Shown: positions 1 to 64,000 of the stretch, one piece after another
Layout of the letters: the number at the start of each line of letters is the position of its first letter
Position numbering within the stretch: position 1 is the stretch's first letter
NCBI RefSeq assembly: GCF_030068475.1
Contig: NZ_JAQOSP010000101.1
Location: 62,001-126,000, forward strand
DNA length: 64,000 bases
DNA from: Roseofilum acuticapitatum BLCC-M154
GTDB taxonomy: Bacteria > Cyanobacteriota > Cyanobacteriia > Cyanobacteriales > Desertifilaceae
Direction: 5' to 3'
The notes under the pieces: generated by a model
Database searches by the model: none
Told to the model about the DNA's origin: nothing
What the model saw: the letters and a program-made list of their open reading frames with translations, nothing else
Translations under genes and position numbers: made by a program

Positions 1-716
1 CTGGTGTAGAGCGGATTCTTTAGATCTAGGTAAAAGTCTCCCAGGATAACCGATCGTACCATGCCTTTGTACAGAATTTGGCGGGTAGAAAAGGAAACAA
101 TATAAATATCGACTCCGGAGCGATCGGCATCTAAATGGGTTTTCTTCCGGGTCAAATACAACAGGCGTTCTAACTCCACTCCCGATAAATGAGGGGATTC
201 TACCAGCAGTTGCTCAATTTGCGGTTCATTTTCCCTTGCTTGGGGGCCCAAAATCTCCAAGTTTACCGGCACTACCCGCCATCCAATGACCTTTAAGCCT
301 TCTTCTTTCAGATGTTGCTCAAATAAGGCTTTGGCTTTATTTCGGGCTGCCCCATCTTGGGGTAAAAAGACCATTGCCACCCCCATGTGGCTAGGACTCG
401 GTAGGGTAATACCTTCTTTCTGGCTCCAGTCTTGAAATAAGTCCCAGGGAATACCAGTCATCACCCCCGCACCATCTCCAGAGTCTTGGTCAGCGCTACA
501 CCCTCCCCGATGTTCTAAGCAGGTTAACCCGGATAAGGCTTTGGTGATTAAATCATGGCTGGCGATGCCTTGGGGGTGAGCAATTACACCTACCCCGCAA
601 GCATCTCGCTCTTCGGTGAGTTGGCGTAAAACTTTGGGTTCTCGTCCTGAAGTCCCTAGGTCGGAAGAGCCGGTCAGTGGGCGATGCAGTTGATCTTGAT
701 TTAAGGTGTTGTCCAT
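1..716 (-). CDS. gltS: Ferredoxin-dependent glutamate synthase, N-terminal part (runs off left edge)
   Basis: Reading the minus strand from the ATG at 716 gives a class II glutamine amidotransferase domain. About 39 residues precede the motif ERDACGVGV, whose Cys40 would be the N-terminal nucleophile after propeptide removal, as known for glutamate synthases. Next come LEHRGGCSADQDSGDGAG and MTGIPWDLF, typical of the large subunit. The enzyme transfers the amide of glutamine to 2-oxoglutarate; in cyanobacteria the ferredoxin-dependent form is usual, but the synthase and FMN domains that would separate GltS from GltB lie outside the window. I looked for an NtcA box (GTA-N8-TAC) upstream and saw none. 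Confidence 0.9.
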   Translation of the reverse strand, partial: MDNTLNQDQLHRPLTGSSDLGTSGREPKVLRQLTEERDACGVGVIAHPQGIASHDLITKALSGLTCLEHRGGCSADQDSGDGAGVMTGIPWDLFQDWSQKEGITLPSPSHMGVAMVFLPQDGAARNKAKALFEQHLKEEGLKVIGWRVVPVNLEILGPQARENEPQIEQLLVESPHLSGVELERLLYLTRKKTHLDADRSGVDIYIVSFSTRQILYKGMVRSVILGDFYLDLKNPLYT

Positions 717-978
717 GGAATTCTTCAAAAGGTGTTTTCGGATTGGAAGTTGTGGACTGTGCTTCTTGTGCTACAAGTGCTGCTAAACTCAGCTATGCAG
801 CCATCATATCCCTATTGATCGATAGGATTTCGTATCCATTACTGCTGGATGTGGGCAGATTTGTTGCTTTGGGTCGGGACAAGTGAATCCAGAGGGTGCT
901 GTGGTTTGACTGGCCCCGATTTTGATGTGGATAATGATTGTATCGAATTCTAGTCAGTTCTGGCAATGGTTTCTGAGC

Positions 979-1003
979 GCGATACCTTCGGGAACGCCTC
1001 TTC
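979..1003. repeat. Small dispersed repeat (GCGATACCTTCGGGAACGCC)
   Basis: This core recurs at about 2446-2465 and, with changes, at 2553-2575. Each copy touches a HIP1-like GCGAT site. The copy at 2439-2461 is a demonstrable insertion (see the pseudogene at 2346-2485), so this is a mobile or template-switch type small dispersed repeat rather than chance similarity. Confidence 0.6.
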
Positions 1004-1006
1004 CAG

Positions 1007-1123
1007 TATAGTCATTTTAATTAACATTGACACACCAAGATCTATCTACAGCAAGGGCATCTGTAGGGGCGAACGGCCGTTCGCCCCTACAACCATGTCC
1101 CATCCTTAATTAAAACAACTATA
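1007..1123. repeat. 117-bp miniature inverted-repeat element with a 28-bp core palindrome
   Basis: The ends are imperfect 18-bp inverted repeats: left TATAGTCATTTTAATTAA, right (reverse complement) TATAGTTGTTTTAATTAA, 16 of 18 matching. Inside, 1063-1090 is a perfect 28-bp palindrome with core GGGGCGAACGGCCGTTCGCC. The same palindrome recurs at 60113-60140 and, with two changes, at 49030-49057. No coding capacity, so any mobility would depend on a transposase elsewhere. It sits in the 717-1181 gap between gltS and the first toxin gene, where I see no other feature except a short repeat near 979-1003. Confidence 0.7.
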
Positions 1124-1181
1124 ATTCAGTCATGTTCACTATCGTGATCAACAGCTTTGCAGTTATTGTAACTGGGTCTGA

Positions 1182-1451
1182 CTACAACCGACGAAGTAAC
1201 TGATCGTATTCTGTATGTATACCAATCCAAAACCAGTAAATACGATCGTCTTCTAATAACCCAAGAACTCGGTAGTTTAAACTTATACGAGCTGAATAAA
1301 TGGATGGATTCTGGCGAACTTGTTTGAAATGAAGACTATTATGGTAAGGATCTAATCGCCAAAGGTCATAAGCTTTAGCTGCTTGTTCTTGAACTGAAGC
1401 AGGAAGTTCATCAAGTTTTTGACGAAAGGCTTTTGTGACACTTGATTTCAT
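1182..1451 (-). CDS. RelE/ParE-superfamily toxin (HigB-like)
   Basis: An 89-residue protein with the layout of RelE/ParE-fold toxins: an N-terminal helix pair (VTKAFRQKLDELPASVQEQA), then beta strands SIYSARISLNYRVLGLLEDD and YWFWIGIHTEYDQLL. The strand-borne Arg in NYRVLG and the IHTEYDQL ending match a cyanobacterial subfamily of putative mRNA-cleaving toxins. Its ATG overlaps the stop of the upstream antitoxin by 4 nt, the usual antitoxin-first coupled arrangement. The activity is inferred from family only; a ParE-type gyrase poison is the alternative. Confidence 0.75.
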   Translation of the reverse strand: MKSSVTKAFRQKLDELPASVQEQAAKAYDLWRLDPYHNSLHFKQVRQNPSIYSARISLNYRVLGLLEDDRIYWFWIGIHTEYDQLLRRL

Positions 1452-1687
1452 GGCGACTGAGGAGGAAAAACTTCATCAAGAGGTGTTGTTTCACCTGCTG
1501 CGATTTCTTTCCTGACGCTCTGGGCGATCGCCTCCCACTGCTCATCTGTAGTGGCTTCAAATCGTGCTGTCCAGTTCAGTTCGTCTTGGATCTCAGCCAG
1601 CAGACGAGCGGCGATCGCATCCTGCTGATCTTCGGGTAATTGCTTCAGTTGGGCGATCGCCTCTTCGAGTAATTGAGTCATATTCAC
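1448..1687 (-). CDS. Antitoxin partner of the RelE-like toxin
   Basis: A 79-residue acidic protein. The N-terminal helix TQLLEEAIAQLKQLPEDQQD followed by AIAARLLAEIQDE is common among cyanobacterial antitoxins that precede RelE-like toxins. The C-terminal half (WEAIAQSVRKEIAAGETTPL) would be the toxin-wrapping tail. Start could be Met1 or Met3 (1681). Overlap with the toxin start indicates translational coupling. The 5' end and upstream sequence are duplicated near 2400-2510, where they form part of a broken gene. Confidence 0.7.
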   Translation of the reverse strand: MNMTQLLEEAIAQLKQLPEDQQDAIAARLLAEIQDELNWTARFEATTDEQWEAIAQSVRKEIAAGETTPLDEVFPPQSP

Positions 1688-1730
1688 GCTTCCAATTGAT
1701 GGGTGTTCCTCTCATTGTAGCAAAGCCAAC

Positions 1731-2129
1731 TTAACTCAAGGAAATTTCACCTTTAAAAACATCAATAATTGCCTTTTCTTCCCTGAGAAAATCAATTCCT
1801 AATAGTCCATTGGCAAAAGAACTCAGAGGTAAATCCATCGCTACTACAGAAAAATCCTCTTTACGGACTCCTAAACAATTAAACCAAGGAACAGAGACAA
1901 TCGGCAATTTTACGGTAGCTGAAGCAGTCACAATCGTAGTGGTTTGAAGGGGGTGTTCCAAGTCACACCCTAAACATTCTAGGATTTGGCAGGGCAACAC
2001 AGTATAACTTGAGCCTGTATCAAGCAATAATCTTAAAACAATGGGACTCTCCCTAGCTCGTCCTACTGATGCTCTCAACCAAAGTAAATTCCCCTGTCGA
2101 TTTAGGCGATAGATTCTACGAGAACTCAT
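1731..2129 (-). CDS. Retroviral-type (clan AA) aspartic protease
   Basis: 132 residues, the size of one half of a pepsin-type enzyme. The catalytic signature LLLDTGSSYTVLP is at about residues 34-46 and the second hydrophobic-Gly element ANGLLGIDFL at about 107-116, as in retropepsin-like enzymes that act as homodimers. No signal peptide, so cytoplasmic. It overlaps the upstream gene by 4 nt, implying a two-gene operon. Such pairs are common in cyanobacteria; the substrate is unknown. The fold assignment is strong, the role unassigned. Confidence 0.75.
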   Translation of the reverse strand: MSSRRIYRLNRQGNLLWLRASVGRARESPIVLRLLLDTGSSYTVLPCQILECLGCDLEHPLQTTTIVTASATVKLPIVSVPWFNCLGVRKEDFSVVAMDLPLSSFANGLLGIDFLREEKAIIDVFKGEISLS

Positions 2130-2353
2130 AAAATAAAGGCCACATCTTCAGGAATTGGCCCTACATATTCGATCGCTAGGGGTTGCTCAGGAATAGAAGC
2201 CAACATTTCATAGATGTGTGACGGGTTGGGAGAATGAGCCAGCACTTCCCCTTCTATAACCTGCATCTGGTCATCAAGGTCTCTATAGGCAATCAGCAAC
2301 CATTCCCCTTGATAATGTTGTTTCATTTCTTCAAAGGTCATTAGCTCAGACAT
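2126..2353 (-). CDS. Small protein paired with aspartic protease
   Basis: 75 residues, acidic, without a membrane segment: TFEEMKQHYQGEWLLIAYRD, then a predicted beta-rich part (QMQVIEGEVLAHSPNP) and the end LAIEYVGPIPEDVAFIL. I recognise the association with a retropepsin-like gene but no named domain. The start overlaps the end of the broken ORF at 2346-2485 and its stop overlaps the protease start by 4 nt, so the three were probably one tightly packed transcription unit. It could be an adaptor, inhibitor or substrate of the protease. Confidence 0.6.
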   Translation of the reverse strand: MSELMTFEEMKQHYQGEWLLIAYRDLDDQMQVIEGEVLAHSPNPSHIYEMLASIPEQPLAIEYVGPIPEDVAFIL

Positions 2354-2485
2354 TTTCTTGCTCTATCCGATCGCAGTCTTCCTGAATTGTTTCTACCATA
2401 ATTTGTAGATCTTCGGGTAATTGTTTCAGTTGGGCGATTCGCTGCGCGATACCTTCGGGAACGCCTCTTCGAGTAATTGAGTCAT
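2346..2485 (-). pseudogene. Small antitoxin-like gene broken by a 23-bp repeat insertion
   Basis: From the ATG at 2485 the reading starts MTQLLEEA like the antitoxin at 1448-1687, then hits a 23-nt insert (2439-2461) carrying the small dispersed repeat GCGATACCTTCGGGAACGCC. Removing exactly those 23 nt restores a 38-codon frame (AIAQLKQLPEDLQIMVETIQ and on to a TGA overlapping the next gene's ATG). The antitoxin copy at 1640-1690 preserves the uninterrupted site (TTGGGCGATCGCCTCTTCG). Duplication plus insertion is seen directly; that it once was a working gene is inference. Confidence 0.6.
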
Positions 2486-2613
2486 ATTCACGCTTCCAAT
2501 CGATGGCTTTGCCCGTTATTCTAACGAAACTGACTGGGTTTATGGCGATCGCTCCGCTATACCTTCGGGAATGCCCCCCATTTTGCCATGAGAGGCCATT
2601 TTCTCATCAATGA

Positions 2614-2844
2614 TTAGCGGCTCTGGCGTTGTGCGATTTCCATCAATAATCGTAAGGCTTCATTCACGGATTCTTCACTTGGAAAGGCTTTTGCCACATC
2701 AGGATCAAGCAAAACTAGATTATTGCCTGCTCGATAACGTTCCACATATTTTCCTTTGACTCCCCCTGTTAACTGGGAAAAATCATACTCAGGTCGCAGT
2801 TCATCATCCATTTCATTATTAATGTTATTCGTTTCCTTCTTCAT
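2614..2844 (-). CDS. BrnA-like antitoxin
   Basis: About 76 residues from the Met at 2844; a longer reading from 2880 would overlap the toxin gene by 56 nt and is less likely. The sequence NEMDDELRPEYDFSQLTGGV followed by GKYVERYRAGNNLVLLDPDV is the standard opening of cyanobacterial antitoxins next to BrnT, and SEESVNEALRLLMEIAQRQS resembles a ribbon-helix-helix C-terminus. It overlaps BrnT by about 20 nt with the toxin first, the order known for brnTA. Expected to bind DNA and repress its own operon. Confidence 0.75.
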   Translation of the reverse strand: MKKETNNINNEMDDELRPEYDFSQLTGGVKGKYVERYRAGNNLVLLDPDVAKAFPSEESVNEALRLLMEIAQRQSR

Positions 2845-3103
2845 AAAATCTTTGTTCCTGACGAGTGACTTTACGGGCACTAATAATTCTTACCTTCTCC
2901 GATCGCTCCGTATGTGCAACAATCAGAAGCTGCTTCCACCTAGATAAACCAATAATAATATAGCGACTTTCCCCAACTGAATGGTCTGGATCGGTAAATG
3001 TCAGAGATAGAGGATCGTTAAAGACAGTAGCTGCTTCTGGGAATGAAACTTGATGTTTCTCATAGTTTAACTTGGCTTTATCTGGGTTCCACTCAAATTC
3101 CAT
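2825..3103 (-). CDS. brnT: BrnT-family toxin
   Basis: 92 residues opening MEFEWNPDKAKLNYEKHQVS, a near-diagnostic BrnT start, followed by FPEAATVFNDPLSLTFTDPD, SRYIIIGLS and VRIISARKVTRQEQRFYEE. BrnT has a RelE-like fold and is a ribonuclease toxin; the RIISAR(K) motif near the C-terminus contains the expected basic active-site residues. Toxin-first order with a downstream overlapping antitoxin supports the call. Located in a run of four or five small stress modules. Confidence 0.88.
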   Translation of the reverse strand: MEFEWNPDKAKLNYEKHQVSFPEAATVFNDPLSLTFTDPDHSVGESRYIIIGLSRWKQLLIVAHTERSEKVRIISARKVTRQEQRFYEEGNE

Positions 3104-3136
3104 TGGTAGTCTAGAGAGGCGATCGCTCCTGAAATC

Positions 3137-3352
3137 CTAAGCCGATTCTAAATGCGTTACCGGAATGACTTCAGTTCTCTCTGGCAATTTCGCTCCGGTT
3201 GCCACCTGATGGACTTCATAAAGAATATCGGCTGCATAATAGCGATTACCACAGTTGTCGCAGACTCCAATGGTGACATTATCTGGATTTTCCGGTGCAG
3301 CTTCCCTCGGCATGTCAATTGCGGCTGAATATTTATCAGAAAATACTCGCAT
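3137..3352 (-). CDS. Small YgiT-like zinc-ribbon protein (tentative)
   Basis: 71 residues with one CDNCGNRYY knuckle (CxxC) followed by AADILYEVHQVATGAKLPER, reminiscent of the second half of YgiT/MqsA-type zinc fingers; the first CxxC is absent. Its ATG (3352-3350) overlaps by 2 nt the ATG of the divergent gene at 3351, so the two cannot both have ordinary leaders without overlapping coding regions. It lies 33 nt upstream of brnT on the same strand. Composition is protein-like, but the gene could also be spurious. Confidence 0.45.
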   Translation of the reverse strand: MRVFSDKYSAAIDMPREAAPENPDNVTIGVCDNCGNRYYAADILYEVHQVATGAKLPERTEVIPVTHLESA

Positions 3353-3593
3353 GACAACTGAGCAAATCCAGGCAGCTCTTTTACCAGCTTTAGCGGGAGG
3401 AACTAACTTTTCGGATTGGCGCGATTGGGATCGGGATAGTTTTCGAGCTTATCCCAATAACTATTCAGATACAGGAGTTCGCATTTACTATGATGCCGTA
3501 GATCCCCGTCCAGGTGGCTTCGGAATCATTGATGTGACAGTTAACGCTCATCGGTTAATCAAAGTTCCTCCGATCAGAGTCAATTTTGCTTAA
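3351..3593 (+). CDS. Conserved hypothetical, 80 residues
   Basis: From the ATG at 3351: MTTEQIQAALLPALAGGTNF, then SDWRDWDRDSFRAYPNNYSD, TGVRIYYDAVDPRPGGFGII and DVTVNAHRLIKVPPIRV. I recall similar short proteins in other cyanobacteria but no function. A longer start at 3255 is possible but would overlap the divergent gene heavily. Ends 1 nt before the convergent toxin gene. No signal peptide or membrane segment. Confidence 0.5.
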   Translation: MTTEQIQAALLPALAGGTNFSDWRDWDRDSFRAYPNNYSDTGVRIYYDAVDPRPGGFGIIDVTVNAHRLIKVPPIRVNFA

Positions 3594-3875
3594 CTAATAA
3601 ACTTCGTCATGACTGCCAATATCAATTAAAAAAATCACTTCTTCATCTCCATCTTCTTCATCAGAAAAAGCGAAAATAATCCGGCAATTATAAGCCACAG
3701 AACACGACCATAATCCGTTTAAGCTGCCCGTTAATTTATGAGATTTTAAGGAAGGAGTAAAGGGATCGGTAGCGAGAACTTTTAATACCTCGATCGCCTT
3801 AGCTTGTAATTGAGGGTGCTTCTTGGCCAATTTCTTAAACGCTCTCTTAAAGCTACTGCTCCAGACTATCTCCAT
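3594..3875 (-). CDS. RelE/YafQ-family mRNA interferase toxin
   Basis: About 93 residues from the Met at 3875 (MEIVWSSSFKRAFKKLAKKH). The pattern continues with PFTPSLKSHKLTGSLNGLWS, then SVAYNCRIIFAF and a C-terminal FLIDIGSHDEVY. The KSHKLTGSLNGLWS segment and the terminal GSHDEVY are hallmarks of YafQ/RelE-StbE toxins, where the His-Asp near the end and the Arg in the strand (CRII) take part in ribosome-dependent mRNA cleavage. The acidic insert SDEEDGDEEVIF is unusual. Overlaps the antitoxin gene by about 23 nt. Confidence 0.85.
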   Translation of the reverse strand: MEIVWSSSFKRAFKKLAKKHPQLQAKAIEVLKVLATDPFTPSLKSHKLTGSLNGLWSCSVAYNCRIIFAFSDEEDGDEEVIFLIDIGSHDEVY

Positions 3876-4083
3876 CCTCATCCTCAAGTAAATCAGCAAT
3901 GAGATTGTCCACTGTTCCTCGTTTAGCAGTTCCTTGCTGAAATTCTTGCTTCAGCATTTCAGCATTAGCAGCAATTTCTAAACGTCGCTGTTCAATTCTT
4001 CGCTTGCGGATTAACTCAAATAAATAATCTTGATCTTCAATAGATAACTGTTCGATGGAATTAATTAATTCTTGCATTTTCAT
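3853..4083 (-). CDS. Antitoxin partner of YafQ-like toxin
   Basis: 76 residues, strongly helical: KMQELINSIEQLSIEDQDYL then FELIRKRRIEQRRLEIAANA and an acidic tail. This is a familiar cyanobacterial antitoxin form upstream of RelE/YafQ toxins. The tail (GTVDNLIADLLEDEDGDSLE) would neutralise the toxin. Antitoxin-first order with overlapping genes. The upstream 4084-4260 gap shows no gene. Confidence 0.7.
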   Translation of the reverse strand: MKMQELINSIEQLSIEDQDYLFELIRKRRIEQRRLEIAANAEMLKQEFQQGTAKRGTVDNLIADLLEDEDGDSLEQ

Positions 4084-4265
4084 GGATTTAACTTAAATGT
4101 CTGTAAAGGTTTTCATGAATGATTACAATGACGATATCCATGTTGATAATATATCCTATTTTCAGCGAAGTCGTGAAAATGTTTCCCTCAAACCATAATA
4201 ATCAAGCGATATCTATGCGGACGGATGTGAAAACCGGATGGAGAAGATAACGATTCCAAGGATTT

Positions 4266-4628
4266 GACACTCCTCGACCTAAAGGTACGAGGATTCTTTA
4301 AAAGGAGATATCCACCGTTGGACATTGCTCGAACCACAACTCCCAATACCGTTTTTAGTCGAATACCAGTGTTGTGCGATAGGCGGTGTCAATTGCCGCT
4401 ACTCTGTCCGGTGTTGCCACCATTCAGGCTACTTGTAAGTATTGTGCTTCACTCGCTCAAAGTCTTTGCTTGTGGGGGCTGTGTTCAGAGTGTTTCCACC
4501 AAGCTAACCATTTCGGTTAGCCGTCTTTTAACTGAGTGTCCCACCACGCTTGAGTTTCACCCGCCTTTAAGGTCAATGTGGCTTCTCCCTTATTATAACG
4601 TAAAGCCGTCCTAGAAGGACGGGGTTTC
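4266..4628. mobile_element. IS200/IS605-like remnant or non-autonomous derivative
   Basis: Both ends carry small hairpins that I associate with cyanobacterial IS200/IS605 elements. Left: GACACTCCTCGACCTAAAGG with a stem CCTCG-ACC/GGT-A-CGAGG then GATTC. Right: CCGTCCT-AGA-AGGACGG followed by GGTTTC. The 330 bp between has no transposase; one plus-strand frame (about 4390-4520) contains CKYCASLAQSLC and CSECFH, a possible zinc-knuckle relic, bounded by stops. The 116-residue frame at 4264-4614 looks non-coding. End type is recognised from memory, not by search. Confidence 0.5.
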
Positions 4629-4676
4629 TACCCAATTTTGTGATGATTTTAGTTAGGGTTGTGGAGTGTGCAATTG

Positions 4677-6533
4677 ATGCTGTCATTATTTTATGTTTCG
4701 CTGTTGGGCGCTGGGATTTTTGCTAGTGCGAATGTGCTTCCAGTTAAGGCTTGTGAGAATGGGTTAACTGAAGTTTGTCTATCAAGCCTGACAAGATCCC
4801 CCCAACCCCCCTTTCCAAGGGGGGCAGTCAGGCAAGTCCCCCTTATTAAGGGGGATTTAGGGGGATCGAGGATTCCCACTCAAGGGAATCAGATCATCAT
4901 TAATGGTCAAACTTTACCCATTGCTTGGAAACAATGGCAGGATAATGATCAAGTCCGGATTGCGATCAGTGATGTGGGTTTGGCTTCCGGTTTTGGAGTG
5001 GAGTTGCTGAGTACCTCGAATCCTGCTCTACAACCGATTCAGTGGTATGGAACTCCGGGGCAAACTCGGTGGACGCTTCCGGCTCAGGTAACCTCGACGG
5101 GGCGATATGTGGAGGTGACGGAGTGGGTGCAAGAATTGGGATGGCGGATGGTTCCCCAGGGAACTGTGCTGAGGGTGGAAACGGCTTCAAGTCAGGTTTT
5201 GGGGATGCGTCAGGGGAAACAAACTTGGGGCGATCGCCTCGTCATCGCTCTGAACCAAGAAACTCCCGTACAAGTTAACCATGCTCCCGGAAAGACGGTG
5301 ATTACGCTCGGTGCAGTGGCTTCTCCTGCTCTCCTGAATGCCTTTGCATCCCAGGCAGGGAATGCGGTTGATAGCATTAAATTTACCCCTGAATCAGGGC
5401 GCACGAAAATCGAAATTACCCTGAAAACCAAACAAGTTCGCCCCCAAATTCTGACTCTGAATGCTCCCTATCGGTTGGCGATCGATTTTCGTTTGGATGC
5501 GACTATTCCGGCTAAACAAATTCAATGGGCTTCAGGAATTGAATGGCGACAACAAACCGTGAGCCTCGGATCGTCACAGTTTCCTGTGTTTTGGCTGCAA
5601 ATTGACCCCCGAAATCCCCAGATCCAACTGCGTCCTATTCGCACCAATAGCCAAGGGGCAGCCGGGACTTCTCCCTTAGTCACTTTAGCCCGTCAATCTC
5701 AAGTGGCAGCCGCCATTAATGCCGGATTTTTTAATCGTAATAATCGCTTACCCTTGGGAGTTATTCGCGACAATGGGGAATGGATTTCCGGCCCGATTCT
5801 CAACCGGGGGGCGATCGCCTGGAACAACCAAGGACAATTCCTCATCGATCGCCTAACCCTCACGGAAACCCTCACCACCCAAACCGGCCAGTATTATCCC
5901 ATTCCCTACCTCAATAGCGCCTATCTGCAACCGGGATTATCCCGCTATACCAGTGCTTGGGGAACCACCTATACGCCACTGACTGATAATGAAACGATTC
6001 TTTCTGTAAACGGCGATCGCCTCCTCAGTCAAACCCAAGCGCCCCAAGCCGGAGTTGGACAAATTCCCATCCCCCCCCAAGGATATCTCCTCGTCCATCG
6101 CGGCCAAACTCCCCCACCCTTGATTCCCCCAGGAAGCCCCGTGCAACTACAAAGGCGCTCATCTCCCGATCTCGCTAACTATCCCTTCACCCTAGGCGCT
6201 GGCCCCCTCTTGGTTAAAAATAGTCGTATCGTGCTAGATGCTGAAGGAGAGACCTTTAGCAAAGCCTTTATTCAACAACAAGCCTCTCGCAGTGCGATCG
6301 GTATCACCCAAAACGGACAACTGATCATCGCTGCCGTCCATGACCGATCCTACGGCAAAGGCCCCACCCTCACCGAAATTGCCCAAATTATGCAACGTCT
6401 CGGTGCAGTCGATGCCCTCAACTTAGATGGGGGCAGTTCCACCGGACTTTATCTAGGAGGAGAATTATTAGACCGCTCTCCCCGCAGTGCTGCGCGTATT
6501 CATAATGGATTAGGCATCTTTCTCCAACCTTGA
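4677..6533 (+). CDS. Secreted phosphodiester glycosidase (NAGPA/DUF2233) domain protein
   Basis: About 618 residues. Start at ATG 4677 gives a signal peptide MLSLFYVSLLGAGIFASANV; a TTG at 4659 is an alternative. Residues about 40-64 derive from an inserted palindromic repeat (4795-4867). The middle resembles a copper amine oxidase-like/AMIN-type beta region (GKTVITLGAVASP ... YRLAIDFRLD). The C-terminal half has AAINAGFFNRNNRLPLGVIR, GAGPLLVKNSRIVLD, RSAIGITQNGQLIIAAV and the hallmark DALNLDGGSSTGLYLGG of the phosphodiester glycosidase domain. Likely periplasmic or outer-surface, acting on a glycan phosphodiester; substrate unknown. Confidence 0.82.
   Translation: MLSLFYVSLLGAGIFASANVLPVKACENGLTEVCLSSLTRSPQPPFPRGAVRQVPLIKGDLGGSRIPTQGNQIIINGQTLPIAWKQWQDNDQVRIAISDVGLASGFGVELLSTSNPALQPIQWYGTPGQTRWTLPAQVTSTGRYVEVTEWVQELGWRMVPQGTVLRVETASSQVLGMRQGKQTWGDRLVIALNQETPVQVNHAPGKTVITLGAVASPALLNAFASQAGNAVDSIKFTPESGRTKIEITLKTKQVRPQILTLNAPYRLAIDFRLDATIPAKQIQWASGIEWRQQTVSLGSSQFPVFWLQIDPRNPQIQLRPIRTNSQGAAGTSPLVTLARQSQVAAAINAGFFNRNNRLPLGVIRDNGEWISGPILNRGAIAWNNQGQFLIDRLTLTETLTTQTGQYYPIPYLNSAYLQPGLSRYTSAWGTTYTPLTDNETILSVNGDRLLSQTQAPQAGVGQIPIPPQGYLLVHRGQTPPPLIPPGSPVQLQRRSSPDLANYPFTLGAGPLLVKNSRIVLDAEGETFSKAFIQQQASRSAIGITQNGQLIIAAVHDRSYGKGPTLTEIAQIMQRLGAVDALNLDGGSSTGLYLGGELLDRSPRSAARIHNGLGIFLQP
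4795..4867. repeat. 73-bp palindromic repeat inserted in frame within a gene
   Basis: Imperfect inverted repeat starting GATCCCCCCAACCCCCCTT and ending AAGGGGGATTTAGGGGGATC. It encodes RSPQPPFPRGAVRQVPLIKG and a few more residues between the signal peptide and the mature domain of the glycosidase. The same kind of G/C-run palindrome is widespread between genes in cyanobacteria; here the reading frame survives. Confidence 0.75.
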
Positions 6534-6645
6534 CTGTACTAAAAATTTCATATTAGCTGGTCAAGATTAACTGACTAATCTTAGTGTATCTGTAGGCAGT
6601 TTTTTGGCATCCGCTATAGTGGGGACAATAACTGTAGAAACCGCC

Positions 6646-7317
6646 ATGACAGCCACACTGAGACAGGAGCCAGTTGCAGCACCAAGCTGGGGCAACAGAT
6701 CGCTCCTACTAAAGAATATTAGCTGGCCGACTTACGAATCTCTGCTTGAGGATTTAAGCGAACAAGCAGGAATGCGCCTGACCTACGACCGAGGATTGCT
6801 GGAAATTATGACTCCTTTAGCTCCGCATGAAGGCGATAAAACGCTGATAGGACGTTTTGTAGAAACTCTGACTGAGGAGTTGAATATAGAAATTCGCAGC
6901 CTGGGTTCCCTCACTTGCAAGCGCGAGGACTTAGCTCGCGGCTTTGAGCCAGATGAGTGCTACTACATTCAGAACGAGTCTCTCGTCTGGAACAAAAAGC
7001 AAATAGACCTCAGTCAAGATCCGCCTCCAGATTTGATCATCGAGATTGATGTGACTAGCCACTCTATTAATAAATTCGATTTATATGCCGATTTTGGAGT
7101 GCCGGAGGTCTGGCTCTATGATGGCGATCGCCTAAAATTCTATCAGCTACAAGGAAAAGAATATCAACAGAGCCAATGCTCCCTGGCTTTTCCTTTCCTG
7201 CAAGCGACGGAAATTATGGGGTTTCTGGAATTGAGAAAAACCACGAAGGAAACTGCATTAATTCGGGAATTTCGCCAGTGGGTGGGCACTCATGCCAAAT
7301 TACCACCTAACAGATGA
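6646..7317 (+). CDS. Uma2-family putative restriction endonuclease-fold protein
   Basis: About 223 residues from ATG 6646 (MTATLRQEPV); a longer frame starts at 6604 but neither start has a clear ribosome site. The Uma2 (DUF820) core is plain: ISWPTYESLLEDLSEQAGMR, LEIMTPLAPHE, then FEPDECYYIQN and the PD-(D/E)xK-like PPPDLIIEIDVTSHSINKFD with YADFGVPEVWLYDGDRLKFY. Uma2 proteins are very numerous in cyanobacteria and have a nuclease fold, but their role is unknown. One of four in the window. Confidence 0.88.
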   Translation: MTATLRQEPVAAPSWGNRSLLLKNISWPTYESLLEDLSEQAGMRLTYDRGLLEIMTPLAPHEGDKTLIGRFVETLTEELNIEIRSLGSLTCKREDLARGFEPDECYYIQNESLVWNKKQIDLSQDPPPDLIIEIDVTSHSINKFDLYADFGVPEVWLYDGDRLKFYQLQGKEYQQSQCSLAFPFLQATEIMGFLELRKTTKETALIREFRQWVGTHAKLPPNR

Positions 7318-7419
7318 CACTCAACAGAGAAGATTGTTATGGTTAGCGAAGGGGAACTCTTCTCCCCTTATCGATTCTGCAACCCAAGATTTCTAACCTT
7401 CTACGGAGAAAAATCAATC

Positions 7420-7869
7420 ATGGTACAAGCTACAGAACGCCCAACCGTTAACTCAGACAAAGATCAAGACTCCCTTCCTAAGTCTTCTCCCTCCTCCAGT
7501 GGACTCTGCGAAGTGGGAGAACGCCCTTGGGGAACCTATACGGTATTGGAAGAAGGACAAGGCTATAAAATTAAACGCATCGAAGTAAAACCCGGTCATC
7601 GCCTGAGTTTACAGATGCACCACCACCGCAGCGAACATTGGATCGTGGTTTCGGGTACGGCAAAAGTCGTCTGTGGCGATAAAGAAATCATGGTGTACCA
7701 ATACCAATCCACCTATGTTCCCCAAGGTAACTCCCATCGCCTGGAAAATCCCGGAGTGATTCCCTTAGTGCTGATCGAAGTGCAAAATGGGGAATATTTG
7801 GGTGAAGATGATATTGTCCGTTTCCAGGATGACTATGCCCGCAGTAACGGCAAAGAGAGTAAAGTTTAA
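7420..7869 (+). CDS. Cupin; mannose-6-phosphate isomerase type II C-terminal domain protein
   Basis: 149 residues from ATG 7420, which has a GGAG site 11 nt upstream; the longer reading from 7339 lacks one. A disordered N-terminus (about 35 residues) is followed by a single cupin: RPWGTYTVLEEGQGYKIKRI, metal-site PGHRLSLQMHHHRSEHWIVV with the His-x-His...Glu set, and VPQGNSHRLENPGVIPLVLI. Stand-alone cupins like this match the isomerase half of bifunctional ManC/AlgA proteins and may make mannose-6-P for GDP-mannose. Next gene is 27 nt downstream. Confidence 0.8.
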   Translation: MVQATERPTVNSDKDQDSLPKSSPSSSGLCEVGERPWGTYTVLEEGQGYKIKRIEVKPGHRLSLQMHHHRSEHWIVVSGTAKVVCGDKEIMVYQYQSTYVPQGNSHRLENPGVIPLVLIEVQNGEYLGEDDIVRFQDDYARSNGKESKV

Positions 7870-7896
7870 ATTAGAGATCCCTTAAAGAGTCCCCCG

Positions 7897-8223
7897 ATGA
7901 TTGATTTAACCCCTGCTGCTGCCACAGAATTAAAACGGTTACAAAGCCGATATCCCCAAGCTACTGCCTGGATACGTTTTGAGGTGCAGACAGGGGGATG
8001 TGCAGATTTTAGCTATGAGATCCGGTTTGACTCGGAAAAACAGGAGACTGATCAGGAGTATGCGTATGAGGCGATCGCCATCATCATCGATCCCAATCAA
8101 TTAACCTATCTCGATCGCCTCAAAGTCGATTATTCCGATGATTTGATGGGGGGAGGATTTCGTTTCCATAATCCTAATGCCGCCCGAACCTGTGGCTGTG
8201 GTCAATCCTTTAGCATTAGCTAA
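7897..8223 (+). CDS. HesB/IscA/SufA-like Fe-S cluster carrier
   Basis: 108 residues of the A-type carrier family. The first conserved Cys is in [14 protein letters not shown] and the C-terminal pair in [16 protein letters not shown], which together give the three-Cys cluster site. Between them lies [23 protein letters not shown], split here to keep it short, a typical IscA strand. It should pass [2Fe-2S] or [4Fe-4S] clusters or iron to apoproteins. It precedes the str operon, whose promoter lies about 30 nt after its stop. Confidence 0.85.
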
Positions 8224-8253
8224 CCCTGAAACCCAAAGGGTTCAGCCAAAGTA

Positions 8254-8283
8254 TTGACAAAAGTGATCTGGAGTTGGTAAAGT
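8254..8283 (+). promoter_or_regulatory. Candidate promoter of the str operon
   Basis: TTGACA at 8254-8259 and TAAAGT at 8278-8283, 18 bp apart, fit a sigma-70-type -35/-10 pair. The rpsL ATG is at 8340, leaving a leader of about 50 nt. A weak stem AACCC/GGGTT just upstream (8222-8242) could end the preceding gene. Found by eye only. Confidence 0.5.
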
Positions 8284-8339
8284 TAAAAATTGTCGTCAAA
8301 GTTGAACCAGAGACGGTTTATAGGAAACCTCCGTACCTT

Positions 8340-8711
8340 ATGCCAACGATCCAACAACTCATTCGTAGTGAACGTCAGAAAATAGAACGGAAAACCAAGT
8401 CTCCAGCTCTAAAAAGCTGCCCCCAGCGCCGTGGAGTCTGTACCCGTGTTTACACTACAACTCCTAAGAAACCCAATTCAGCCCTGCGTAAAGTTGCCCG
8501 TGTACGTTTAACCTCTGGGTTTGAAGTCACCGCTTATATCCCAGGGATTGGGCATAATCTTCAAGAACACTCCGTAGTCATGATTCGCGGTGGGCGAGTC
8601 AAAGATTTGCCTGGTGTAAGATATCACATAATTCGCGGAACATTAGATACCGCAGGTGTGAAAGATCGGCGGCAAGGACGTTCCAAATATGGAGCAAAAC
8701 GTCCCAAATAG
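8340..8711 (+). CDS. rpsL: 30S ribosomal protein S12
   Basis: 123 residues from ATG 8340 ([20 protein letters not shown]), full length for S12; an upstream in-frame GTG/TTG region is not S12-like and is rejected. Contains the decoding-site loop [20 protein letters not shown], whose Lys is the wild-type streptomycin-sensitive form, and [20 protein letters not shown]. First gene of the str cluster. Confidence 0.98.
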
Positions 8712-8829
8712 TACCCTAAAACGGTTTAGTTTAAGGGATTAGAGTAAGCCGTTATAGCTTCCTGGTTCTAGTTATTTTAACGCCGATCGTTGTAGATATA
8801 TACTGTCCCATTATTCAATTCTCAAACCT

Positions 8830-9300
8830 ATGTCTCGTCGAGGAGTCTCTCATCACCGTTCTGTCCCTCCAGACTCGGTACACAACAGTCGATTGGTTAG
8901 CATGACCATTCGGCGGATCATGAAGAGTGGTAAAAAATCTATAGCCTCTCATATTTTATACGATGCTTTCAAGATTATCGAAGAGCGCACCGGTTCCGAT
9001 GCTCTCACCCTATTTGAAAAAGCCGTTAAAAATGCCACCCCTTTAGTAGAGGTAAAAGCCAGACGGGTGGGTGGGGCAACCTATCAAGTGCCCATGGAAG
9101 TTCGTTCAGATCGAGGCGTGAGCTTGGCCCTGCGTTGGTTGATTCGTTTTTCCAGACAACGTTCAGGTAACTCCATGGCCATGAAACTGGCCAATGAACT
9201 CATGGATGCAGCAAACGAAACGGGAAACACCATCCGCAAGCGGGAAGAAACCCATCGCATGGCTGAAGCGAACAAAGCCTTTGCTCACTACCGTTACTAA
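8830..9300 (+). CDS. rpsG: 30S ribosomal protein S7
   Basis: 156 residues, the normal S7 length, opening [20 protein letters not shown] rather than the more common MSRR....KR form. Conserved [20 protein letters not shown] and [17 protein letters not shown] at the C-terminus. Binds 16S rRNA at the head of the 30S subunit. Second gene of the str cluster, 118 nt after rpsL. Confidence 0.98.
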
Positions 9301-9355
9301 GCCATCAGACAAACTCAGCGTCTAAATCTTTAGCTCAAAAGAGAAACCCTGACCC

Positions 9356-9387
9356 AAATCTAGTCTAAAAGCTTTTAGACTAGATTT
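9356..9387. promoter_or_regulatory. Perfect 32-bp palindrome between rpsG and fusA
   Basis: Two exact 16-nt arms meet at 9371/9372 (left arm AAATCTAGTCTAAAAG). RNA would form a long A/U-rich stem with essentially no loop. It lacks a following T-run, so it is not a standard terminator; it may reduce readthrough, be an RNase III-type processing site, or be a protein-binding operator. A strong AAGGAGGT ribosome site precedes fusA further down (9478-9485). Confidence 0.55.
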
Positions 9388-9489
9388 CTTCAGGAACCAT
9401 CGTACATTTGTCTTAAAAAAAGTATACAATTCTAATAGAGCAGAAAAATAAACAATCAAAAACTGCTTTTCAAGACCAAGGAGGTATCT

Positions 9490-11565
9490 GTGGCACGAAA
9501 TATCCCGCTGGAGCGAATTCGCAATATCGGCATTGCTGCCCATATTGATGCGGGCAAGACAACAACAACTGAAAGAATCCTGTTCTATTCAGGCATTGTT
9601 CACAAAATAGGTGAAGTGCATGATGGGACGGCAGTGACTGACTGGATGGAACAAGAACGCGAACGCGGAATTACCATCACAGCAGCAGCCATCAGTACCA
9701 GTTGGAAAGACCATCAAATTAACATTATCGATACTCCAGGTCACGTAGACTTCACCATTGAAGTTGAGCGTTCCATGCGGGTATTAGATGGTGTAATTGC
9801 TGTATTTTGTTCGGTTGGGGGAGTTCAACCTCAATCAGAAACAGTATGGCGGCAAGCCGATCGCTATAAAGTGCCCCGGATTGTTTTTGTTAACAAAATG
9901 GATCGCACGGGAGCGAACTTTTTTAAGGTATACGAACAAATTAAAGATCGTCTCCGGGCGAATGCTGTCCCCATTCAAATTCCTATTGGCTCAGAGAGCA
10001 ATTTTAGAGGTATTGTAGACTTGGTGCGGATGCGTGCCAAGATATATACAAACGATATCGGTACAGATATTGAAGAAACTGAAATTCCTGAAGATATTCT
10101 GGAACAAGCAGAAGAGTATCGTACCAAGCTGATTGAATCCGTCGCTGAAACCAATGACGCTCTAACCGAAAAATATTTGGAAGGAGAAGAGTTAACGGAA
10201 GAAGAAATTCATAATGCTCTGCGTCAGGGAACCGTCAATGGGACAATAGTTCCCCTGCTATGTGGTTCTGCCTTCAAGAACAAAGGAGTCCAACTGCTAC
10301 TCGATGCAGTGATTGATTACATGCCCGCGCCCATAGATGTGCTGGCCATTCAAGGAACCTTACCCGATGGCACTCCCATAGAACGCAAAGCGGATGATGA
10401 GCAACCCTTCTCAGCCCTAGCCTTCAAAATCATGTCCGATCCCTATGGTCGCTTGACCTTCACGCGGGTGTATTCAGGGGTGCTGAAGAAAGGCAGCTAT
10501 GTTCTGAACTCAACGAAGGGCAAAAAAGAGCGAGCCTCTCGGTTGATCATCCTGAAAGCCGATGAGCGGATTGAAGTCGATGAACTGCGATCGGGAGACT
10601 TAGGAGCAATCTTAGGTCTCAAAGACACCACCACTGGAGATACCCTCTGTGATGAGAGTTCCCCCGTTATCTTGGAATCTCTGTATATTCCAGAACCCGT
10701 GATCTCCGTTGCTGTAGAGCCGAAAACCAAGCAAGATATGGAGAAGCTCTCCAAAGCCCTCCAATCCTTGTCTGAAGAAGACCCCACCTTCAGAGTCAGT
10801 GTTGACCCGGAAACCAACCAAACCGTAATTGCCGGTATGGGAGAACTCCACTTAGAAATTCTCGTAGACCGTATGCTGCGGGAGTTCAAAGTAGAAGCTA
10901 ATGTGGGTGCGCCCCAGGTTGCCTATCGGGAAACCATCCGTAAAGCCATCAAAGCTGAAGGTAAATTTATCCGCCAAAGTGGGGGTAAAGGGCAATACGG
11001 CCACGTAGTTATTCAGGTTGAACCGGGAGACCCAGGTAGCGGCTTCGAGTTCGTGTCTAAAATTGTCGGTGGCTCTGTTCCCAAGGAATATATTGGGCCG
11101 GCCGAACAGGGCATGAAAGAAGCTTGTGAGTCTGGCATCCTTGCGGGATATCCCGTGATCGATCTCAAAGCGACCTTAGTCGATGGTTCATTCCATGAAG
11201 TAGACTCTTCGGAAATGGCCTTTAAGATTGCTGGATCTATGGCCATTAAAGAAGCCGTTACGAAGGCATCTCCTGTACTTCTAGAACCCACGATGAAGGT
11301 AGAAGTGGAAGTTCCTGAAGATTTCCTCGGAGATGTGATGGGAGACCTCAATTCCCGTCGCGGTCAGATTGAAGGGATGGGTTCTGAAGAAGGGATTAGT
11401 AAAGTCTCGGCTAAAGTTCCTCTGGCAGAAATGTTTGGTTATGCCACCGATATCCGTTCCAAAACTCAAGGGCGGGGAATTTTTTCGATGGAATTTAGTC
11501 ATTACGACGAAGTTCCTCGGAATGTGGCAGAAGCCATCATTGCCAAGAGCAAGGGAGAGGCATAA
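9490..11565 (+). CDS. fusA: Elongation factor G
   Basis: 691 residues, GTG start at 9490 with the very strong site AAGGAGGT 5 nt upstream. GTPase motifs: [20 protein letters not shown] (P-loop), the RGITITAAA switch, DTPGHVDF and NKMDRTGA. Domain II, III and the domain IV loop ([20 protein letters not shown]) are present, and the protein ends [15 protein letters not shown]. Catalyses translocation on the ribosome. Third gene of the str cluster. Confidence 0.98.
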
Positions 11566-11570
11566 AATCC

Positions 11571-11624
11571 ACTAGGGTCATTCAGAGTTTAGGACTCTTT
11601 GGTTCTCAACTCTGATGCCCTAGT
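11571..11624 (+). promoter_or_regulatory. Long imperfect hairpin between fusA and tuf
   Basis: Arms ACTAGGGTCATTCAGAGTT and AACTCTGATGCCCTAGT pair with two small bulges around a loop of about 18 nt. No T-run follows. It starts 6 nt after the fusA stop, so it could act as an attenuator, mRNA stabiliser or processing site. Confidence 0.5.
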
Positions 11625-11710
11625 CCCGATCCCTTTACTATCCTGACTTAGGGTCAGAAAACGTTTACTTCGTCTTTTATCTAGTCAACATTAAGCACAT
11701 TTAATTAGTT

Positions 11711-12940
11711 ATGGCACGCGCAAAATTTGAACGGAACAAACCTCACGTTAACATTGGTACGATTGGTCATGTTGACCATGGTAAAACAACCCTGACGGCG
11801 GCGATTACCATGACTTTGGCAGCCGGTGGAAAATCTCAAGCTAAGAACTACGAGGATATTGATGCCGCTCCAGAGGAAAAGGCGCGGGGAATTACCATTA
11901 ATACGGCTCACGTGGAGTATGAAACGGATGGTCGCCACTATGCCCATGTGGACTGTCCTGGACATGCTGACTATGTGAAAAACATGATCACTGGAGCCGC
12001 CCAAATGGATGGTGCAATTCTGGTGGTGTCTGCGGCTGATGGCCCCATGCCTCAAACCCGCGAACATATCCTCTTGGCTCGTCAGGTAGGTGTTCCTAAC
12101 TTGGTGGTCTTCTTGAATAAGAAGGATATGGTTGATGATGAGGAATTGTTAGAGCTTGTGGAACTGGAAGTGCGCGAGCTTCTGAGTGATTACGATTTCG
12201 ATGGGGATAATATTCCCATTGTGGCCGGTTCTGCTCTAAAAGCTGTGGAAACGATGGCCGCTACACCCGATGCTCAAAAGGGTGAAAATGAGTGGATTGA
12301 TGCCATTTATCAGTTGATGGATGAAGTAGATAACTATATTCCGACTCCAGAGCGGGATGTGGATAAGCCATTCTTGATGGCGGTGGAAGATGTCTTCTCA
12401 ATTACGGGTCGGGGAACGGTTGCCACCGGGCGGATCGAGCGCGGTAAGGTTAAAGTCGGCGAAACGGTGGAATTGGTGGGAATTCGCAATACCCGCAGTA
12501 CCACGGTGACCGGTGTAGAAATGTTTAAGAAGTCTCTGGATGAAGGGATGGCTGGTGATAATGCGGGTCTTCTACTTCGTGGGATACAAAAAACGGATGT
12601 AGAGCGGGGTATGGTCTTGGCTAAACCCGGTTCAATCACGCCCCATACTCAGTTTGAAGCTGAAGTTTATGTGCTGAAAAAAGAAGAAGGTGGCCGCCAT
12701 ACTCCCTTTTTCCCCAACTATCGTCCTCAGTTCTATGTGCGGACAACGGATGTAACGGGCACAATTACGTCATTCACCGCAGATGATGGCAGTGATGCAG
12801 AGATGGTAATGCCTGGCGACCGGATTAAAATGAACGTGGAATTGATCAATGCGATCGCTATTGAACAAGGAATGCGTTTTGCGATCCGTGAAGGGGGCCG
12901 TACTATCGGTGCGGGTGTGGTCGCTAAGATCCTGAAATAG
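11711..12940 (+). CDS. tuf: Elongation factor Tu
   Basis: 409 residues, full length. Opening [20 protein letters not shown] then [16 protein letters not shown] (P-loop), [26 protein letters not shown] and [12 protein letters not shown]. Domains II/III include [18 protein letters not shown] and [18 protein letters not shown], ending [13 protein letters not shown]. The stretch [17 protein letters not shown] is the usual cyanobacterial and plastid form. Delivers aminoacyl-tRNA to the ribosome. Confidence 0.98.
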
Positions 12941-12971
12941 CTGGGTCTTAGTCCTCCGTTCATCTTCATTC

Positions 12972-13012
12972 AACCCTTCCCTCAGTGAACCCTAAACTCA
13001 TGGGGAAGGGTT
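12972..13012 (+). promoter_or_regulatory. Hairpin between tuf and rpsJ
   Basis: Perfect 10-bp arms AACCCTTCCC and GGGAAGGGTT with a 21-nt loop. It is followed by CTCTCTC instead of a T-run, so partial termination or mRNA processing is more likely than full termination, which fits lower demand for S10 than for EF-Tu. Confidence 0.55.
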
Positions 13013-13056
13013 TCTCTCTCAAAACTTTCACAGAACCTTGACAAGTGTAAATAATC

Positions 13057-13374
13057 ATGGCAACTCTACAACAACAAAAAATTCGTATTCGTCTGAAAGC
13101 ATTCGATCGCCGTCTCCTGGATACCTCTTGCGAAAAAATTGTCGATACCGCTAACCGCACCAACGCTACAGCAGTTGGCCCCATTCCCTTACCCACCAAG
13201 CGCCGCATCTATTGTATCCTGCGATCGCCCCACGTAGATAAAGACTCGCGGGAGCATTTTGAAACCCGTACCCACCGTCGCATCATTGATATTTATCAAC
13301 CCTCCTCTAAAACCATTGATGCTTTGATGAAACTCGATCTTCCTGCTGGTGTAGATATCGAAGTGAAGCTTTAA
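13057..13374 (+). CDS. rpsJ: 30S ribosomal protein S10
   Basis: 105 residues. [20 protein letters not shown], then [33 protein letters not shown], and ending [10 protein letters not shown]. Also known as NusE in transcription antitermination. In cyanobacteria rpsJ commonly follows tuf, as here, and closes the cluster. Confidence 0.98.
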
Positions 13375-13412
13375 CGTCAAAAAGTTGCCCATTCCCTGGT
13401 TAAGAATTGAGT

Positions 13413-13436
13413 CCCCATCTCAACGGTGGGGTTTTT
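13413..13436 (+). terminator. Rho-independent terminator after rpsJ
   Basis: CCCCA stem (13413-13417), 9-nt loop, TGGGG (13427-13431), then five T residues. It lies about 40 nt after the rpsJ stop and before the LON-domain gene. Confidence 0.75.
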
Positions 13437-13522
13437 ACAGCCTCAAACAATGCGATAGACTAAAAAGATGTTTCTGCTATTTTCAGGTCTTTATTGAGAG
13501 TCCCCAGAACAGGAAAATTATC

Positions 13523-14167
13523 ATGACATCTTCTTCATCGATCGCAGTACGAGAACTTCCTTTGTTCCCCTTACCGGAAGTCGTCCTCTTTCCAGGGAGG
13601 CCCCTACCCTTACATATCTTTGAGTTTCGATATCGGATGATGATGAATACCGTCCTTCAAACCGATAGTCGCTTTGGGGTATTAATGTGGGACCCGCTCA
13701 AAAATGAAGCTGCTTCCGTGGGTTGCTGTGCGGAAATTATTAATTATCAACGCTTACCCGATGACCGTATGAAGATCCTGACTTTGGGACAACAACGGTT
13801 TCGGGTTTTAGAATATGTACGAGAAAAACCCTATCGCGTGGGGTTAGTGGAGTGGATCGAAGATGAACCGACGGATCGAGACCTGAGATCCTTGGGAATG
13901 AATGTGGAACAACTGCTTAAGGATGTGGTTCACCTGTCCTCTAAATTAACGGGTCAGGAAATTGAATTACCCGATAATATTCCCAGTCTTCCCATTGAGT
14001 TATCCTACTGGGTAGCCAGTAATTTATATGGGGTGGCGGCTGAACAACAAGCCCTCTTAGAAATGCAAAGCACGGCCGAACGACTGGAGCGAGAAACAGA
14101 AATTCTTACTTCTACTCGTAATCATTTGGCGGCTCGGACGGTACTGAAGGATACGTTTAAGGAATGA
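13523..14167 (+). CDS. LON substrate-binding-domain protein
   Basis: 214 residues from ATG 13523 (AGGA 11 nt upstream). A reading from 13385 is rejected because it crosses the terminator. RELPLFPLPEVVLFPGRPLP and LHIFEFRYRMMMNTVLQTDS are the start of the Lon N-terminal (PUA-like) domain; MKILTLGQQRFRVLEYVREK continues it, and the rest is helical. There is no AAA+ or peptidase part. Such proteins are conserved in cyanobacteria; a role in substrate recognition for proteolysis is assumed only by analogy. Confidence 0.85.
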   Translation: MTSSSSIAVRELPLFPLPEVVLFPGRPLPLHIFEFRYRMMMNTVLQTDSRFGVLMWDPLKNEAASVGCCAEIINYQRLPDDRMKILTLGQQRFRVLEYVREKPYRVGLVEWIEDEPTDRDLRSLGMNVEQLLKDVVHLSSKLTGQEIELPDNIPSLPIELSYWVASNLYGVAAEQQALLEMQSTAERLERETEILTSTRNHLAARTVLKDTFKE

Positions 14168-14192
14168 GTCATGAGTCAAAGAACTGTGGTAT

Positions 14193-15047
14193 CTAAATAT
14201 CGGTAACGGTATAGCTGCCGAAAATTTTTAATACTTCTGTGTACTCTTCGAGTTGTTGAAGAGTGTGTTGGATGCTGGGTTCTCTAGCATCAACTTCAAT
14301 ATCAATAAAAAATAAATATTCGCCTAGCGATCGCTTGGTGGGACGGGACTCAATGCGGCTTAAATTAATTCCTTGACGGGCAAAGATTTCTAGGGGTTTA
14401 ACCAGCACCCCTGGAATATTCGCTAGGCTGAAGGCGATCGAGGTGTGGGTTTTGGGCTGGGATGGGGAATTTAAGTGGATATCAGTACCCGTAGAACTCA
14501 TGGCCCAGAACCGAGTGCAGTTATCCGGGCGATCGTTGATGGGATAGGCTAAGATAGGCACTTCATAGAGTTTAGCGGCTCGTTGGGAGGCGATCGCGGC
14601 GATCGGTCGAACTGGCTCAAGATATTGAATGGACTCCGTAGTGGAGTTGGTGGGAATTAATTCCACTCCCGGTAAATGTTGCTCTAACCATTCTTGACAT
14701 TGTGCTAAGGCTTGGGGATGGGAATAAACGGTTTTAATGGCAGATAAGTCATCTATCTGAGAGAGTAAACCATGATAAATGGGTAAGACATAGGCCTGTT
14801 GGATTTCTAAACCCTGTAATTGCCATAGAGTATCCAGAGTCATGGGAACACTCCCTTCAATGGAATTTTCTACCGGAGCGATCGCCAAATGGGACTCTCC
14901 TTTAGCCACGGCCTGTAAGGTTTGGGCAATACTGGGATAGGGACGCAATTCACTGTCATATCCTTGGGATTTAAGCTGCCCACTACAGGCGATCGCGGCC
15001 GCTTCAGAATAAGTCCCTCGTGGCCCCAGATAAGCAATCATCACCAT
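14193..15047 (-). CDS. pheA: Prephenate dehydratase
   Basis: 284 residues (Met1 or the second Met at 15041). Starts AYLGPRGTYSEAAAIACSGQ; catalytic signatures LAIAPVENSIEGSVPMTLDT and DNCTRFWAMSSTG (the TRF motif). C-terminal ACT regulatory domain from about residue 200, with GVLVKPLEIFARQGINLSRI and ESRPTKRSLGEYLFFIDIE, where phenylalanine normally binds for feedback inhibition. Converts prephenate to phenylpyruvate. Confidence 0.95.
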   Translation of the reverse strand: MVMIAYLGPRGTYSEAAAIACSGQLKSQGYDSELRPYPSIAQTLQAVAKGESHLAIAPVENSIEGSVPMTLDTLWQLQGLEIQQAYVLPIYHGLLSQIDDLSAIKTVYSHPQALAQCQEWLEQHLPGVELIPTNSTTESIQYLEPVRPIAAIASQRAAKLYEVPILAYPINDRPDNCTRFWAMSSTGTDIHLNSPSQPKTHTSIAFSLANIPGVLVKPLEIFARQGINLSRIESRPTKRSLGEYLFFIDIEVDAREPSIQHTLQQLEEYTEVLKIFGSYTVTDI

Positions 15048-15092
15048 AATCTCTTCTCCTTAGACCTTCTGCCAATATAGCTTAATTAGCAA

Positions 15093-16964
15093 TTACCTAT
15101 TACGATCGGCAGGATTTAATTGGGGTTGGGGAGTAGAATTATTTTTCTCCCCAATCTTTGCTCCTTCCAAAAGTTCAATCAGCAATAGATCCATCTCCTC
15201 AAACGTATAATTCTTCTGAAGTTCTGCTTGTAATTTTAGGCGAAAATTCTCCCCTAAACGCTCCTTCAATTGTTGTTCGAGCATATCGGGTGCTTGGGTT
15301 TGCCCCTTCAGATAAGATTTGCGGGGATTAAGAGTGAGCGCCTGAATAATTTGTTGGACTAATTTTTCCGCAATTTGATCCGGCACTCGGCGCACACCCG
15401 GTATTTTTTGTACGCCCTTATACCAACCCAATTTTTGCAGAGTTTTATCTACTTCATAGCGCAAAAATGCTTCTAAATCTGGGGAAATTTCTGGCAGTAC
15501 ATTACAAGCTGTTACTTCCCAAACTCTTCCCGTAATGCTGCCAAAACTACGCTGTTTTTGTGGGCTATTCTCTACAGTAACTTCCGCTTCAGGATTAGCA
15601 TCGCGGGGGCTTTTTATAAACGCTTTCTGAATTAATCCATTACTAATTTTACTTTGTAGTTGTCCAATCCCTCGGTTAACTACTACCTGAGCAAGTTCTT
15701 GACCAAAACTGGCAATAAAATTTAATCCTAAATACTTTTGTACCGGCTCTAAGTCAATCAAATCAGATTCATTAAAACGAATCACTAGGGGAATTACGCG
15801 CAAGCCGGGAACCCAAGGTTGCAGCAAGAGTAAATCATAGGAACGAGAGCCGATCGCTATGCCTAAACCAATATCTTTCTCACGATAAAATCGGCACAAA
15901 ACCTTAACAATAAAATCGATCCAGTAAATGAATAAAAATGGGAAATCCATGAGGATAAAACGATTGGCAAATGACCCAGTTCCATCCAAATGACGATAAT
16001 ACATGGACTCCACAGGAAAAAAGAGTTTATCTTTCATAAAGTCAAAGGAATCACGCCAAGTATTTTCCTGGAAATTCTCCAGAGATAAAAATTCATCAAA
16101 GGCTCCCTTAGAAGATAAATCTGCCCAGAGCAACTCTGGCGCAATAAACTGGACAATCCTAGGATCGCGGAACCAATTGAGCCGAGATCGAATCATTTCG
16201 CGGTTGGTTTGATTATCCTCACTATAGATGTGATTTTTCATAATCGATTTAATTTGATTAACTTTTCCTGATTTGTTAATCGAATTAATCGCATATTGTT
16301 CATCGATCATCTGATAAGTTAAATTTCTTAAGACTTCTAACTGCGGCTCAACCAACCCAGAATCTGGGCCTGCAAATTCTAAAATAGCTTTTAATTGAGC
16401 CACTTCTCGCACATACTCTTGCGCTCCTCGATCCGGTTCAATCCCCTTAATAATGTCATAATCAAGAACCGGTTCATAAAGCAGGAGTAAGGGGCGAATA
16501 TGAATATTAAACTCTGTCCAATGGCTTTCCCAACCCCGACGGGCAATAAAGTCACGACTCCAAAATTGGGCGATCGCCGCATTTAAATCCGTTAACCCCG
16601 TACTCTCGATAATCCTTTGCTGTATCTGATGCAAATGGCTATACTTTCCTAATAACCGAAACGGGGGATTCTCGACTAAAATATCAAGACTTTCGGCTTG
16701 GACTTGGGAGAGTAAAGACTGTACCCCTAAAGACTCTAAACCCTGATTACTGACAGCCTGATTCAAGCCCTCCACCAAGGCGACATAATCTTCTTGGGGG
16801 GTATCTTGCCACTCAAAAATCTTCCAATTAATCCAGAGATGCTGATTGCGAGATTTGACATAGGTGGCATCAAACAAAACCAAGCCCACATTGAGTAAGA
16901 TAATGAGGGCGATCGCTCGTTCGTACCACAGACGTAAAGGACGTAAAGACCGGCGCATAGTCAT
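15093..16964 (-). CDS. Large conserved cyanobacterial membrane-associated protein
   Basis: About 623 residues from the Met at 16964 (MTMRRSLRPLRLWYERAIAL); the longer reading from 17072 has no support. One clear N-terminal membrane segment (IALIILLNVGLVLFDATYV) and a second hydrophobic stretch around FILMDFPFLFIYWIDFIVKV. Between them is a long soluble helical part, and the C-terminus (LRYEVDKTLQKLGWYKGVQK ... YTFEEMDLLLIELLEGAKI) is charged. I recall homologues across cyanobacteria but no function. It is divergent from trpD with 146 nt between starts. Confidence 0.65.
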   Translation of the reverse strand: MTMRRSLRPLRLWYERAIALIILLNVGLVLFDATYVKSRNQHLWINWKIFEWQDTPQEDYVALVEGLNQAVSNQGLESLGVQSLLSQVQAESLDILVENPPFRLLGKYSHLHQIQQRIIESTGLTDLNAAIAQFWSRDFIARRGWESHWTEFNIHIRPLLLLYEPVLDYDIIKGIEPDRGAQEYVREVAQLKAILEFAGPDSGLVEPQLEVLRNLTYQMIDEQYAINSINKSGKVNQIKSIMKNHIYSEDNQTNREMIRSRLNWFRDPRIVQFIAPELLWADLSSKGAFDEFLSLENFQENTWRDSFDFMKDKLFFPVESMYYRHLDGTGSFANRFILMDFPFLFIYWIDFIVKVLCRFYREKDIGLGIAIGSRSYDLLLLQPWVPGLRVIPLVIRFNESDLIDLEPVQKYLGLNFIASFGQELAQVVVNRGIGQLQSKISNGLIQKAFIKSPRDANPEAEVTVENSPQKQRSFGSITGRVWEVTACNVLPEISPDLEAFLRYEVDKTLQKLGWYKGVQKIPGVRRVPDQIAEKLVQQIIQALTLNPRKSYLKGQTQAPDMLEQQLKERLGENFRLKLQAELQKNYTFEEMDLLLIELLEGAKIGEKNNSTPQPQLNPADRNR

Positions 16965-17110
16965 TCCAAGTTTCCCTCTAGTGATAAAATGACAAGAGAT
17001 TAAAGGGCGGGTTGATTCCATTGATGATTTTGTCCCCAAACTCAACGTGAAGCCGCCCTTAAAACTCCACAATAATTGAATGTCCTCTATTTCCTGACAA
17101 TCCTGGATTC

Positions 17111-18232
17111 ATGGTAGATTCTGCCCAAACAACCCCATCCGATTCTCTCAGTTGGCCCGATTTACTGCAACAACTGATGGATAAACAGTCCCTCTCCCGC
17201 TTTCAAGCGGTGAAATTGATGCAGGGATGGCTCAGTGAAGAAATTCCTCCTGTTCTGTCTGGAGCCATTTTAACCGCCATTCAAGCTAAGGGAGTCGCCC
17301 CCACCGAATTAGCAGGGATGGCGCAAGTGCTGCAAGCTCAAGCTGCAAGTCCCTCGGAAGCCCTCCTACACACGGAACCGGTAATCGATACCTGTGGTAC
17401 GGGGGGCGATGGTGCATCCACCTTTAATATCTCTACGGCAGTGGCGTTTGTTGCCGCAGCAGCCGGGGTAAAAGTGGCAAAACACGGAAATCGGTCAGCG
17501 TCGAGTAAAGTGGGTTCTGCGGATGTTTTGGAGGCGTTGGGCGTGAACTTGAAAGCCTCCCCCGATGCCATTTCTGCCGCCTTGGGTGAGGTAGGAATTA
17601 CGTTCCTGTTTGCTCCGGGTTGGCATCCGGCAATGAAGGCGGTTGTGCCGATTCGCAAAACCTTGAAGATGCGGACGGTGTTTAATTTATTGGGGCCGTT
17701 GGTGAATCCGCTTAAACCCACAGGACAAGTGATGGGGGTTTATGACAGGAAGTTGGTTCCCGTTATTGCTAAAGCTATACAGCAACTGGGAGGAGTGCAG
17801 CGAGCCGTTGTTCTACATGGAAAAGAAGGATTAGATGAAGCCGGGTTAGGAGATGAAGTGATTTTTTCAACAGTTGAGGACGGTACTGTTTATCGTAACC
17901 CACATAGTCAGGATCGATACGACATAGGCTTTTTTAGTGATTACAGGACAATATCGCCCCAGAAGTTAGAACTCTCCCCTGCCCCTATCTCCGAATTATG
18001 CGGTGGTGAAATCGAAGAAAATACAACCATCTTGCGTAATGTTCTCCAAGGAAAGGGAACCCGCGCCCAGCAAGAAGTGGTAGCGCTCAATGCTTCCTTT
18101 GCCCTGCAAGTGGGTGAAGTGACTCCTTGGGGACTGCATCGTGAAGGAATTGACAAAGCTTTGGAAATCATTAACAGTGGTGCAGCCTGGGATAAATTGC
18201 AGGAGTTGGTGAACTTCCTGAAAGAGGCTTAA
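17111..18232 (+). CDS. trpD: Anthranilate phosphoribosyltransferase
   Basis: 373 residues; the first 20 are an extension beyond the usual length. The core has [20 protein letters not shown] (PRPP-binding), [20 protein letters not shown], and [20 protein letters not shown]. Transfers phosphoribose from PRPP to anthranilate in tryptophan synthesis. No other trp gene is adjacent, in keeping with the scattered trp genes of cyanobacteria. Confidence 0.95.
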
Positions 18233-18238
18233 GGTTTG

Positions 18239-18258
18239 CCCTCTCCCGTGGGAGAGGG
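18239..18258. terminator. Possible terminator hairpin after trpD
   Basis: Perfect 9-bp arms CCCTCTCCC and GGGAGAGGG separated by GT, 7 nt after the trpD stop. A short TTTTAGTT follows 10 nt later. It could instead be a copy of a common cyanobacterial G/C palindrome. Confidence 0.45.
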
Positions 18259-18334
18259 AGGCTCAGTTTTAGTTAAGTAATGAGGAAAACCCCTCAATAA
18301 TGGGGGCAGAAACGTTAAGCTAGAAAATTGTCCA

Positions 18335-19195
18335 ATGTCATACCCAACTATGCAAACCCTCGATCAGAGTATTTCCCAACACCAACCTGATGCTGATTTT
18401 CCAGGCGATCGCCCCTTAGAAATCGCGGGTAAAACCTTTCACTCGCGCCTGATGACGGGCACGGGTAAATATCGCTCCTTTGAAGAGATGCAACAGAGCA
18501 TTGTGGCTAGTGGTTGCCAGATTGTAACTGTAGCGGTACGTCGGGTGCAAACGAAAGCACCGGGCCATGAAGGATTAGCTGAAGCCATTGATTGGCAAAA
18601 GATTTGGATGTTACCTAATACTGCCGGATGTCAAACCGCAGAAGATGCTGTGCGGGTGGCTCGACTGGGGCGGGAAATGGCTAAATTACTGGGTCAGGAA
18701 GATAATAATTTTATCAAGTTAGAAGTGATTCCTGACCCTAAGTATTTGCTTCCCGATCCCATCGGCACTTTAGAAGCAGCCGAGCAATTGGTGAAAGAAG
18801 GATTCGCCGTTTTACCCTATATCAATGCCGATCCTTTGCTGGCGAAACGTTTGGAAGAAGCCGGTTGTGCGACAGTGATGCCTTTGGGGTCTCCGATTGG
18901 TTCCGGACAAGGGATTAAGAATGCGGCCAATATTGGCATTATTATCGAGAATGCGAATATACCCGTGGTGGTGGATGCGGGGATTGGTACGCCTTCGGAA
19001 GCGGCAACAGCGATGGAAATGGGAGCGGATGCTTTATTGATTAATACGGCGATCGCCCAATCCCAAAATCCGGCTGCTATGGCTCAGGCTTTCCGCTTGG
19101 CAACTGAAGCGGGACGACTGGCAACTGTTGCGGGGCGAATTCCCATTAAGGCCTATGCTAGTGCCAGCTCTCCCCTAACGGGTACGATTAGTTAA
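18335..19195 (+). CDS. thiG: Thiazole synthase
   Basis: 286 residues. Core starts [20 protein letters not shown]; then [49 protein letters not shown], and the phosphate-binding end [14 protein letters not shown] ... [20 protein letters not shown]. The Schiff-base Lys is the one in FIKLEVI. Makes the thiazole phosphate of thiamine from DXP and ThiS thiocarboxylate. A ThiS or ThiO domain is not fused here. I saw no TPP riboswitch upstream. Confidence 0.95.
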
Positions 19196-19216
19196 CGCCA
19201 TCATTGCACATCACCG

Positions 19217-19339
19217 TAGTGCCGTGACACAGCTAAAATAGTGCATTAGTGTAGGGTGGGTTAGGCGGCTAAAACCTAGACTATGACAGCAATCTATTAA
19301 TCCGCCGTAACCCACCATTTTAGGGTTGTCACGGCAGTA
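19217..19339. repeat. 123-bp miniature inverted-repeat element, copy 1
   Basis: Terminal inverted repeats TAGTGCCGTGACA and TGTCACGGCAGTA, with TA at both outer ends. Inside is a second inverted pair, GGTGGGTTAGGCGG and CCGCCGTAACCCACC. A 123-bp copy in the opposite orientation lies at 51791-51913 and a diverged copy at 23106-23223. TA ends and short size suggest a non-autonomous IS630/mariner-type element. The rest of the 19196-19575 gap has no gene that I can support. Confidence 0.7.
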
Positions 19340-19575
19340 GGTTGGGCAGAGCCAGAGGTCAGTCAAATCTGCTTCTTGTCCTGCCCACCTTACCCCACGA
19401 ATGCTACAGCAGTCGGCTCCATTCAGTTTAGCTATAGCCAATAGTAGGGGGCAGTAAAGGAAGAGTTGACCGAAGGTAAAAAAGCTCCTAACATTTATTA
19501 TGAGGGAAAAATTTATTCGGTCAAGAATAACTTTATCCTTAAATGTTACCTTAGAATTCATGGATTAAAAAAAGC

Positions 19576-20550
19576 ATGAGCGAAAAATTTGCTCTTGAGT
19601 TTAAATTGCACGAACACAAGTTCGGCTTATCAGCAAATGTCTATGAGTACCTGAACGGATATTGCAGTGACAGTCAATTTAAACCAGAGTTCAAAAGAAG
19701 ATCCCATCTGTTTGTTCCTCTGAATAAGCCTCGATACTTAGAAAAAATTGGTAACAATGAAGTCCCTGCCGATGGCTTTATCTGGGACTTAGAAGACAGC
19801 ATTCCAGCAGACCAAAAGCAAGTGGCAAGAGATAGCATTGCCAACCTCCCCCCCAAACCCAGAATCGTTGAGTATAACGTCAGAATTAATGTTGGGGAAC
19901 CCCAGGAGTTAGAAAAAGACATCAAAGCGATCGCTCAATTTCCCTTTGATTCCGTCACCCTGCCCAAAGGAGAATCGGGTGACCAAATTGCCCGACTAAT
20001 GGAGGCAATTGGAGAGGACAAAAACTACATCGTTACCATTGAGACGATCGCCGGTCTCAAGGCCATAGACGACATCGCCAGAGTTCTCAGAAAAGGCCGA
20101 GATGCACTAGGTTTTGGGGTAGGCGATATGTCAACCGACCTAGGTGTAGATCGAATATCAACCTGTGAAAGTCCTTTATTCCAACAAATTTTAGGTACAA
20201 TTGCCCTCACGGGAAAAATACACGGACTGGCATTATTTGACAGCGTTTCGGCCAAATTTAACGATCCTGAAAGTTCTCGCAAAGAAGCCGAATTATCTAG
20301 TCATATCTACGGTTTTACTGGTAAAAAGTGCATCAATCCCAAACAGTTAGAATTGATTAATTTAGTCTATTCCCCCACAATTGCAGAGATAGAAGAAGAG
20401 CTAGAAACTCTAGAATCATTCTTGGGCGGCGCTAAAACTAACGCTCATGTGGTCGGTGGCGAGTATAAGGGAATGCCTGCTTTTAAGGCAGCCGATCGCC
20501 AAATCAAAAAATACTTGAGGCAAGGATATTTAGCGCCCATACACTTTTAA
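19576..20550 (+). CDS. HpcH/HpaI aldolase / CitE-like CoA-ester lyase
   Basis: 324 residues of the CitE-like TIM-barrel family. RRSHLFVPLNKPRYLEKIG and GFIWDLEDSIPADQK match the start; VRINVGEP carries the conserved Arg; YIVTIETIAGLKAIDDIARV carries the catalytic Glu and GFGVGDMSTDLGV the metal-binding Asp; FTGKKCINPKQLELIN is the usual closing motif. About 40 extra residues precede the core. Relatives cleave or form malyl-, citramalyl- or methylmalyl-CoA. Directly followed (10 nt) by the SDR and PrpD genes. Confidence 0.85.
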   Translation: MSEKFALEFKLHEHKFGLSANVYEYLNGYCSDSQFKPEFKRRSHLFVPLNKPRYLEKIGNNEVPADGFIWDLEDSIPADQKQVARDSIANLPPKPRIVEYNVRINVGEPQELEKDIKAIAQFPFDSVTLPKGESGDQIARLMEAIGEDKNYIVTIETIAGLKAIDDIARVLRKGRDALGFGVGDMSTDLGVDRISTCESPLFQQILGTIALTGKIHGLALFDSVSAKFNDPESSRKEAELSSHIYGFTGKKCINPKQLELINLVYSPTIAEIEEELETLESFLGGAKTNAHVVGGEYKGMPAFKAADRQIKKYLRQGYLAPIHF

Positions 20551-20560
20551 CGGTTGAAAT

Positions 20561-21313
20561 ATGACTCAAATCAATTTAGACGGTAAAGTAGCCTTGGTGA
20601 CTGGATCGAGCCGCAATATCGGGCGGGCGATCGCCTTGGAATTGGGGAAACAGGGCGCTTCTGTCGTTATCAACGCCCGTACCAGTGCCGAAGAAGCCCA
20701 ATCTACAGCAAAAGAAGTAGAAGCTTTAGGAGTAAAGGCCATCTCCGTCCTAGCCGATGTTGCTGATGAAAACCAAGTCCAGGCTATGGTAAAACAGGTA
20801 TTGGACGAATTCGGTCGCATCGATATTCTGGTCAACAATACCGGACTGCGGCGATCGCGCCCCATAACCGACATGACTACAGAAGAGTGGCGCAGTGTTC
20901 TCGGAGTCAACCTAGACGGCCCCTTTTTCTGCTGTCGGGCAGTAGTACCCAGTATGCTCTCTACTGGGTGGGGTCGGATTATTAATGTATCAGGACTCAA
21001 TGCCTTCATCGGTAGAACCGAATGGTCTCACGTTTGTGCCTCGAAAATGGGAGCGCTGGGTTTGACCAGAGCGTTAGCAGTGGAATTAGCCACACAAAAA
21101 ATAACAGTCAACCACATTGTTCCCGGACTCATCAACACGAGCCTTGGTAGTTCCACAGATGAAAAAACGGTAAAACGGATCGCCACTGTCCCTCAAGGAC
21201 GCTTGGGATTACCCGAAGAAATTGCCAATATGTGCGTCTTTTTGGCCTCAGATGCAGCAAGTTTCATCACCGGTCAGACTCTGCACGTCAATGGTGGAGC
21301 GCTACGATACTAA
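20561..21313 (+). CDS. Short-chain dehydrogenase/reductase with altered catalytic site
   Basis: 250 residues of classical SDR length. Cofactor motif TGSSRNIG (14-21) and VNNTG (91-95, normally NNAG) are present. In the catalytic region RIINVSGLNAF the position of the catalytic Ser is Gly145, and in SHVCASKMG the position of the catalytic Tyr (four before Lys162) is Val158. So two of the four N-S-Y-K residues appear missing. The C-terminus (DAASFITGQTLHVNGGALRY) is normal. It lies between the lyase and prpD genes (10 and 27 nt gaps). Reductase activity cannot be assumed. Confidence 0.85.
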   Translation: MTQINLDGKVALVTGSSRNIGRAIALELGKQGASVVINARTSAEEAQSTAKEVEALGVKAISVLADVADENQVQAMVKQVLDEFGRIDILVNNTGLRRSRPITDMTTEEWRSVLGVNLDGPFFCCRAVVPSMLSTGWGRIINVSGLNAFIGRTEWSHVCASKMGALGLTRALAVELATQKITVNHIVPGLINTSLGSSTDEKTVKRIATVPQGRLGLPEEIANMCVFLASDAASFITGQTLHVNGGALRY

Positions 21314-21340
21314 CATTTTTAGTTTATCAACAATACAAAA

Positions 21341-22843
21341 GTGAAAATTCATCAAGTCCGAACCTATCCATCTAAAGAGTATCTTCCCCGCGAAGATCAA
21401 CTGGCCTGGAAAATTGCCGCCGTAGCATCCGATCCCGTTGCAGTAGAAGACAACGTTGTTGAGATGATTATCAACCGCATCATCGACAATGCTGCTGCTG
21501 CTTGTGCTGCACTCAATTATCATTCAGTCCAAACCGCCCGCGCTCAAGCCCTCGCTCACCCACGCACGGGTGGCGCGACCCTCTTTGGCGTTCCCCCAGA
21601 AACAAAAGTCTGTGCGGAATGGGCGGCTTGGGCCAATAGCGTCGCAGTTAGGGAACTCGACTTTCATGATACGTTCCATGCCGCAGATTACTCCCACCCT
21701 GGAGATAATATCCCTTCGATTATCGCAGCCGCTCAACAATGCGGTTGTGACGGTATGGCTCTGACGCGGGCGATCGCAACCGGCTATGAAATTCAGATCG
21801 ATTTAGTTAAAGGCATTTGTCTCCACGAACACAAAATCGACCATATCGCTCACTTAGGGCCGTCCGTAGCTGCCGCAATTGGTACTCTCTTAGGATTAGA
21901 TACAGAAACCATTTATCAAGCCGTTCAGCAAGCCGCCCACACCACCATCACCACCAGGCAATCTCGCAAAGCCGATATTTCTAGCTGGAAAGCTTACGCT
22001 CCGGCATTCGCAGGTAAAAATGGTCTCGAAGCCGTCGATCGCTGCATGAGGGGAGAAGGTTCACCATCCCCCATTTACGAAGGGGAAGACAGTATTATTG
22101 CCTGGATTTTAAGCGGCCCCGATGCCGTTTATCACATGCCCCTACCCGAACCAGGGGAACCCAAGCGAGCCATTCTCGAATCCTATACCAAAGAACATTC
22201 TGCCGAATACCAAGCCCAAGGACTGATCGATTTAGCCTTTCGGATGGGAGAAAAAATTGATGACTTCGAGAAGATCAAAGAAATAGTCATCCACGGCAGC
22301 CATCAAACCCATTATGTTATTGGTACGGGTTCCGGAGATCCCCAGAAGATGAACCCCAAAGCCACGCGGGAAACCCTAGACCATTCGATTATGTATATCT
22401 TTGCCGTTGCCCTGCAAGATGGACGCTGGCATCACTTTGATTCTTATACGCCAGAACGCGCTCAACGGGAAGATACCGTTCGTCTTTGGCAGAAGATACG
22501 CACCCTAGAAGACCCAGAATGGACGCGACGCTATCACAGCCGCGATCCCAAAGAACGAGCCTTTGGCGCTCGCGTTGAGATTTTCTTTACGGATGGCTCT
22601 AAACTTGAAGATGAACTCGCCGTTGCCAACGCCCATTCCTACGGCGCACGACCCTTTCAGCGTCCCAATTATATTCGCAAATTTGAGATGCTTACTGAGG
22701 GAATTATTGCACCTAAAGAGCAGAAAGATTTCCTCGAATTGGTGCAACAGTTACCGAAACTAGCTCCAGAGGATTTAATGAAGCTGAATTTAATCGCATC
22801 TCCGGGCTATCTGATCGAAAATACTGCTCCAGGAATTTTCTAA
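21341..22843 (+). CDS. prpD: MmgE/PrpD family, 2-methylcitrate dehydratase type
   Basis: 500 residues, GTG start at 21341. Long, close matches to bona fide Prp[98 protein letters not shown] and [16 protein letters not shown]. It resembles the actinobacterial-length form in my memory. PrpD dehydrates 2-methylcitrate in propionate breakdown; relatives include cis-aconitate decarboxylase. No prpB or prpC is in the window, so the real substrate is open. Confidence 0.88.
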
Positions 22844-22850
22844 TACCCTA

Positions 22851-23223
22851 GTGCTAAAGCTTTGGGAAAAAGGGAGTAGTGGACTGTTTCAGCTAATTTG
22901 ATGCATTGGGGGAGTGCGTAGCGTAGCGTGTCCGCAGGACAAACGTCTCGCTCGCTAGGGAAAACAACAGCGAGCAAGATGCTCGCACTCCCCAGAGTAG
23001 GGACAGAAAATTGTTCGCCTCTACTATAGTCAATTTGAATAACAATGAGACATTATGTAGGTCAATTTGTAAGGTGGGCAGTGCCTAAAGCTTTGGGCAA
23101 AAGGGAGTAGTGGACTGTTTCAGCTAAAAATAGCGTAGGGTGGGTTAGGCGGCTAAAACCTAGACTGTAATAGCAATCTCTCAATCCGCCGTAACCCACC
23201 ATTTTAGGGTTGTCACGGCAGTA
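22851..23223. repeat. Composite repeat block downstream of prpD
   Basis: A 46-bp direct repeat (22851-22896 and 23081-23127, TAAAGCTTTGGG...GGGAGTAGTGGACTG...CAGCTAA) flanks about 185 bp. Between them lie a palindromic GCGAGCAAGATGCTCGCACT repeat (22970-22990) and a truncated TATAGTCAATT-family element (23024-23085). The right copy runs into a diverged copy of the 123-bp element (23106-23223), whose inner arms GGGTGGGTTAGGCGG and CCGCCGTAACCCACC are intact. No gene is visible in the 22844-23262 gap. Confidence 0.65.
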
Positions 23224-23262
23224 GTGTCGTGACTGCATTAAATGTTACCCTTGTTAACCCAA

Positions 23263-24369
23263 CTAAGTTGTATTGGTTTTTTTATCTGCGATCGAAAGGT
23301 TGAAGATATAAATTCCTAATAAAATCAACATTTGCCTGGTAATTTGTATGGCTAAGACCATGCCCGTATCACCGCCTAACTGATTAGCGGTGGCAATCAT
23401 TGCTTCTATTCCTCCAGGGGTAAACCCTAAAATTGCGGTGACAATATTGATGTTAGTGAGGCGATGAAATTGATAGCCAATGACCATGCAAGATAACATC
23501 AGGACGATCACTAGCAGAATTTCTAGTAATACGGCTTTCCAAAGTTTGCGGACTGTTTGCCAATCAAATTTCCAGCCAATGGAGAGTCCGACTAAAATTA
23601 AGGCTATAATCCACAACCAATGAGGGACAAAGAATAAGTTGGGCGCAGTCCAAAATAATAATAGCCCTAATAAAAAAGCGCCTAAAAATCCAGTGGTAGG
23701 GAGCTTAAGCCACTGACCTAGGACAATGCCTAAAATACCACATATGCCCAAGACGGGTAAATTAAGAACCATGGGTAGGGTAGCTTCGTTAACGGTTGAG
23801 AGTGTAGTGGTTATGGGTTCTACTCCATCATCCGAAAAAATTAATAAAGTTAAAGTGGGTATAGTCAGGACAACAATGACCATACGGATATATTGAAGCA
23901 GGGTAACGGTTATGGGTTCTGCCCCAAACTCTTCGCTGATCATGGCTAATGTACCCGCAGAGCCAGGAATGGCTCCCAAAAAACTGCTTAATTTATCGAC
24001 TCCTGTCCATTTCCACAGCAGGTAACCGTTGAACATACTTAAAGCACCCGTGATCAAAATACATACAATGATCGGTACAGCATAAGTTGTGGTTAACATT
24101 AAGGTTTCAGGGGAAAATCTGGAGGCAGAGTAGAGGCCAATCATGGCTTTGCCCACTTTGATAAAACTAGAGGGGAGGGGTTGGCGATCGCTGTCCATAC
24201 AAGCATACACAATCGCAACCAGTAAGGGGCCGAGCAGCCATCCAATAGGAACTCCTAGCTCATTGCAAGTAAAGCCGAAAACGACAGCGAGAGTGAAGAC
24301 TGGGATAATTCTTTTGAGGTTGTCCCAGTTTGAGCGTATGGCTTGATTCCAGGATGCCAAGATTTCCAT
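23263..24369 (-). CDS. AbrB-family (PF05145-type) polytopic membrane protein
   Basis: 368 residues with about ten hydrophobic segments in two repeats. Each repeat has the family pattern: GVPIGWLLGPLLVAIVYACM with FLGAIPGSAGTLAMISEEFG, and LPTTGFLGAFLLGLLLFWTA with ILGFTPGGIEAMIATANQLG. Annotated as AbrB or ammonia monooxygenase-associated, but really a transporter-like family. It is convergent with the lyase-SDR-PrpD operon and could be an organic-acid permease for it; that link is only positional. Confidence 0.8.
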   Translation of the reverse strand: MEILASWNQAIRSNWDNLKRIIPVFTLAVVFGFTCNELGVPIGWLLGPLLVAIVYACMDSDRQPLPSSFIKVGKAMIGLYSASRFSPETLMLTTTYAVPIIVCILITGALSMFNGYLLWKWTGVDKLSSFLGAIPGSAGTLAMISEEFGAEPITVTLLQYIRMVIVVLTIPTLTLLIFSDDGVEPITTTLSTVNEATLPMVLNLPVLGICGILGIVLGQWLKLPTTGFLGAFLLGLLLFWTAPNLFFVPHWLWIIALILVGLSIGWKFDWQTVRKLWKAVLLEILLVIVLMLSCMVIGYQFHRLTNINIVTAILGFTPGGIEAMIATANQLGGDTGMVLAIQITRQMLILLGIYIFNLSIADKKTNTT

Positions 24370-24434
24370 ATTTTTTCAATGTTAGTGTCTGTTACTTCAC
24401 CTCTTCACCATTAAACAGCGTTTTGGGTTGAAGA

Positions 24435-24845
24435 TTAATCTTCCCTATTCCGTTCACCTTCAACTACCCAACGCCACAGGGGATGACTTTTCCCTTGTTG
24501 ACGAATGCGAAAAACTTTACGCTCCAAGCCTTTCTGGTAACGCTGGGGAAAACCAACGAGAATATTGCGACTTTGCCAGACTAAAACGGCGGTGGTTAAA
24601 CCAATACTACTGGAAAAGGCGATCGCCTCTAGGGGATGGAAATAGAAGCTATAGTACAGTCCAGACCAGGTAAAATGGTCAAATAGGAGCGATAGGGGCG
24701 ATCGCATCTTCCACAGACTAGGCAACCCCAAAACCAACCACCATAGGCTCACCACCAACCACCGTCCTCCAACCAGCAGCCGATGATAGCGCATCACCTG
24801 CGCCTGAAATTGGGGGTCATCGATCTGAGAATCTGGGGAAGTCAA
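24435..24845 (-). CDS. Hypothetical membrane protein upstream of abrB-like gene
   Basis: 136 residues: soluble N-terminus (SQIDDPQFQAQVMRYHRLLV), membrane segment WLVVSLWWLVLGLPSLW, a second around LEAIAFSSSIGLTTAVLVW, then a basic tail with FRIRQQGKSHPLWRWVVEGE. I recognise it as a cyanobacterial conserved protein without function. It follows secF on the same strand (99-nt gap). Confidence 0.6.
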   Translation of the reverse strand: MTSPDSQIDDPQFQAQVMRYHRLLVGGRWLVVSLWWLVLGLPSLWKMRSPLSLLFDHFTWSGLYYSFYFHPLEAIAFSSSIGLTTAVLVWQSRNILVGFPQRYQKGLERKVFRIRQQGKSHPLWRWVVEGERNRED

Positions 24846-24944
24846 TGAACAATTAACAATGAATAATTAACAAGAGGCGGGTTTACAAAGATATTGGTGG
24901 GAAGACGAAAATAGGGGTGAACCCGCCCCTATATTTTAGATGAC

Positions 24945-25931
24945 CTACTCTGAGGTTGGGGTCGAGTCTAGGATTTCTCCCTCTGTAGCTGTTGCTGTTG
25001 TTAGGATAGCCCGTCCAGTTCTCTCGCGCCACCAAGCTAAGAGGGTACTGGCAATAAAGATACTGGAATAGGCTCCGGAAATAAAGCCGACAATCAGAGC
25101 TAGGGCAAAGTATTTGAGGGTTTCGCCACCGAGGAAGAAGATAGCGACCAGGGGCAAAATAGTGGTAATGGTGGTGTTGAGCGATCGCATCAAAGTCTGA
25201 TTTACCGCTTCATCCACCACATCATCAATATGCTTTTCGGGATAAAACTGGAGCGTTTCCCGCACCCGGTCATAAATCACCACTGTATCATTAACAGAAA
25301 ATCCGATAATGGTTAGTAGGGAGACGATAAATAGGCTATCAATTTCCACTCCTGCCACTAAACCTAAAATCGCAAACATTCCCATGGTGACGAACACATC
25401 ATGAAAGAGGGCGACAAAGGCAAAAAAGGCATAATCGAGTTGGAAACGAAAAGTTAAGTAGAGAGTAATGCCCGCAAATGCCGCTAAAAGGGCGAGTAAA
25501 CCAGACGTAAACAACTGTTTCCCCAAAGTGGGGCCAACCGTATCAATTTGGGTTTGGGTGACATCAAATGTACCGATCGCCTCAGCTAAACTCTTTTGTA
25601 GTTCCGTGCGCTCGTCTACATCTAAATCCTTAGTGCGGATGCTCACCCCAGTCCGGTTTTCGCCGATAATCTGGATATTGGGATTAGAAATACCCAAATT
25701 ATCAGTTACTTCTCGCACTTTAGCAATTTCAATGGGTTGGTCGCAATTTCCCGGTTGGCTACAGTCGAGTTCCAGTTGCAGACGGGTTCCCCCGACAAAA
25801 TCCAGACCTGGCCTTAGGGGGGCCCCAATTTCTGGAGTTATCCAAGAAATCGCCATCGCCACAAACCCAGCGACCACCACGCTAAAGGAAATTGACCACC
25901 AGAGGTTACGTTGTTTAATAATGCTAATCAT
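24945..25931 (-). CDS. secF: Protein translocase subunit SecF
   Basis: 328 residues, six membrane segments. [17 protein letters not shown] is the periplasmic-domain start; [20 protein letters not shown] and [20 protein letters not shown] are the SecF signatures. With SecD it forms the proton-driven complex that assists late protein export. Starts 3 nt after the secD stop, so co-translated. Confidence 0.95.
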
Positions 25932-25934
25932 GGT

Positions 25935-27341
25935 TTACCGTTTGGGGAGCGGAGCAAGATTGGGACAAAAGAGGTTCGGTTTACGCAGTCCGGGGAACTG
26001 AAGCACGTATAACATCAGGGTACGACTGCATGTAACGGCGGTAAACATACTGATCGCGACCCCAATTCCCAGGGTGAGGGCAAAGCCTCGGACTAACCCT
26101 GTACCTAACCAGAATAGGGCAATACAGGAAATCAAGGTAGTCAGGTTACCATCGAGGATACTGGTAAATGCCCGATAAAAGCCCGATTCTACCGAGCGAT
26201 ACAGGGTTTTACCCTCTCGTAACTCTTCCCTGGTGCGCTCAAAGATGAGGACATTAGCATCTACCGCCATACCGATACTAAGGATAAAACCTGCAATTCC
26301 CGGTAGAGTCAGGGTAACTTGGAAGAGCTTAAACGCGGCAAAGGTGAGCAGAGAATAAACGACGAGGGCAATATTGGCGATCGCCCCTGGCAGCCGATAA
26401 TAGATCACCATATAGATTAGCACCAGCACCAAGCCACCCAACCCTGCATAGATACTGCGACGGATACTATCTTGTCCCAACGTCGCCCCAACCGTGCGGT
26501 TTTCCACAATTTCCACAGGCACGGGGAGAGCGCCTCCTCGCAGTTGGATCGACAAGTCATTGGCGGCTTCGGCGGTAAAATTACCCGTAATTTCCGCACG
26601 TCCCCCCACAATTCCAGTTTCAGCAAATTCTACACCGACGGTGGGGGCGCTAACGAGTTTATCGTCCAAGAAAATCCCAATACTGCGACCGGTTCCCGCT
26701 AAATTTCTCGTCAGTTCAGCAAACTTATCTCCCCCTTCACCATTAAATTCAAGTACGACGGCCCAGTTTGCACCGCCTTGGGGAGGACGGGGTAGGGAGT
26801 CTTGCAGTTGCTCACCCGTTAAGCCAACTTTGTCAAATAGGGGGGCAATTTCCTCATTGAGTTTATTAATCTGCTCCTGATTTTCGGCGATTTCCTCTGC
26901 GCTCAGTTCCGGATCTTCCTCTCTCAAAAGGGACTGCTCAAACTGCAACGTTCTCAAAATTTGATATTGAGCGGCAAACTCATCTTCTGTCCCTTGCCGT
27001 TGCTGGCGAAACTCCAACTGAGCTGTGCCTCCCAATACCCGTTCCGCCTGAGCCGGATCGTTGACCCCTGGCAGTTGAATCGAAAGCTGATCCTCTCCCA
27101 CAGTCTGAATCACCGCCTCCGAAACCCCCAAACCATTCACCCGATTTTCCATCACCGCTTGCACGGCTTCCAGCTTTCTAGGTGTAATTTCCGGCACTTC
27201 CGGTGTAGTTTTCACTTGAATCGTTAATTGTGCCCCCCCTTGTAGGTCTAAACCTAGGCGGGTTTCGACTTTCGCCAACACCGTGATCGCGGCGATCACC
27301 AGCACAATCATTAACGCTAAAATTGTTCGTTGTTTGCCCAT
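25935..27341 (-). CDS. secD: Protein translocase subunit SecD
   Basis: 468 residues from the Met at 27341 (MGKQRTILALMIVLVIAAIT). A reading from 27425 adds residues that merely translate a heptamer repeat (SLLITYYSLLITHS) and is rejected. LGLDLQGGAQLTIQVK, GLGVSEAVIQTVGEDQLSIQ and the C-terminal GIAGFILSIGMAVDANVLIF with FERTREELREG are SecD hallmarks. Includes the long P1 periplasmic domain, with a cyanobacterial charged insert around SAEEIAENQEQINKLNEEIA. Confidence 0.95.
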   Translation of the reverse strand: MGKQRTILALMIVLVIAAITVLAKVETRLGLDLQGGAQLTIQVKTTPEVPEITPRKLEAVQAVMENRVNGLGVSEAVIQTVGEDQLSIQLPGVNDPAQAERVLGGTAQLEFRQQRQGTEDEFAAQYQILRTLQFEQSLLREEDPELSAEEIAENQEQINKLNEEIAPLFDKVGLTGEQLQDSLPRPPQGGANWAVVLEFNGEGGDKFAELTRNLAGTGRSIGIFLDDKLVSAPTVGVEFAETGIVGGRAEITGNFTAEAANDLSIQLRGGALPVPVEIVENRTVGATLGQDSIRRSIYAGLGGLVLVLIYMVIYYRLPGAIANIALVVYSLLTFAAFKLFQVTLTLPGIAGFILSIGMAVDANVLIFERTREELREGKTLYRSVESGFYRAFTSILDGNLTTLISCIALFWLGTGLVRGFALTLGIGVAISMFTAVTCSRTLMLYVLQFPGLRKPNLFCPNLAPLPKR

Positions 27342-27345
27342 TGTT

Positions 27346-27466
27346 GAATGAGTAATGAGTAATGAGTAATAAGTAATGAGTAATGAGCTTTTCATCTCTA
27401 GAAGAGGAAGAGGGAGTGCGAGCATCTTGCTCGCTTTTCACCTCTAGCGAGCAAGATGCTTGCACT
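27346..27466. repeat. Heptamer tandem repeat and REP-like palindromes upstream of secD
   Basis: 27346-27387 is a run of AATGAGT heptamers with one variant unit. 27414-27434 and 27447-27466 are inverted copies of GAGTGCGAGCATCTTGCTCG, a palindromic repeat also found at 22970-22990, 35769-35789 and 50243-50263. The complement of the same heptamer occurs at 33817-33850. Confidence 0.7.
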
Positions 27467-27495
27467 ACTTGCCTCATTCCCCATTCCCCCATCTC

Positions 27496-28479
27496 CTAAA
27501 CCTGTAGGGCCATCATTTGTTTAACGGCTTCTACAATTTTACCCGGTTGGACAATGGTCAAATTTTCCAGGGTTCCATTATAAGGAGTGGGGATATCTTG
27601 GGAAGATAGGCGCACCACTGGAGCATCCAGTTCATCAAAAAACTGTTCATTAATCGAAGCTGTCAATTCTGCCCCAATTCCCCCGGTTTTCATGCATTCT
27701 TCCACAACAATCACTCGATGGGTTTTGCGAATCGATTGGCCAATGGTGTCAAAGTCTAAGGGTTTGAGGGAAATTAAATCAATGATCTCTGGATCGAATC
27801 CTTCTTGTTCTAGGGTTTTAGCTGCTTGCATAGCATGGTGACGCATCCGAGAATAGGTCAAAATCGTCACATCATCACCGCGACGGACGATTTCTGCTCG
27901 GTCTAAGGGCACTAAATATTCACTTTCCGGTAAGTTTTCCTTTAGGTTATAGAGCAACACATGCTCGAAGAATAAGACTGGGTTACCATCGCGAATGGCT
28001 GATTTCATCAGTCCTTTGGCATTATAGGGGGTGGAACAGGCGACAATTTTCAGTCCTGGAACGGCTTGGAAATAGGCTTCTAGCCGTTGGGAGTGTTCTG
28101 CACCAAGTTGTTTACCTACTCCACCGGGGCCCCGAATCACGAGGGGAATGGTAAAGTTGCCCCCAGAGGTATAGCGCAACATGCCCGCGTTATTCGAGAT
28201 TTGGTTGAACGCGAGGAGCAAAAAGCCCATATTCATCCCTTCAATGATCGGTCGCAGTCCAGTCATCGCAGCGCCAACGGCTAGTCCGGTGAAGCTGTTT
28301 TCCGCAATGGGAGTATCGAGTACCCGCAGTTCTCCATATTTTTCATAGAGTCCTTTGGTGACTTTGTAGGAACCGCCATATTGGCCAACATCTTCGCCTA
28401 AAACGAAGACGGAGGGATCGCGGGCCATTTCTTCGTCGATCGCTTCCCGGAGAGCATTGAAGAATAGTGTTTCTGCCAT
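27496..28479 (-). CDS. pdhB: Pyruvate dehydrogenase E1 component, beta subunit
   Basis: 327 residues. [40 protein letters not shown] (thiamine diphosphate-contacting Glu), [20 protein letters not shown], and the end [20 protein letters not shown] all match E1-beta of the cyanobacterial/plastid type. Partner PdhA is not in the window. Makes acetyl-CoA from pyruvate with E2 and E3. Confidence 0.95.
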
Positions 28480-28549
28480 TTGCTACGATAAATAGAGTGT
28501 GGGGTTAGGTCAAAGTAGCAGTTTAACAAAAAATGGGGTCTTCGCAGTC

Positions 28550-28645
28550 ATGGCGATCGAATCTGCGCTCGATTGGTTGGCGGTAGCTGGATATTTGGCG
28601 TTTGCGTCGTTTATTATCTGGCAAGTGCTGACTCGTTCAAAATAG
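28550..28645 (+). CDS. 31-residue single-span membrane peptide
   Basis: ATG at 28550: MAIESALDWLAVAGYLAFAS then FIIWQVLTRSK and TAG. One hydrophobic span, acidic start and a basic tail predict N-out, C-in topology. Size and shape resemble the small subunits of photosystems, cytochrome b6f and NDH-1, but it is not one whose sequence I can name. It is divergent from pdhB with about 70 nt between starts. The ATG falls in a HIP1-like context (ATGGCGATCGA). Confidence 0.5.
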   Translation: MAIESALDWLAVAGYLAFASFIIWQVLTRSK

Positions 28646-28706
28646 GCTGGTGTCAATGGCCAACACTAGGGTAAACTGGACTCTCGGAATCAACCCTTAC
28701 AGCATA

Positions 28707-29297
28707 ATGAACGAAACTCTTTGCTTAAAGCAAGAGCATAAGGCAACTCAATTAAAGATTTTTCTACTTCCTCTTAACGAGAGTCATATTCAACACTTAA
28801 TTCGACTCGCCCAAGAGAAAGATTTAGTGAATCTCATGGGTTGGGATACGTTTTTTGAAATAGAGGATACGGCTGGATTTATTACAGCCATTTCCGAGTA
28901 TGCTTTGCCGGACTCGATCGCCAGCGATCCGATAGTTTTAGGCATTTACTTAGATCGAGATGCCAAACCGATTGGATATGCTGTCCTCAAAGGATTGAAT
29001 GAGCAGTTAAAAACGGCAGAAGTCGGTGTAGCTGTTCTCGATCGCAAATATAGAAATAAAGGCTATGGCAGGCTGGGCTTAAATCGAATCTTGGCTTATG
29101 CCTTCCAAGAATTAGGTATGACCCGGATTTGGGCAACCATTCTGCCGTCTAACCACTACTCCGTGAACATGGTTAAAAAGTCAGGTTTTTCGGTCAAAGA
29201 ACTGATGCCCAATTCTTGGACTCTGCCCAATGGAGAGTTGGTGGATATGGTATGGATGGAAGTCACCCCTGAGACCTGGAGATCGGTAGATAAATAA
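28707..29297 (+). CDS. GNAT-family N-acetyltransferase
   Basis: About 196 residues from ATG 28707. Core AEVGVAVLDRKYRNKGYGRL contains the acetyl-CoA-binding R/Q-x-x-G-x-G/A element (RNKGYGRLG), and GMTRIWATILPSNHYSVNMV KKSGF is the usual last strand-helix. Closest in style to RimJ/RimL-type enzymes; acceptor unknown. Its TAA overlaps the ATG of the SET gene by one nt (TAATG), implying coupled translation. Confidence 0.8.
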   Translation: MNETLCLKQEHKATQLKIFLLPLNESHIQHLIRLAQEKDLVNLMGWDTFFEIEDTAGFITAISEYALPDSIASDPIVLGIYLDRDAKPIGYAVLKGLNEQLKTAEVGVAVLDRKYRNKGYGRLGLNRILAYAFQELGMTRIWATILPSNHYSVNMVKKSGFSVKELMPNSWTLPNGELVDMVWMEVTPETWRSVDK

Positions 29298-29668
29298 TGA
29301 TTGAAATTCAACTTTTCCCAGAAAAAGGACGTGGAGTGGTCGCTACCCAACTGATTCCCAAAGGTACAGTAATTGAAAAAGCACCCGTGGTGGACTTTCC
29401 AGCAAAAGAGCGATCGCTTCTAGATAGTACAAAAGTATTTAAGTATTACTTTGTCATCCCTTCAGAATACGAGAAAGGGAAAGAGGTGAGGGCCTATCTG
29501 GTGTTTGGATTAGCCTCTTTCTGCAATCATTCCGAAAGCCCAAATACTCATATGAATTGGGTGGAAGAGGAGACGGGTTTATGGGCCCATTTAATCGCCT
29601 CTGAGGAGATTCAGCCAGGAGACGAATGTTTGATGTTCTATACCAATATCGATCAATATTCTTTCTAG
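29297..29668 (+). CDS. Small SET-domain protein (putative lysine methyltransferase)
   Basis: 123 residues, essentially only a SET domain: KGRGVVATQLIPKGTVIEKA at the start, FGLASFCNHSESPNTHMNW (the N-H-S-x-x-P-N cofactor signature) and EIQPGDECLMFYTN at the end. Pre- and post-SET cysteines are absent, as usual in bacterial short forms. Overlap with the GNAT gene suggests both modify the same target or pathway; that is inference. Confidence 0.82.
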   Translation: MIEIQLFPEKGRGVVATQLIPKGTVIEKAPVVDFPAKERSLLDSTKVFKYYFVIPSEYEKGKEVRAYLVFGLASFCNHSESPNTHMNWVEEETGLWAHLIASEEIQPGDECLMFYTNIDQYSF

Positions 29669-29707
29669 CGATCGCCTACAATCAGAGAAACGGGATCTAG
29701 AAAACCT

Positions 29708-30613
29708 ATGACTCAAGCCGTAACTTTTCCCACGAAACTCCCCAACCATATGGAATTGCCAGAGGAGGATGGCTCGGTTGTGAAGAACTTCCAAGAACAC
29801 CCCCAGAGCATTATCCTCACAGATTCCATTGGCTCGGTGATGAAAAGATTGCATCCAGATGGACAGTATGCGATTGGACAAGATAGCGGTATCTATTGGC
29901 GACTAACCGATCCCCCGGAAAGAGGTTGTGAAGCGCCAGATTGGTTTTATATCCCCAATGTTCCTCCTCTGCTGGATGGTCAATATCGTCGTTCCTATGT
30001 CCTTTGGCAAGAACATATTCAGCCCTCAGTGGTGCTGGAATTTGCCAGTGGTGATGGTACGGAGGAGCGAGATAACACTCCTCTAGCGGTAGCGAATGGG
30101 ACAAAGAAGAGCAAGCCTGGAAAATATTGGGTTTACGAACAAGTGATGCGGATTCCCTACTATGGCATTTTTTCCATGAGTGCCGGGACTTTGGAGGTGT
30201 ATCATTTGCAAGACATGACGTATCGTAAATTGACCCCGAACGATCGCGGCCATTATCCCATTCCTCCTTTGGAAGTGGAGTTAGGACTGTGGGAAGGGAA
30301 TTACCAGAATCAGCATCAAAAGTGGTTGCGCTGGTGGGATAACCAAGGGAACTTGTTACTCACAGGAGAGGAACGCGCTGCATTAGCAGAAGAACGGGTA
30401 ACCCTGGTACAGCAGGAGCGCGATCGCGCCACTCAAGAGGCTACCCTAGCACAGCAGGAGCGCGATCGCGCCACAGAACGAGCAGAACAAGCGGAGCAAA
30501 ACCAACGAGAAGCCATTTCTCGTCTTGCTAACATGGGATTAAATTCCGCACAAATTGCCGAAGCCTTGAATTTATCTGTTGAGGAAGTCAGGGCGATCGC
30601 GAACATTGAGTGA
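29708..30613 (+). CDS. Uma2-family protein with coiled-coil tail, paralogue 1
   Basis: 301 residues. Uma2-type core (QDSGIYWRLTDPPERGCEAP DWFYIPNVPP; SVVLEFASGDGTEERD; GKYWVYEQVMRIPYYGIFSM) followed by a charged coiled coil from about residue 222. The coiled coil contains two 14-residue units (QQERDRATQEATLA and QQERDRATERAEQA), coded by a 42-bp tandem repeat at about 30405-30490 that includes GAGCGCGATCGCGCCAC. The C-terminal LANMGLNSAQIAEALNLSVE is an HTH-like helix pair common behind such Uma2 proteins. Confidence 0.85.
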   Translation: MTQAVTFPTKLPNHMELPEEDGSVVKNFQEHPQSIILTDSIGSVMKRLHPDGQYAIGQDSGIYWRLTDPPERGCEAPDWFYIPNVPPLLDGQYRRSYVLWQEHIQPSVVLEFASGDGTEERDNTPLAVANGTKKSKPGKYWVYEQVMRIPYYGIFSMSAGTLEVYHLQDMTYRKLTPNDRGHYPIPPLEVELGLWEGNYQNQHQKWLRWWDNQGNLLLTGEERAALAEERVTLVQQERDRATQEATLAQQERDRATERAEQAEQNQREAISRLANMGLNSAQIAEALNLSVEEVRAIANIE

Positions 30614-30628
30614 CCAACTAGAACAGCT

Positions 30629-31465
30629 ATGACTCAAGCCGTAACTTTTCCCACTAAACCACCTGACCATATGGACTTGCCAGAGGAGGATGGCTCGGTT
30701 GTGAAAAACTTCCAAGAACACCCGCAAAGCATTATCCTCACGGACTCCATTGGCTCGGTCATGAAAAGACTGCATCCAGATGGACAGTATGTGATCGGAC
30801 ACGATAGCGGTATCTATTGGCGACTAACCGATCCTCCCCAACGGGGTTGTGAAGCGCCAGATTGGTTCTATATTCGCAATGTTCCGCCTCTTCTGGACGG
30901 TCAATATCGCCGTTCCTATGTCCTTTGGCAAGAATATATTAAGCCCTTCGTGGTGCTGGAATTTGCTAGTGGCGATGGTACAGAAGAACGAGATCAAACC
31001 TCTCTTGCCGTAGCCAATAGTACAGAAAAAAGTAAGCCAGGAAAATATTGGGTTTACGAACAAGTGATGCGGATTCCCTACTATGGCATTTTTTCCATGA
31101 GTGCGGGGACGCTGGAAGTGTATAATTTGCAGGATATAACCTATCGTAAATTGACCCCGAACGATCGCGGCCATTATCCCATTCCTCCTTTAGAAGTGGA
31201 GTTAGGACTGTGGGAAGGGAATTACCAAAATCAACATCAACAGTGGTTGCGCTGGTGGGATAATCAAGGGAATTTATTGCTCACCGGAGAAGAACGGGCT
31301 GCGGTTGCGGAACTCGAACGCGATCGCGCCACAGAGCGAGCAGAACAAGCGGAGCGATCGCAGCGAGAAGCCATTGCTCGCTTGGCTAACATGGGCTTAA
31401 ATTCCGAACAAATTGCCGAAGCCTTGAATTTATCGATTGAAGACGTGAGGGCGATCGTCCTCTAG
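30629..31465 (+). CDS. Uma2-family protein with coiled-coil tail, paralogue 2
   Basis: 278 residues, near-identical to the preceding gene over the first 230 residues (both begin TQAVTFPTK and share DGSVVKNFQEHPQSIILTDS). It has one coiled-coil unit (ELERDRATERAEQAERSQRE) where the neighbour has two, so the 23-residue difference in length comes mainly from repeat number. The same HTH-like ending is kept. Only 15 nt separate the two, so this is a recent tandem duplication. Confidence 0.85.
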   Translation: MTQAVTFPTKPPDHMDLPEEDGSVVKNFQEHPQSIILTDSIGSVMKRLHPDGQYVIGHDSGIYWRLTDPPQRGCEAPDWFYIRNVPPLLDGQYRRSYVLWQEYIKPFVVLEFASGDGTEERDQTSLAVANSTEKSKPGKYWVYEQVMRIPYYGIFSMSAGTLEVYNLQDITYRKLTPNDRGHYPIPPLEVELGLWEGNYQNQHQQWLRWWDNQGNLLLTGEERAAVAELERDRATERAEQAERSQREAIARLANMGLNSEQIAEALNLSIEDVRAIVL

Positions 31466-31565
31466 AAAAAGGGGGTAAGGTGGGCAGGAGGATACTTGAG
31501 ATGACTCTGAACTAGAGGAGATTCTCCAATGGATAAACTAGAGTTTTATCGAGATACTATTAAGA

Positions 31566-31985
31566 ATGGCAAAAGATATCTATCATGAAACAGTTAAAAT
31601 GGCTTTAATTAAAGATGGCTGGACAATTACCAATGATCCACTGTCCTTAGCCGTTGGAGGCCGAATGGTTTATGTAGATCTGGGCGCAGAAAAACTATTA
31701 GCTGCTGAAAAAGATAACCAAAGAATTGCTGTAGAGATAAAAAGTTTTGTGCGTCCATCTCCTGTACAAGATTTAGAAAATGCTCTGGGTCAATATGTGC
31801 TTTACAGAGGATTAATGCAAGAATCACCTCTTCATCAAGATCGTAAGCTATATTTAGCCGTTTCGGATTTAGTTTATTTTGATTTTTTTGAGGAAAAAAT
31901 AGCTCAAATTGCTATTCGTACCAATCAAGTTAAAGTATTGACATTTGATGAAACATCACAGGAGATAAGCCAATGGATAGAGTAA
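31566..31985 (+). CDS. xisH: XisH-type endonuclease-fold protein
   Basis: 139 residues, the full XisH length: AKDIYHETVKMALIKDGWTI, TNDPLSLAVGGRMVYVDLGA, KDNQRIAVEIKSF and a C-terminal VLTFDETSQEISQWIE. The D...E-x-K arrangement (VDLGAEKLLAAEK ... IAVEIKSF) is that of PD-(D/E)xK nucleases. Named after a factor needed for fdxN-element excision in Anabaena, but widespread in strains without that element. Overlaps xisI by 13 nt. Confidence 0.92.
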   Translation: MAKDIYHETVKMALIKDGWTITNDPLSLAVGGRMVYVDLGAEKLLAAEKDNQRIAVEIKSFVRPSPVQDLENALGQYVLYRGLMQESPLHQDRKLYLAVSDLVYFDFFEEKIAQIAIRTNQVKVLTFDETSQEISQWIE

Positions 31986-32308
31986 ATAAATATGGTCAAC
32001 TGATCCAAGAAATTCTAGACTACTATGCCCAAATTCCTTATAGTCATGGTGATATTAAGAGCCATGTCATTGCTGATTGGACAAACCATCATTTTATGTT
32101 AGTGATTATCGGTTGGGATGGAAAACATCGGGTTCATGGGATGATTACCCATGCCCAGATTATTGACGGAAAAATCTGGATTCACCGCGATGGGATTGAA
32201 GATGGAATCACGGAAAAATTGCTAGAAGCGGGTGTGCCGAAATCGGATATTGTTTTAGCCTTTCACCCGCCACACATTCGCCCCCATACTGGATTTGCGA
32301 TCGCCTAA
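31973..32308 (+). CDS. xisI: XisI protein
   Basis: 111 residues: DRVNKYGQLIQEILDYYAQI, then VIADWTNHHFMLVIIGWDGK, DGKIWIHRDGIEDGITEKLL and the family ending DIVLAFHPPHIRPHTGFAIA. Always paired with XisH; some authors suspect a toxin-antitoxin-like relation, which is not shown here. Nearly identical to the second copy at 33394. Confidence 0.92.
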   Translation: MDRVNKYGQLIQEILDYYAQIPYSHGDIKSHVIADWTNHHFMLVIIGWDGKHRVHGMITHAQIIDGKIWIHRDGIEDGITEKLLEAGVPKSDIVLAFHPPHIRPHTGFAIA

Positions 32309-32334
32309 TTCTAGGGTATCTGTTAGAGCCTCCA

Positions 32335-33189
32335 TCAGGAAAGACTTAAAAATCGCTCTAAGGCTTCTGTAATGGTTGGAGGCCAACGGCGGATGTTTTT
32401 CACCCAATCTATATCTTTATACCGAGAGTCTAAACCGACGGCGGCTACCCAGTTACTTTCGGCTTCTCCTTGTTTCCCTGCTACCCATAAGGCGGCGCTT
32501 AAGGCGGCTCGCATGTCGGCAAATTGGGGATATTTGCGGTTGAGATTTCGCATCATTTTGATGGCTTGTTCGGTTTCGCCGAGTTCGTAGGTGGCGAGGG
32601 CTTGACTGGCGAGGGCAAAGGCGAAGTTAGGGGCAAGTTCGTTACAGGTTTTATAATCGGCGATCGCCCCTTCCCAGTCTTGTAAGCCCATTTTGGCATT
32701 ACCGCGATTGTTGTATGCCTGGGCATCATCGGGGTTAATCTCTAGGATATGATTGTAGTCTTCAATGGCTTCTGTATAGCGTCCTAGTCCTTCTAAGGCT
32801 GCTCCCCGGTTGAGATAGGGATCGGTGACAGAGGGAGCGAGTTCGATCGCTTCATTATAATCGGCGATCGCCCCCTCAAAATCTCCCTGACTCGCACGGG
32901 TAATCCCCCGATTGCTCCAAGCGGCGGCACTTTCGGGATAAGCCTCTAAAATTTCCGTCCAATCCGCTTCTGCTGTGGCAAAATTCCCTTGATTTGCCGC
33001 CGTAAACGCTTCCTGCGCCACCTCTTCTAAGTTCCTCGACTCATCCACCGCACTAATTAACTGAGGCGTAGCACTGTTTTGATCCCAAATCTGATGAGGA
33101 AATTCCCGCATGGAAATCGCCTGGGCTGGCAAAATAATACTGGCTACGAGAATGACGACAATTAACAGTCCTTTCCAAAATACATTCAT
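32335..33189 (-). CDS. Exported TPR-repeat protein
   Basis: 284 residues with a signal peptide (VFWKGLLIVVILVASIILPA-QA). At least four TPR units, for example AAWSNRGITRASQGDFEGAI, PYLNRGAALEGLGRYTEAIE and AYNNRGNAKMGLQDWEGAIA. A C-terminal part (AALWVAGKQGEAESNWVAAV ... DIDWVKNIRRWPPTITEALE) is typical of cyanobacterial thylakoid- or periplasm-facing TPR proteins. It lies, on the opposite strand, between the two xisHI loci. Partner unknown. Confidence 0.82.
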   Translation of the reverse strand: MNVFWKGLLIVVILVASIILPAQAISMREFPHQIWDQNSATPQLISAVDESRNLEEVAQEAFTAANQGNFATAEADWTEILEAYPESAAAWSNRGITRASQGDFEGAIADYNEAIELAPSVTDPYLNRGAALEGLGRYTEAIEDYNHILEINPDDAQAYNNRGNAKMGLQDWEGAIADYKTCNELAPNFAFALASQALATYELGETEQAIKMMRNLNRKYPQFADMRAALSAALWVAGKQGEAESNWVAAVGLDSRYKDIDWVKNIRRWPPTITEALERFLSLS

Positions 33190-33307
33190 AAGTACGATTA
33201 TAATCAGGATATTTCTTAGAGTTTACTGATTCTGAAATAAATTTTATTATATCCTAAAAATGCCTTTTTGTACAGACACAAAACGATCCACATTCTAGGG
33301 GGTTGAG

Positions 33308-33406
33308 ATGGCGAAAGACATTTATCACGAAACGGTAAAAACGGCTTTAATTAAAGTGTTGACGTTTGATGAAACATCACAGGAGATAAGCCAATGGATA
33401 GAGTAA
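33308..33406 (+). pseudogene. xisH: xisH with a 107-codon in-frame deletion
   Basis: ATG 33308 starts MAKDIYHETVKTALIK, matching residues 1-16 of the intact XisH, and jumps directly to VLTFDETSQEISQWIE, its last 16 residues. Comparing DNA, the join lies at TTAAAG, present at both ends of the missing part in the intact copy (ATTAAAGATGG and GTTAAAGTATT). The frame stays open, giving a 32-residue product that lacks all nuclease residues. It still overlaps xisI by 13 nt, so it may survive to translate xisI. Confidence 0.85.
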
Positions 33407-33729
33407 ATGAATATGGTCAACTGATCCAAGAAATTCTAGACTACTATGCCCAAATTCCCTATAGTCATGGTGACATTAAAAGCCATGTGATTGCTGATTG
33501 GACAAACTATCACTTTATGTTGGTGATTATTGGTTGGGATGGAAAATACCGCGTTCATGGTATGATTACCCATGCCCAGATTATTGATGGTAAAATCTGG
33601 ATTCACCGCGATGGGATTGAGGATGGAATTACTGAAAAATTATTAGAAGCAGGCGTGCCGAAATCGGATATTGTTTTAGGCTTTCACCCGCCCCACATTC
33701 GCCCCCATACTGGATTTGCGATCGCCTGA
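33394..33729 (+). CDS. xisI: XisI protein, second copy
   Basis: 111 residues, differing from the copy at 31973 at only about five positions (for example N-E-Y, W-T-N-Y-H-F, K-Y-R-V, V-L-G-F). All family motifs are intact. It is preceded by the deleted xisH, so it stands without a working partner in cis; it could act with the XisH encoded at 31566. Confidence 0.9.
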   Translation: MDRVNEYGQLIQEILDYYAQIPYSHGDIKSHVIADWTNYHFMLVIIGWDGKYRVHGMITHAQIIDGKIWIHRDGIEDGITEKLLEAGVPKSDIVLGFHPPHIRPHTGFAIA

Positions 33730-33816
33730 TCCTAGGAGATACAGCAGTTTTCGCTGCTATGGGGTACATTTGAATCGCCCTCAATCTGCCCTTATACAAG
33801 ACTCAGAGGGACTTTC

Positions 33817-33910
33817 TTACTCATTACTCATTACTCATTACTCATTACTTAACAGCGCGAAGCGCTGTAAGCCCTCATCCCCCTGCCCCCTTCTCCCGCA
33901 GGAGAAGGGG
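33817..33910. repeat. Heptamer tandem repeat plus hairpins between xisI and ruvB
   Basis: 33817-33850 is a run of TTACTCA heptamers. It is followed by the palindrome AACAGCGCGAAGCGCTGT and by CCCCCTTCTCCC-GCAG-GAGAAGGGGG, which could end transcription of the convergent genes. The remainder of the 33730-33931 gap shows nothing else. Confidence 0.6.
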
Positions 33911-33931
33911 GAAAGCAATACAGAACCTCGC

Positions 33932-35044
33932 TTAATACGGTTCATCGGGATGGGTGTATCCCAAATGCTTCCAAGCGGCAGGTAGGGCAATTCGACCGCG
34001 AGAAGTGCGCTGTAAAAAGCCAATTTGTAATAGATAGGGTTCATAGACTTCTTCAATAGTTTGGGAATCTTCTCCTGTGGCAGCAGCGAGGGTTTCCAAA
34101 CCGACAGGGCCGCCACTAAAATTTTCGATCATGGCGCTTAAAATCAGGCGGTCTGTCCAATCTAAACCACAGGGATCGACATTATAGAGTTCTAAGGCTT
34201 GAGCAGCAATATCTTGGGAAATTTGACCGAGTTTTTTCACTTGGGCGTAGTCACGAACTCGGCGTAAAAGTCGGTTGGCAATGCGAGGGGTTCCCCGCGA
34301 TCGCCGGGCAATTTCCGTAGCTCCTTCGGCTGTGATCTCTGTACTTAAGACTTTTGCGGCTCGTTCAACAATTAAACTTAACTCGTCTAACTCGTAAAAG
34401 CGCAATCTTTGCAGCAACCCGAAGCGATCGCGCAATGGAGAAGTTAACGCCCCTACCCGCGTGGTTGCCCCCACCAGGGTAAAGGGTTTCAGGGGAATGC
34501 TACGAGTTTTGGCTGTCTTCCCTTTACCCACCGTAATATCTAAGCGGAAGTCCTCCATGGCTGGATAAAGTAACTCTTCAGCCACCCTAGAAAGCCGATG
34601 AATTTCATCCAAAAACAGGATATCTCCCGGTTGCAAACTGACTAATAAACCGACAATATCGCGGGGACGTTCTAAAGCAGGTGCAGCACTAATTTTGCAG
34701 TTTACTCCCATCTCGGAAGCTAAAATTAAAGATATAGTCGTTTTGCCTAAACCAGGCGGCCCGTAGAGTAAGAGATGATCCAAGGGTTCCTTTCTTGCTT
34801 TAGCCGCTTGAATGGCAATTTCTAACACACTTTTGAGGTCTTGTTGTCCCACATAATCGGCTAATCGATGGGGACGTAATTTTTCTTCCTGCTTGTCTGT
34901 TTCCTCCAAGCTCGCTTCTGCTTGTAAGAGAGATTCTTCCCCCTCCGGTTCTCGGTTTTTCTGCGCTTCATAGGCTTTGCGACTGGTACGCATTCGCCGT
35001 TTTTTGGGATCGGGGAAGGATGGATAGGAAGACTCAATAGCCAT
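33932..35044 (-). CDS. ruvB: Holliday junction branch-migration helicase RuvB
   Basis: 370 residues, including a 50-residue N-terminal extension common in cyanobacteria before [20 protein letters not shown]. Walker [11 protein letters not shown], Walker [21 protein letters not shown], sensor [19 protein letters not shown], then the winged-helix domain ending [20 protein letters not shown]. Works with RuvA and RuvC in recombination. Confidence 0.96.
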
Positions 35045-35195
35045 AGTTTGGGAGTAAATGCGAAAAGACAGCAGGCAAGTGGGATTGATTAAAAATTAAA
35101 AATTAGATTTCAGATAACAAAGAGGAGAGTACAATGTTGATAGCGATCGCCTCATAAGCCATGGCGATCGCTCCTATTGATGTTGATTCAGCTTA

Positions 35196-35738
35196 ATGAT
35201 GATGTCTTATCCCTCCTTAACTGTGCCAGAAAACGTCAGCTTTGAACAGGCGATCGCCGTGACGCAAACTTTTCTTGACCTTCTGGAACAGGGAGAATTA
35301 GGCGAAGGGGTGATTCAAACTACCCTCAGTGAGTTAGTGAAAACCGAAAACGGAGCCAGGGGATTTTTTGTTACTTATTTGACCGATGAACGGACGTTGA
35401 GCGATCGCCCCACGCCCCCAGTCATAAGCGGATTACAAACCTCTCCCGAAATCGTCAGCGAACTCCTGGTGAAAAATATCGCCATGTCTACTGCCATGGC
35501 CATCACCCATACCCGCAATCAAAACCCCGACATGGCCGCTAGTTCTCAACGAGTCCAAACTCGCAGCGCCCACCTCATCCATCAACTGCAACTCCCCGAA
35601 GTCAAAGATAAGGCCAAGAGCTTACAGGAAAGCGCCCAAACCGGAACCGGAGCTTATCAAAGCTTCCTAGAGCGGTGGGGATACGATGCAGAGCAAAAAC
35701 AAGCCATTCAAACCGCCCTAGGAGAGTGCTTGAATTAA
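35196..35738 (+). CDS. Conserved hypothetical cyanobacterial protein
   Basis: 180 residues, no signal peptide or membrane segment, mostly helical: FEQAIAVTQTFLDLLEQGEL, TTLSELVKTENGARGFFVTY, then STAMAITHTRNQNPDMAASS and SFLERWGYDAEQKQAIQTAL. I recall similar proteins in other cyanobacteria but no function. Start could be any of three adjacent Met codons (35196-35202). Confidence 0.65.
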   Translation: MMMSYPSLTVPENVSFEQAIAVTQTFLDLLEQGELGEGVIQTTLSELVKTENGARGFFVTYLTDERTLSDRPTPPVISGLQTSPEIVSELLVKNIAMSTAMAITHTRNQNPDMAASSQRVQTRSAHLIHQLQLPEVKDKAKSLQESAQTGTGAYQSFLERWGYDAEQKQAIQTALGECLN

Positions 35739-35768
35739 GCAGACCCACTCCAGTATCAATCCTTGAGG

Positions 35769-35789
35769 GAGTGCGGGCATCTTGCCCGC
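35769..35789. repeat. REP-like palindromic repeat copy
   Basis: GAGTGCGGGCATCTTGCCCG: same layout as GAGTGCGAGCATCTTGCTCG at 27414, 22970 and 50243, with compensating A-to-G and T-to-C changes in the two arms. The paired change suggests the stem is maintained. It lies between convergent genes and may end their transcripts. Confidence 0.6.
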
Positions 35790-35812
35790 TTCTCTTTTCC
35801 AATTAACCGAAC

Positions 35813-37060
35813 TTAATTCACTTCTGGAGTGCGTCCCATTAAACCCGTCATCAATCTCAAGGAAAGAGTGCGACCGATAGCAAACTTCTGTAAGAAGAGT
35901 AACCCTAACCGGCGTATCCAGACCACAGGCAACCAGTCCGTCGAAAATGTCCGGTCTAAGAAATCCGTAAACCCTAAAATCATCCAATTTTCAGGTTTTC
36001 GCCACTGTTGATAGGGTTTGAGGTTCTTTAATTGGCCAATATCTTGATGCTGACGATGGCAAGCTTGAATCACTTCTGCCAAAGCAGCAGCATCGCGAAT
36101 CCCTAAATTGAGGCCTTGTCCTCCCACAGGATGGCAACAATGGGCCGCATCTCCAGCCAAAGCCAGACGATGGTCAACATAGCGATCGCACTGCATCAAT
36201 TGTACCGGAAACACAAACCGGGGCCCCGCCAACTCTAACCGTCCCAAAATACCCGCCGTTCGATATTCCAAGCGACGCAAAAACTCCGCCTCATCCAACT
36301 TTTGCAAAGCTTGTGCCTGTTCATGGGGAGCCGTCCAAACCACCTGTACCCGATTACCCGGTAAGGGCAAAACCCCCATCGGGCCGGTATACCAAAACCG
36401 TTCAAACGCCACATTATTGTGGGGTTTCTCTGTTTTAATCGTGGTTGCCACACAAGATTGCCAATAGCGCCATCCTTGGGTCGAAATTGCAGCCGCTTGG
36501 CGAATGGCAGATTTAGAGCCATCCGTCGCCACCACTAAGCGACTCTCAATCACAATCGGTTCTGGATGTTCGGCTGAATTCACCCAAACCTGGGCAAAAT
36601 CCTCAAAATACCTCACCTCTTGCACTTGTGCGGGACACACCCATTCAATCTGAGGAGATTGATTGATCTGCCGTTGTAGGGCGGTTAAAATCACCCCATG
36701 TTCTCCCACATAGCCGAGATGGTCTGTACCTAAATCTTCTGGAGTTAAATCCACTACCCATTGATTGGCATCAGAGATCTGAATATGGTCAAATGTGACG
36801 ATTTGAGGCAGAATTTCTTGCCAAACTCCTAATCGATCAAAAATCTTCCCAGAGAGCAAGGTCAGGGCATAGGCTTGGCGCTTAGACGCTGCTTGATCTT
36901 GGGGTTGAGCCTCAATCAAGGCAATGCTCAAGCCAGAGTCTTTTAAGGCACAAGCTAAAGTTGCTCCTACAATTCCGGCTCCCACAATGGCGATATCGGT
37001 TTTGTAGGTGGGGTGAGGGTGGATAGGGGGTGGCGCTGTCAGAGGTACAGCAGTAAGCAT
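35813..37060 (-). CDS. UbiH/Coq6-family FAD-dependent hydroxylase
   Basis: 415 residues. FAD-binding GxGxxG in DIAIVGAGIVGATLACALKD, the DG motif VVATDGSKSAIRQAA and the second FAD motif LALAGDAAHCCHPVGGQGLN are all in place. The family hydroxylates quinone-precursor rings; in cyanobacteria such genes are usually annotated as FAD-dependent hydroxylase, with a possible role in plastoquinone or other isoprenoid-quinone chemistry. Exact substrate unknown. Confidence 0.85.
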   Translation of the reverse strand: MLTAVPLTAPPPIHPHPTYKTDIAIVGAGIVGATLACALKDSGLSIALIEAQPQDQAASKRQAYALTLLSGKIFDRLGVWQEILPQIVTFDHIQISDANQWVVDLTPEDLGTDHLGYVGEHGVILTALQRQINQSPQIEWVCPAQVQEVRYFEDFAQVWVNSAEHPEPIVIESRLVVATDGSKSAIRQAAAISTQGWRYWQSCVATTIKTEKPHNNVAFERFWYTGPMGVLPLPGNRVQVVWTAPHEQAQALQKLDEAEFLRRLEYRTAGILGRLELAGPRFVFPVQLMQCDRYVDHRLALAGDAAHCCHPVGGQGLNLGIRDAAALAEVIQACHRQHQDIGQLKNLKPYQQWRKPENWMILGFTDFLDRTFSTDWLPVVWIRRLGLLFLQKFAIGRTLSLRLMTGLMGRTPEVN

Positions 37061-37156
37061 AAGTCAGGTGAGCTTGACATTCAAAAGAGGTTTTCTTCTC
37101 GTTATTGTGACGCGAAGATCGCTTCTGAGCAAGGTCGCGAGCCGACTCCCCATGGC

Positions 37157-37417
37157 CTAGCTATATTTCTCTAACAGTTTCTCCAGTTGGGCAACGGTTC
37201 CCCTAGGAGAGAAACGGGGTAAGCGCTGAGGGGGAGTGCCATCGACCACTAAAACCGGTATTTCATATTCATAGGCCTGCCACCAAGTATCATCAGTGGT
37301 GATATCCCGAACTTCTAACTCGAAGGAAATCTTCTGGACTTGTTCGAGCTTCTCCTGTAATCCCTCACAGAGATGGCATCCGGGTTTACTGTATAAGATT
37401 AAGTACATCATCGGCAA
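37157..37417 (-). CDS. Glutaredoxin-like protein
   Basis: 86 residues with the redox motif YSKPGCHLCEGLQEKLEQV (CxxC = CHLC), then EVRDITTDDTWWQAYEYEIP and the cis-Pro strand VPVLVV-type sequence EIPVLVVDG. It belongs to the short glutaredoxin-family (DUF836-like) proteins. Likely cytoplasmic thiol exchange; it is divergent from cysH, a reductase that needs a thioredoxin or glutaredoxin partner. Confidence 0.82.
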   Translation of the reverse strand: MPMMYLILYSKPGCHLCEGLQEKLEQVQKISFELEVRDITTDDTWWQAYEYEIPVLVVDGTPPQRLPRFSPRGTVAQLEKLLEKYS

Positions 37418-37549
37418 TTTGACAAGCCATTACTCTGTGATTATCTCACTTGACGTTCTTTTTCCCCAGCATAAATCAAATAATATATGGGCACAATCTT
37501 AAGGTAAACTAAAGGATGGAGGTCACACCATAAAGGGTATTCAGTGTTC

Positions 37550-38287
37550 ATGACCAATCTGACCGCAACTTTAGGCCAAGTTCACACTAACCTCGACTTA
37601 CAGGAACTTAATCGCCGATTCAGTCATACCCATCCCTTACATATCATTGGTTGGTGCTTGCAGAACTTTCCCACGGGTTTAGTGCAAGCAAGCATTTTTA
37701 ATGTCGATGATATGGTAATTACAGATATGCTGTATCGCTATCTGTGTCCCAAGCAGAAAATTCCCATACTGTTTGTCGATACGTTGTATCATTTTCCCGA
37801 AACTCTAGCGTTTCTCTCGGAGGCAAGCGCCTTCTATGATTTAGATCTAAAAGTATATAAAATGGAGACTCTGGGTACGCGCAAAGCGTTTGAAAAGTCT
37901 TACGGTCGAGAATTATGGGAAAGTGATTCAGAACAATTTGCTACGCTTACCCGTCGAGAACCTCTAGAACGTGGACTTAAGGAGTTAGAGGCGATCGCCT
38001 ACCTGACGGGAAGACGGCGCGATCAAATGAGTAGTCATCATCAAATCGAGATCCTGGAACTCGATTCTATGGGACGCTTGAAAATCAATCCTCTCGCCTA
38101 TTGGCGAGGGAGAGAAACTTGGGCTTATGTGTATGAACATGAAGTGGCGTACAACCCCCTCCATGACCAAGGGTATCCTTACATTAGCGATCAGCCCACC
38201 ACATCCTTAATTCCCAAACCTGTAGAAGATGAATCCCTTAAACGATGGAGAGGTAGCCATAAAACCGAATGTGGGATTCGGTTTTAA
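37550..38287 (+). CDS. cysH: Phosphoadenylyl-sulfate (PAPS) reductase
   Basis: 245 residues from ATG 37550 (a GTG at 37544 is possible). PILFVDTLYHFPETLAF, the KSYGRELWESD segment, TGRRRDQMSSHHQIEILELD and KINPLAYWRGRETWAYVYEH are family features. The catalytic Cys is in the C-terminal KTECGIRF. The CC...CxxC cluster cysteines of APS reductases are absent, which indicates the PAPS-dependent type. Reduces PAPS to sulfite with thioredoxin. Confidence 0.92.
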   Translation: MTNLTATLGQVHTNLDLQELNRRFSHTHPLHIIGWCLQNFPTGLVQASIFNVDDMVITDMLYRYLCPKQKIPILFVDTLYHFPETLAFLSEASAFYDLDLKVYKMETLGTRKAFEKSYGRELWESDSEQFATLTRREPLERGLKELEAIAYLTGRRRDQMSSHHQIEILELDSMGRLKINPLAYWRGRETWAYVYEHEVAYNPLHDQGYPYISDQPTTSLIPKPVEDESLKRWRGSHKTECGIRF

Positions 38288-38338
38288 TCAGCTCTATTCT
38301 CTAGGATTGGCGATCGCCCTTAACTATTCCCTTCACCA

Positions 38339-38962
38339 TTAGGGAGCCGTGGCGATCGCCGAATTTGCCATCTCTATCACTTGTTCCTTATCTGCGGCCT
38401 TCAAGCCTACACTGTAGTGCCCTCCGCTCTGTTCCCACATCACCATAGCATCGGAACAATTAGCCCCACAGACAGCCGGAACAAAATAGCCCGCAATCCC
38501 TTCAGCCAGGGTAACGGACTCTCCCCCTTCTGGAGGAGTTAAGGGCCCGGTTTGACCGGAAACTTCTCCCCAACGGCAAGCATTTCCCCCATTACAATCG
38601 GGACTAAATCCGAGTAGCACTTGATATTCAGAACCCGAAACCTCTGTAGTAATTGCATAAACCTGGGGTTGCTCTTTCTCTTCCGGTAGCACACTGGGCA
38701 AAAGTACTGGTAGCTGAGTCTGGCTCTGCAACTCGGATAAAATCGGCGCAAATACAGTATGGGGTAATTTGGCCTCAGCCGTCACAACCGGGGGCGTTTC
38801 TCCACCCGATGGCTCCTCCGTCGTTGACATTGGACTAGAAGAAGCGGTTGGCGATTCAGAAGAGGCAGAAGAACGGACAACCGGGGCTTCTTGACATGCA
38901 CCCAGGGTGATGACCAGCAAAAGAGCCATCAGGTTTATAGGGGCCAACCATAGTTTATTCAT
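38339..38962 (-). CDS. Lipoprotein of unknown function
   Basis: 207 residues. Lipobox LGAC after a hydrophobic N-terminus (LAPINLMALLLVITLGAC), then a Ser/Thr/Pro-rich linker (VRSSASSESPTASSSPMSTT) and a compact domain from about residue 70 with four cysteines (CNGGNACRW; VCGANC). Expected to be lipid-anchored in the periplasm. The domain resembles other cyanobacterial exported proteins, but I cannot name it. Confidence 0.7.
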   Translation of the reverse strand: MNKLWLAPINLMALLLVITLGACQEAPVVRSSASSESPTASSSPMSTTEEPSGGETPPVVTAEAKLPHTVFAPILSELQSQTQLPVLLPSVLPEEKEQPQVYAITTEVSGSEYQVLLGFSPDCNGGNACRWGEVSGQTGPLTPPEGGESVTLAEGIAGYFVPAVCGANCSDAMVMWEQSGGHYSVGLKAADKEQVIEMANSAIATAP

Positions 38963-38982
38963 AGGAAAGATCAGGATAGACG

Positions 38983-40065
38983 CTATAGAACTCTGTAATA
39001 CTCTTCGGCGATCGCCGCAATCAGTCCGGCACGATCTAAACCATTAATAATCCGCCGAGCGCTATAAAAATCCCTGGTTGCTCCCGCAATAAAATGGCCC
39101 AAGCGATATCCCGTAAACGTGCCATCGCGCATCCCTATCACCAGAATTTTAGCGGCGATTTCCCAATCTTGGGCCAAAGTCGGACTGCCCACCAAATCAA
39201 TCCCTAACCGTTTTGACCAGTCCGTATAATTACGCCGTCCCGTAATTTGCACAAATCCCCGACCCTTATACCGAGGCCCATCTCCATACTGAGTATTACC
39301 CAAATCTGAGCGATACTCATAAGCCCAACCACTCGCAAACTCTTCCATCCATTGACCTAAGCGGGATTCATGCTCTGCCGTGGCCAAAATATAAGCAATT
39401 TGCCCCTTATCTGTCACATTAGCTGCTTCAGCCGCCCGGACAATCAAGGGAATCGAATCCCAAGCATAGGAGCGGACATCGGGATAAGGAATCGAGTAAA
39501 TCACCTTATCGAGATCGATAGACAGTACCAAATTGCCATAGGGTAAATAGGTTTCTACCTCTTGACCTGCCAACATTGACCAAGTTCTTTGCCCGGCTAC
39601 CCCATCGGACACTAAATTATTAGCCTTCTGGAATTGTTTCAGAGCAGATTCCGTATTATTACCAAATTGCCCATCCACCGGAGAATTGGCCGGTAACATC
39701 TTGGCCTTTTTCAGCAAATCTTGCAGAATTTTCACCTCATCCTGCAAATCGGTAAAGGTAATGCCATCTCCCTTGCGTAAGACGGGATAGCGCAGTTTTT
39801 TCGGGGCCGTTGCCGTTGATGGCCCTGCCGACTCTAAAGCCGCCCAGGTATTGGGCCCGACGAAGCCATCAGCCCTTAAGCCTTTCTTAGCTTGGAATGC
39901 TTTGACTGCTTGTTCTGTCCCTGAACCAAAAAGACCATCAATCGGATCGGTGGGTTTGAGTACCCCCGCTTTCTGGAGTAAGCTTTGCAGGTATTTGACC
40001 GGTTCTTTCAGGTCGGGGTAATAGATGCCGTCACCTTTTTGTAAAATAGGCTTGTTGCTGGCCAT
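38983..40065 (-). CDS. Peptidoglycan-binding, GH19-like cell-wall hydrolase
   Basis: 360 residues: two PG_binding_1 repeats (PVKYLQSLLQKAGVLKPTDP ... GTEQAVKAFQAKKGLRADG and EVKILQDLLKKAKML ... TESALKQFQKANNLVSDGVA) followed from about residue 200 by a chitinase-class-I/lysozyme-like domain with the catalytic Glu in ILATAEHESRLGQWMEEF and YKGRGFVQITGRRNYTDWSK. No signal peptide is visible, which is unusual for a wall enzyme and may mean non-classical export. Confidence 0.85.
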   Translation of the reverse strand: MASNKPILQKGDGIYYPDLKEPVKYLQSLLQKAGVLKPTDPIDGLFGSGTEQAVKAFQAKKGLRADGFVGPNTWAALESAGPSTATAPKKLRYPVLRKGDGITFTDLQDEVKILQDLLKKAKMLPANSPVDGQFGNNTESALKQFQKANNLVSDGVAGQRTWSMLAGQEVETYLPYGNLVLSIDLDKVIYSIPYPDVRSYAWDSIPLIVRAAEAANVTDKGQIAYILATAEHESRLGQWMEEFASGWAYEYRSDLGNTQYGDGPRYKGRGFVQITGRRNYTDWSKRLGIDLVGSPTLAQDWEIAAKILVIGMRDGTFTGYRLGHFIAGATRDFYSARRIINGLDRAGLIAAIAEEYYRVL

Positions 40066-40294
40066 AATTCAGTTTGGGTTGGGTGTAATTGTGATCATCC
40101 TTCAAAAATATCAGGATTCTAATTCAATTAGAAATTAAAAATTAAAAATTAAAAATTAAACTGGGGTGGGGTTGAGAAAGGGTAAGATGACTCAGTAAGC
40201 ATGAGTCGCATCACAGGAGGTCGTTGTACCCGGTTCTTGACAAGAATGGAAATTGCTATACTGCCCTATAATCACGCGATTACTCTCTCGAACG

Positions 40295-40585
40295 ATGAAC
40301 AAAGAAGAGGTACTGGCCACGTTAGCCAGTCACCAAGAACAACTCGAAACCCTGGGAGTCAAGTCTCTCAAGTTGTTTGGCTCAGTTGCTAGAGATGAAG
40401 CTGGGCCGGATAGCGATATTGATTTTCTCGTAGAGTTCACTGAGTCTGGCGGGTTGTTTCAGTTATTTGCAGTACAACACTATTTAGAAGATCTGTTCGG
40501 TTGTGCGATAGACTTGGGCACAGAAGATTCCTTGAGAGAGCATTTACGGGAACCCGTTCTTAAGGAGGTGATTCGTGCCTTCTAG
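40295..40585 (+). CDS. mntA: MntA-type nucleotidyltransferase antitoxin
   Basis: 96 residues from ATG 40295. The minimal nucleotidyltransferase motif is LKLFGSVARDEAGPDSDIDF (GS-x10-DxD), as in MntA proteins that AMPylate their HEPN partner. Overlaps the next gene by 11 nt. Upstream 40066-40294 holds a repeated AAATTAA run (40128-40158) but no gene. Confidence 0.88.
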   Translation: MNKEEVLATLASHQEQLETLGVKSLKLFGSVARDEAGPDSDIDFLVEFTESGGLFQLFAVQHYLEDLFGCAIDLGTEDSLREHLREPVLKEVIRAF

Positions 40586-40934
40586 AGCCTGGGATCTACG
40601 GATACAAGATATTTTAGAGGCGATCGCCTGCATTCAACAAGCTACTGCGGGCATGAGTTACGAGGAGTTTGAAGATCTCGAAAGACTCACTTTACATGGT
40701 ATCCTTTACAACTTTATGATTGTTGGCGAGGCTGCTGTTAATGTCCCGGACTCCATTCAATCTCGCTATCCTCAAATTCCTTGGCGATCAATGCGTGATA
40801 TGAGAAATGTGATGGTTCATGAATACTTTCAAGTGAATCTTGACCGGATGTGGATCACCATTGATGAAGACTTACCTTCTGTGGTTCCCCTGCTAGAGGA
40901 GCTATTGCAGCAAGAGAGGGGAGAACAAGGATAA
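40575..40934 (+). CDS. hepT: HepT-type HEPN ribonuclease toxin (DUF86)
   Basis: 119 residues, GTG start at 40575. The HEPN active motif is in RDMRNVMVHEYFQVNLDRMW: R-N-x-x-x-H followed by E-Y, the Tyr being the residue AMPylated by MntA in studied systems. So both toxin and antitoxin sites look intact. Forms a two-gene module with mntA. Confidence 0.88.
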   Translation: MPSRAWDLRIQDILEAIACIQQATAGMSYEEFEDLERLTLHGILYNFMIVGEAAVNVPDSIQSRYPQIPWRSMRDMRNVMVHEYFQVNLDRMWITIDEDLPSVVPLLEELLQQERGEQG

Positions 40935-41085
40935 GGTGTTTACTGGCCTAGATCCAGAGAAATTGGCGATCATGGGCGCGACTGATCCCAGTTTCTAAGT
41001 GGCTTTTACAAGAGAAGTAGTTTACCCATTACCGCCCGTAGCGCGATGTGTCACCATAGAAAGAGTTTAAACTCTGCCTTTCCCT

Positions 41086-42831
41086 ATGGCTCAATCGAAT
41101 TTACAGAAACTCGTATCTTACCTGCGCCCCCATTGGAAACCAGCCAGTTTAGGTATTTTTGCCCTCTTAATTGTGAATGGTTTGGGGGTTTATCTACCTC
41201 TACTGATTCGGGATGGGGTGAATAATCTCCAAGTGACCTTCAGCGTGCAGACGGTGGTGGCTACGGTGCTGTGGTTGTTGCTGTTAGCCTCGATTATGTG
41301 GGGAATTCGCATGGCTTCGCGGATTTTGTTGTTTGGGGTGGGCCGTCAGGTGGAGTTTGACCTCAAACAGGCGATCTTCGGGCATTTTTTGCGCCTAGAT
41401 TCGGGGTATTTTGCGACGCATACGGTGGGGGACTTGATTAACCGGGCGACCTCGGATGTGGACAGTATTCGCCGTCTGTTGGGGTTTGCGGTGTTGAGTT
41501 TGGCGAATACACTGTTTGCTTATGTGCTGACGCTGCCGGTGATGCTATCGATTCATTTGCGGTTGAGTGTGTTGGCGATCGCCGTTTATCCCTTAATGTT
41601 ATTCGCCGTCCAGATTTTCAGCAACCGATTGCGCCAGGAACAGCAGGATGTTCAGGAAGAACTTTCTCGCGTCAGCGATTTAATTCAAGAAGACATGAGT
41701 GGCATTTCTTTAATCAAGATCTATGCCCAAGAAGACAATGAACGGCAAGCCTTTCGCCAATTTAATCAGAAATTACTTGATGCCAACCTCAAGTTAGCCC
41801 AAACCCGTAATTTTCTCTTTCCCTTAGTTGAAGCGCTTGCCTCCTTAAGTTTGCTGGTGATTCTCTGGATGGGAACTCAAGAAATTGCCAGAGGTACGAT
41901 TACCATTGGGGACTTTTTAGCCTTACTGCTTTATGTGGAGCGCCTCGTATTTCCCACTGCTTTACTGGGCTTTACAATCAGTGCCTATCAGCGCGGAGAA
42001 GTGAGCATTAACCGCATCGAAGAAATTCTCAAGGTACAACCTAAAATTCAAGCAAATGCCCAAGCTTTAGATTTAAAAATTTCTCCTAAAGGTCAACTGG
42101 TTGCTCGTCATCTCAGCTATACCTATCCAGAGAGTTCTACCCCTGCTCTGAATAATATTAATTTTACCATTCATTCCGGTGAAACGATTGCCATTGTCGG
42201 CCCTATTGGTTCCGGGAAATCGACCTTAGCTAAAGCGCTACCGCGCCTATTGCCGATTCCTCCAGGGCGAGTTTTTCTGGACAATTATGATATTACAAAA
42301 CTGAATTTAGCTGATTTGCGCGGGGCGATCGCCTTTGTTCCTCAAGATAGTTTCTTGTTCAGTACGACGATTAAAAATAATATTCGCTATGGCGATCCTT
42401 TGGCGGAACAGCCCAAGGTGGAAGGAGCAGCAACTTTAGCTCAAATTCATCCAGAGATCCTAAATTTTCCCCAATATTATGATACTATTGTGGGGGAGCG
42501 GGGGATTACTCTATCGGGAGGACAACGGCAGCGTTCTGCCCTAGCTCGCGCTTTGCTTGTTGATGCCCCGGTTTTGATTTTGGATGATTGTTTATCGAGT
42601 GTAGATAATCAAACAGCTACGGGAATTTTAAAGAATTTGTCTACAGGTACGCGCAAAAAAACGGTGTTGTTTATTTCTCATCAACTTTCAGCCGCAGCCA
42701 CTGCCGATCGCATCTTGGTGATGGAACGGGGGAGGATTGTGCAAATGGGACACCATCGGGAATTGATCGAGCAAGAGGGACTGTATAAAAGCCTTTGGAA
42801 TAAGCAACAATTTGAGGAATTACTGAAATAG
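41086..42831 (+). CDS. ABC transporter, fused permease and ATPase (MsbA/MdlB-like)
   Basis: 581 residues. Six-span type I exporter domain (about 1-310, e.g. PASLGIFALLIVNGLGVYLP, GDLINRATSDVDSIRRLLGF) and an ATPase domain with Walker A AIVGPIGSGKSTLAKALPRL, signature TLSGGQRQRSALARALL and Walker B VLILDDCLSSVD. It would work as a homo- or heterodimer; no second half-transporter is adjacent. Substrate cannot be told from sequence. Confidence 0.9.
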   Translation: MAQSNLQKLVSYLRPHWKPASLGIFALLIVNGLGVYLPLLIRDGVNNLQVTFSVQTVVATVLWLLLLASIMWGIRMASRILLFGVGRQVEFDLKQAIFGHFLRLDSGYFATHTVGDLINRATSDVDSIRRLLGFAVLSLANTLFAYVLTLPVMLSIHLRLSVLAIAVYPLMLFAVQIFSNRLRQEQQDVQEELSRVSDLIQEDMSGISLIKIYAQEDNERQAFRQFNQKLLDANLKLAQTRNFLFPLVEALASLSLLVILWMGTQEIARGTITIGDFLALLLYVERLVFPTALLGFTISAYQRGEVSINRIEEILKVQPKIQANAQALDLKISPKGQLVARHLSYTYPESSTPALNNINFTIHSGETIAIVGPIGSGKSTLAKALPRLLPIPPGRVFLDNYDITKLNLADLRGAIAFVPQDSFLFSTTIKNNIRYGDPLAEQPKVEGAATLAQIHPEILNFPQYYDTIVGERGITLSGGQRQRSALARALLVDAPVLILDDCLSSVDNQTATGILKNLSTGTRKKTVLFISHQLSAAATADRILVMERGRIVQMGHHRELIEQEGLYKSLWNKQQFEELLK

Positions 42832-42890
42832 CTTAGAAAACAGTCAGTTGTAAAGTTATCCTCGGAATCTCTTTCGTTTCTTAGAGTGTC

Positions 42891-44774
42891 TCAGAGTCGA
42901 TTAAGAATTTCGGGTAATAAGCTTCTCGGAACTTGGGCTAGGGCGCGGTTTTGAGCGTCAATACCACCTTCATTGTAGAGCGATCGCACTGCTTGCAGTA
43001 AATAATTGAGCGCTGTATTCGCCATTTGCGGGTTATTTTGCCATCCTAACCAGGCTTGGATATGATGATTTAAGGACAATTCCAGGGGTTCTAAGATATC
43101 GAATTGTTCTCTAGAGCTAACTTGATGGGCAGTCATGGCAAATTGATAGAGAGCCACACCCAGATTATTATGGGTAGCAACCGGATCGAAGCTGAGAGAT
43201 AAAGACTTTTGGTCTTCAGTATTTCCCATAGCTTCAATCACTTTATGATAGGCTTTAATACACTCTTTTAAATACTTTCGCCTCTCTTCAATGGGTGAGT
43301 CGGGTTGATTGGCTAAATGCCAATAGGTGGTTCCTAAATTATTTTGCGTCGCTGTATAGCCAGTGGGATGGCTTTCTGGGGTACGATATTTCAGGGCCAG
43401 TTGATAAGACCAAATGGCTAATTGTAAATAGTCTTTAGCATTGTGATATTGGGATAAATTCCAGTAGGCAGTTCCTAGGTTATTCTGAATCATGCCATAA
43501 CTGAGGGCATCGCGATCGGGATGATAATATTTGAGGGATTCTTGATAAGCGCCGATCGCCTGTTTTAAGTTTTGAGCCGGTTCTTGATGTTGAGCTAAAT
43601 TCCAATAGGCGGTTCCCAGGTTATTCTGAGTTGAGGCATAGTGCTGTAAGTCTTGTTCCGAAAGTTGCTCATAGGATTGATGCGTAGGTTGTCCTCGATA
43701 GTATAAGGCTGCCTGATATGCGGCGATCGCCTTTTCTAAGCCTTCTACCGGGTTCTCATGGCGCGATAATTCCCCATAAGCAATACCCAGATTATTCTGT
43801 AGGCGAGCATAAGCTTGGGGTTGGGAGTCAATCTCCGGATGGGATAAAGCTTGTTCATAGGTTTGAATGGCTTGTTTGAGCGCTTCTAATCCCTCTTCCC
43901 GGTTGGTCGTTTTCCGAGATAAAATCCAGTAGAGATTGCCTAAATCATTGAGTAGATCTAACCGGGCGATCGCCTCTTCCTCTAATTCCTCTAAAACTTG
44001 CTTTTGCGCGGCGATCGCCCCTTGCACCTCTTTAACAGTATCCGTTTTAACAGCTAAAGGACGCACTCTTTCCCCTACGGCTACCCCCCCTTTCTCCTCT
44101 TGCTGAGGGACATCCTCCAACCCTTTGACTCGTCCATTTAAGCTGACTCCCCCCCGCGAAGTTGCCGGAAGAGGTTCAGCCACAAATTCAAATAACCCCG
44201 TATGACAATGCCAAAATCGAGGAACCGATTGTTGAATCGAAAATAACCAGGGGCGCGGTATCCAGATCAGTAAATTCCAGTCCCATGCTAAATCCAGATA
44301 CCGTTGGGCAATATATTCTAAATTTTGCAGAAAAGACCATTGTTGAGTAGGGGATTTTTGCGTCAGACGGTGTACGCCAAAAAACTGGAACCCAGGGGAA
44401 AACTCACGGGGACTATGGGGAGAGAGATCTAAAGGCGAAACCTTCATCCAGTCATCTTTGCGTCGTCTGGGGGGAGAATTTGACGTTGAAGGCAGAGATT
44501 TCTGGATTTCTTTATGATTAGCGGTATTATACCAGCGATCGATCTGGTGAACTAAATTCGGATCGTCTACCTCTAACTCCAGAGTCACCCATCGCAGCAT
44601 CTCCGAATCTAGGGGGGTTCCATTGCATCTACTCTCCATATCCAACTGATTCACCAAATACTGGCAAAAATTCGGATCGTCACAAACGGCTAAAAAGAGT
44701 TGGCGACGGATGTTTAAGTTGAGCGCTTCTTTTAAGTCACGGTAGGTTTGCCAATTTTTATCTTGCAACATCAT
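42891..44774 (-). CDS. Large TPR protein
   Basis: 627 residues. The N-terminal 115 residues resemble an effector-associated small domain (TYRDLKEALNLNIRRQLFLA VCDDPNFCQYLVNQLD). After a Pro-rich linker the C-terminal half has TPR-like units keyed by Q-N-N-L-G-x-A-Y (YARLQNNLGIAYGELSRHEN, STQNNLGTAYWNLAQHQEP, MIQNNLGTAYWNLSQYHNAK). Cytoplasmic scaffold likely. Divergent from the FAD oxidoreductase. Confidence 0.78.
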   Translation of the reverse strand: MMLQDKNWQTYRDLKEALNLNIRRQLFLAVCDDPNFCQYLVNQLDMESRCNGTPLDSEMLRWVTLELEVDDPNLVHQIDRWYNTANHKEIQKSLPSTSNSPPRRRKDDWMKVSPLDLSPHSPREFSPGFQFFGVHRLTQKSPTQQWSFLQNLEYIAQRYLDLAWDWNLLIWIPRPWLFSIQQSVPRFWHCHTGLFEFVAEPLPATSRGGVSLNGRVKGLEDVPQQEEKGGVAVGERVRPLAVKTDTVKEVQGAIAAQKQVLEELEEEAIARLDLLNDLGNLYWILSRKTTNREEGLEALKQAIQTYEQALSHPEIDSQPQAYARLQNNLGIAYGELSRHENPVEGLEKAIAAYQAALYYRGQPTHQSYEQLSEQDLQHYASTQNNLGTAYWNLAQHQEPAQNLKQAIGAYQESLKYYHPDRDALSYGMIQNNLGTAYWNLSQYHNAKDYLQLAIWSYQLALKYRTPESHPTGYTATQNNLGTTYWHLANQPDSPIEERRKYLKECIKAYHKVIEAMGNTEDQKSLSLSFDPVATHNNLGVALYQFAMTAHQVSSREQFDILEPLELSLNHHIQAWLGWQNNPQMANTALNYLLQAVRSLYNEGGIDAQNRALAQVPRSLLPEILNRL

Positions 44775-44954
44775 ATGAATGAGGAATAAGGAGTCAGGTA
44801 ATCAGAGATGTCAATGCTATACTTCCATACTCCAAGGAATTAACCCCCAATTCAGGATTTTTCCCCATGGCTTAGTCTTGATTCTGGCCAGTAGCGCTTA
44901 CTCGCCTGTTAAGGGGCTATGGTAGAATTAGAGGGCAATTTCTGAAGGGATCAG

Positions 44955-46310
44955 ATGATTTCACTACAGCTCAAAAACCACTGGGATCAATTTGTGTCAG
45001 TCCTAGAGGGGATAGAGTGGACAATGCAACCAAATCAGGTGGCAAAATTATCCCAAGATTATTTTCATTTTAGCCCACTTTTACAGCCTTTATTAAGGGA
45101 GAAACGGGCGGATATTATCGTATTTCCTCACAATCAGTCGGATGTTTTACGAGTAGTTAAGGCATGTGTAAACTATAAAATTCCGATTACGGTTCGGGGG
45201 GCGGGAACGGGAAATTATGGCCAATGTGTGCCTTTAGAAGGGGGAGTGGTTTTAGATTTAACTTATATGAAGAATATCCTGGCAATGGAACCCGGATGGG
45301 TGAGAGCAGAACCCGGAGCAAGGTTAGCCCAAATTAATAAGTTAGCTTCAGAAATGGGTTGGGAGTTGCGCTTACTTCCTTCTACCTATCGCACGGCAAC
45401 TTTGGGGGGGTTTATTGCCGGAGGGAGTGGGGGAATTGGATCTATTTTATACGGATGGTTGGGCGATCACGGCAATTTCCTCGCTGCCAAAGTCGTCACC
45501 GTCGAAGAAGAACCCCAAGTGCTGCAATTACAAGGCGATGAAGTTCAACAAGTCAATCACGCCTATGGAACCAATGGCATTATCATTGAGCTAGAGATGC
45601 CCTTAGCGCCCAGTTATCCCTGGGCTGAAGGTATCATTGTTTTCTCAGATTTTATGGCAGCAGCCAGGTTTAGTCAACAGTTAGGCGAATCCGATGGTTT
45701 AGTGGCTAAACTCATCAGTCTTCATGCTTGGCCCATTCCCTCCTATTTTACGGCTCTTCAGCCCTATTTACCCGATGGCAAGCACGCGGTTTTACTTATT
45801 TTTGATCGCCCTAGTTTAGTCAGTTTAGAATCCTTGGTACGAGACTTTCAAGGAGAAATCACCTATATTTCTTCCATGGCTGAAAAACAGCTTAACTTAG
45901 GCGAGTTCACTTGGAATCATACCACCCTCCATGCCCGCGCAGCCGACCCCAATTTAACCTATTTACAAAGTCGCTTTCCTTACGATCCAAAATTAGAGTT
46001 AGTACAACAGTTTTATGAGCGGTATGGGAACGAAGTAATGATGCATTTAGAAATTGTCCGCTTTCAAGGGCAAGTTTGTCCCTGTGGGTTACAGGTGGTG
46101 CAGTTTACCCATGAGGAACGATTACAGGAAATTATGGAGGATCACGAGAATCATGGGGTTTTAATTTTTAATCCCCATACTTATCTTTTAGAGGATGGGG
46201 GGAGTGGAATGATTAATCCTCTGCAAGTGAATTTTAAGAAACAAGTCGATCCCTATGGTTTGTTGAATCCGGGAAAAATGCGGGGTTGGTTGGAACAAAT
46301 GAATCTATAA
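44955..46310 (+). CDS. FAD-binding oxidoreductase (GlcD-type)
   Basis: 451 residues. N-terminal FAD-binding PP-loop: ADIIVFPHNQSDVLRVVKAC, ITVRGAGTGNYGQCVPLEGG, and ATLGGFIAGGSGGIGSILYG. The C-terminus ends NPLQVNFKKQVDPYGLLNPG, typical of D-2-hydroxyacid dehydrogenase relatives. The N-terminal extension and cofactor loop (TGNYGQC) are a cyanobacterial subtype. Substrate unknown. Confidence 0.85.
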   Translation: MISLQLKNHWDQFVSVLEGIEWTMQPNQVAKLSQDYFHFSPLLQPLLREKRADIIVFPHNQSDVLRVVKACVNYKIPITVRGAGTGNYGQCVPLEGGVVLDLTYMKNILAMEPGWVRAEPGARLAQINKLASEMGWELRLLPSTYRTATLGGFIAGGSGGIGSILYGWLGDHGNFLAAKVVTVEEEPQVLQLQGDEVQQVNHAYGTNGIIIELEMPLAPSYPWAEGIIVFSDFMAAARFSQQLGESDGLVAKLISLHAWPIPSYFTALQPYLPDGKHAVLLIFDRPSLVSLESLVRDFQGEITYISSMAEKQLNLGEFTWNHTTLHARAADPNLTYLQSRFPYDPKLELVQQFYERYGNEVMMHLEIVRFQGQVCPCGLQVVQFTHEERLQEIMEDHENHGVLIFNPHTYLLEDGGSGMINPLQVNFKKQVDPYGLLNPGKMRGWLEQMNL

Positions 46311-46441
46311 CACAGCTAAAATAAGCTGAAATTTGTGCAAACTTATAGAAACATTAAAAAATCCGGGCAAGTTCTGAGAACATTTAAACGAAACCGTTAA
46401 AATAAACAGATAAATCTCTCAAACTGACTGGGAATCTGCCC

Positions 46442-47473
46442 ATGTTTAAGCCATTCTCCAGACACTACCTCAGACCCTTATGGGTTACCCTGGCGCTGTT
46501 CACCTTGATAACCAGCTTATTCTTAAAAGGGTGCAATGTTAACAGCGATCGCCTAACAACCCTGCAAGTAGGCACAAATACTTGGCCAGGATATGATGTG
46601 GCGCTCTATGCACAAGAGGCAGGACTCTTTGCAAAACGGGGTTTAGAGATTGAATTTTCCCGGTTTGATGTGGCTCAAGATACCATTCGCAGTTTGCTCG
46701 CTGGCAATTTAGATGCTGCCTTCATCTCCCTCTGGGAATTAATGCAGGTAGAACCAGGAGATGATCCCCTAGTGTATATCATGGTGACTAATATTTCCTA
46801 TGGCTCCGATGGATTAGTGGTGACGGAAGATATCGCATCGGTTTCAGACTTGAAAGGTAATACCATTGGAGCAAAATTAGGAACCGTGAGCCATTTAATT
46901 TTACTCGAAGCCTTAAAAAATAATGGACTCAATCCAGAAGATGTCAATATTCGAGATATTTCTAATCCAGTAGCGATTGAATCCATCCAGCAAGGGAACA
47001 TCAAGGGAGCAGTATTGTGGGAGCCAGATTTAAGTGAAACAGCACAAGCTATTAATGGCAGCATTCCCTTTACCACCGCAGATGTCGATAGTTTAGTGAT
47101 TGATGGTTTTGTATCTCGTGCCAGTTATGTACAAAGTCATCCAAAAGAACTGACCCAATTTATCTTAGCTTGGTTTGATTTAATGCAAGAAGTTGAAACC
47201 CAGCCCCAAGTCGTCTTTAATGTCGTCGGAGAATTACTGCAACAAAGTGGAGACTCTTTTGCCAGTGATTATTCGGGGTTGAAAAAAGGAGATATTGAGA
47301 TGAATCGTCGCATGTTTGCTGCCAATGGACGCTTAGAAGAAGCAGTAGCAGAAATTGCCCAATTATTGCAGGAAGACCCCCGTCATAACCGCACGATTGT
47401 GGAAGATGTTAAGATTGACCCAACACAGGTGATGTCGGCGATCGCCACTTGGGAAGACGAACAAAACCAGTAA
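46442..47473 (+). CDS. Periplasmic binding protein, NMT1/SsuA/TauA-like
   Basis: 343 residues. Hydrophobic start with LFLKGC suggests a lipoprotein. LQVGTNTWPGYDVALYAQEA, GLFAKRGLEIEFSRFDVAQD and SLLAGNLDAAFISLWELMQV are the classic opening of nitrate/sulfonate/taurine-type binding proteins. No permease or ATPase gene is nearby; instead a histidine kinase follows after 13 nt. This suggests a sensory ligand-binding role, an inference from context. Confidence 0.88.
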   Translation: MFKPFSRHYLRPLWVTLALFTLITSLFLKGCNVNSDRLTTLQVGTNTWPGYDVALYAQEAGLFAKRGLEIEFSRFDVAQDTIRSLLAGNLDAAFISLWELMQVEPGDDPLVYIMVTNISYGSDGLVVTEDIASVSDLKGNTIGAKLGTVSHLILLEALKNNGLNPEDVNIRDISNPVAIESIQQGNIKGAVLWEPDLSETAQAINGSIPFTTADVDSLVIDGFVSRASYVQSHPKELTQFILAWFDLMQEVETQPQVVFNVVGELLQQSGDSFASDYSGLKKGDIEMNRRMFAANGRLEEAVAEIAQLLQEDPRHNRTIVEDVKIDPTQVMSAIATWEDEQNQ

Positions 47474-47486
47474 AACACTACAACTA

Positions 47487-48920
47487 ATGAAATTTCTGCG
47501 TCAGGAACACTCTCAATGGACAGTATCTCAAAGACTTCTTAGCACGTTTATCATTGCCTTTTTAGCCGTGGGTTCAATTGCATTGATTGTAGAATCTTGG
47601 TGGTTGCGAAGAAACTTGGTAGAACAGGTTGAAAGTCGGGCTGAAGCTTTAGCCAAGAGCTTGATTTTTTCAGTAGAAGGGATTGTTGAAGGCAGTTATC
47701 GGGCGAGTCTGAACCGGACGGTACAAAACTATGCCACTTTACCGGCAGTTTTGGAAGTTGTCATTCTTAGCTCTAATCAGCAGATCGTTGCCCATAGCAA
47801 TACTATTTTTCCGAGAAGTTTATACTTTCGTTTGCAATCGGATATCCAAGCCTTAGAACCTTCGCTGCGAATGGAACAGCATGTTCATACAGAAGTGGTT
47901 TTAGACCAAAAATCGATTCTGATTTTTAAGGTTCCATTTTATAGCTCGATTTTTAGTTCTTCGAGTGGTGCAGTCATGCTATTTATCGATCGGGCGGAAA
48001 TGGAAAGACGATCGCTACAGACATTTATCTTCTCTACTGTTATCCTCCTTTCTGCTCTGATCGTGATTCTTCTGGTACTGGGATGGGCGATTCAGCACAC
48101 AGTATTACAGCCTCTTAAAAAAATCAATCAGGCCATAGAAGAGAGCCAAAATAATCAGAATTGTGTGATTGCAAATCGGTTTAATTCTCAAGAATTTACT
48201 CATCTAGCGCAAACGTTTTCAGATGCCTACAATCAGTTACAAACAGAAATTATTGAACGTCGCCAAGCTGAGGATGATCTGCGAAAAAAATCTGATGAGT
48301 TGGAAAAGTTAATTGTGGAGTTGAAACAAACTCAAATTCAACTGATTCAAACGGAGAAAATGTCCAGCTTAGGGCAGTTAGTAGCTGGTATTGCCCATGA
48401 AATTAATAATCCCGTTAGTTTTATTGCGGGTAATTTGCTTCCGATTGAAGGCTACTTCGAGGATTTTTTGCACTGCTTGAAGGCTTATGAAAAATACTAT
48501 CCTGAACCTGTGCCAGAACTTCAAGAGTTAAGGGAAGATTTGGAACTTGATTTTGTGCTACAAGATGTTCAAAATATCTTAAAATCGATGAAACATGGAA
48601 CGGATCGTATTCGCGATATTGTTGTATCGATGCGGAATTTTTCCCGTTTGGATGAAGCGGAGATGAAGGAGGCGGATATTCATCAAGGAATTGAAAGTAC
48701 GCTGCTGATTTATATTGCTGATAATGGTGCGGGAATTTCAGAATCCGATCAACAGCGCTTGTTTGACCCATTTTTTACGACTAAGCCGGTGGGAGAAGGA
48801 ACGGGTTTGGGTCTTTCGATTAGCTATAAAATTGTGGTCGATCGCCATAAGGGTCGTTTAGTGTGTCATTCTGAACTGAACAAGGGCACGGAGTTTGAGA
48901 TTGAGATTCCAGTGTCTTAG
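47487..48920 (+). CDS. Membrane sensor histidine kinase missing the N-box region
   Basis: 477 residues. TM1 about 17-36, periplasmic sensor about 40-180, TM2 about 183-202, HAMP-like linker and coiled coil to about 290. H-box with H304 (LVAGIAHEINNPVSFIAGNL). The ATPase part then goes from HQGIESTLLI straight to YIADNGAGIS (join at about residue 408, nt 48708); normally about 80 residues with the Asn-containing N-box lie between. G1 (DNGAG), F (FDPFF) and G2 (GTGLGLS) boxes are present. Frame is open. ATP binding is probably impaired; a pseudo-kinase role is possible. No response regulator adjacent. Confidence 0.88.
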   Translation: MKFLRQEHSQWTVSQRLLSTFIIAFLAVGSIALIVESWWLRRNLVEQVESRAEALAKSLIFSVEGIVEGSYRASLNRTVQNYATLPAVLEVVILSSNQQIVAHSNTIFPRSLYFRLQSDIQALEPSLRMEQHVHTEVVLDQKSILIFKVPFYSSIFSSSSGAVMLFIDRAEMERRSLQTFIFSTVILLSALIVILLVLGWAIQHTVLQPLKKINQAIEESQNNQNCVIANRFNSQEFTHLAQTFSDAYNQLQTEIIERRQAEDDLRKKSDELEKLIVELKQTQIQLIQTEKMSSLGQLVAGIAHEINNPVSFIAGNLLPIEGYFEDFLHCLKAYEKYYPEPVPELQELREDLELDFVLQDVQNILKSMKHGTDRIRDIVVSMRNFSRLDEAEMKEADIHQGIESTLLIYIADNGAGISESDQQRLFDPFFTTKPVGEGTGLGLSISYKIVVDRHKGRLVCHSELNKGTEFEIEIPVS

Positions 48921-48970
48921 GTAGTGAGGGTTTCAATCCCCTTTTTTGGAAAGTTACAGAAGAGGGGTAA

Positions 48971-49107
48971 TATCAAATCCTTAAATGGTTGCTACATATA
49001 GTCAATTGGCATAAGAATGAGACATAGCTGTAGGGGCGAGCGGCCGCTCGCCCCTACATATACCGTTGTTGTCGATTGATATGTAGCATTCTCTTTTAGA
49101 TTTGATA
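48971..49107. repeat. 137-bp nested inverted-repeat element
   Basis: Outer arms TATCAAATC / GATTTGATA, then GCTACATATAGTCAAT / ATTGATATGTAGC, and at the centre the 28-bp palindrome 49030-49057 (core GGGGCGAGCGGCCGCTCGCC). It also includes TAGTCAATTGG...AATGAGACAT, which relates it to the 1007, 23024 and 62006 elements. Lies between the kinase and the HEAT-repeat gene. Confidence 0.65.
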
Positions 49108-49114
49108 TAAGAAC

Positions 49115-50068
49115 TCAATCCTCCCAATCATTCTCTTCTGGGCTACTATTTTCTAGTTTAGTTATTGCTAGTTTAATCACTTGGGAAACTGAGGGTTCAC
49201 TTTCCTGGGTTAAGGCAGTTTGCAAGGGTTCTATCGCACTCAGATCGCCGATTTTCATCAGGGATAGGGCGGCACTTTTTCGACTGTCTGGATCTGAATG
49301 TTGTAGAAGTTCTAAAAGTTGGGGAATGCCATGGGTATATTTGAGGTTGCCTAATGCGGTGGCGGCTTCACAACGGACGATAGAGGCGGGATCGTTTAGG
49401 GATTGTAATAATAATTGGTATTCATGATTATGCTCCGCATCGCTGGCGCGATCGCCGTTTTCGAGATTTTCTTGCACCACTTGAGCCATCACTTCTATCA
49501 CTGCTGCTCGCACTTCTGGGGACTCGGATGCCATTTGTTGATACACTAAATCCTTGGCTTCTGAGCCAATAAATGCCAATGCCCAACCCACTAATCCCTT
49601 ATAATTTTCGGGATGATTGGCATCGGCTAGGATCTCCAATAGAGCAGGAACGGCAACTTCACCGGTTCTGGCTAAAGCGCCTACCGCAGAGCCTTTAACC
49701 ACCATATCATCATCATTGAGTAGGGCTTCTACCAAGGTGGGAACGGCTGTGGGATCGGCAATTAGGGTTAAGGTTTTGGCTGCTGCTCGCCGCACAACGG
49801 GGTTAGCATGATGTCGCAGAGCCTCTAATAATACTGGGGTGGCGGGTGTACCAATTTTTCCTATGGTTTCGGCAAAGCTAAGGCGCACCATCCCCCTAGA
49901 GTCGCCCAAGCATTCTACCATTTGCTGCAAAACTTGGCGATCGCCGCTATCAAACTCTCCAGCCAACATTTGCCCTTGCACGCTCTGCAAAAAAGCATCA
50001 GTTTCTTCAGTAGACAGACAGCCTAGGCGATCGGAAGTCGAAAATTCAGCAGGAGAAGGATGATTCAT
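49115..50068 (-). CDS. HEAT-repeat protein (phycobilin lyase E/F or NblB-like)
   Basis: 317 residues made of about seven HEAT units, e.g. VRLSFAETIGKIGTPATPVL, PVVRRAAAKTLTLIADPTAV, MVVKGSAVGALARTGEVAVP and CEAATALGNLKYTHGIPQLL. Such proteins in cyanobacteria include bilin lyases (CpcE/F, CpeY/Z) and NblB/IaiH-type relatives. The KGLVGWALAFIGSEAKDL segment is family-like, but I cannot choose among these; no phycobilisome gene is adjacent. Confidence 0.75.
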   Translation of the reverse strand: MNHPSPAEFSTSDRLGCLSTEETDAFLQSVQGQMLAGEFDSGDRQVLQQMVECLGDSRGMVRLSFAETIGKIGTPATPVLLEALRHHANPVVRRAAAKTLTLIADPTAVPTLVEALLNDDDMVVKGSAVGALARTGEVAVPALLEILADANHPENYKGLVGWALAFIGSEAKDLVYQQMASESPEVRAAVIEVMAQVVQENLENGDRASDAEHNHEYQLLLQSLNDPASIVRCEAATALGNLKYTHGIPQLLELLQHSDPDSRKSAALSLMKIGDLSAIEPLQTALTQESEPSVSQVIKLAITKLENSSPEENDWED

Positions 50069-50140
50069 GACAAACGACAGTCAGCACAGACTCAAATTGT
50101 ATAACAAAAAGAGTACGTTTACTCAATTCATTTCAGTCAT

Positions 50141-50314
50141 ATCATATCAAGTCCGATTGTTCATGTCCGCGAAGCGGAAATACCATGATTAAAAATTTAG
50201 GGAGCGAGACGCTCCCACTCCAGTAATATCAAGGGATTAGAGGAGTGCGAGCATCTTGCTCGCTATAGCAACACCATTCTATTCTTTATTCCCTTTAACT
50301 GGATTTGATATGAT
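50141..50314. repeat. 174-bp inverted-repeat element
   Basis: Ends ATCATATCAAGTCC (50141-50154) and GGATTTGATATGAT (50301-50314) are 13-of-14 inverted matches. Inside: TCCGCGAAGCGGA (also at about 62867), GAGCGAGACGCTC and the repeat GAGTGCGAGCATCTTGCTCG (50243-50263). No gene is visible in the 50069-50350 gap. Confidence 0.6.
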
Positions 50315-50350
50315 TACCGAACACCTCATCAATTTTTAATTTTGACTTGG

Positions 50351-51709
50351 CTACGGCAGAGCAAACCCCTTAGATTTCTTCTTCTTACCCTTCGAGGATT
50401 TCGGATTGCCCTTTTGCATATACGCTTTCATCTGCGGGGTAAACCCATCTCCATTAGCATTGGGTAAATTACCCTTAGCCACATTTTCCACAATTTGCAT
50501 ATGCTGAGGTAACAAATCCTTCAGGGCATATTTTTCCACAATTAACTGCCTCGCCTTTTCGCGCAAAGGAGCCATTTTTTCTGGATTGTCTAAAGCTTCG
50601 CCCACTCGTTTAGCAATCTCTTTCGGCGAGAAGAAATCCACCAGCAAACCATTCTCTCCATCCTGGATCATCTCCCTTACTGGAGCCGTATCTGAACCCA
50701 CAATCAAACAGCCAGTTGCTAAGGATTCCATCATCGACCAAGATAACACAAAGGGTCGGGTTAAATACACTCGTACAGTAGAGGCTTGCAGCACCTGTAA
50801 ATAGAGTCCATAGGGTAGAGGGCCGGTAAAATGTACCCGTGACATATCCAAGTTTAGGCGCTCTAACATGGCCTGTTTATAGGTTTTGCCATTGGGCAAA
50901 GATTTACCATAACAAACTCGGTCTTCTCCCACAATCACCACATGACAATTGGGGCGCTGTTCCTGAAGATAAATAATCGATTCCATGAACTGGGGAAAAC
51001 CGCGATAGGGTTCCATTCCCCTGGTGGCATAGGTGACAATTTCATCAACTCCGGATAAATCCAGGGGATCGATAGGCTTACCAAATCCTTCACCAGTAAA
51101 TTTTAATTTTGCGGCGGGATTGGGCTTAAAATAGTCTGTATCAATGCCATCAAAAATAACGGATAATTTACTTTGAAATTCGGGCGGAAATTGGGACTTT
51201 TGCCACTGGGTCGGACATACTCCCCAATCACAGTTATATAGGTCTTGCAGGATGGAAGCATTTTTAATCCGAATTCGACATAAAGCGTCGGCAGAAAGGG
51301 GTTCAGAGGGGTCAAAGTCGGCATCACTTCCCCTAGCATGATAAAACCATTCGTAATAGCACATGAGGGGAGTGTGGGGAAAAACTTCTTTTAAGAATAA
51401 GGTTGGCCCCCATCCGGAATGACCATACATAATATCGGGAATAAAGCCTTCGGATCTGAGTTTTTCGGCGACTCGATACACACTTTGACCATATAAAACG
51501 GCGCTTTCTAAGGGCTGAACATAGTGATGAGTTTCTGGTCTCGGTTCTCGACTGGGATTAAAGAGAACTTTTCGCACTCCGGGAATGACCCATTCGGGGC
51601 GTTCGTTTTTGGTGATGAAGACCACTTCGTTGTTAGGGTCGCTGCCAAAAATGTTGGCTAAATGACGGAATTGGGCGGGAAAGTTGGGGTGTAAAAATAG
51701 AATTTTCAT
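50351..51709 (-). CDS. GT4-type glycosyltransferase
   Basis: 452 residues. Start MKILFLHPNFPAQFRHLANI and end-domain motifs RVYLTRPFVLSWSMMESLAT then GCLIVGSDTAPVREMIQDGE NGLLVDFF contain the E-x7-E-like signature of GT4 retaining enzymes. HVVIVGEDRVCYGKS is the nucleotide-site strand. A basic tail (KGNPKSSKGKKKKSKG) is unusual. Probably makes an exported glycan together with the genes up to 61.8 kb. Confidence 0.88.
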   Translation of the reverse strand: MKILFLHPNFPAQFRHLANIFGSDPNNEVVFITKNERPEWVIPGVRKVLFNPSREPRPETHHYVQPLESAVLYGQSVYRVAEKLRSEGFIPDIMYGHSGWGPTLFLKEVFPHTPLMCYYEWFYHARGSDADFDPSEPLSADALCRIRIKNASILQDLYNCDWGVCPTQWQKSQFPPEFQSKLSVIFDGIDTDYFKPNPAAKLKFTGEGFGKPIDPLDLSGVDEIVTYATRGMEPYRGFPQFMESIIYLQEQRPNCHVVIVGEDRVCYGKSLPNGKTYKQAMLERLNLDMSRVHFTGPLPYGLYLQVLQASTVRVYLTRPFVLSWSMMESLATGCLIVGSDTAPVREMIQDGENGLLVDFFSPKEIAKRVGEALDNPEKMAPLREKARQLIVEKYALKDLLPQHMQIVENVAKGNLPNANGDGFTPQMKAYMQKGNPKSSKGKKKKSKGFALP

Positions 51710-51790
51710 GTAGGTTTAATGAACGGTTGGACAGATACGGTGGATTTCAGTCACGACGGTAAGGTGCGTTACGCTGTCGCTAACGCACCC

Positions 51791-51913
51791 TACTGCCGTG
51801 ATAACCCTAAAATGGTGGGTTACGGCGGATTGAGAGATTGCTATCACAGTCTAGGTTTTAGCCGCCTAACCCACCCTACGCTAATGCACATTTTTAGCTG
51901 TGTCACGGCACTA
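51791..51913. repeat. 123-bp miniature inverted-repeat element, copy 3 (inverted)
   Basis: Ends TACTGCCGTGATA and TGTCACGGCACTA, same length and inner arms as the element at 19217-19339 but opposite orientation. Just before it, about 51758-51790, is an inverted pair GGTGCGTTACGCTGTCGCTA / ACGCACC, another common cyanobacterial repeat. The 51710-51941 gap shows no gene. Confidence 0.7.
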
Positions 51914-51941
51914 CTATTTCGCAATGACATATTGTAACTGA

Positions 51942-53396
51942 TTATTCAGATTTGATCTTATCTTCGGGTGCGCGACAGATCCAAATACAATCTCTGGGCA
52001 CTAATTCCGTATTTTGTTCTAAGATTTCATAGCCCAAGGTGGTGAGGAATTTTTCCATGATTTCATTGGTCATAATAGAGAAGGCGGTTCCATCTCGTTT
52101 TCCGAGAAGATTATGGGGATAATCGTTGAGGAATTTTTCCCATCCGAGGGGGGAGAGGATGTTACTATGGTGGAATAAACAGAGCCGTCTGCCGCGCAAA
52201 AGTGGGGGAATTTGTGCGAGATAATTGTAGATGTCTCTTGGTTCGATGTGAACCATGGTATCGTAACAGAAACAGACATCAATACTGCCGGGTTGAATGC
52301 CGTCTAGGGTGAGTCCATTGAGTTTGACGTAGGATGTGCGTTCAGTTCCTAATCTTTCTTGGGTGGCTTTGAGCATTTGGGCGGAAATGTCGGCACAGAC
52401 TAATTCTTGGCAATAGTTTAATAATAGGGCTGCGGTTTTGCCGCCGCCAATGCCAATTTCAAGGACGCGATCGCCAGATTGAATATACGGCGCGATTAAA
52501 TGGGTTTCGATTAACTGTTCGTATTCTGACAGGGAAGAGGCTGCTCCGGCTTGTTTGCCGATCCATTCATCACCAACATGCTGATAATCTGGAGCGGTAG
52601 ATGTCCAATTTTGGGCATAATTATCCCAAGCGCCTTCATAGTCAATGGGGCTGGATGGTTTAGTCATAGTCCAAGGTAAGGGTTGACGAAGATAAACGGA
52701 TAAACGCTGGTTGTGAGGGGTAAAATAGTCGGCGAGCTGTTGATAGAGTTGGGGGGAAATGTTGGGGTAGTCTCCAGCATCATAAATAGGGGTTTCTGTG
52801 AGATCGTGGGGGGGTAATTCCAGGAATTCATAGACTTGATTGGCGATCGCCTGGGGATGGCTGTAAAAGTCTTCAGCCAGTAAAATTAAGAACTGCTCCG
52901 AGGGGAAATACTCGTACCAACGCAGCAGTTGATCCAGGTATAGCCCCCGGTCTAAATAACTGTAATGGCGATGATTAAAGCTATGATACAGGGGATTGGC
53001 TTGGATTTTTGCCACTTCTCCTTGTAGTCTTTGGGGTTCACTGGCGATCGCCTCCTCTAAGCCTAACGTTTCAAATCCCCACCGCACCTCATGATAGTAA
53101 TGGGAAATGGCCCGTTTAACTGGATCTCGCAAGAGTACAATCAGTTTCACGTTGGGATAGCATTGGTGAACCCGTTGGGGAGCCAAAGGATGATAGAGAT
53201 AATAGGGACTCGCTTCCCCTCTCATTCCCGGTTGCGGAAATTGGGCTTCATACCAAGAAACCCCGCGATCGAAGTGTAAGCTAAAGAAATGGAGTTCCTT
53301 TTCTGTCGCTGAACCGATCCCTGGATGTTCAATCAGATGATGATAGAGGGAAGTTGTCCCACTTTTTTGCGCTCCTATAATGAGGTAATCCACCAT
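51942..53396 (-). CDS. Sulfotransferase fused to SAM-dependent methyltransferase
   Basis: About 484 residues from Met 53396 (MVDYLIIGAQKSGTTSLYHH); the longer start at 53435 would overlap the upstream gene. Residues 1-250: sulfotransferase with the PAPS 5'-phosphosulfate loop GAQKSGTTS and 3'-phosphate site LLRDPVKRAISHYYHE. Residues about 260-484: class I methyltransferase with motif I RVLEIGIGGGKTAALL and VCADISAQMLKATQ. Two decorating activities on one chain, placed between a GT4 and a GT2. Confidence 0.88.
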   Translation of the reverse strand: MVDYLIIGAQKSGTTSLYHHLIEHPGIGSATEKELHFFSLHFDRGVSWYEAQFPQPGMRGEASPYYLYHPLAPQRVHQCYPNVKLIVLLRDPVKRAISHYYHEVRWGFETLGLEEAIASEPQRLQGEVAKIQANPLYHSFNHRHYSYLDRGLYLDQLLRWYEYFPSEQFLILLAEDFYSHPQAIANQVYEFLELPPHDLTETPIYDAGDYPNISPQLYQQLADYFTPHNQRLSVYLRQPLPWTMTKPSSPIDYEGAWDNYAQNWTSTAPDYQHVGDEWIGKQAGAASSLSEYEQLIETHLIAPYIQSGDRVLEIGIGGGKTAALLLNYCQELVCADISAQMLKATQERLGTERTSYVKLNGLTLDGIQPGSIDVCFCYDTMVHIEPRDIYNYLAQIPPLLRGRRLCLFHHSNILSPLGWEKFLNDYPHNLLGKRDGTAFSIMTNEIMEKFLTTLGYEILEQNTELVPRDCIWICRAPEDKIKSE

Positions 53397-53403
53397 AAAC
53401 CGG

Positions 53404-54399
53404 TTATCGAGAGTTGTTAGGAAGGCTAGACCCACCCCTGCTTAATAATCTTTTAACATCTTTGCGGCATTTATGGACAAAAACTCGGAGGGCAATTCCC
53501 TGGGAACCATACCCCGCTTGCCAACTGCGCCAGCCTAGCTCTAGGATGGGCAAACCGAAGTTGAGAACAAGATCGCTAAAAGGGTTATTTTTCACCTCTT
53601 GGGGATTGAGGTTGAGGCGATCGCAGACTGCCTGATTCAAATTACGATGGGTAATGTAGCTTCTTCCCGTCATTTTTCCGATTTTCTGCCATGCGGCGAT
53701 CGCTTCCTGGGAAAGAGTCCCCGCATTTTCCACCACTCCCACCGCGTTGCTCTCATGGATGCGATATCGCACCAGGGGATGGGGGATATGAGCGATTTTG
53801 CCCTGATGGGAAGCAATTAGGGCAATCCACCAATCATGATACCAGTCGCCCCCATTTCGGGCAGGAAAGGGCAGCACCAGCGAGAGTAGTTGGGGACGAA
53901 ACATCATCGTACATCCGGTGAGGGTGTTGCGGAGGAGGAGGAGTTGGGGGGTGAGGTTTTGCGGCGCTCTTTTCTCAAACTGCCATGCAGAAGGGTGTCG
54001 GGTTTGGTCTTGTGCGTCGATCAGCTCTAGGTCAGAATGGACTAAAAGGGCTGATTCTGACTCTAAAGTGTGCCATTGACGCTCTAGTTTATCCGGTAGC
54101 CAAATATCATCCTGATCGCAACAGGCGATCGCCTCTAAACTCGGATCTCCCAGACACAACTGTAATCCCCGCTCAAAGTTATGATAAGAACCCACATTTT
54201 CTGAGTAGGAATGGAACCGGAAACGCGGATCTGCGGCAATCAGGGCTTGAATTTGGGTTTGGCACGCTTCAGAGGAGCGATCGTCAACCACATAACAAAT
54301 CCAATCGTGCCAAGTTTGCCCCCGTAAAGACTCAATTTGTTTTCGTAAATATCCCAAATCCGGGTTATAGGTCGCTAGAATAATACCAATTTTCCCCAT
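53404..54399 (-). CDS. GT2-type glycosyltransferase
   Basis: 331 residues. IGIILATYNPDLGYLRKQIE, CYVVDDRSSEACQTQIQALI and AIACCDQDDIWLPDKLERQW (DxD-type motif) define a GT2 enzyme, like rhamnosyltransferases. The start lies only 16 nt from the divergent Uma2 start; the space holds a CATTACC heptamer repeat. Probably co-transcribed with the fusion gene 7 nt downstream. Confidence 0.87.
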   Translation of the reverse strand: MGKIGIILATYNPDLGYLRKQIESLRGQTWHDWICYVVDDRSSEACQTQIQALIAADPRFRFHSYSENVGSYHNFERGLQLCLGDPSLEAIACCDQDDIWLPDKLERQWHTLESESALLVHSDLELIDAQDQTRHPSAWQFEKRAPQNLTPQLLLLRNTLTGCTMMFRPQLLSLVLPFPARNGGDWYHDWWIALIASHQGKIAHIPHPLVRYRIHESNAVGVVENAGTLSQEAIAAWQKIGKMTGRSYITHRNLNQAVCDRLNLNPQEVKNNPFSDLVLNFGLPILELGWRSWQAGYGSQGIALRVFVHKCRKDVKRLLSRGGSSLPNNSR

Positions 54400-54415
54400 T
54401 ACCCATTACCCATTT

Positions 54416-54979
54416 ATGTTTCTAACCGTTGAAGACCTGGAAAAACTGCAAATCCAATTAACTGATGCCCATCTGGACTATCAGACAGAATTAGTAGATG
54501 GTAAAATTATTATCATGGGATTATCCGATTACGTTTCCGAAGTTATTATTGCCCGATTAGTCTTTTTCTTGCAAAATTGGGTGATACCCCGATCGCTAGG
54601 TTATGTGACCTGTTCTTCCGCCGGATTTCGCCTACCGGACGGCAATCTGCGGGGCCCCGATGTTTCCTTTGTACCGGCTCAGAAAATGCGGCAAGCTCCC
54701 CGTGCGTTTGCAGAAATTGTACCGGATTTGGCGATCGAAGTCCGGTCAGCCTCCGATAATATTAAACCCCTGGTGGAAAAATTGGAAAAATTCCTAGAAT
54801 TAGGCTCTCAAGTGGGGATATTAGTTGACCCCAAAAACTTAACCGTGACAGTGTATCGTCCCCAGAGCGAACCCCAGGTTCTCACCAATGGGGATACCTT
54901 GGCGATCGCCGAACTGCTACCGGGTTGGGAATTGGCGATCGCCGACATTTGGCCCCCCGTATTTGATGAAGCGCCATAA
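54416..54979 (+). CDS. Uma2-family endonuclease-fold protein
   Basis: 187 residues. YQTELVDGKIIIMGLSDYVS, GFRLPDGNLRGPDVSFVPAQ, then the active-site-like segment VPDLAIEVRSASDNIKPLVE KLEKFLELGSQVGILVDP and LPGWELAIADIWPPVFDE. A standard Uma2. Stands alone against the strand of the glycan genes, ending 7 nt before the convergent proX-like gene. Confidence 0.9.
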   Translation: MFLTVEDLEKLQIQLTDAHLDYQTELVDGKIIIMGLSDYVSEVIIARLVFFLQNWVIPRSLGYVTCSSAGFRLPDGNLRGPDVSFVPAQKMRQAPRAFAEIVPDLAIEVRSASDNIKPLVEKLEKFLELGSQVGILVDPKNLTVTVYRPQSEPQVLTNGDTLAIAELLPGWELAIADIWPPVFDEAP

Positions 54980-54986
54980 CCTGATG

Positions 54987-56030
54987 TTATTCACCCGCAG
55001 CTTTCGCCTCTTCGATCCAGCGATCGAACTGCTCTTGATTTTTACTCACCCATTGTTCTGCCATACGCCGCAGATCGTCCGGCTTATTTTCCCCTTCTTT
55101 AATCCGCAAACTGACTTCATTCATATCTTCCAGGGGAATTTGCACCAACTCAAACCAGCGTTTTGCCACTGGATTTTGTGCTAAGAACTCAGGATTAGAC
55201 ATCACTTGCTGAGTGGTTGCTGGCAAGCCCAAATTTTTACCATTAAATGTGGTATCTGCTTCTGATATATTAGTCGCATCCTCTGGCAAAGACGTAAAAG
55301 GAACTTCTAACCAAATTACATCTTCACCTGGCCTTAAAACAGCACCCACCCAATGGGGATTATAAGCATAGTAAAAAATCGGCTCTCCTTCTTCGTAACG
55401 AGTAATAGCATCTGCTAACAAAGCCGTATAACTTCCTTGATCGTGTTCTACGGTATCTTCAAGTTCATAGGCTTGAATATGATGATTGGTAGTTTTTTCA
55501 CAACCCCAACCCGGATTACATCCGGTTAAATTAGCTTTTCCATCTCCATCAAAGTCAAATAACTGGGCAATTTTTGGATCTTGAAACTGTTGAATATTCG
55601 TGATTCCATATTCATCGGCTGTTTTTTTGTCAATCAGATATCCTTGGGTTCCTGATTCAATTAAAATTCCTACACCTGTTAATTTTTCTTCACCTCCAGC
55701 ATTGTTAAAAAACTCTTCATGCCCAGGCTTGTAATAGGCCACACTATAATCTACATCTCCATTGGCAACGGAAAGATAAAGGCCAGGATACTCCAACTCT
55801 TTTGGCGAATCAACCTGATAACCGAGCTGTTCTAGACCAATATTCACCACCTGAGTTTGAAAACTTTCTTCCACCCAGGTACTATGTCCTGAGCGAATGG
55901 TGACCTCTTCAGGGGGTAAACTACCACTCGAAGAACTAGACTCGGATGCGGGTTGACAAGCCGTTAATCCCAGAAACAGCGACACACAAGTGGTGAGCAG
56001 GATAGTTTGGGGAGATAATTGGGTTTTCAC
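54987..56030 (-). CDS. ProX/OpuAC-type glycine-betaine-binding lipoprotein, copy 3
   Basis: 347 residues. Lipobox LTACQP, then VTIRSGHSTWVEESFQTQVV, YPGLYLSVANGDVDYSVAYY, GCNPGWGCE (two conserved Cys), YAYNPHWVGAVLRPGEDVIW and the end NQEQFDRWIEEAKAAGE. These are features of the ProX-type quaternary-amine-binding protein, with Trp residues that form the ligand cage in studied members. Third of three tandem paralogues; no OpuAA/OpuAB-type transporter genes in the window. Confidence 0.87.
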   Translation of the reverse strand: MKTQLSPQTILLTTCVSLFLGLTACQPASESSSSSGSLPPEEVTIRSGHSTWVEESFQTQVVNIGLEQLGYQVDSPKELEYPGLYLSVANGDVDYSVAYYKPGHEEFFNNAGGEEKLTGVGILIESGTQGYLIDKKTADEYGITNIQQFQDPKIAQLFDFDGDGKANLTGCNPGWGCEKTTNHHIQAYELEDTVEHDQGSYTALLADAITRYEEGEPIFYYAYNPHWVGAVLRPGEDVIWLEVPFTSLPEDATNISEADTTFNGKNLGLPATTQQVMSNPEFLAQNPVAKRWFELVQIPLEDMNEVSLRIKEGENKPDDLRRMAEQWVSKNQEQFDRWIEEAKAAGE

Positions 56031-56100
56031 AGTCTTCTTAAAGGTTTTATCTAGGACAAAAAGGGTATAATTGTTTTAGTATAATATATTTTGTCCCAGT

Positions 56101-57132
56101 TTACTCCCCCGCAGCCTTTGCCTCTTCAATCCAGCGATCGAACTCCTCTTGATTTTCAGCAATCCATTCCTCTGCTAAAAGGCGAATCTTCTCCGGACTA
56201 TCCTCACCCTCTTTAATCTGCAAACTGACTTCACTTATATCTTCAAGAGAAAATTGCACCAATTCTAACCACCGTTTCGCCACTGGATTAGCGGCAGCAA
56301 AGTCTGGATTTAGCACAATTTCTTGTGCCCCCCCTGGAAACCCTGTATTTTTACCATTAAACGTTGTTTCTGCTTCACTCAACTCCTCATTTTCTGGCAA
56401 AGAAGTAAACGGAACCTCTAACCAAATTGTATCCTGCTCCGGTCTTAACATCGCAGAAATCCAATGAGGATTATAAGCATAAAATAAAATGGACTGCCCT
56501 TCTTGATACCGACGAATCCCGTCATCAAGCAGAGCTTCATAAACACTTTGCTCTTGTTCAACGGTTTCTTGCAATCCATACACTTCTATATGATGGTTGA
56601 TGATGGATGCACATCCCCAACCGGGATTACATCCGGCTAAATTCGCTTTTCCATCTCCATCCCAGTCAAACAATTTAGCCAGGTCTGGATCTTTCAATTG
56701 TGCCAGATTTGTAATTCCATATTCCTCAGCCGTTTTGCGATCGATTTGATAACCTCTATTACCAATGGGAACAAAAACTCCTAATTTTTGTATTTTTTCC
56801 TCGCCCCCTGCTTGGTCAAGCATACCGTCATGACTGGGACTATAGTAAACAACGCTGTAATCTAAATCCCCATTAGCCAGAGACAAATAAATTCCTGGAT
56901 ACTCCAATCGTTTCACGGGAGCAATTTGATAACCGAGTTGTTCTAGACCAATATTCACCACCTCAGTTTGAAAAATCTCGTCAAGCCAGGTACTATGGGC
57001 GGAACGAATGGTTACGTCTTCGGGTGACAAGTTGCTCCTCGATGGTGCAGTCGAATCGCAACCCGTTAATGCCATACCTAGAGATAAGACAGTAGAAATA
57101 AATAATGATTTTGAAGCCAACTTTCCTATCAT
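56101..57132 (-). CDS. ProX/OpuAC-type binding lipoprotein, copy 2
   Basis: 343 residues, lipobox LTGCDS. Same layout as its neighbours: DVTIRSAHSTWLDEIFQTEV, YPGIYLSLANGDLDYSVVYY, GCNPGWGCAS and ENQEEFDRWIEEAKAAGE. Loop sequences differ (for example KLGVFVPIGNRGYQIDRKTA), so the three may bind different ligands. Gaps of 24 nt upstream and 70 nt downstream suggest a common transcript. Confidence 0.87.
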   Translation of the reverse strand: MIGKLASKSLFISTVLSLGMALTGCDSTAPSRSNLSPEDVTIRSAHSTWLDEIFQTEVVNIGLEQLGYQIAPVKRLEYPGIYLSLANGDLDYSVVYYSPSHDGMLDQAGGEEKIQKLGVFVPIGNRGYQIDRKTAEEYGITNLAQLKDPDLAKLFDWDGDGKANLAGCNPGWGCASIINHHIEVYGLQETVEQEQSVYEALLDDGIRRYQEGQSILFYAYNPHWISAMLRPEQDTIWLEVPFTSLPENEELSEAETTFNGKNTGFPGGAQEIVLNPDFAAANPVAKRWLELVQFSLEDISEVSLQIKEGEDSPEKIRLLAEEWIAENQEEFDRWIEEAKAAGE

Positions 57133-57156
57133 GAATTTGAGATCATTGATCTGGTT

Positions 57157-58197
57157 TTATTCCCCCGCAGCTTTCGCCTCTGCAATCCAGCGATCGAACT
57201 GCTCTTGATTATCACTTACCCATTCTTGAGCTAAACGGCGAATATCTTCCGGTGTATTTTCACCTTCTTTAATCCGCAAGCTCACTTCATTCATATCTTC
57301 AAGAGACATTTGAACAGATTCTAACCAATGTTTCGCAACTGGATTAGCGTCTGCAAATTCTTTGTTGGCTACGATTTCTTGACCGCCACCTGCAAAACCG
57401 ACGTTTTTACCATTAAATGTGGTGTCTTCTTCTGTAATATTTGGATTATCTGGTATTGATGTGAAAGGAACTTCTAACCAAATCACCTCTTGATCTGGCC
57501 TTAAAACCGCAGACATCCAATGAGGGGTATAGGAATAAAACATAACTGACTGTCCTTCTTCATACCGAGTGATTACATCAGCCAGTAGCGCTGTAAAGTT
57601 TCCTTGGTTTTGTTCAACTGTCTCTTGCAGTCCATAAGTTTCTATATGGTGATTGATAACTGATTCACAAGTCCAACCGGGATTACAACCGGCTAAATCT
57701 GCTTTTCCGTCTCTATCCATGTCAAAAAGGGCAGCAATTGCGGGATCTTGAAACTGCTCTAGATTAGTAATTCCGTATTCTTCAGCCGTTTTTTTGTCAA
57801 TCTGATACCCTCGACTACCGATAGGAACTAGAACTCCTAATCTTTGTAATATTTCATCGCCCCCGGCTTGGTCAAACATGGTTTGATGACTGGGACTATA
57901 GTAAATCACACTATAGTCTAAATCTCCATTGGCCAGAGAGAGGTAAATTCCTGGATACTCTAGTTCTTTGACAGAATCAATCTGATACCCTAGTTTTTCT
58001 AGACCAATATTAACAATTGCAGTTTGAAAACTTTCTTCTATCCAGATACTATGAGCTGAACGAATAGTAACCTCTTCGGGTGGTAAGTTACTACTCGAAT
58101 CACTCGATTGTTGAGTCGGCTGACAAGAGATTAATCCCACCGCGAGAGAGAACAGGGTGGAAATCAATAGAGATTTTGATAAAGATGGCTTGTTCAT
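57157..58197 (-). CDS. ProX/OpuAC-type binding lipoprotein, copy 1
   Basis: 346 residues, lipobox LISCQP. EEVTIRSAHSIWIEESFQTA, YPGIYLSLANGDLDYSVIYY, GCNPGWTCES and NQEQFDRWIAEAKAAGE. Its ATG overlaps the TGA of the large glycosyltransferase by 4 nt, so translation of the two is coupled. This ties a betaine-type binding protein to surface-glycan synthesis, an arrangement I do not know from elsewhere. Confidence 0.87.
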   Translation of the reverse strand: MNKPSLSKSLLISTLFSLAVGLISCQPTQQSSDSSSNLPPEEVTIRSAHSIWIEESFQTAIVNIGLEKLGYQIDSVKELEYPGIYLSLANGDLDYSVIYYSPSHQTMFDQAGGDEILQRLGVLVPIGSRGYQIDKKTAEEYGITNLEQFQDPAIAALFDMDRDGKADLAGCNPGWTCESVINHHIETYGLQETVEQNQGNFTALLADVITRYEEGQSVMFYSYTPHWMSAVLRPDQEVIWLEVPFTSIPDNPNITEEDTTFNGKNVGFAGGGQEIVANKEFADANPVAKHWLESVQMSLEDMNEVSLRIKEGENTPEDIRRLAQEWVSDNQEQFDRWIAEAKAAGE

Positions 58198-61100
58198 TCA
58201 GAGTTAGAAATCGATGATTGGGGTTCATGTTGCAGTACAACTTCTTTGACCATTTCCAGGTGTTTGGGTAATTGTTTCTGGTTGTCAAATAAGCGATTGA
58301 CTCGTGCATAGGCATTGCCGCGCAAACGGTTGGCGTAGTCGGTGTCGATCGCCTCCACCAGGACGTTGGCTAACGCCTCTGGATCGCCAGGACGCACCAA
58401 ATACCCCTCGTGGCGATCGCCGATCATCTCCGGTATGCCAAACACATTCGTACTGACAATCTTTAGCTCAAACGCCATCGCTTCTAAGACTACCCTAGGA
58501 AAGGACTCTTCAAAGCTGGTACAAACAAATATATCCGTTAAGCCAAAAAAGTCAAACACATAGCGCGTTTCTGGATACATTTTCACATAATCTAACTTCA
58601 GCCGCTCTTGCACCTGGCGCAAATAGTCCAGATAGATAATTTCGCGGGTTCCCACAATCAAAAACTCTAGATTCTTAAACTTCGAGGCGGGATACATCTT
58701 CTCTAACTGCTTGATCGCCTCTAGGAAAATATGTTGCCCCTTACGCTCGCAGGTAGTTCCAATCACCGAAATAACGGTTTTTTCCTCCGCAATCCCATAT
58801 TTTTGCCGCAAATAGGACTTGCTATTACTGCGGCGAAACTCCGCTATTTTCCCTAAATCCATGCCTCCGGGAATCGTGCGAAACCGGCCATGAATGTCCA
58901 AATCATGGAAAATTTTCCGCGTGGCATCGGCGACAAAAATCACCCGCGAGGCATTCTGAAAACAACGCTCCAGTACACCGCGCATCACTTGCGGGGGAGA
59001 GTCGCCAAAAAAGTTGCGTAAACTGCGCTCAACGGTGCAACTTTCATGGATATGCCAAATACTGGGTAAGCCAAAAAGTTGCGCCAATTCGATGCCCCAA
59101 AACCCGACCATGGTATTGGACATCACCAAATCGAACTCATTCAGCTCTAGGAGTTCGCCCACCTTTTGAAGACGCTGATGGTAGGTTTCTAGGCTATTAT
59201 CCACCCGTTGCAGATTATCTTCTATCAGTTTGACGGGAATATTTAACGCTTCGTAATCGTTGCGTAAGGGGCCATCAACGAGGGAGACAACATTAACTTG
59301 GCACTCTCCTGACTCGACAAAATGCTTGGCAAAATTGTAAGCCATTAAGGGAGCGCCTTCAAGGGCTAAATTGTGGGTGACTAGCAAGATTTTAATCCCG
59401 GAAATGCGACCACTATGGACATAATGCAAGGGGTTTAAGTCCATGGCCATGGAATCAATGTTAATATTGGGGTTAATATAAGGGTCTTTTCTGCCCTGAT
59501 ATCGTCCCATGAAATTTAGGTGTTCCTTGGGGTTATAATAGTCTCCCCGTGAGGCACTGCCTTGGTGAATGAGGGTGGCTTGGGGGGTATAAACGACGCG
59601 CTTACCGGTTTCTTGCACGCGCAAACAATAGTCCACATCGTTGAGTTCTAAGCCTAATTTTTCTTCGTCAAATCCCCCCACCTGATGGTAAAGTTCGGTG
59701 GAAGTGAGCAAACAGGCTCCGGTTACTGCTGAGACATTTCGGGTGGTGTGGGGATAGAATAAATAGCCTAATTCTTCTTGCCGTAACCCGTGGAATAAAT
59801 GACCCGCTAATCCGCCATTGGGGCCGATACAAACTCCGGCATGTTGTAGGGTATTATCGGGATAAAGGAGACGAGCGCCAACGACTCCGACTCCTTCGAT
59901 GGACATCCAACCTACCATGTCTTCGAGCCAACCGGGGGCGATCGCCGTAATATCATTGTTAAGCTGCAACATTAGGGGAGTCTCTACCTGTGCAGCGCCA
60001 ATATTCACCAAGCGAGAGTAGTTGAAGCCCTCCCGTCCGGTTACACTGGGGTCAGGTCGTTGGCTTCTAATCACCCGATAGGTTAATTTTAATTCATTGG
60101 GTAGGGACGTATGTAGGGGCGAACGGCCGTTCGCCCCTACAAGGTACTGATAAAATTCCTCTGTGTTCGCTTCTGTAGACTGGTCATCTACAATAATCAC
60201 CTGCACATAACGCGGATCTACGGTTTTCTCCAGACTGGCAATACACTGAGATAGGATTTCCGTGCGATCGCGGGTCGGAATCACAATAGTAACCGGATTT
60301 TCTGCTAAAATCGAGCTATCCCACTGCAACTGATGCAAGCATAACCCATACTTCGTTGCCAACTCCGGTAAAAAAGGTTTCGCCTTTAAATTGCGTCGCT
60401 CCAGGGTATCGGAAATTGCCCGATACGCACTATCAAACACATAAGTTTTCTGAGTTCCCTTCGATGCCGTGCTTTCCGGATGGACGCGCCAATGATAACA
60501 AACATGGGGAATATGACGCACCTTATCCAGGGTCGTTTTTTCACGTACTCGCAAGTAAAGATCGATATCCTGCGCCCCCTCCAAACCCGGTCGCAACCCT
60601 CCCACCTCATCAATTAAGCGCTTGCGAATGATGGCTAGATGGTGCGTATAATTGTGGGCGATCGCCATTTCTGGACTCCAAACCCCCTTCATCTGATACC
60701 CGTAGCGCTCTCCGGTGGGGGTAATTTTGTCCTCGTCGGTGTACATCCAATCCACATCGGGGTATTGATCCACACATTCCGCCACATGGAGCAGCGCATC
60801 GGGAGAGAGCAAGTCATCATGGTCTAAAAGGGCGATATACTCCCCCGTTGCCACCTCTAGAGCCGAATTCGTCGCCTTGACAATATGACCATTTTCGGTT
60901 CTAAAAACAACCTTAATCCGAGGGTCTGAGGCTTGCGCTTGGGTCAAAACCTGTTTAACATGGGGTTGGCTAGAAGCATCATCCGCAATGCATAACTCCC
61001 AATTGGGATAAATTTGTGCTTGTACAGAGGCGATCGTTTCTTCTAAAAAACCTTTCGGTGGATTATAAACCGGAACCACCACACTAATTTTCACCCCCGT

Positions 61101-61817
61101 TTTTTCCAACCTCTGGGCCGACTCCTCCATCAATTTCTGCACCTTAGCCGTTAAGCGATTATGGGCTAACCAACGCTGATAGGGGTCTTCCTGTTGCCAA
61201 GGATGAATCATCGTCGAATAGGAGGCAAATTCCTGAGTTTGGGTGTGGTCAACATAGCGCTTAATAAACCGAATCCAAACCAGAGGCGATAAAGGAATTC
61301 CACCACGCTGTTTATAGGCTAAAATCACCTTAGTCATGAACCCAGAAATCACCTGGGAAACCTTCACCTTCGGCGGACGCTCGTACACATTTTGAATCGT
61401 AATTGTCCGAGCAAAACAACAGACCGAATCCCCATTATCCAACTGCGCCATAATTTTAAGGGCAATCTCCCCAGAAAAATTCGGCTCAATGGGTAAATTC
61501 CAACCAAAGCCACTCTTCTCAGCCGAGGGAAAATCAATAAACGCTTGCGCCACATCCGGACGGGGTTCCCCATAGGTAATGGTTTCCTCTTGACTCCCCT
61601 CTTGAATCAGGGTCAGCGCCTCAATTTCATGTCGCCGATGAAACACCCAACCCGCGATTCGCAATACCCCACTGACATTCCGTTCAATGGCATTGGGACT
61701 CTCTAAGAACCCCTGGAGGTCTCCTGTGGGGTTTACCTCTAAGTTCGGCGCTCTCTTCAGCAAAGCCTTCAGGGGAGATTTCACCATTTGTATCAGGGGG
61801 TTCAGGGATTTTTTCAT
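58194..61817 (-). CDS. Three-domain glycosyltransferase (GT2-GT2-GT4)
   Basis: About 1207 residues from Met 61817 (five more from 61832). Numbered from 61832: a beta-rich N-terminal domain (about 40-150), GT2 domain one from 248 (KISVVVPVYNPP, LLDHDDLLSPDAL), GT2 domain two from 513 (VTIVIPTRDR, LQLNNDITAIAPGWLEDMVG), GT4 domain from about 830 (LLVTHNLALEGAPLMAYNFA, TSFEESFPRVVLEAMAFELK). Residues 565-573 are coded by an inserted 28-bp palindrome. Probably builds a multi-sugar surface glycan. Confidence 0.9.
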   Translation of the reverse strand: MKKSLNPLIQMVKSPLKALLKRAPNLEVNPTGDLQGFLESPNAIERNVSGVLRIAGWVFHRRHEIEALTLIQEGSQEETITYGEPRPDVAQAFIDFPSAEKSGFGWNLPIEPNFSGEIALKIMAQLDNGDSVCCFARTITIQNVYERPPKVKVSQVISGFMTKVILAYKQRGGIPLSPLVWIRFIKRYVDHTQTQEFASYSTMIHPWQQEDPYQRWLAHNRLTAKVQKLMEESAQRLEKTGVKISVVVPVYNPPKGFLEETIASVQAQIYPNWELCIADDASSQPHVKQVLTQAQASDPRIKVVFRTENGHIVKATNSALEVATGEYIALLDHDDLLSPDALLHVAECVDQYPDVDWMYTDEDKITPTGERYGYQMKGVWSPEMAIAHNYTHHLAIIRKRLIDEVGGLRPGLEGAQDIDLYLRVREKTTLDKVRHIPHVCYHWRVHPESTASKGTQKTYVFDSAYRAISDTLERRNLKAKPFLPELATKYGLCLHQLQWDSSILAENPVTIVIPTRDRTEILSQCIASLEKTVDPRYVQVIIVDDQSTEANTEEFYQYLVGANGRSPLHTSLPNELKLTYRVIRSQRPDPSVTGREGFNYSRLVNIGAAQVETPLMLQLNNDITAIAPGWLEDMVGWMSIEGVGVVGARLLYPDNTLQHAGVCIGPNGGLAGHLFHGLRQEELGYLFYPHTTRNVSAVTGACLLTSTELYHQVGGFDEEKLGLELNDVDYCLRVQETGKRVVYTPQATLIHQGSASRGDYYNPKEHLNFMGRYQGRKDPYINPNINIDSMAMDLNPLHYVHSGRISGIKILLVTHNLALEGAPLMAYNFAKHFVESGECQVNVVSLVDGPLRNDYEALNIPVKLIEDNLQRVDNSLETYHQRLQKVGELLELNEFDLVMSNTMVGFWGIELAQLFGLPSIWHIHESCTVERSLRNFFGDSPPQVMRGVLERCFQNASRVIFVADATRKIFHDLDIHGRFRTIPGGMDLGKIAEFRRSNSKSYLRQKYGIAEEKTVISVIGTTCERKGQHIFLEAIKQLEKMYPASKFKNLEFLIVGTREIIYLDYLRQVQERLKLDYVKMYPETRYVFDFFGLTDIFVCTSFEESFPRVVLEAMAFELKIVSTNVFGIPEMIGDRHEGYLVRPGDPEALANVLVEAIDTDYANRLRGNAYARVNRLFDNQKQLPKHLEMVKEVVLQHEPQSSISNSE
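60113..60140. repeat. 28-bp perfect palindrome inside the glycosyltransferase gene
   Basis: Identical to the palindrome at 1063-1090 in an intergenic element and near-identical to 49030-49057. Here it codes VGANGRSPL on the minus strand, in a loop between EEFYQYL and HTSLPNELK of the second GT2 domain. The reading frame is kept. Confidence 0.8.
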
Positions 61818-61959
61818 GCAAAGACAGTCCACTCCACATCAAGCTGGAACCCGCAGGCCCAGAGTCGATTAGCAACACTGTAACAGAATAACTTAAGATT
61901 TGATCCCTGAGACAAGGAAGAAACCGGGTTTTGGGGTTGAATGCATCGGGTGGGGGAAA

Positions 61960-62160
61960 GAAACCGGGTTTCTACCCAAGTTGAAGACACCAATGAGAAG
62001 ATAAAGTTGATTCAATGAAGGTTGAGACACTCACAAGTAGGCACTGCCCACCTTACACATTGAGTTACATCATGTCTCATTGTTATTTAAATTGACTATA
62101 AACAAGAAACCCGGTTTCTGGGTTGAGCATGGAGGGATAAATTGTTAATTGTTAATTGTT
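61960..62160. repeat. Repeat block A with GAAACCCGGTTTC palindromes and an inserted element
   Basis: Carries two AGAAACCGGGTTTCT-type palindromes about 130 bp apart. A second block at about 63181-63295 matches it closely but without the 97 bp at about 62006-62101. That extra piece ends in TATA-GTCAATTTAAATAA (reverse strand) and matches the element at 23024-23085, so it looks like a nested insertion. Upstream 61833-61960 contains only another palindrome copy. The block ends in TTAATTG heptamers. Confidence 0.65.
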
Positions 62161-62445
62161 CTACGGTTGATAAAACCGACCGGTAACCCGCTCATATTCA
62201 TCTTCTAATAACCACATTTGGCTTTCTTCGTAAGTATTGCTAGTGAAGATCGATTGATAGTTTTGGGCCGGATTTTTAATATGAAATTGACCCGATTCTT
62301 CCTTGACCAACATCAAAATATAAGGGGGTGACAGCCAAGGGTCAACCCATAGTTCTGCAAATTCCCATTTTAATTCGGGTATTGACTCCAGATTCCCTTC
62401 TGTATCAACAGTTGGTGGTGCGGGGTTTGGTGCGAGGGATGACAT
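62161..62445 (-). CDS. Small protein, possible immunity partner
   Basis: About 94 residues from the Met at 62445 (MSSLAPNPAPPTVDTEGNLE); longer starts at 62481 or 62508 are possible. ELKWEFAELWVDPWLSPPYI, LMLVKEESGQFHIKNPAQNY, then QMWLLEDEYERVTGRFYQP. Looks like a small globular alpha/beta protein; not recognised. Overlaps the upstream gene, suggesting a functional pair. Confidence 0.5.
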   Translation of the reverse strand: MSSLAPNPAPPTVDTEGNLESIPELKWEFAELWVDPWLSPPYILMLVKEESGQFHIKNPAQNYQSIFTSNTYEESQMWLLEDEYERVTGRFYQP

Positions 62446-62767
62446 GATATTGACCTGTGGACTTTTTGATTTTGACTTCTCCATAGTAGAGCGGAATTCG
62501 GGTTCCATCTAATTTTAGAATATAACCAATGGGTTCGGCAAAAAAGAGTCCATAACGTTCATAGGGGTCATGTTCGTCATCGGCTCCTGTTTGTTCTCCA
62601 TGATTGAGAATCTCAGACGCGACTCTTTCCAGAGTATCGCGGTCATTAAATAGATAAACAATGCCTTCTTTTTGTAGTTCCCTTTGTGATTTGTCTGTCC
62701 CCGGAAGATGTTTATCAATGAGACTGGTTCGACTTTCTAGCTTAATCTCTCGCTCAATACCACTCAT
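62405..62767 (-). CDS. Small toxin-like domain protein (tentative)
   Basis: 120 residues. REIKLESRTSLIDKHLPGTD, DRDTLERVASEILNHGEQTG, then YERYGLFFAEPIGYILKLDG and PLYYGEVKIKKSTGQYHVIP RTKPR. The last part resembles C-terminal domains of cyanobacterial polymorphic-toxin-like proteins that end with a Tyr-His-Val-Ile-Pro-Arg element. No secretion or trafficking domain is attached. Family link is from memory and weak; the overlap with the next gene fits a toxin-immunity or regulatory pair. Confidence 0.5.
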   Translation of the reverse strand: MSGIEREIKLESRTSLIDKHLPGTDKSQRELQKEGIVYLFNDRDTLERVASEILNHGEQTGADDEHDPYERYGLFFAEPIGYILKLDGTRIPLYYGEVKIKKSTGQYHVIPRTKPRTTNC

Positions 62768-63321
62768 GTCTTTTGTTTGAAAATACCGGGATTATTTTAC
62801 CCCATCAGAAGAAACCCAGTTTTTGAGTTAAGTGGGATTACCGGTGGGTGGGGCGGGTTTCCGCTTCGCGGACATGAATAGAAAATTGATTGGTTTGTGT
62901 CCTAAATATTGGTTAAACCCGCCCCTACGAAATGGATGGATAATGATCAATCGTGGGGGCAAAAAAACCGGGTTTCTAGATTGAATTGAATTGTAGGGGC
63001 AGGTTTATCCATATCTCTCGCTTCCCACCGATAACCTTGGTGAACCTGCCCCCAACCCTTACCGGGAGTGGGGGCGGGTGGGATTACCGGTGGGTGGGGC
63101 GGGTTCAGTAAATTGATTGGTTTGTGTCCTAGATTTGGGTTAAACCCGCCCCTACGAAATGGATGGATAATGATCGATCTTGGGGGCAAAGAAACCAGGT
63201 TTCTGCCAAAGTTGAGGAGACGAATGAGAAGATAAGCAAGAAACCCGGTTTCTGGGTTGAGCATGGAGGGATAAATTGTTAATTGTTCATTGTTCATTGT
63301 TCATTGATTACAGGTTACAAT
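62768..63321. repeat. Repeat-rich gap of 550 bp
   Basis: Contains GAAACC-type palindromes at about 62812, 62968 and 63190-63255, two copies of a segment GGTGGGGCGGGTTyyCGC / GGTTTGTGTCCTA...GGGTTAAACCCGCCCCTACGA (about 62855-62945 and 63090-63175), TCCGCTTCGCGGA at about 62859, and TTCATTG heptamers at 63280-63305. The 116-residue minus-strand frame at 62947-63297 translates these repeats and is not counted as a gene. Confidence 0.65.
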
Positions 63322-64000
63322 CTACAAGTCTCGACGCGAGAGAAGAGACAACCGTGAACCCCACCCCATCCACCACCCCACAACACCGGGGAGGTGACCT
63401 TTTATACTCAAAGAAAAGGTGAGGTCATTGTAGTCCATCCATTCTCCTTTTTCGCGCCAGCCGACGCGATCGCCAAAATTACGCCAGATTTCTGCATTAT
63501 ACTCCCTTGTGCCCCCCAAACTCTGGTAAATTTTCTTCTGTACCGAAAACCCGAATTGACCCTTACTATATTTAACCCACAACCGGTCAATTGTTCGCAG
63601 GTCAGTACAGGGAAAATTATCAATATCTTCCACATCCAGCCAACCCTGTTCTTCCCGTCCCGCGACTTCCAGCATTCTCCTGGCTGTTTCCATATCTGCT
63701 TCTTTCCACTGCTGCTGCTGCAACAATTGCTGCAAGTAGCGATAATCAACCTCTTTATCCGACCTTAAATCATCCTCCTCTTCCCCAGAAAACGGGTCAG
63801 AAAAAGACTTTAACCACTCCTCCATCGACTGCGGCCGGTCTCCCGGCTCTAGCGCCATCGCCCAGATAATCGCATCATTCACCTGAGAACTTATCGACTT
63901 CTCAAGTCGAATCGGCTCAATTAACGGCTCATTATCCAATTTTCGCGCATTAGAAAGGGTTGGCACTTGTTGCGTCACCGCATAATATAACGATGCGCCC
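63322..64000 (-). CDS. Ser/Thr protein kinase with GUN4 domain, C-terminal part (runs off right edge)
   Basis: The visible part starts in the kinase C-lobe (SLYYAVTQQVPTLSNAR, then NDAIIWAMALEPGDRPQSME EWL, the usual last Hanks-kinase helix). From about 75 residues on it is a GUN4 domain: YRYLQQLLQQQQWKEADMET, GWLDVEDIDNFPCTDLRTID RLWVKYS, GQFGFSVQKKIYQSLGG. GUN4 binds tetrapyrroles; kinase-GUN4 fusions are frequent in filamentous cyanobacteria. The stop is at 63322; the frame is open through position 64000. Confidence 0.88.
   Translation of the reverse strand, partial: GASLYYAVTQQVPTLSNARKLDNEPLIEPIRLEKSISSQVNDAIIWAMALEPGDRPQSMEEWLKSFSDPFSGEEEDDLRSDKEVDYRYLQQLLQQQQWKEADMETARRMLEVAGREEQGWLDVEDIDNFPCTDLRTIDRLWVKYSKGQFGFSVQKKIYQSLGGTREYNAEIWRNFGDRVGWREKGEWMDYNDLTFSLSIKGHLPGVVGWWMGWGSRLSLLSRRDL

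Follow-up and report, generated by a model that had tools for sequence, protein, structure and literature searches.

The window, a stretch of 64,000 nucleotides from Roseofilum acuticapitatum BLCC-M154, encodes an SDR of 250 amino acids (20561..21313, + strand) in which the catalytic Ser and Tyr of classical SDRs are replaced with Gly and Val. Alignments and residue counts point to a real, conserved SDR clade that shares these replacements. The clade, whose members we call GV-type SDRs (GV-SDRs), is apparently undescribed so far, and no paper on it was found in the open PMC literature. SDRs are among the largest enzyme superfamilies, and in standard teaching they cannot do without the Tyr as acid-base. 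A clade with a fixed loss of Ser and Tyr and with new Arg and His residues would represent either a new SDR chemistry or a widespread pseudoenzyme.

Judging from its pattern of conserved residues, GV-SDR probably catalyses a related reaction by new means. We prefer a reading, to which we give a probability of about 40%, in which the protein is an active enzyme that uses NADP(H) and turns over a small polycarboxylate of the hydroxy or oxo kind; His157 and Arg97 would take the acid-base and polarising roles.

Catalytic columns, cofactor motif and fold

The window protein matched the profiles of the classical SDR superfamily (PF13561, 213 bits; PF00106, adh_short, 193 bits). Its motif region aligned with Tyr-type SDRs without gaps, so that Gly145 (codon 20993..20995, +) occupied the Ser column, Val158 (21032..21034, +) the Tyr column and Lys162 (21044..21046, +) the Lys column. 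HMMER alignments to solved FabGs agreed with this assignment. The sequence-only reading had placed the three residues in these same columns, and the FabG-type alignment that it proposed as a check upheld both replacements and the intact Lys. In terms of the catalytic tetrad N-S-Y-K, the window protein retains Asn117 (20909..20911, +) and Lys162 and has lost Ser and Tyr. Ser144 was rejected as a shifted catalytic Ser: it is no conserved substitute, because the position is Gly in 32 of the 43 aligned GV-type sequences and Ser in six.

We also looked for another Tyr at the active site, the finding that the sequence-only reading had named as contrary evidence. The protein has a single Tyr, Tyr250, which is its last residue and lies in a stretch with pLDDT below 50; another Tyr of the same chain was thereby ruled out. 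A Tyr could conceivably be supplied by the C-terminus of a neighbouring subunit. The cofactor motif had been called intact. This held for its outer residues, the first and last Gly of TGxxxGxG, but not for the middle Gly, which is Asn: the motif reads TGSSRNIG, that is, TGxxxNIG and not TGxxxGIG. The middle position was Asn in 38 and Arg in five of the 43 GV rows.

An AlphaFold2 model built with 18 sequences had a normal SDR fold (pLDDT 88.8, pTM 0.89), with residues 196-198 and 246-250 poorly predicted. The closest solved structures were mostly FabGs (Z 36-38, 1.3-2.3 A), with Z 38 for FabG 2uvd. No solved GV-type member was recognised among the best 3-5 alignments of each PDB search.

The window SDR scored 247.8 bits against NF009466.0 (cut-off 222) and 247.1 bits against TIGR01830.1 (cut-off 297.75). 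Two of six further members examined, L067 and L050, also passed NF009466. Automatic annotation as FabG is thus expected, and for these three proteins the label is misleading. Some genes named FabG cannot function in FabG's way.

Conservation and distribution of the clade

Plasmid and genome searches detected GV-type relatives 40-52% identical to the window SDR in Proteobacteria and Actinomycetota. Our alignment had 43 distinct GV rows, including the window protein, from Proteobacteria, Actinomycetota and Cyanobacteriota; the copy in the congener G005 was omitted as a near-copy. Because the rows were found by GV queries, the frequencies given here apply to what scored above the E-values stated. 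With pairwise identity averaging 52%, Gly145 and Arg97 (20849..20851, +) were present in all 43 rows, His157 (21029..21031, +) and Lys162 in 42, Val158 in 41 (Ala in the other two), Arg195 in 41 and Arg155 in 40. The clade had the tetrad Asn in only 4/43 rows, having lost it in 39, and Ser and Tyr in none. The basic residues at positions 18 and 40, which we take to be typical of NADP(H) SDRs, were Arg in 38/43 rows each.

When compared with 18 Tyr-type SDRs, the clade was separated at columns 19, 40, 97, 111, 119, 145, 155, 157, 158, 195, 242 and 244. Arg97, Gly145, Val158, Arg155 and Arg195 set it apart, column 97 being mostly Thr in the Tyr-type proteins. His at column 157 was also found in four of the 18 Tyr-type SDRs, so His157 may serve another role. 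The arginines at 155 and 195 are not shared by all branches: position 155 is not Arg in the cyanobacterial proteins, and where most proteobacterial members have the two arginines, Trp155 and Leu195 stand in the window protein. Four members depart from the clade at one key residue (K162R in L121, H157P in L127, V158A in L117 and L126) and are useful natural variants.

In one proteobacterial class, presumed to be Alphaproteobacteria because all seven named plasmid members belong to it, 25 of 337 sampled genomes had a GV-SDR at 1e-66, giving 27 matches, all with Gly145. The GV-type share of the matches was 27/27 in this class, 6/6 in a second sample and 3/5 in a third. One genome, G1094, carries three GV-SDRs. 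A scan of 360 genomes from the class of a Rhodoferax genome, run without a positive control, gave no match at 1e-60. Among 386 genomes drawn from the phylum, the window's own protein was the sole match at 1e-62, G005 and Okeania being evidently outside the draw. The scans scored 5-11 candidates per genome, so such absences are soft. An SDR of Brucella ovis was rejected as a GV relative since it has an ordinary Tyr (PMC12810213).

One origin or several

In a tree of 61 rows, the GV members formed one side of a branch with support of 100/98. The grouping persisted when 15 trait columns were removed, with support of 97/90 and presence in 95% of the bootstrap trees. The 61-row tree included five Tyr-type rows on long branches (L022, L024, L027, L039 and L044), which were excluded from the column-stripped trees. 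When about 30% of the columns, those around the active site, were stripped, the window protein, the Okeania protein and L132 moved over to the Tyr-type proteins at weakly supported forks, and L133/L134 did the same separately. A single GV group was then not recovered, and was not rejected either (AU p 0.363).

A single origin of the GV-SDRs would be the simplest reading of these trees. Since all cyanobacterial rows and three from Actinomycetota left the group, the clade may also have arisen more than once.

The gene is maintained in cyanobacteria

The SDR of the congener G005 is 99% identical to the window protein and that of Okeania sp. SIO3I5 is 88% identical; both have the same motif. Between the window and Okeania, dN/dS of the SDR was 0.072 at a dS of 0.89. 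The values for the adjacent lyase and PrpD genes were 0.126 and 0.054. In composition, the region matches its surroundings.

The sequence-only reading had allowed for a single mutation in a dying gene. A decaying, mutated copy of FabG, or a sequencing error, would account for the lost catalytic residues. The comparisons refute it, through the dN/dS of 0.072 and through identical replacements in G005, Okeania and distant members, and we regard it as scarcely credible. By the same comparisons, Ser and Tyr have truly been lost and selection maintains this state, and the cassette appears patchily distributed but under purifying selection, not a relic.

A lyase-SDR-PrpD cassette

The SDR gene lies 10 bp downstream of a gene for an HpcH/HpaI (CitE/RipC-like) C-C lyase (19576..20550, +; PF03328) and 27 bp upstream of one for an MmgE/PrpD family dehydratase (21341..22843, +; profile match), each the sole copy in the genome. 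By profile and alignment, the lyase shows weak similarity to RipC and to citrate lyase beta. The dehydratase scored 832 bits to NF042438, for which the equivalog cut-off is 950. The motif stretches of both looked intact in alignments inspected by eye. A convergent gene for an AbrB-type membrane protein (23263..24369, -; PF05145) also accompanies the cassette at short distance in G005 and in Okeania; the evidence that it belongs to the cassette is weaker.

In the genus, orthologs of the SDR, the lyase and the PrpD protein were each present in two of six genomes, the same two, in both of which lyase and PrpD are single-copy; Okeania has them in addition. The link between the SDR and its two neighbours, proposed from the window, was thus borne out in cyanobacteria. 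The three genes occur together or not at all, and the cassette is presumably transferable. In cyanobacteria, a GV-SDR marks a small, patchy organic-acid cassette.

Okeania carries an additional ORF of 336 amino acids (L021:8787-9797) between the SDR and PrpD genes; by eye it resembles a membrane fatty-acid hydroxylase/sterol desaturase. In G005 (L072), the cassette is also near Lon-like and pheA genes (13385-19195 in the window), and the trpD and thiG genes that intervene in the window were not seen between these genes and the cassette. Either a local rearrangement or a separate insertion could explain the two layouts.

A complete methylcitrate cycle was unsupported. Each of seven genomes had one citrate synthase gene (PF00285) whether or not it carried the cassette, so that there was no separate 2-methylcitrate synthase (PrpC) in these genomes, which argues against the full cycle. 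A promiscuous citrate synthase could possibly stand in for PrpC.

Neighbours across the clade

A MmgE/PrpD gene lay within 300 bp of the SDR gene in 6/6 members of the second sample, 5/7 on plasmids, 0/3 in Actinomycetota, 2/3 cyanobacterial loci and 12/27 in the 337-genome class, the last being a lower bound as some members are on short contigs. Two loci, L066 and L069, are common to the sets of 27 and six. The 25 GV-bearing genomes had 136 PrpD genes in about 116 Mb, so chance adjacency would be about 0.23% per gene if one gene per kb is assumed. TctA or TctC was encoded within 5 kb of the SDR in 10/27, 4/6 and 6/7 members of the class, the second sample and the plasmids, respectively, so PrpD is often accompanied by TctCBA transporter genes. 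GV-SDR is strongly, though not obligatorily, associated with genes for carboxylate transport and dehydration.

The sequence-only reading had asked whether the motif always co-occurs with PrpD, and had suggested a structural partner of the adjacent lyase or PrpD. An obligatory PrpD partner was rejected as a rule, because 15 of the 27 members had no PrpD gene within 300 bp; their surroundings were mixed. A lyase of the cassette type was within 8 kb of the SDR in only one of the 27. With both neighbours so often missing, GV-SDRs are unlikely to serve in general as dedicated subunits of PrpD or the lyase.

Two genomes, G866 and G1094, were rich in MmgE/PrpD matches (33 in a genome of 3.4 Mb; 18 in one of 3.6 Mb). 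At locus L128, where the GV-SDR has no PrpD neighbour, HpcH/HpaI-type lyases were matched twice more, at about 1.5 and 5.3 kb on the upstream side of the SDR.

Proposed mechanism and alternatives

In the preferred reading, NADP(H) would be held via the Rossmann fold and Lys162, which presumably holds the nicotinamide ribose, and the Ser-Tyr proton machinery would have been abandoned. His157 would act as the acid-base, and Arg97 would polarise a carbonyl or grip a carboxylate. Positions 97, 155 and 195 are taken by us to line the surroundings of the substrate cleft; in most proteobacterial members, Arg155 and Arg195 would bind further carboxylates. Trp155 and Leu195 suggest that the substrate of the window protein is probably different from theirs. 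In cyanobacteria, the enzyme would act between the CitE-like C-C lyase and the PrpD-like dehydratase. Of the two substitute catalysts named by the sequence-only reading, His157 gained support as a good candidate from its near-invariance in the clade (42/43). Cys159 was rejected for want of conservation, its column holding Ala, Val, Ile, Ser or Cys (28 of the 43 rows used).

Lactate and malate dehydrogenases employ a His-Arg pair. GV-SDRs could by extension be a separate catalytic type, hidden by FabG annotation, in which such a pair replaces Asn-Ser-Tyr and converges on the strategy of those dehydrogenases, with hydroxy/oxo di- and tricarboxylates as substrates; the proteobacterial branch would add carboxylate-binding arginines to the pair. 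We hold this wider proposal as doubtful and offer it tentatively.

The main rival to an active polycarboxylate enzyme is a pseudoenzyme: a subunit that binds the cofactor and has a structural or regulatory role in a complex with an active SDR or with pathway enzymes. The loss of Ser and Tyr, joined by loss of Asn in 39/43 members, would suit it; the close solved matches of the window SDR include BbsD, and a FabG also encoded in the genome is a possible partner. By eye, however, no second SDR was seen among the ORFs of at least 120 amino acids in the 14-28 kb part of the window, and the expected pocket positions are constrained: members are on average about 52% identical, yet one of these positions is always Arg and another nearly always His. 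We consider such a subunit unlikely.

Two other active enzymes were weighed. A non-redox or redox-neutral enzyme, that is, an epimerase, isomerase or elimination enzyme retaining bound NADP, would fit neighbours that are dehydratases and lyases, and WbpM and PglF are described in PMC8987622 as active SDR dehydratases with Met for Tyr. These are nucleotide-sugar SDRs, however, and no pointer to a tightly bound cofactor was found in our analysis, so that this reading seems improbable. A reductase that uses NADPH on an activated C=C bond produced by the PrpD-type dehydratase, and for which a Tyr at a carbonyl would be unneeded, seems decidedly improbable: the products of PrpD are indeed unsaturated acids, but the closest solved relatives are ketoreductases and not enoyl reductases, and the partner dehydratase is absent near many members. 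Its precedent is eugenol synthase, which functions without the Tyr through a conserved Lys (PMC1991597).

Comparison with known systems

GV-SDR resembles FabG and other classical SDRs in its length, Rossmann fold, basic NADP-type residues and the Lys of YxxxK, and solved FabGs are 40-45% identical to the window protein. It differs from FabG in the broken Ser-Tyr-Lys triad, the new Arg97 and the TGxxxNIG motif. The methylcitrate cycle (PrpBCD) likewise combines a lyase with a PrpD homologue within a single gene set; its lyase is PrpB, whereas that of the window is CitE/RipC-like.

For a pseudoenzyme, the precedent is BbsC, a subunit of BbsCD and an SDR that is called an inactive pseudoenzyme in the title of a work cited in PMC10818641. 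BbsC pairs with its own active SDR, BbsD, whereas the cassette has none. WbpM and PglF (Mx3K dehydratases) are active without the Tyr, as proposed for GV-SDR, but they act on UDP-GlcNAc and have Met in the Tyr column where GV-SDR has Val (PMC8987622). SimC7 and eugenol synthase are SDR-type proteins that reduce their substrates without the Tyr, a feature they would have in common with GV-SDR. SimC7 uses Ser-Ile-His with a proton from the substrate (PMC5039031) and eugenol synthase depends on Lys132 and a phenolic substrate (PMC1991597), and in these respects both differ from GV-SDR.

Follow-up and report, generated by a model that had tools for sequence, protein, structure and literature searches.

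A solute-binding protein and receptor kinase pair of Roseofilum acuticapitatum, with a probable recent loss-of-function deletion in the kinase

The gene pair and the architecture of its products

The 64,000-nt stretch of Roseofilum acuticapitatum BLCC-M154 DNA analysed here (hereafter the window) encodes on its forward strand two consecutive open ORFs, of which the first (46442..47473, 343 aa) specifies an NMT1/TauA-like solute-binding protein, recognised by Pfam and profile matches, and the second (47487..48920, 477 aa) a membrane sensor histidine kinase with an internal 80-aa deletion in its ATPase domain. The genes are separated by a spacer of 13 nt, and their neighbours encode a FAD_binding_4 oxidase, a HEAT-repeat protein and a glycosyltransferase. 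Inspection of the neighbouring genes revealed no permease, transporter ATPase or response regulator adjoining the pair, as an earlier note made from the sequence had stated. A short palindromic GC-rich stretch 3' of the kinase gene (49030-49060, gtaggggcgagcggccgctcgcccctac) may be a terminator or a repeat element. Further downstream, an intergenic stretch (50160-50264) is about 90% identical to a stretch of a congener (L120:9279-9383) and is non-syntenic in the two congeners; it is probably a dispersed repeat.

The binding protein shows matches to the Pfam families NMT1_2 (8e-19) and NMT1 (9e-14), placing its sequence in the NMT1-type binding fold, and its N-terminus bears a lipoprotein-like export segment ending in LKGC. 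Its closest solved structures are the taurine- and sulfonate-binding proteins 6ssy, 2x26 and 3uif, with the taurine-binding protein 6ssy being the nearest (profile E 5e-16). While it shares this fold family with TauA/SsuA, it differs from these transporter components in lacking the operonic ABC permease and ATPase and in being paired with a receptor.

The kinase combines an extracytoplasmic PAS-like sensor domain (approximately aa 68-168; 47688..47990, forward strand), delineated by AlphaFold secondary structure, Foldseek and profile matches, with a HAMP segment and the HisKA/HATPase apparatus. No Pfam match was found in the extracytoplasmic part of the sensor in the proteins scanned; Foldseek matched it to the WalK extracellular domain (7dud/4ywz, target TM 0.71-0.72), and profile matches to WalK were obtained at E 0.003. 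The overall plan of extracytoplasmic PAS fold, HAMP and HisKA/HATPase is common to WalK/YycG and receptors of this type, although the sequence identity is low (13-15%), and the cyanobacterial receptor differs further in being partnered by a solute-binding protein and in the variable outputs of its relatives.

The DHp domain is intact, including the HEINNP motif (H304, E305, N308), whose phospho-acceptor histidine, H304 (48396..48398, forward strand), is invariant in the aligned HEINNP-type members of the family. Its HisKA Pfam score (26.6) falls just under the cut-off of 26.9, as does that of an intact congener (24.7). The G1 box (DNGAGI; 48720..48737, forward strand), recognised by sequence, lies directly behind the deletion scar and is followed by an F box (FDPFF) and a G2 box (GTGLGLS; 48798..48818, forward strand), the latter also identified in the family alignment. 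The ATP-binding domain is nevertheless incomplete: of the four boxes N, G1, F and G2, the N-box is missing along with the neighbouring helices and strands, and alignment to the 111-position Pfam HATPase_c profile starts at position 30, as against position 3 in the congener kinase. The earlier description of two ORFs 13 nt apart, with H304 and the G1, F and G2 boxes retained and about 80 residues including the N-box missing without a frameshift, hence proves accurate, the loss being exactly 80 codons.

The missing segment and its consequence for the kinase

The same gene pair occurs in one of the five congeners examined (G005), whose binding protein is 95% identical to that of the window and whose kinase is full-length (557 aa), with the N-box LNQVFMNLLANAIDAL. 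When the two kinase genes are aligned as DNA, that of the window has a single gap, exactly 240 nt long, across which the frame is kept. In G005 the missing segment is bounded at both ends by a 9-bp direct repeat, TGCTGATTT, whose copies start at L120:8750 and L120:8990 with a spacing of 240 bp, whereas the window retains a single copy as the deletion scar (48703..48711, forward strand), the flanks of which are identical to those of G005 at 40/41 and 19/19 positions. Relative to G005, the window gene lacks one copy of the repeat plus the 231 bp that separate the two. When replication slips between short direct repeats, it typically removes one copy together with the intervening DNA, and the pattern seen here, with the 9-bp repeat on both sides of the missing segment in G005 and single-copy in the window, bears the mark of replication slippage. 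The position of the repeats, in frame and 240 bp apart, might also suggest a reversible on/off switch with interconverting short and long forms. This is hardly credible: one copy and 231 bp are gone, regaining them needs recombination with another genome, and although mosaic exchange occurs at the locus, a donor was not found in the same genome.

Comparison with relatives points to the novelty of the gap. The N-box motif is found in 36 of the 36 other complete kinases of the binding-protein/receptor family. Two of these, L191 and L210, were missed by a stricter first N-box pattern and were rejected as further N-box-less kinases after inspection by eye revealed NILSNAIDV and HLVGNAIDA, respectively; a third candidate, L203, was rejected since a run of N in its assembly splits the gene, with the HATPase domain intact in the second piece. 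In a sample of 121 distinct HE[IL]NNP kinases drawn from all fetched loci and including that of the window, the H-box-to-G1 distance is 175-214 residues in 120 members as against 108 in the window kinase, an outlier too extreme for chance. The search for orthologues with the same gap, which the earlier note had suggested, found none among the family kinases and the spacing set compared. Contig searches with the kinase recovered mostly paralogues alike at the kinase end only, and the paralogues of its own genome match in two pieces, one on each side of the gap. The presence of the N-box and normal spacing in relatives, taken together with these two-piece matches, marks the deletion on sequence grounds as a derived state which, within the sample, occurs in this genome alone. 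As the sensor is single-copy in its own genome (it is missing from four of the five congeners), there is no intact copy to stand in for it.

An artefact of assembly or amplification is quite unlikely to account for the gap, and so is a minority allele in the cultured population. The genome is a draft of 154 contigs, and a kinase gene with dozens of paralogues constitutes a risk region. However, assemblers work with words much longer than a 9-bp repeat, and the contig runs on at both sides of the gap. No paralogue in the same genome exceeds about 70% identity over the region, or 86% over 95 bp or less, so that collapse by a long repeat is not to be expected.

The structural consequence was assessed using AlphaFold models of the window and G005 kinases, with 15 family sequences as input. 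The G005 model has a complete ATPase domain and that of the window half of one, with which Foldseek agrees: the match to the CckA ATPase domain spans 73 columns in the window kinase as against 176 in the intact one. In the numbering of the intact model, the window model is devoid of the N-box helix (438-462), the strands 423-427 and 434-436, and most of 469-479, and the confidence of the remaining ATPase piece, as means of 10-residue blocks, is 42-77 as opposed to 49-88 in the intact kinase. Mutation of the N-box Asn in EnvZ and VicK abolishes or reduces autokinase activity, although a VicK double Asn-to-Ala N-box mutant retains some (PMC5633905). Hence, the N-box residues by themselves are not absolutely required for autokinase activity, but the window kinase has lost the entire substructure. 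Given that mutants of the box elsewhere are impaired, and that here the whole substructure is missing, the kinase very probably cannot autophosphorylate or bind ATP productively, in agreement with the earlier note's expectation that it could not autophosphorylate normally.

The principal proposal of that note was a non-catalytic sensor pair, in which the shortened kinase has been kept and its DHp domain serves as a ligand-controlled phosphatase, a phosphate sink or a response-regulator scaffold. The intact frame and the preserved DHp domain with its HEINNP motif are compatible with such a role, as is the precedent of the pseudo-kinase DivL, which functions without kinase activity and whose CA domain is dispensable (PMC4211667). 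DivL likewise has a histidine-kinase architecture unable to act as a normal kinase (PMC4211667), but in DivL the CA domain is complete with every box present, and it is the His that is lacking, whereas the window kinase keeps the His and has lost half of the CA domain; moreover, DivL is conserved as such, unlike the window allele, and the other complete kinases of the family do not show a conserved loss of catalytic residues. Downstream of the scar there is no stop or frameshift and 1 amino-acid change in 69 codons relative to G005. As no further decay is visible, selection might be acting on the shortened protein; too few changes have accumulated for dN/dS to be informative on the age of the deletion. 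A non-catalytic sensor is nonetheless unlikely, considering that the gap is found in no orthologue and in a single genome at a simple slippage site, that no response regulator is adjacent, and that chance alone keeps the frame in one third of deletions. A more specific version, in which selection keeps a kinase-less, ligand-controlled receptor that dephosphorylates or sequesters a response regulator driven by one of the genome's many other kinases through its DHp domain and binding protein, appears very improbable.

The alternative that the same note had raised, a recently crippled gene, is favoured by the full-length closest relative and the 9-bp slippage junction. Of the pattern it had named as contrary to a sensor role, namely full-length relatives with this gene alone deleted and decaying, the first part is observed and the decay is not yet visible. 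Overall, there is a strong probability that the locus encodes a solute-binding protein and receptor kinase pair whose kinase is a recent loss-of-function allele generated by a 240-bp slippage deletion. The likeliest status of this allele is a recent strain- or species-specific one, rather than an evolved non-catalytic sensor.

Mosaic history of the locus

Over most of its length the kinase gene shares 98-99% identity with that of G005, with a dS of 0.01 over the first 290 codons, and yet a patch in the DHp region (48362..48661, forward strand) shows a dS of 0.85, as against 0.01 upstream of it. The binding-protein gene (within 46442-47161) similarly displays sharp switches between stretches near-identical to and strongly divergent from G005, the upstream oxidase gene has a dS of 0.37, and synteny between the two genomes stops directly behind the kinase gene. 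The alternation of near-identical and divergent stretches points to homologous exchange between lineages at this gene pair. Searches with the window DHp patch and the matching G005 segment found no gene-conversion donor closer than the orthologue in the same genome, the congeners or one other family member. The scar sits at the margin of a near-identical stretch, a position that suggests the exchange preceded the deletion.

The cyanobacterial family of binding proteins and receptors

In 291 genomes of the class, a profile of the binding protein retrieved 34 members with E < 1e-126, well separated from the following group, at 1e-51. Of the 39 testable loci, comprising the profile members and earlier matches, 38 have the same membrane sensor directly 3' of the binding-protein gene, most commonly with an overlap of 13 nt. 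This adjacency across species is characteristic of solute-binding-protein-stimulated receptors, as is the lack of an ABC permease and ATPase alongside, which was seen for the window pair and spot-checked at further loci. The outputs attached to the sensor are diverse: 16 are HEINNP kinases (including that of the window), 18 are HELRTP kinases (some of them hybrid), three are HDLQEP kinases, and in one case (L125:7099-9672) a binding protein of the same type is followed by the sensor module fused to a PAS-GGDEF-EAL unit. Receiver or receiver-kinase genes adjoin the pair at several loci; in L123, CheY-like proteins are encoded after the kinase. At one locus a family sensor kinase (L127:4351-6042) precedes three receiver genes, and the binding-protein gene belonging with it (G024:C1:1682163-1682399) is a remnant with stop codons. 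Another contig carries two binding-protein genes of the family, one (L124:5781-6800) without a sensor behind it and the other (L124:11262-12299) at the contig end.

Solute-binding-protein-stimulated receptors have been described as a general class (PMC9602780, PMC5908839). Sensor kinases and diguanylate cyclases/phosphodiesterases are among the receptors reported to respond to stimulation by a ligand-loaded binding protein (PMC9602780), and the gene of such a kinase often lies beside that of its binding protein (PMC11113362). The cyanobacterial family resembles LuxP-LuxQ, TorT-TorS, AioX-AioS and BctC-BctE in having a transporter-less binding protein encoded directly before a membrane sensor, and, like that class, its receptors include kinases and c-di-GMP enzymes. 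It differs in the NMT1/TauA-branch binding protein, in the WalK-like extracytoplasmic PAS domain and, in the window, in the broken kinase. In the literature collection searched, no report of a cyanobacterial NMT1 binding-protein/receptor pair was found. The genomic features of the family fit those of solute-binding-protein-driven receptors, with ligand binding and docking being putative.

In the intact relatives, the binding protein would capture a small solute, possibly sulfonate-, taurine- or nitrate-like, and, once loaded, dock on the WalK-like extracytoplasmic domain, from which the signal would pass via HAMP to the HisKA/HATPase kinase and thence to response regulators. The kinase gene of the present genome has lost 240 bp, most probably by slippage between the two 9-bp direct repeats, and with them, in frame, the helices and strands that open the ATPase domain, together with the N-box. 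The shortened kinase could still be exported and dimerise, and perhaps meet the binding protein.

The deletion is a clear-cut natural example of a kinase lost at a slippage site, and also a warning that a missing box is not to be read as a new mechanism. The family is the more durable find: it represents a conserved cyanobacterial module whose output has been exchanged among several types of kinase and, in one instance, for c-di-GMP enzymes, such that ligand and docking, if studied once, could apply to many species.
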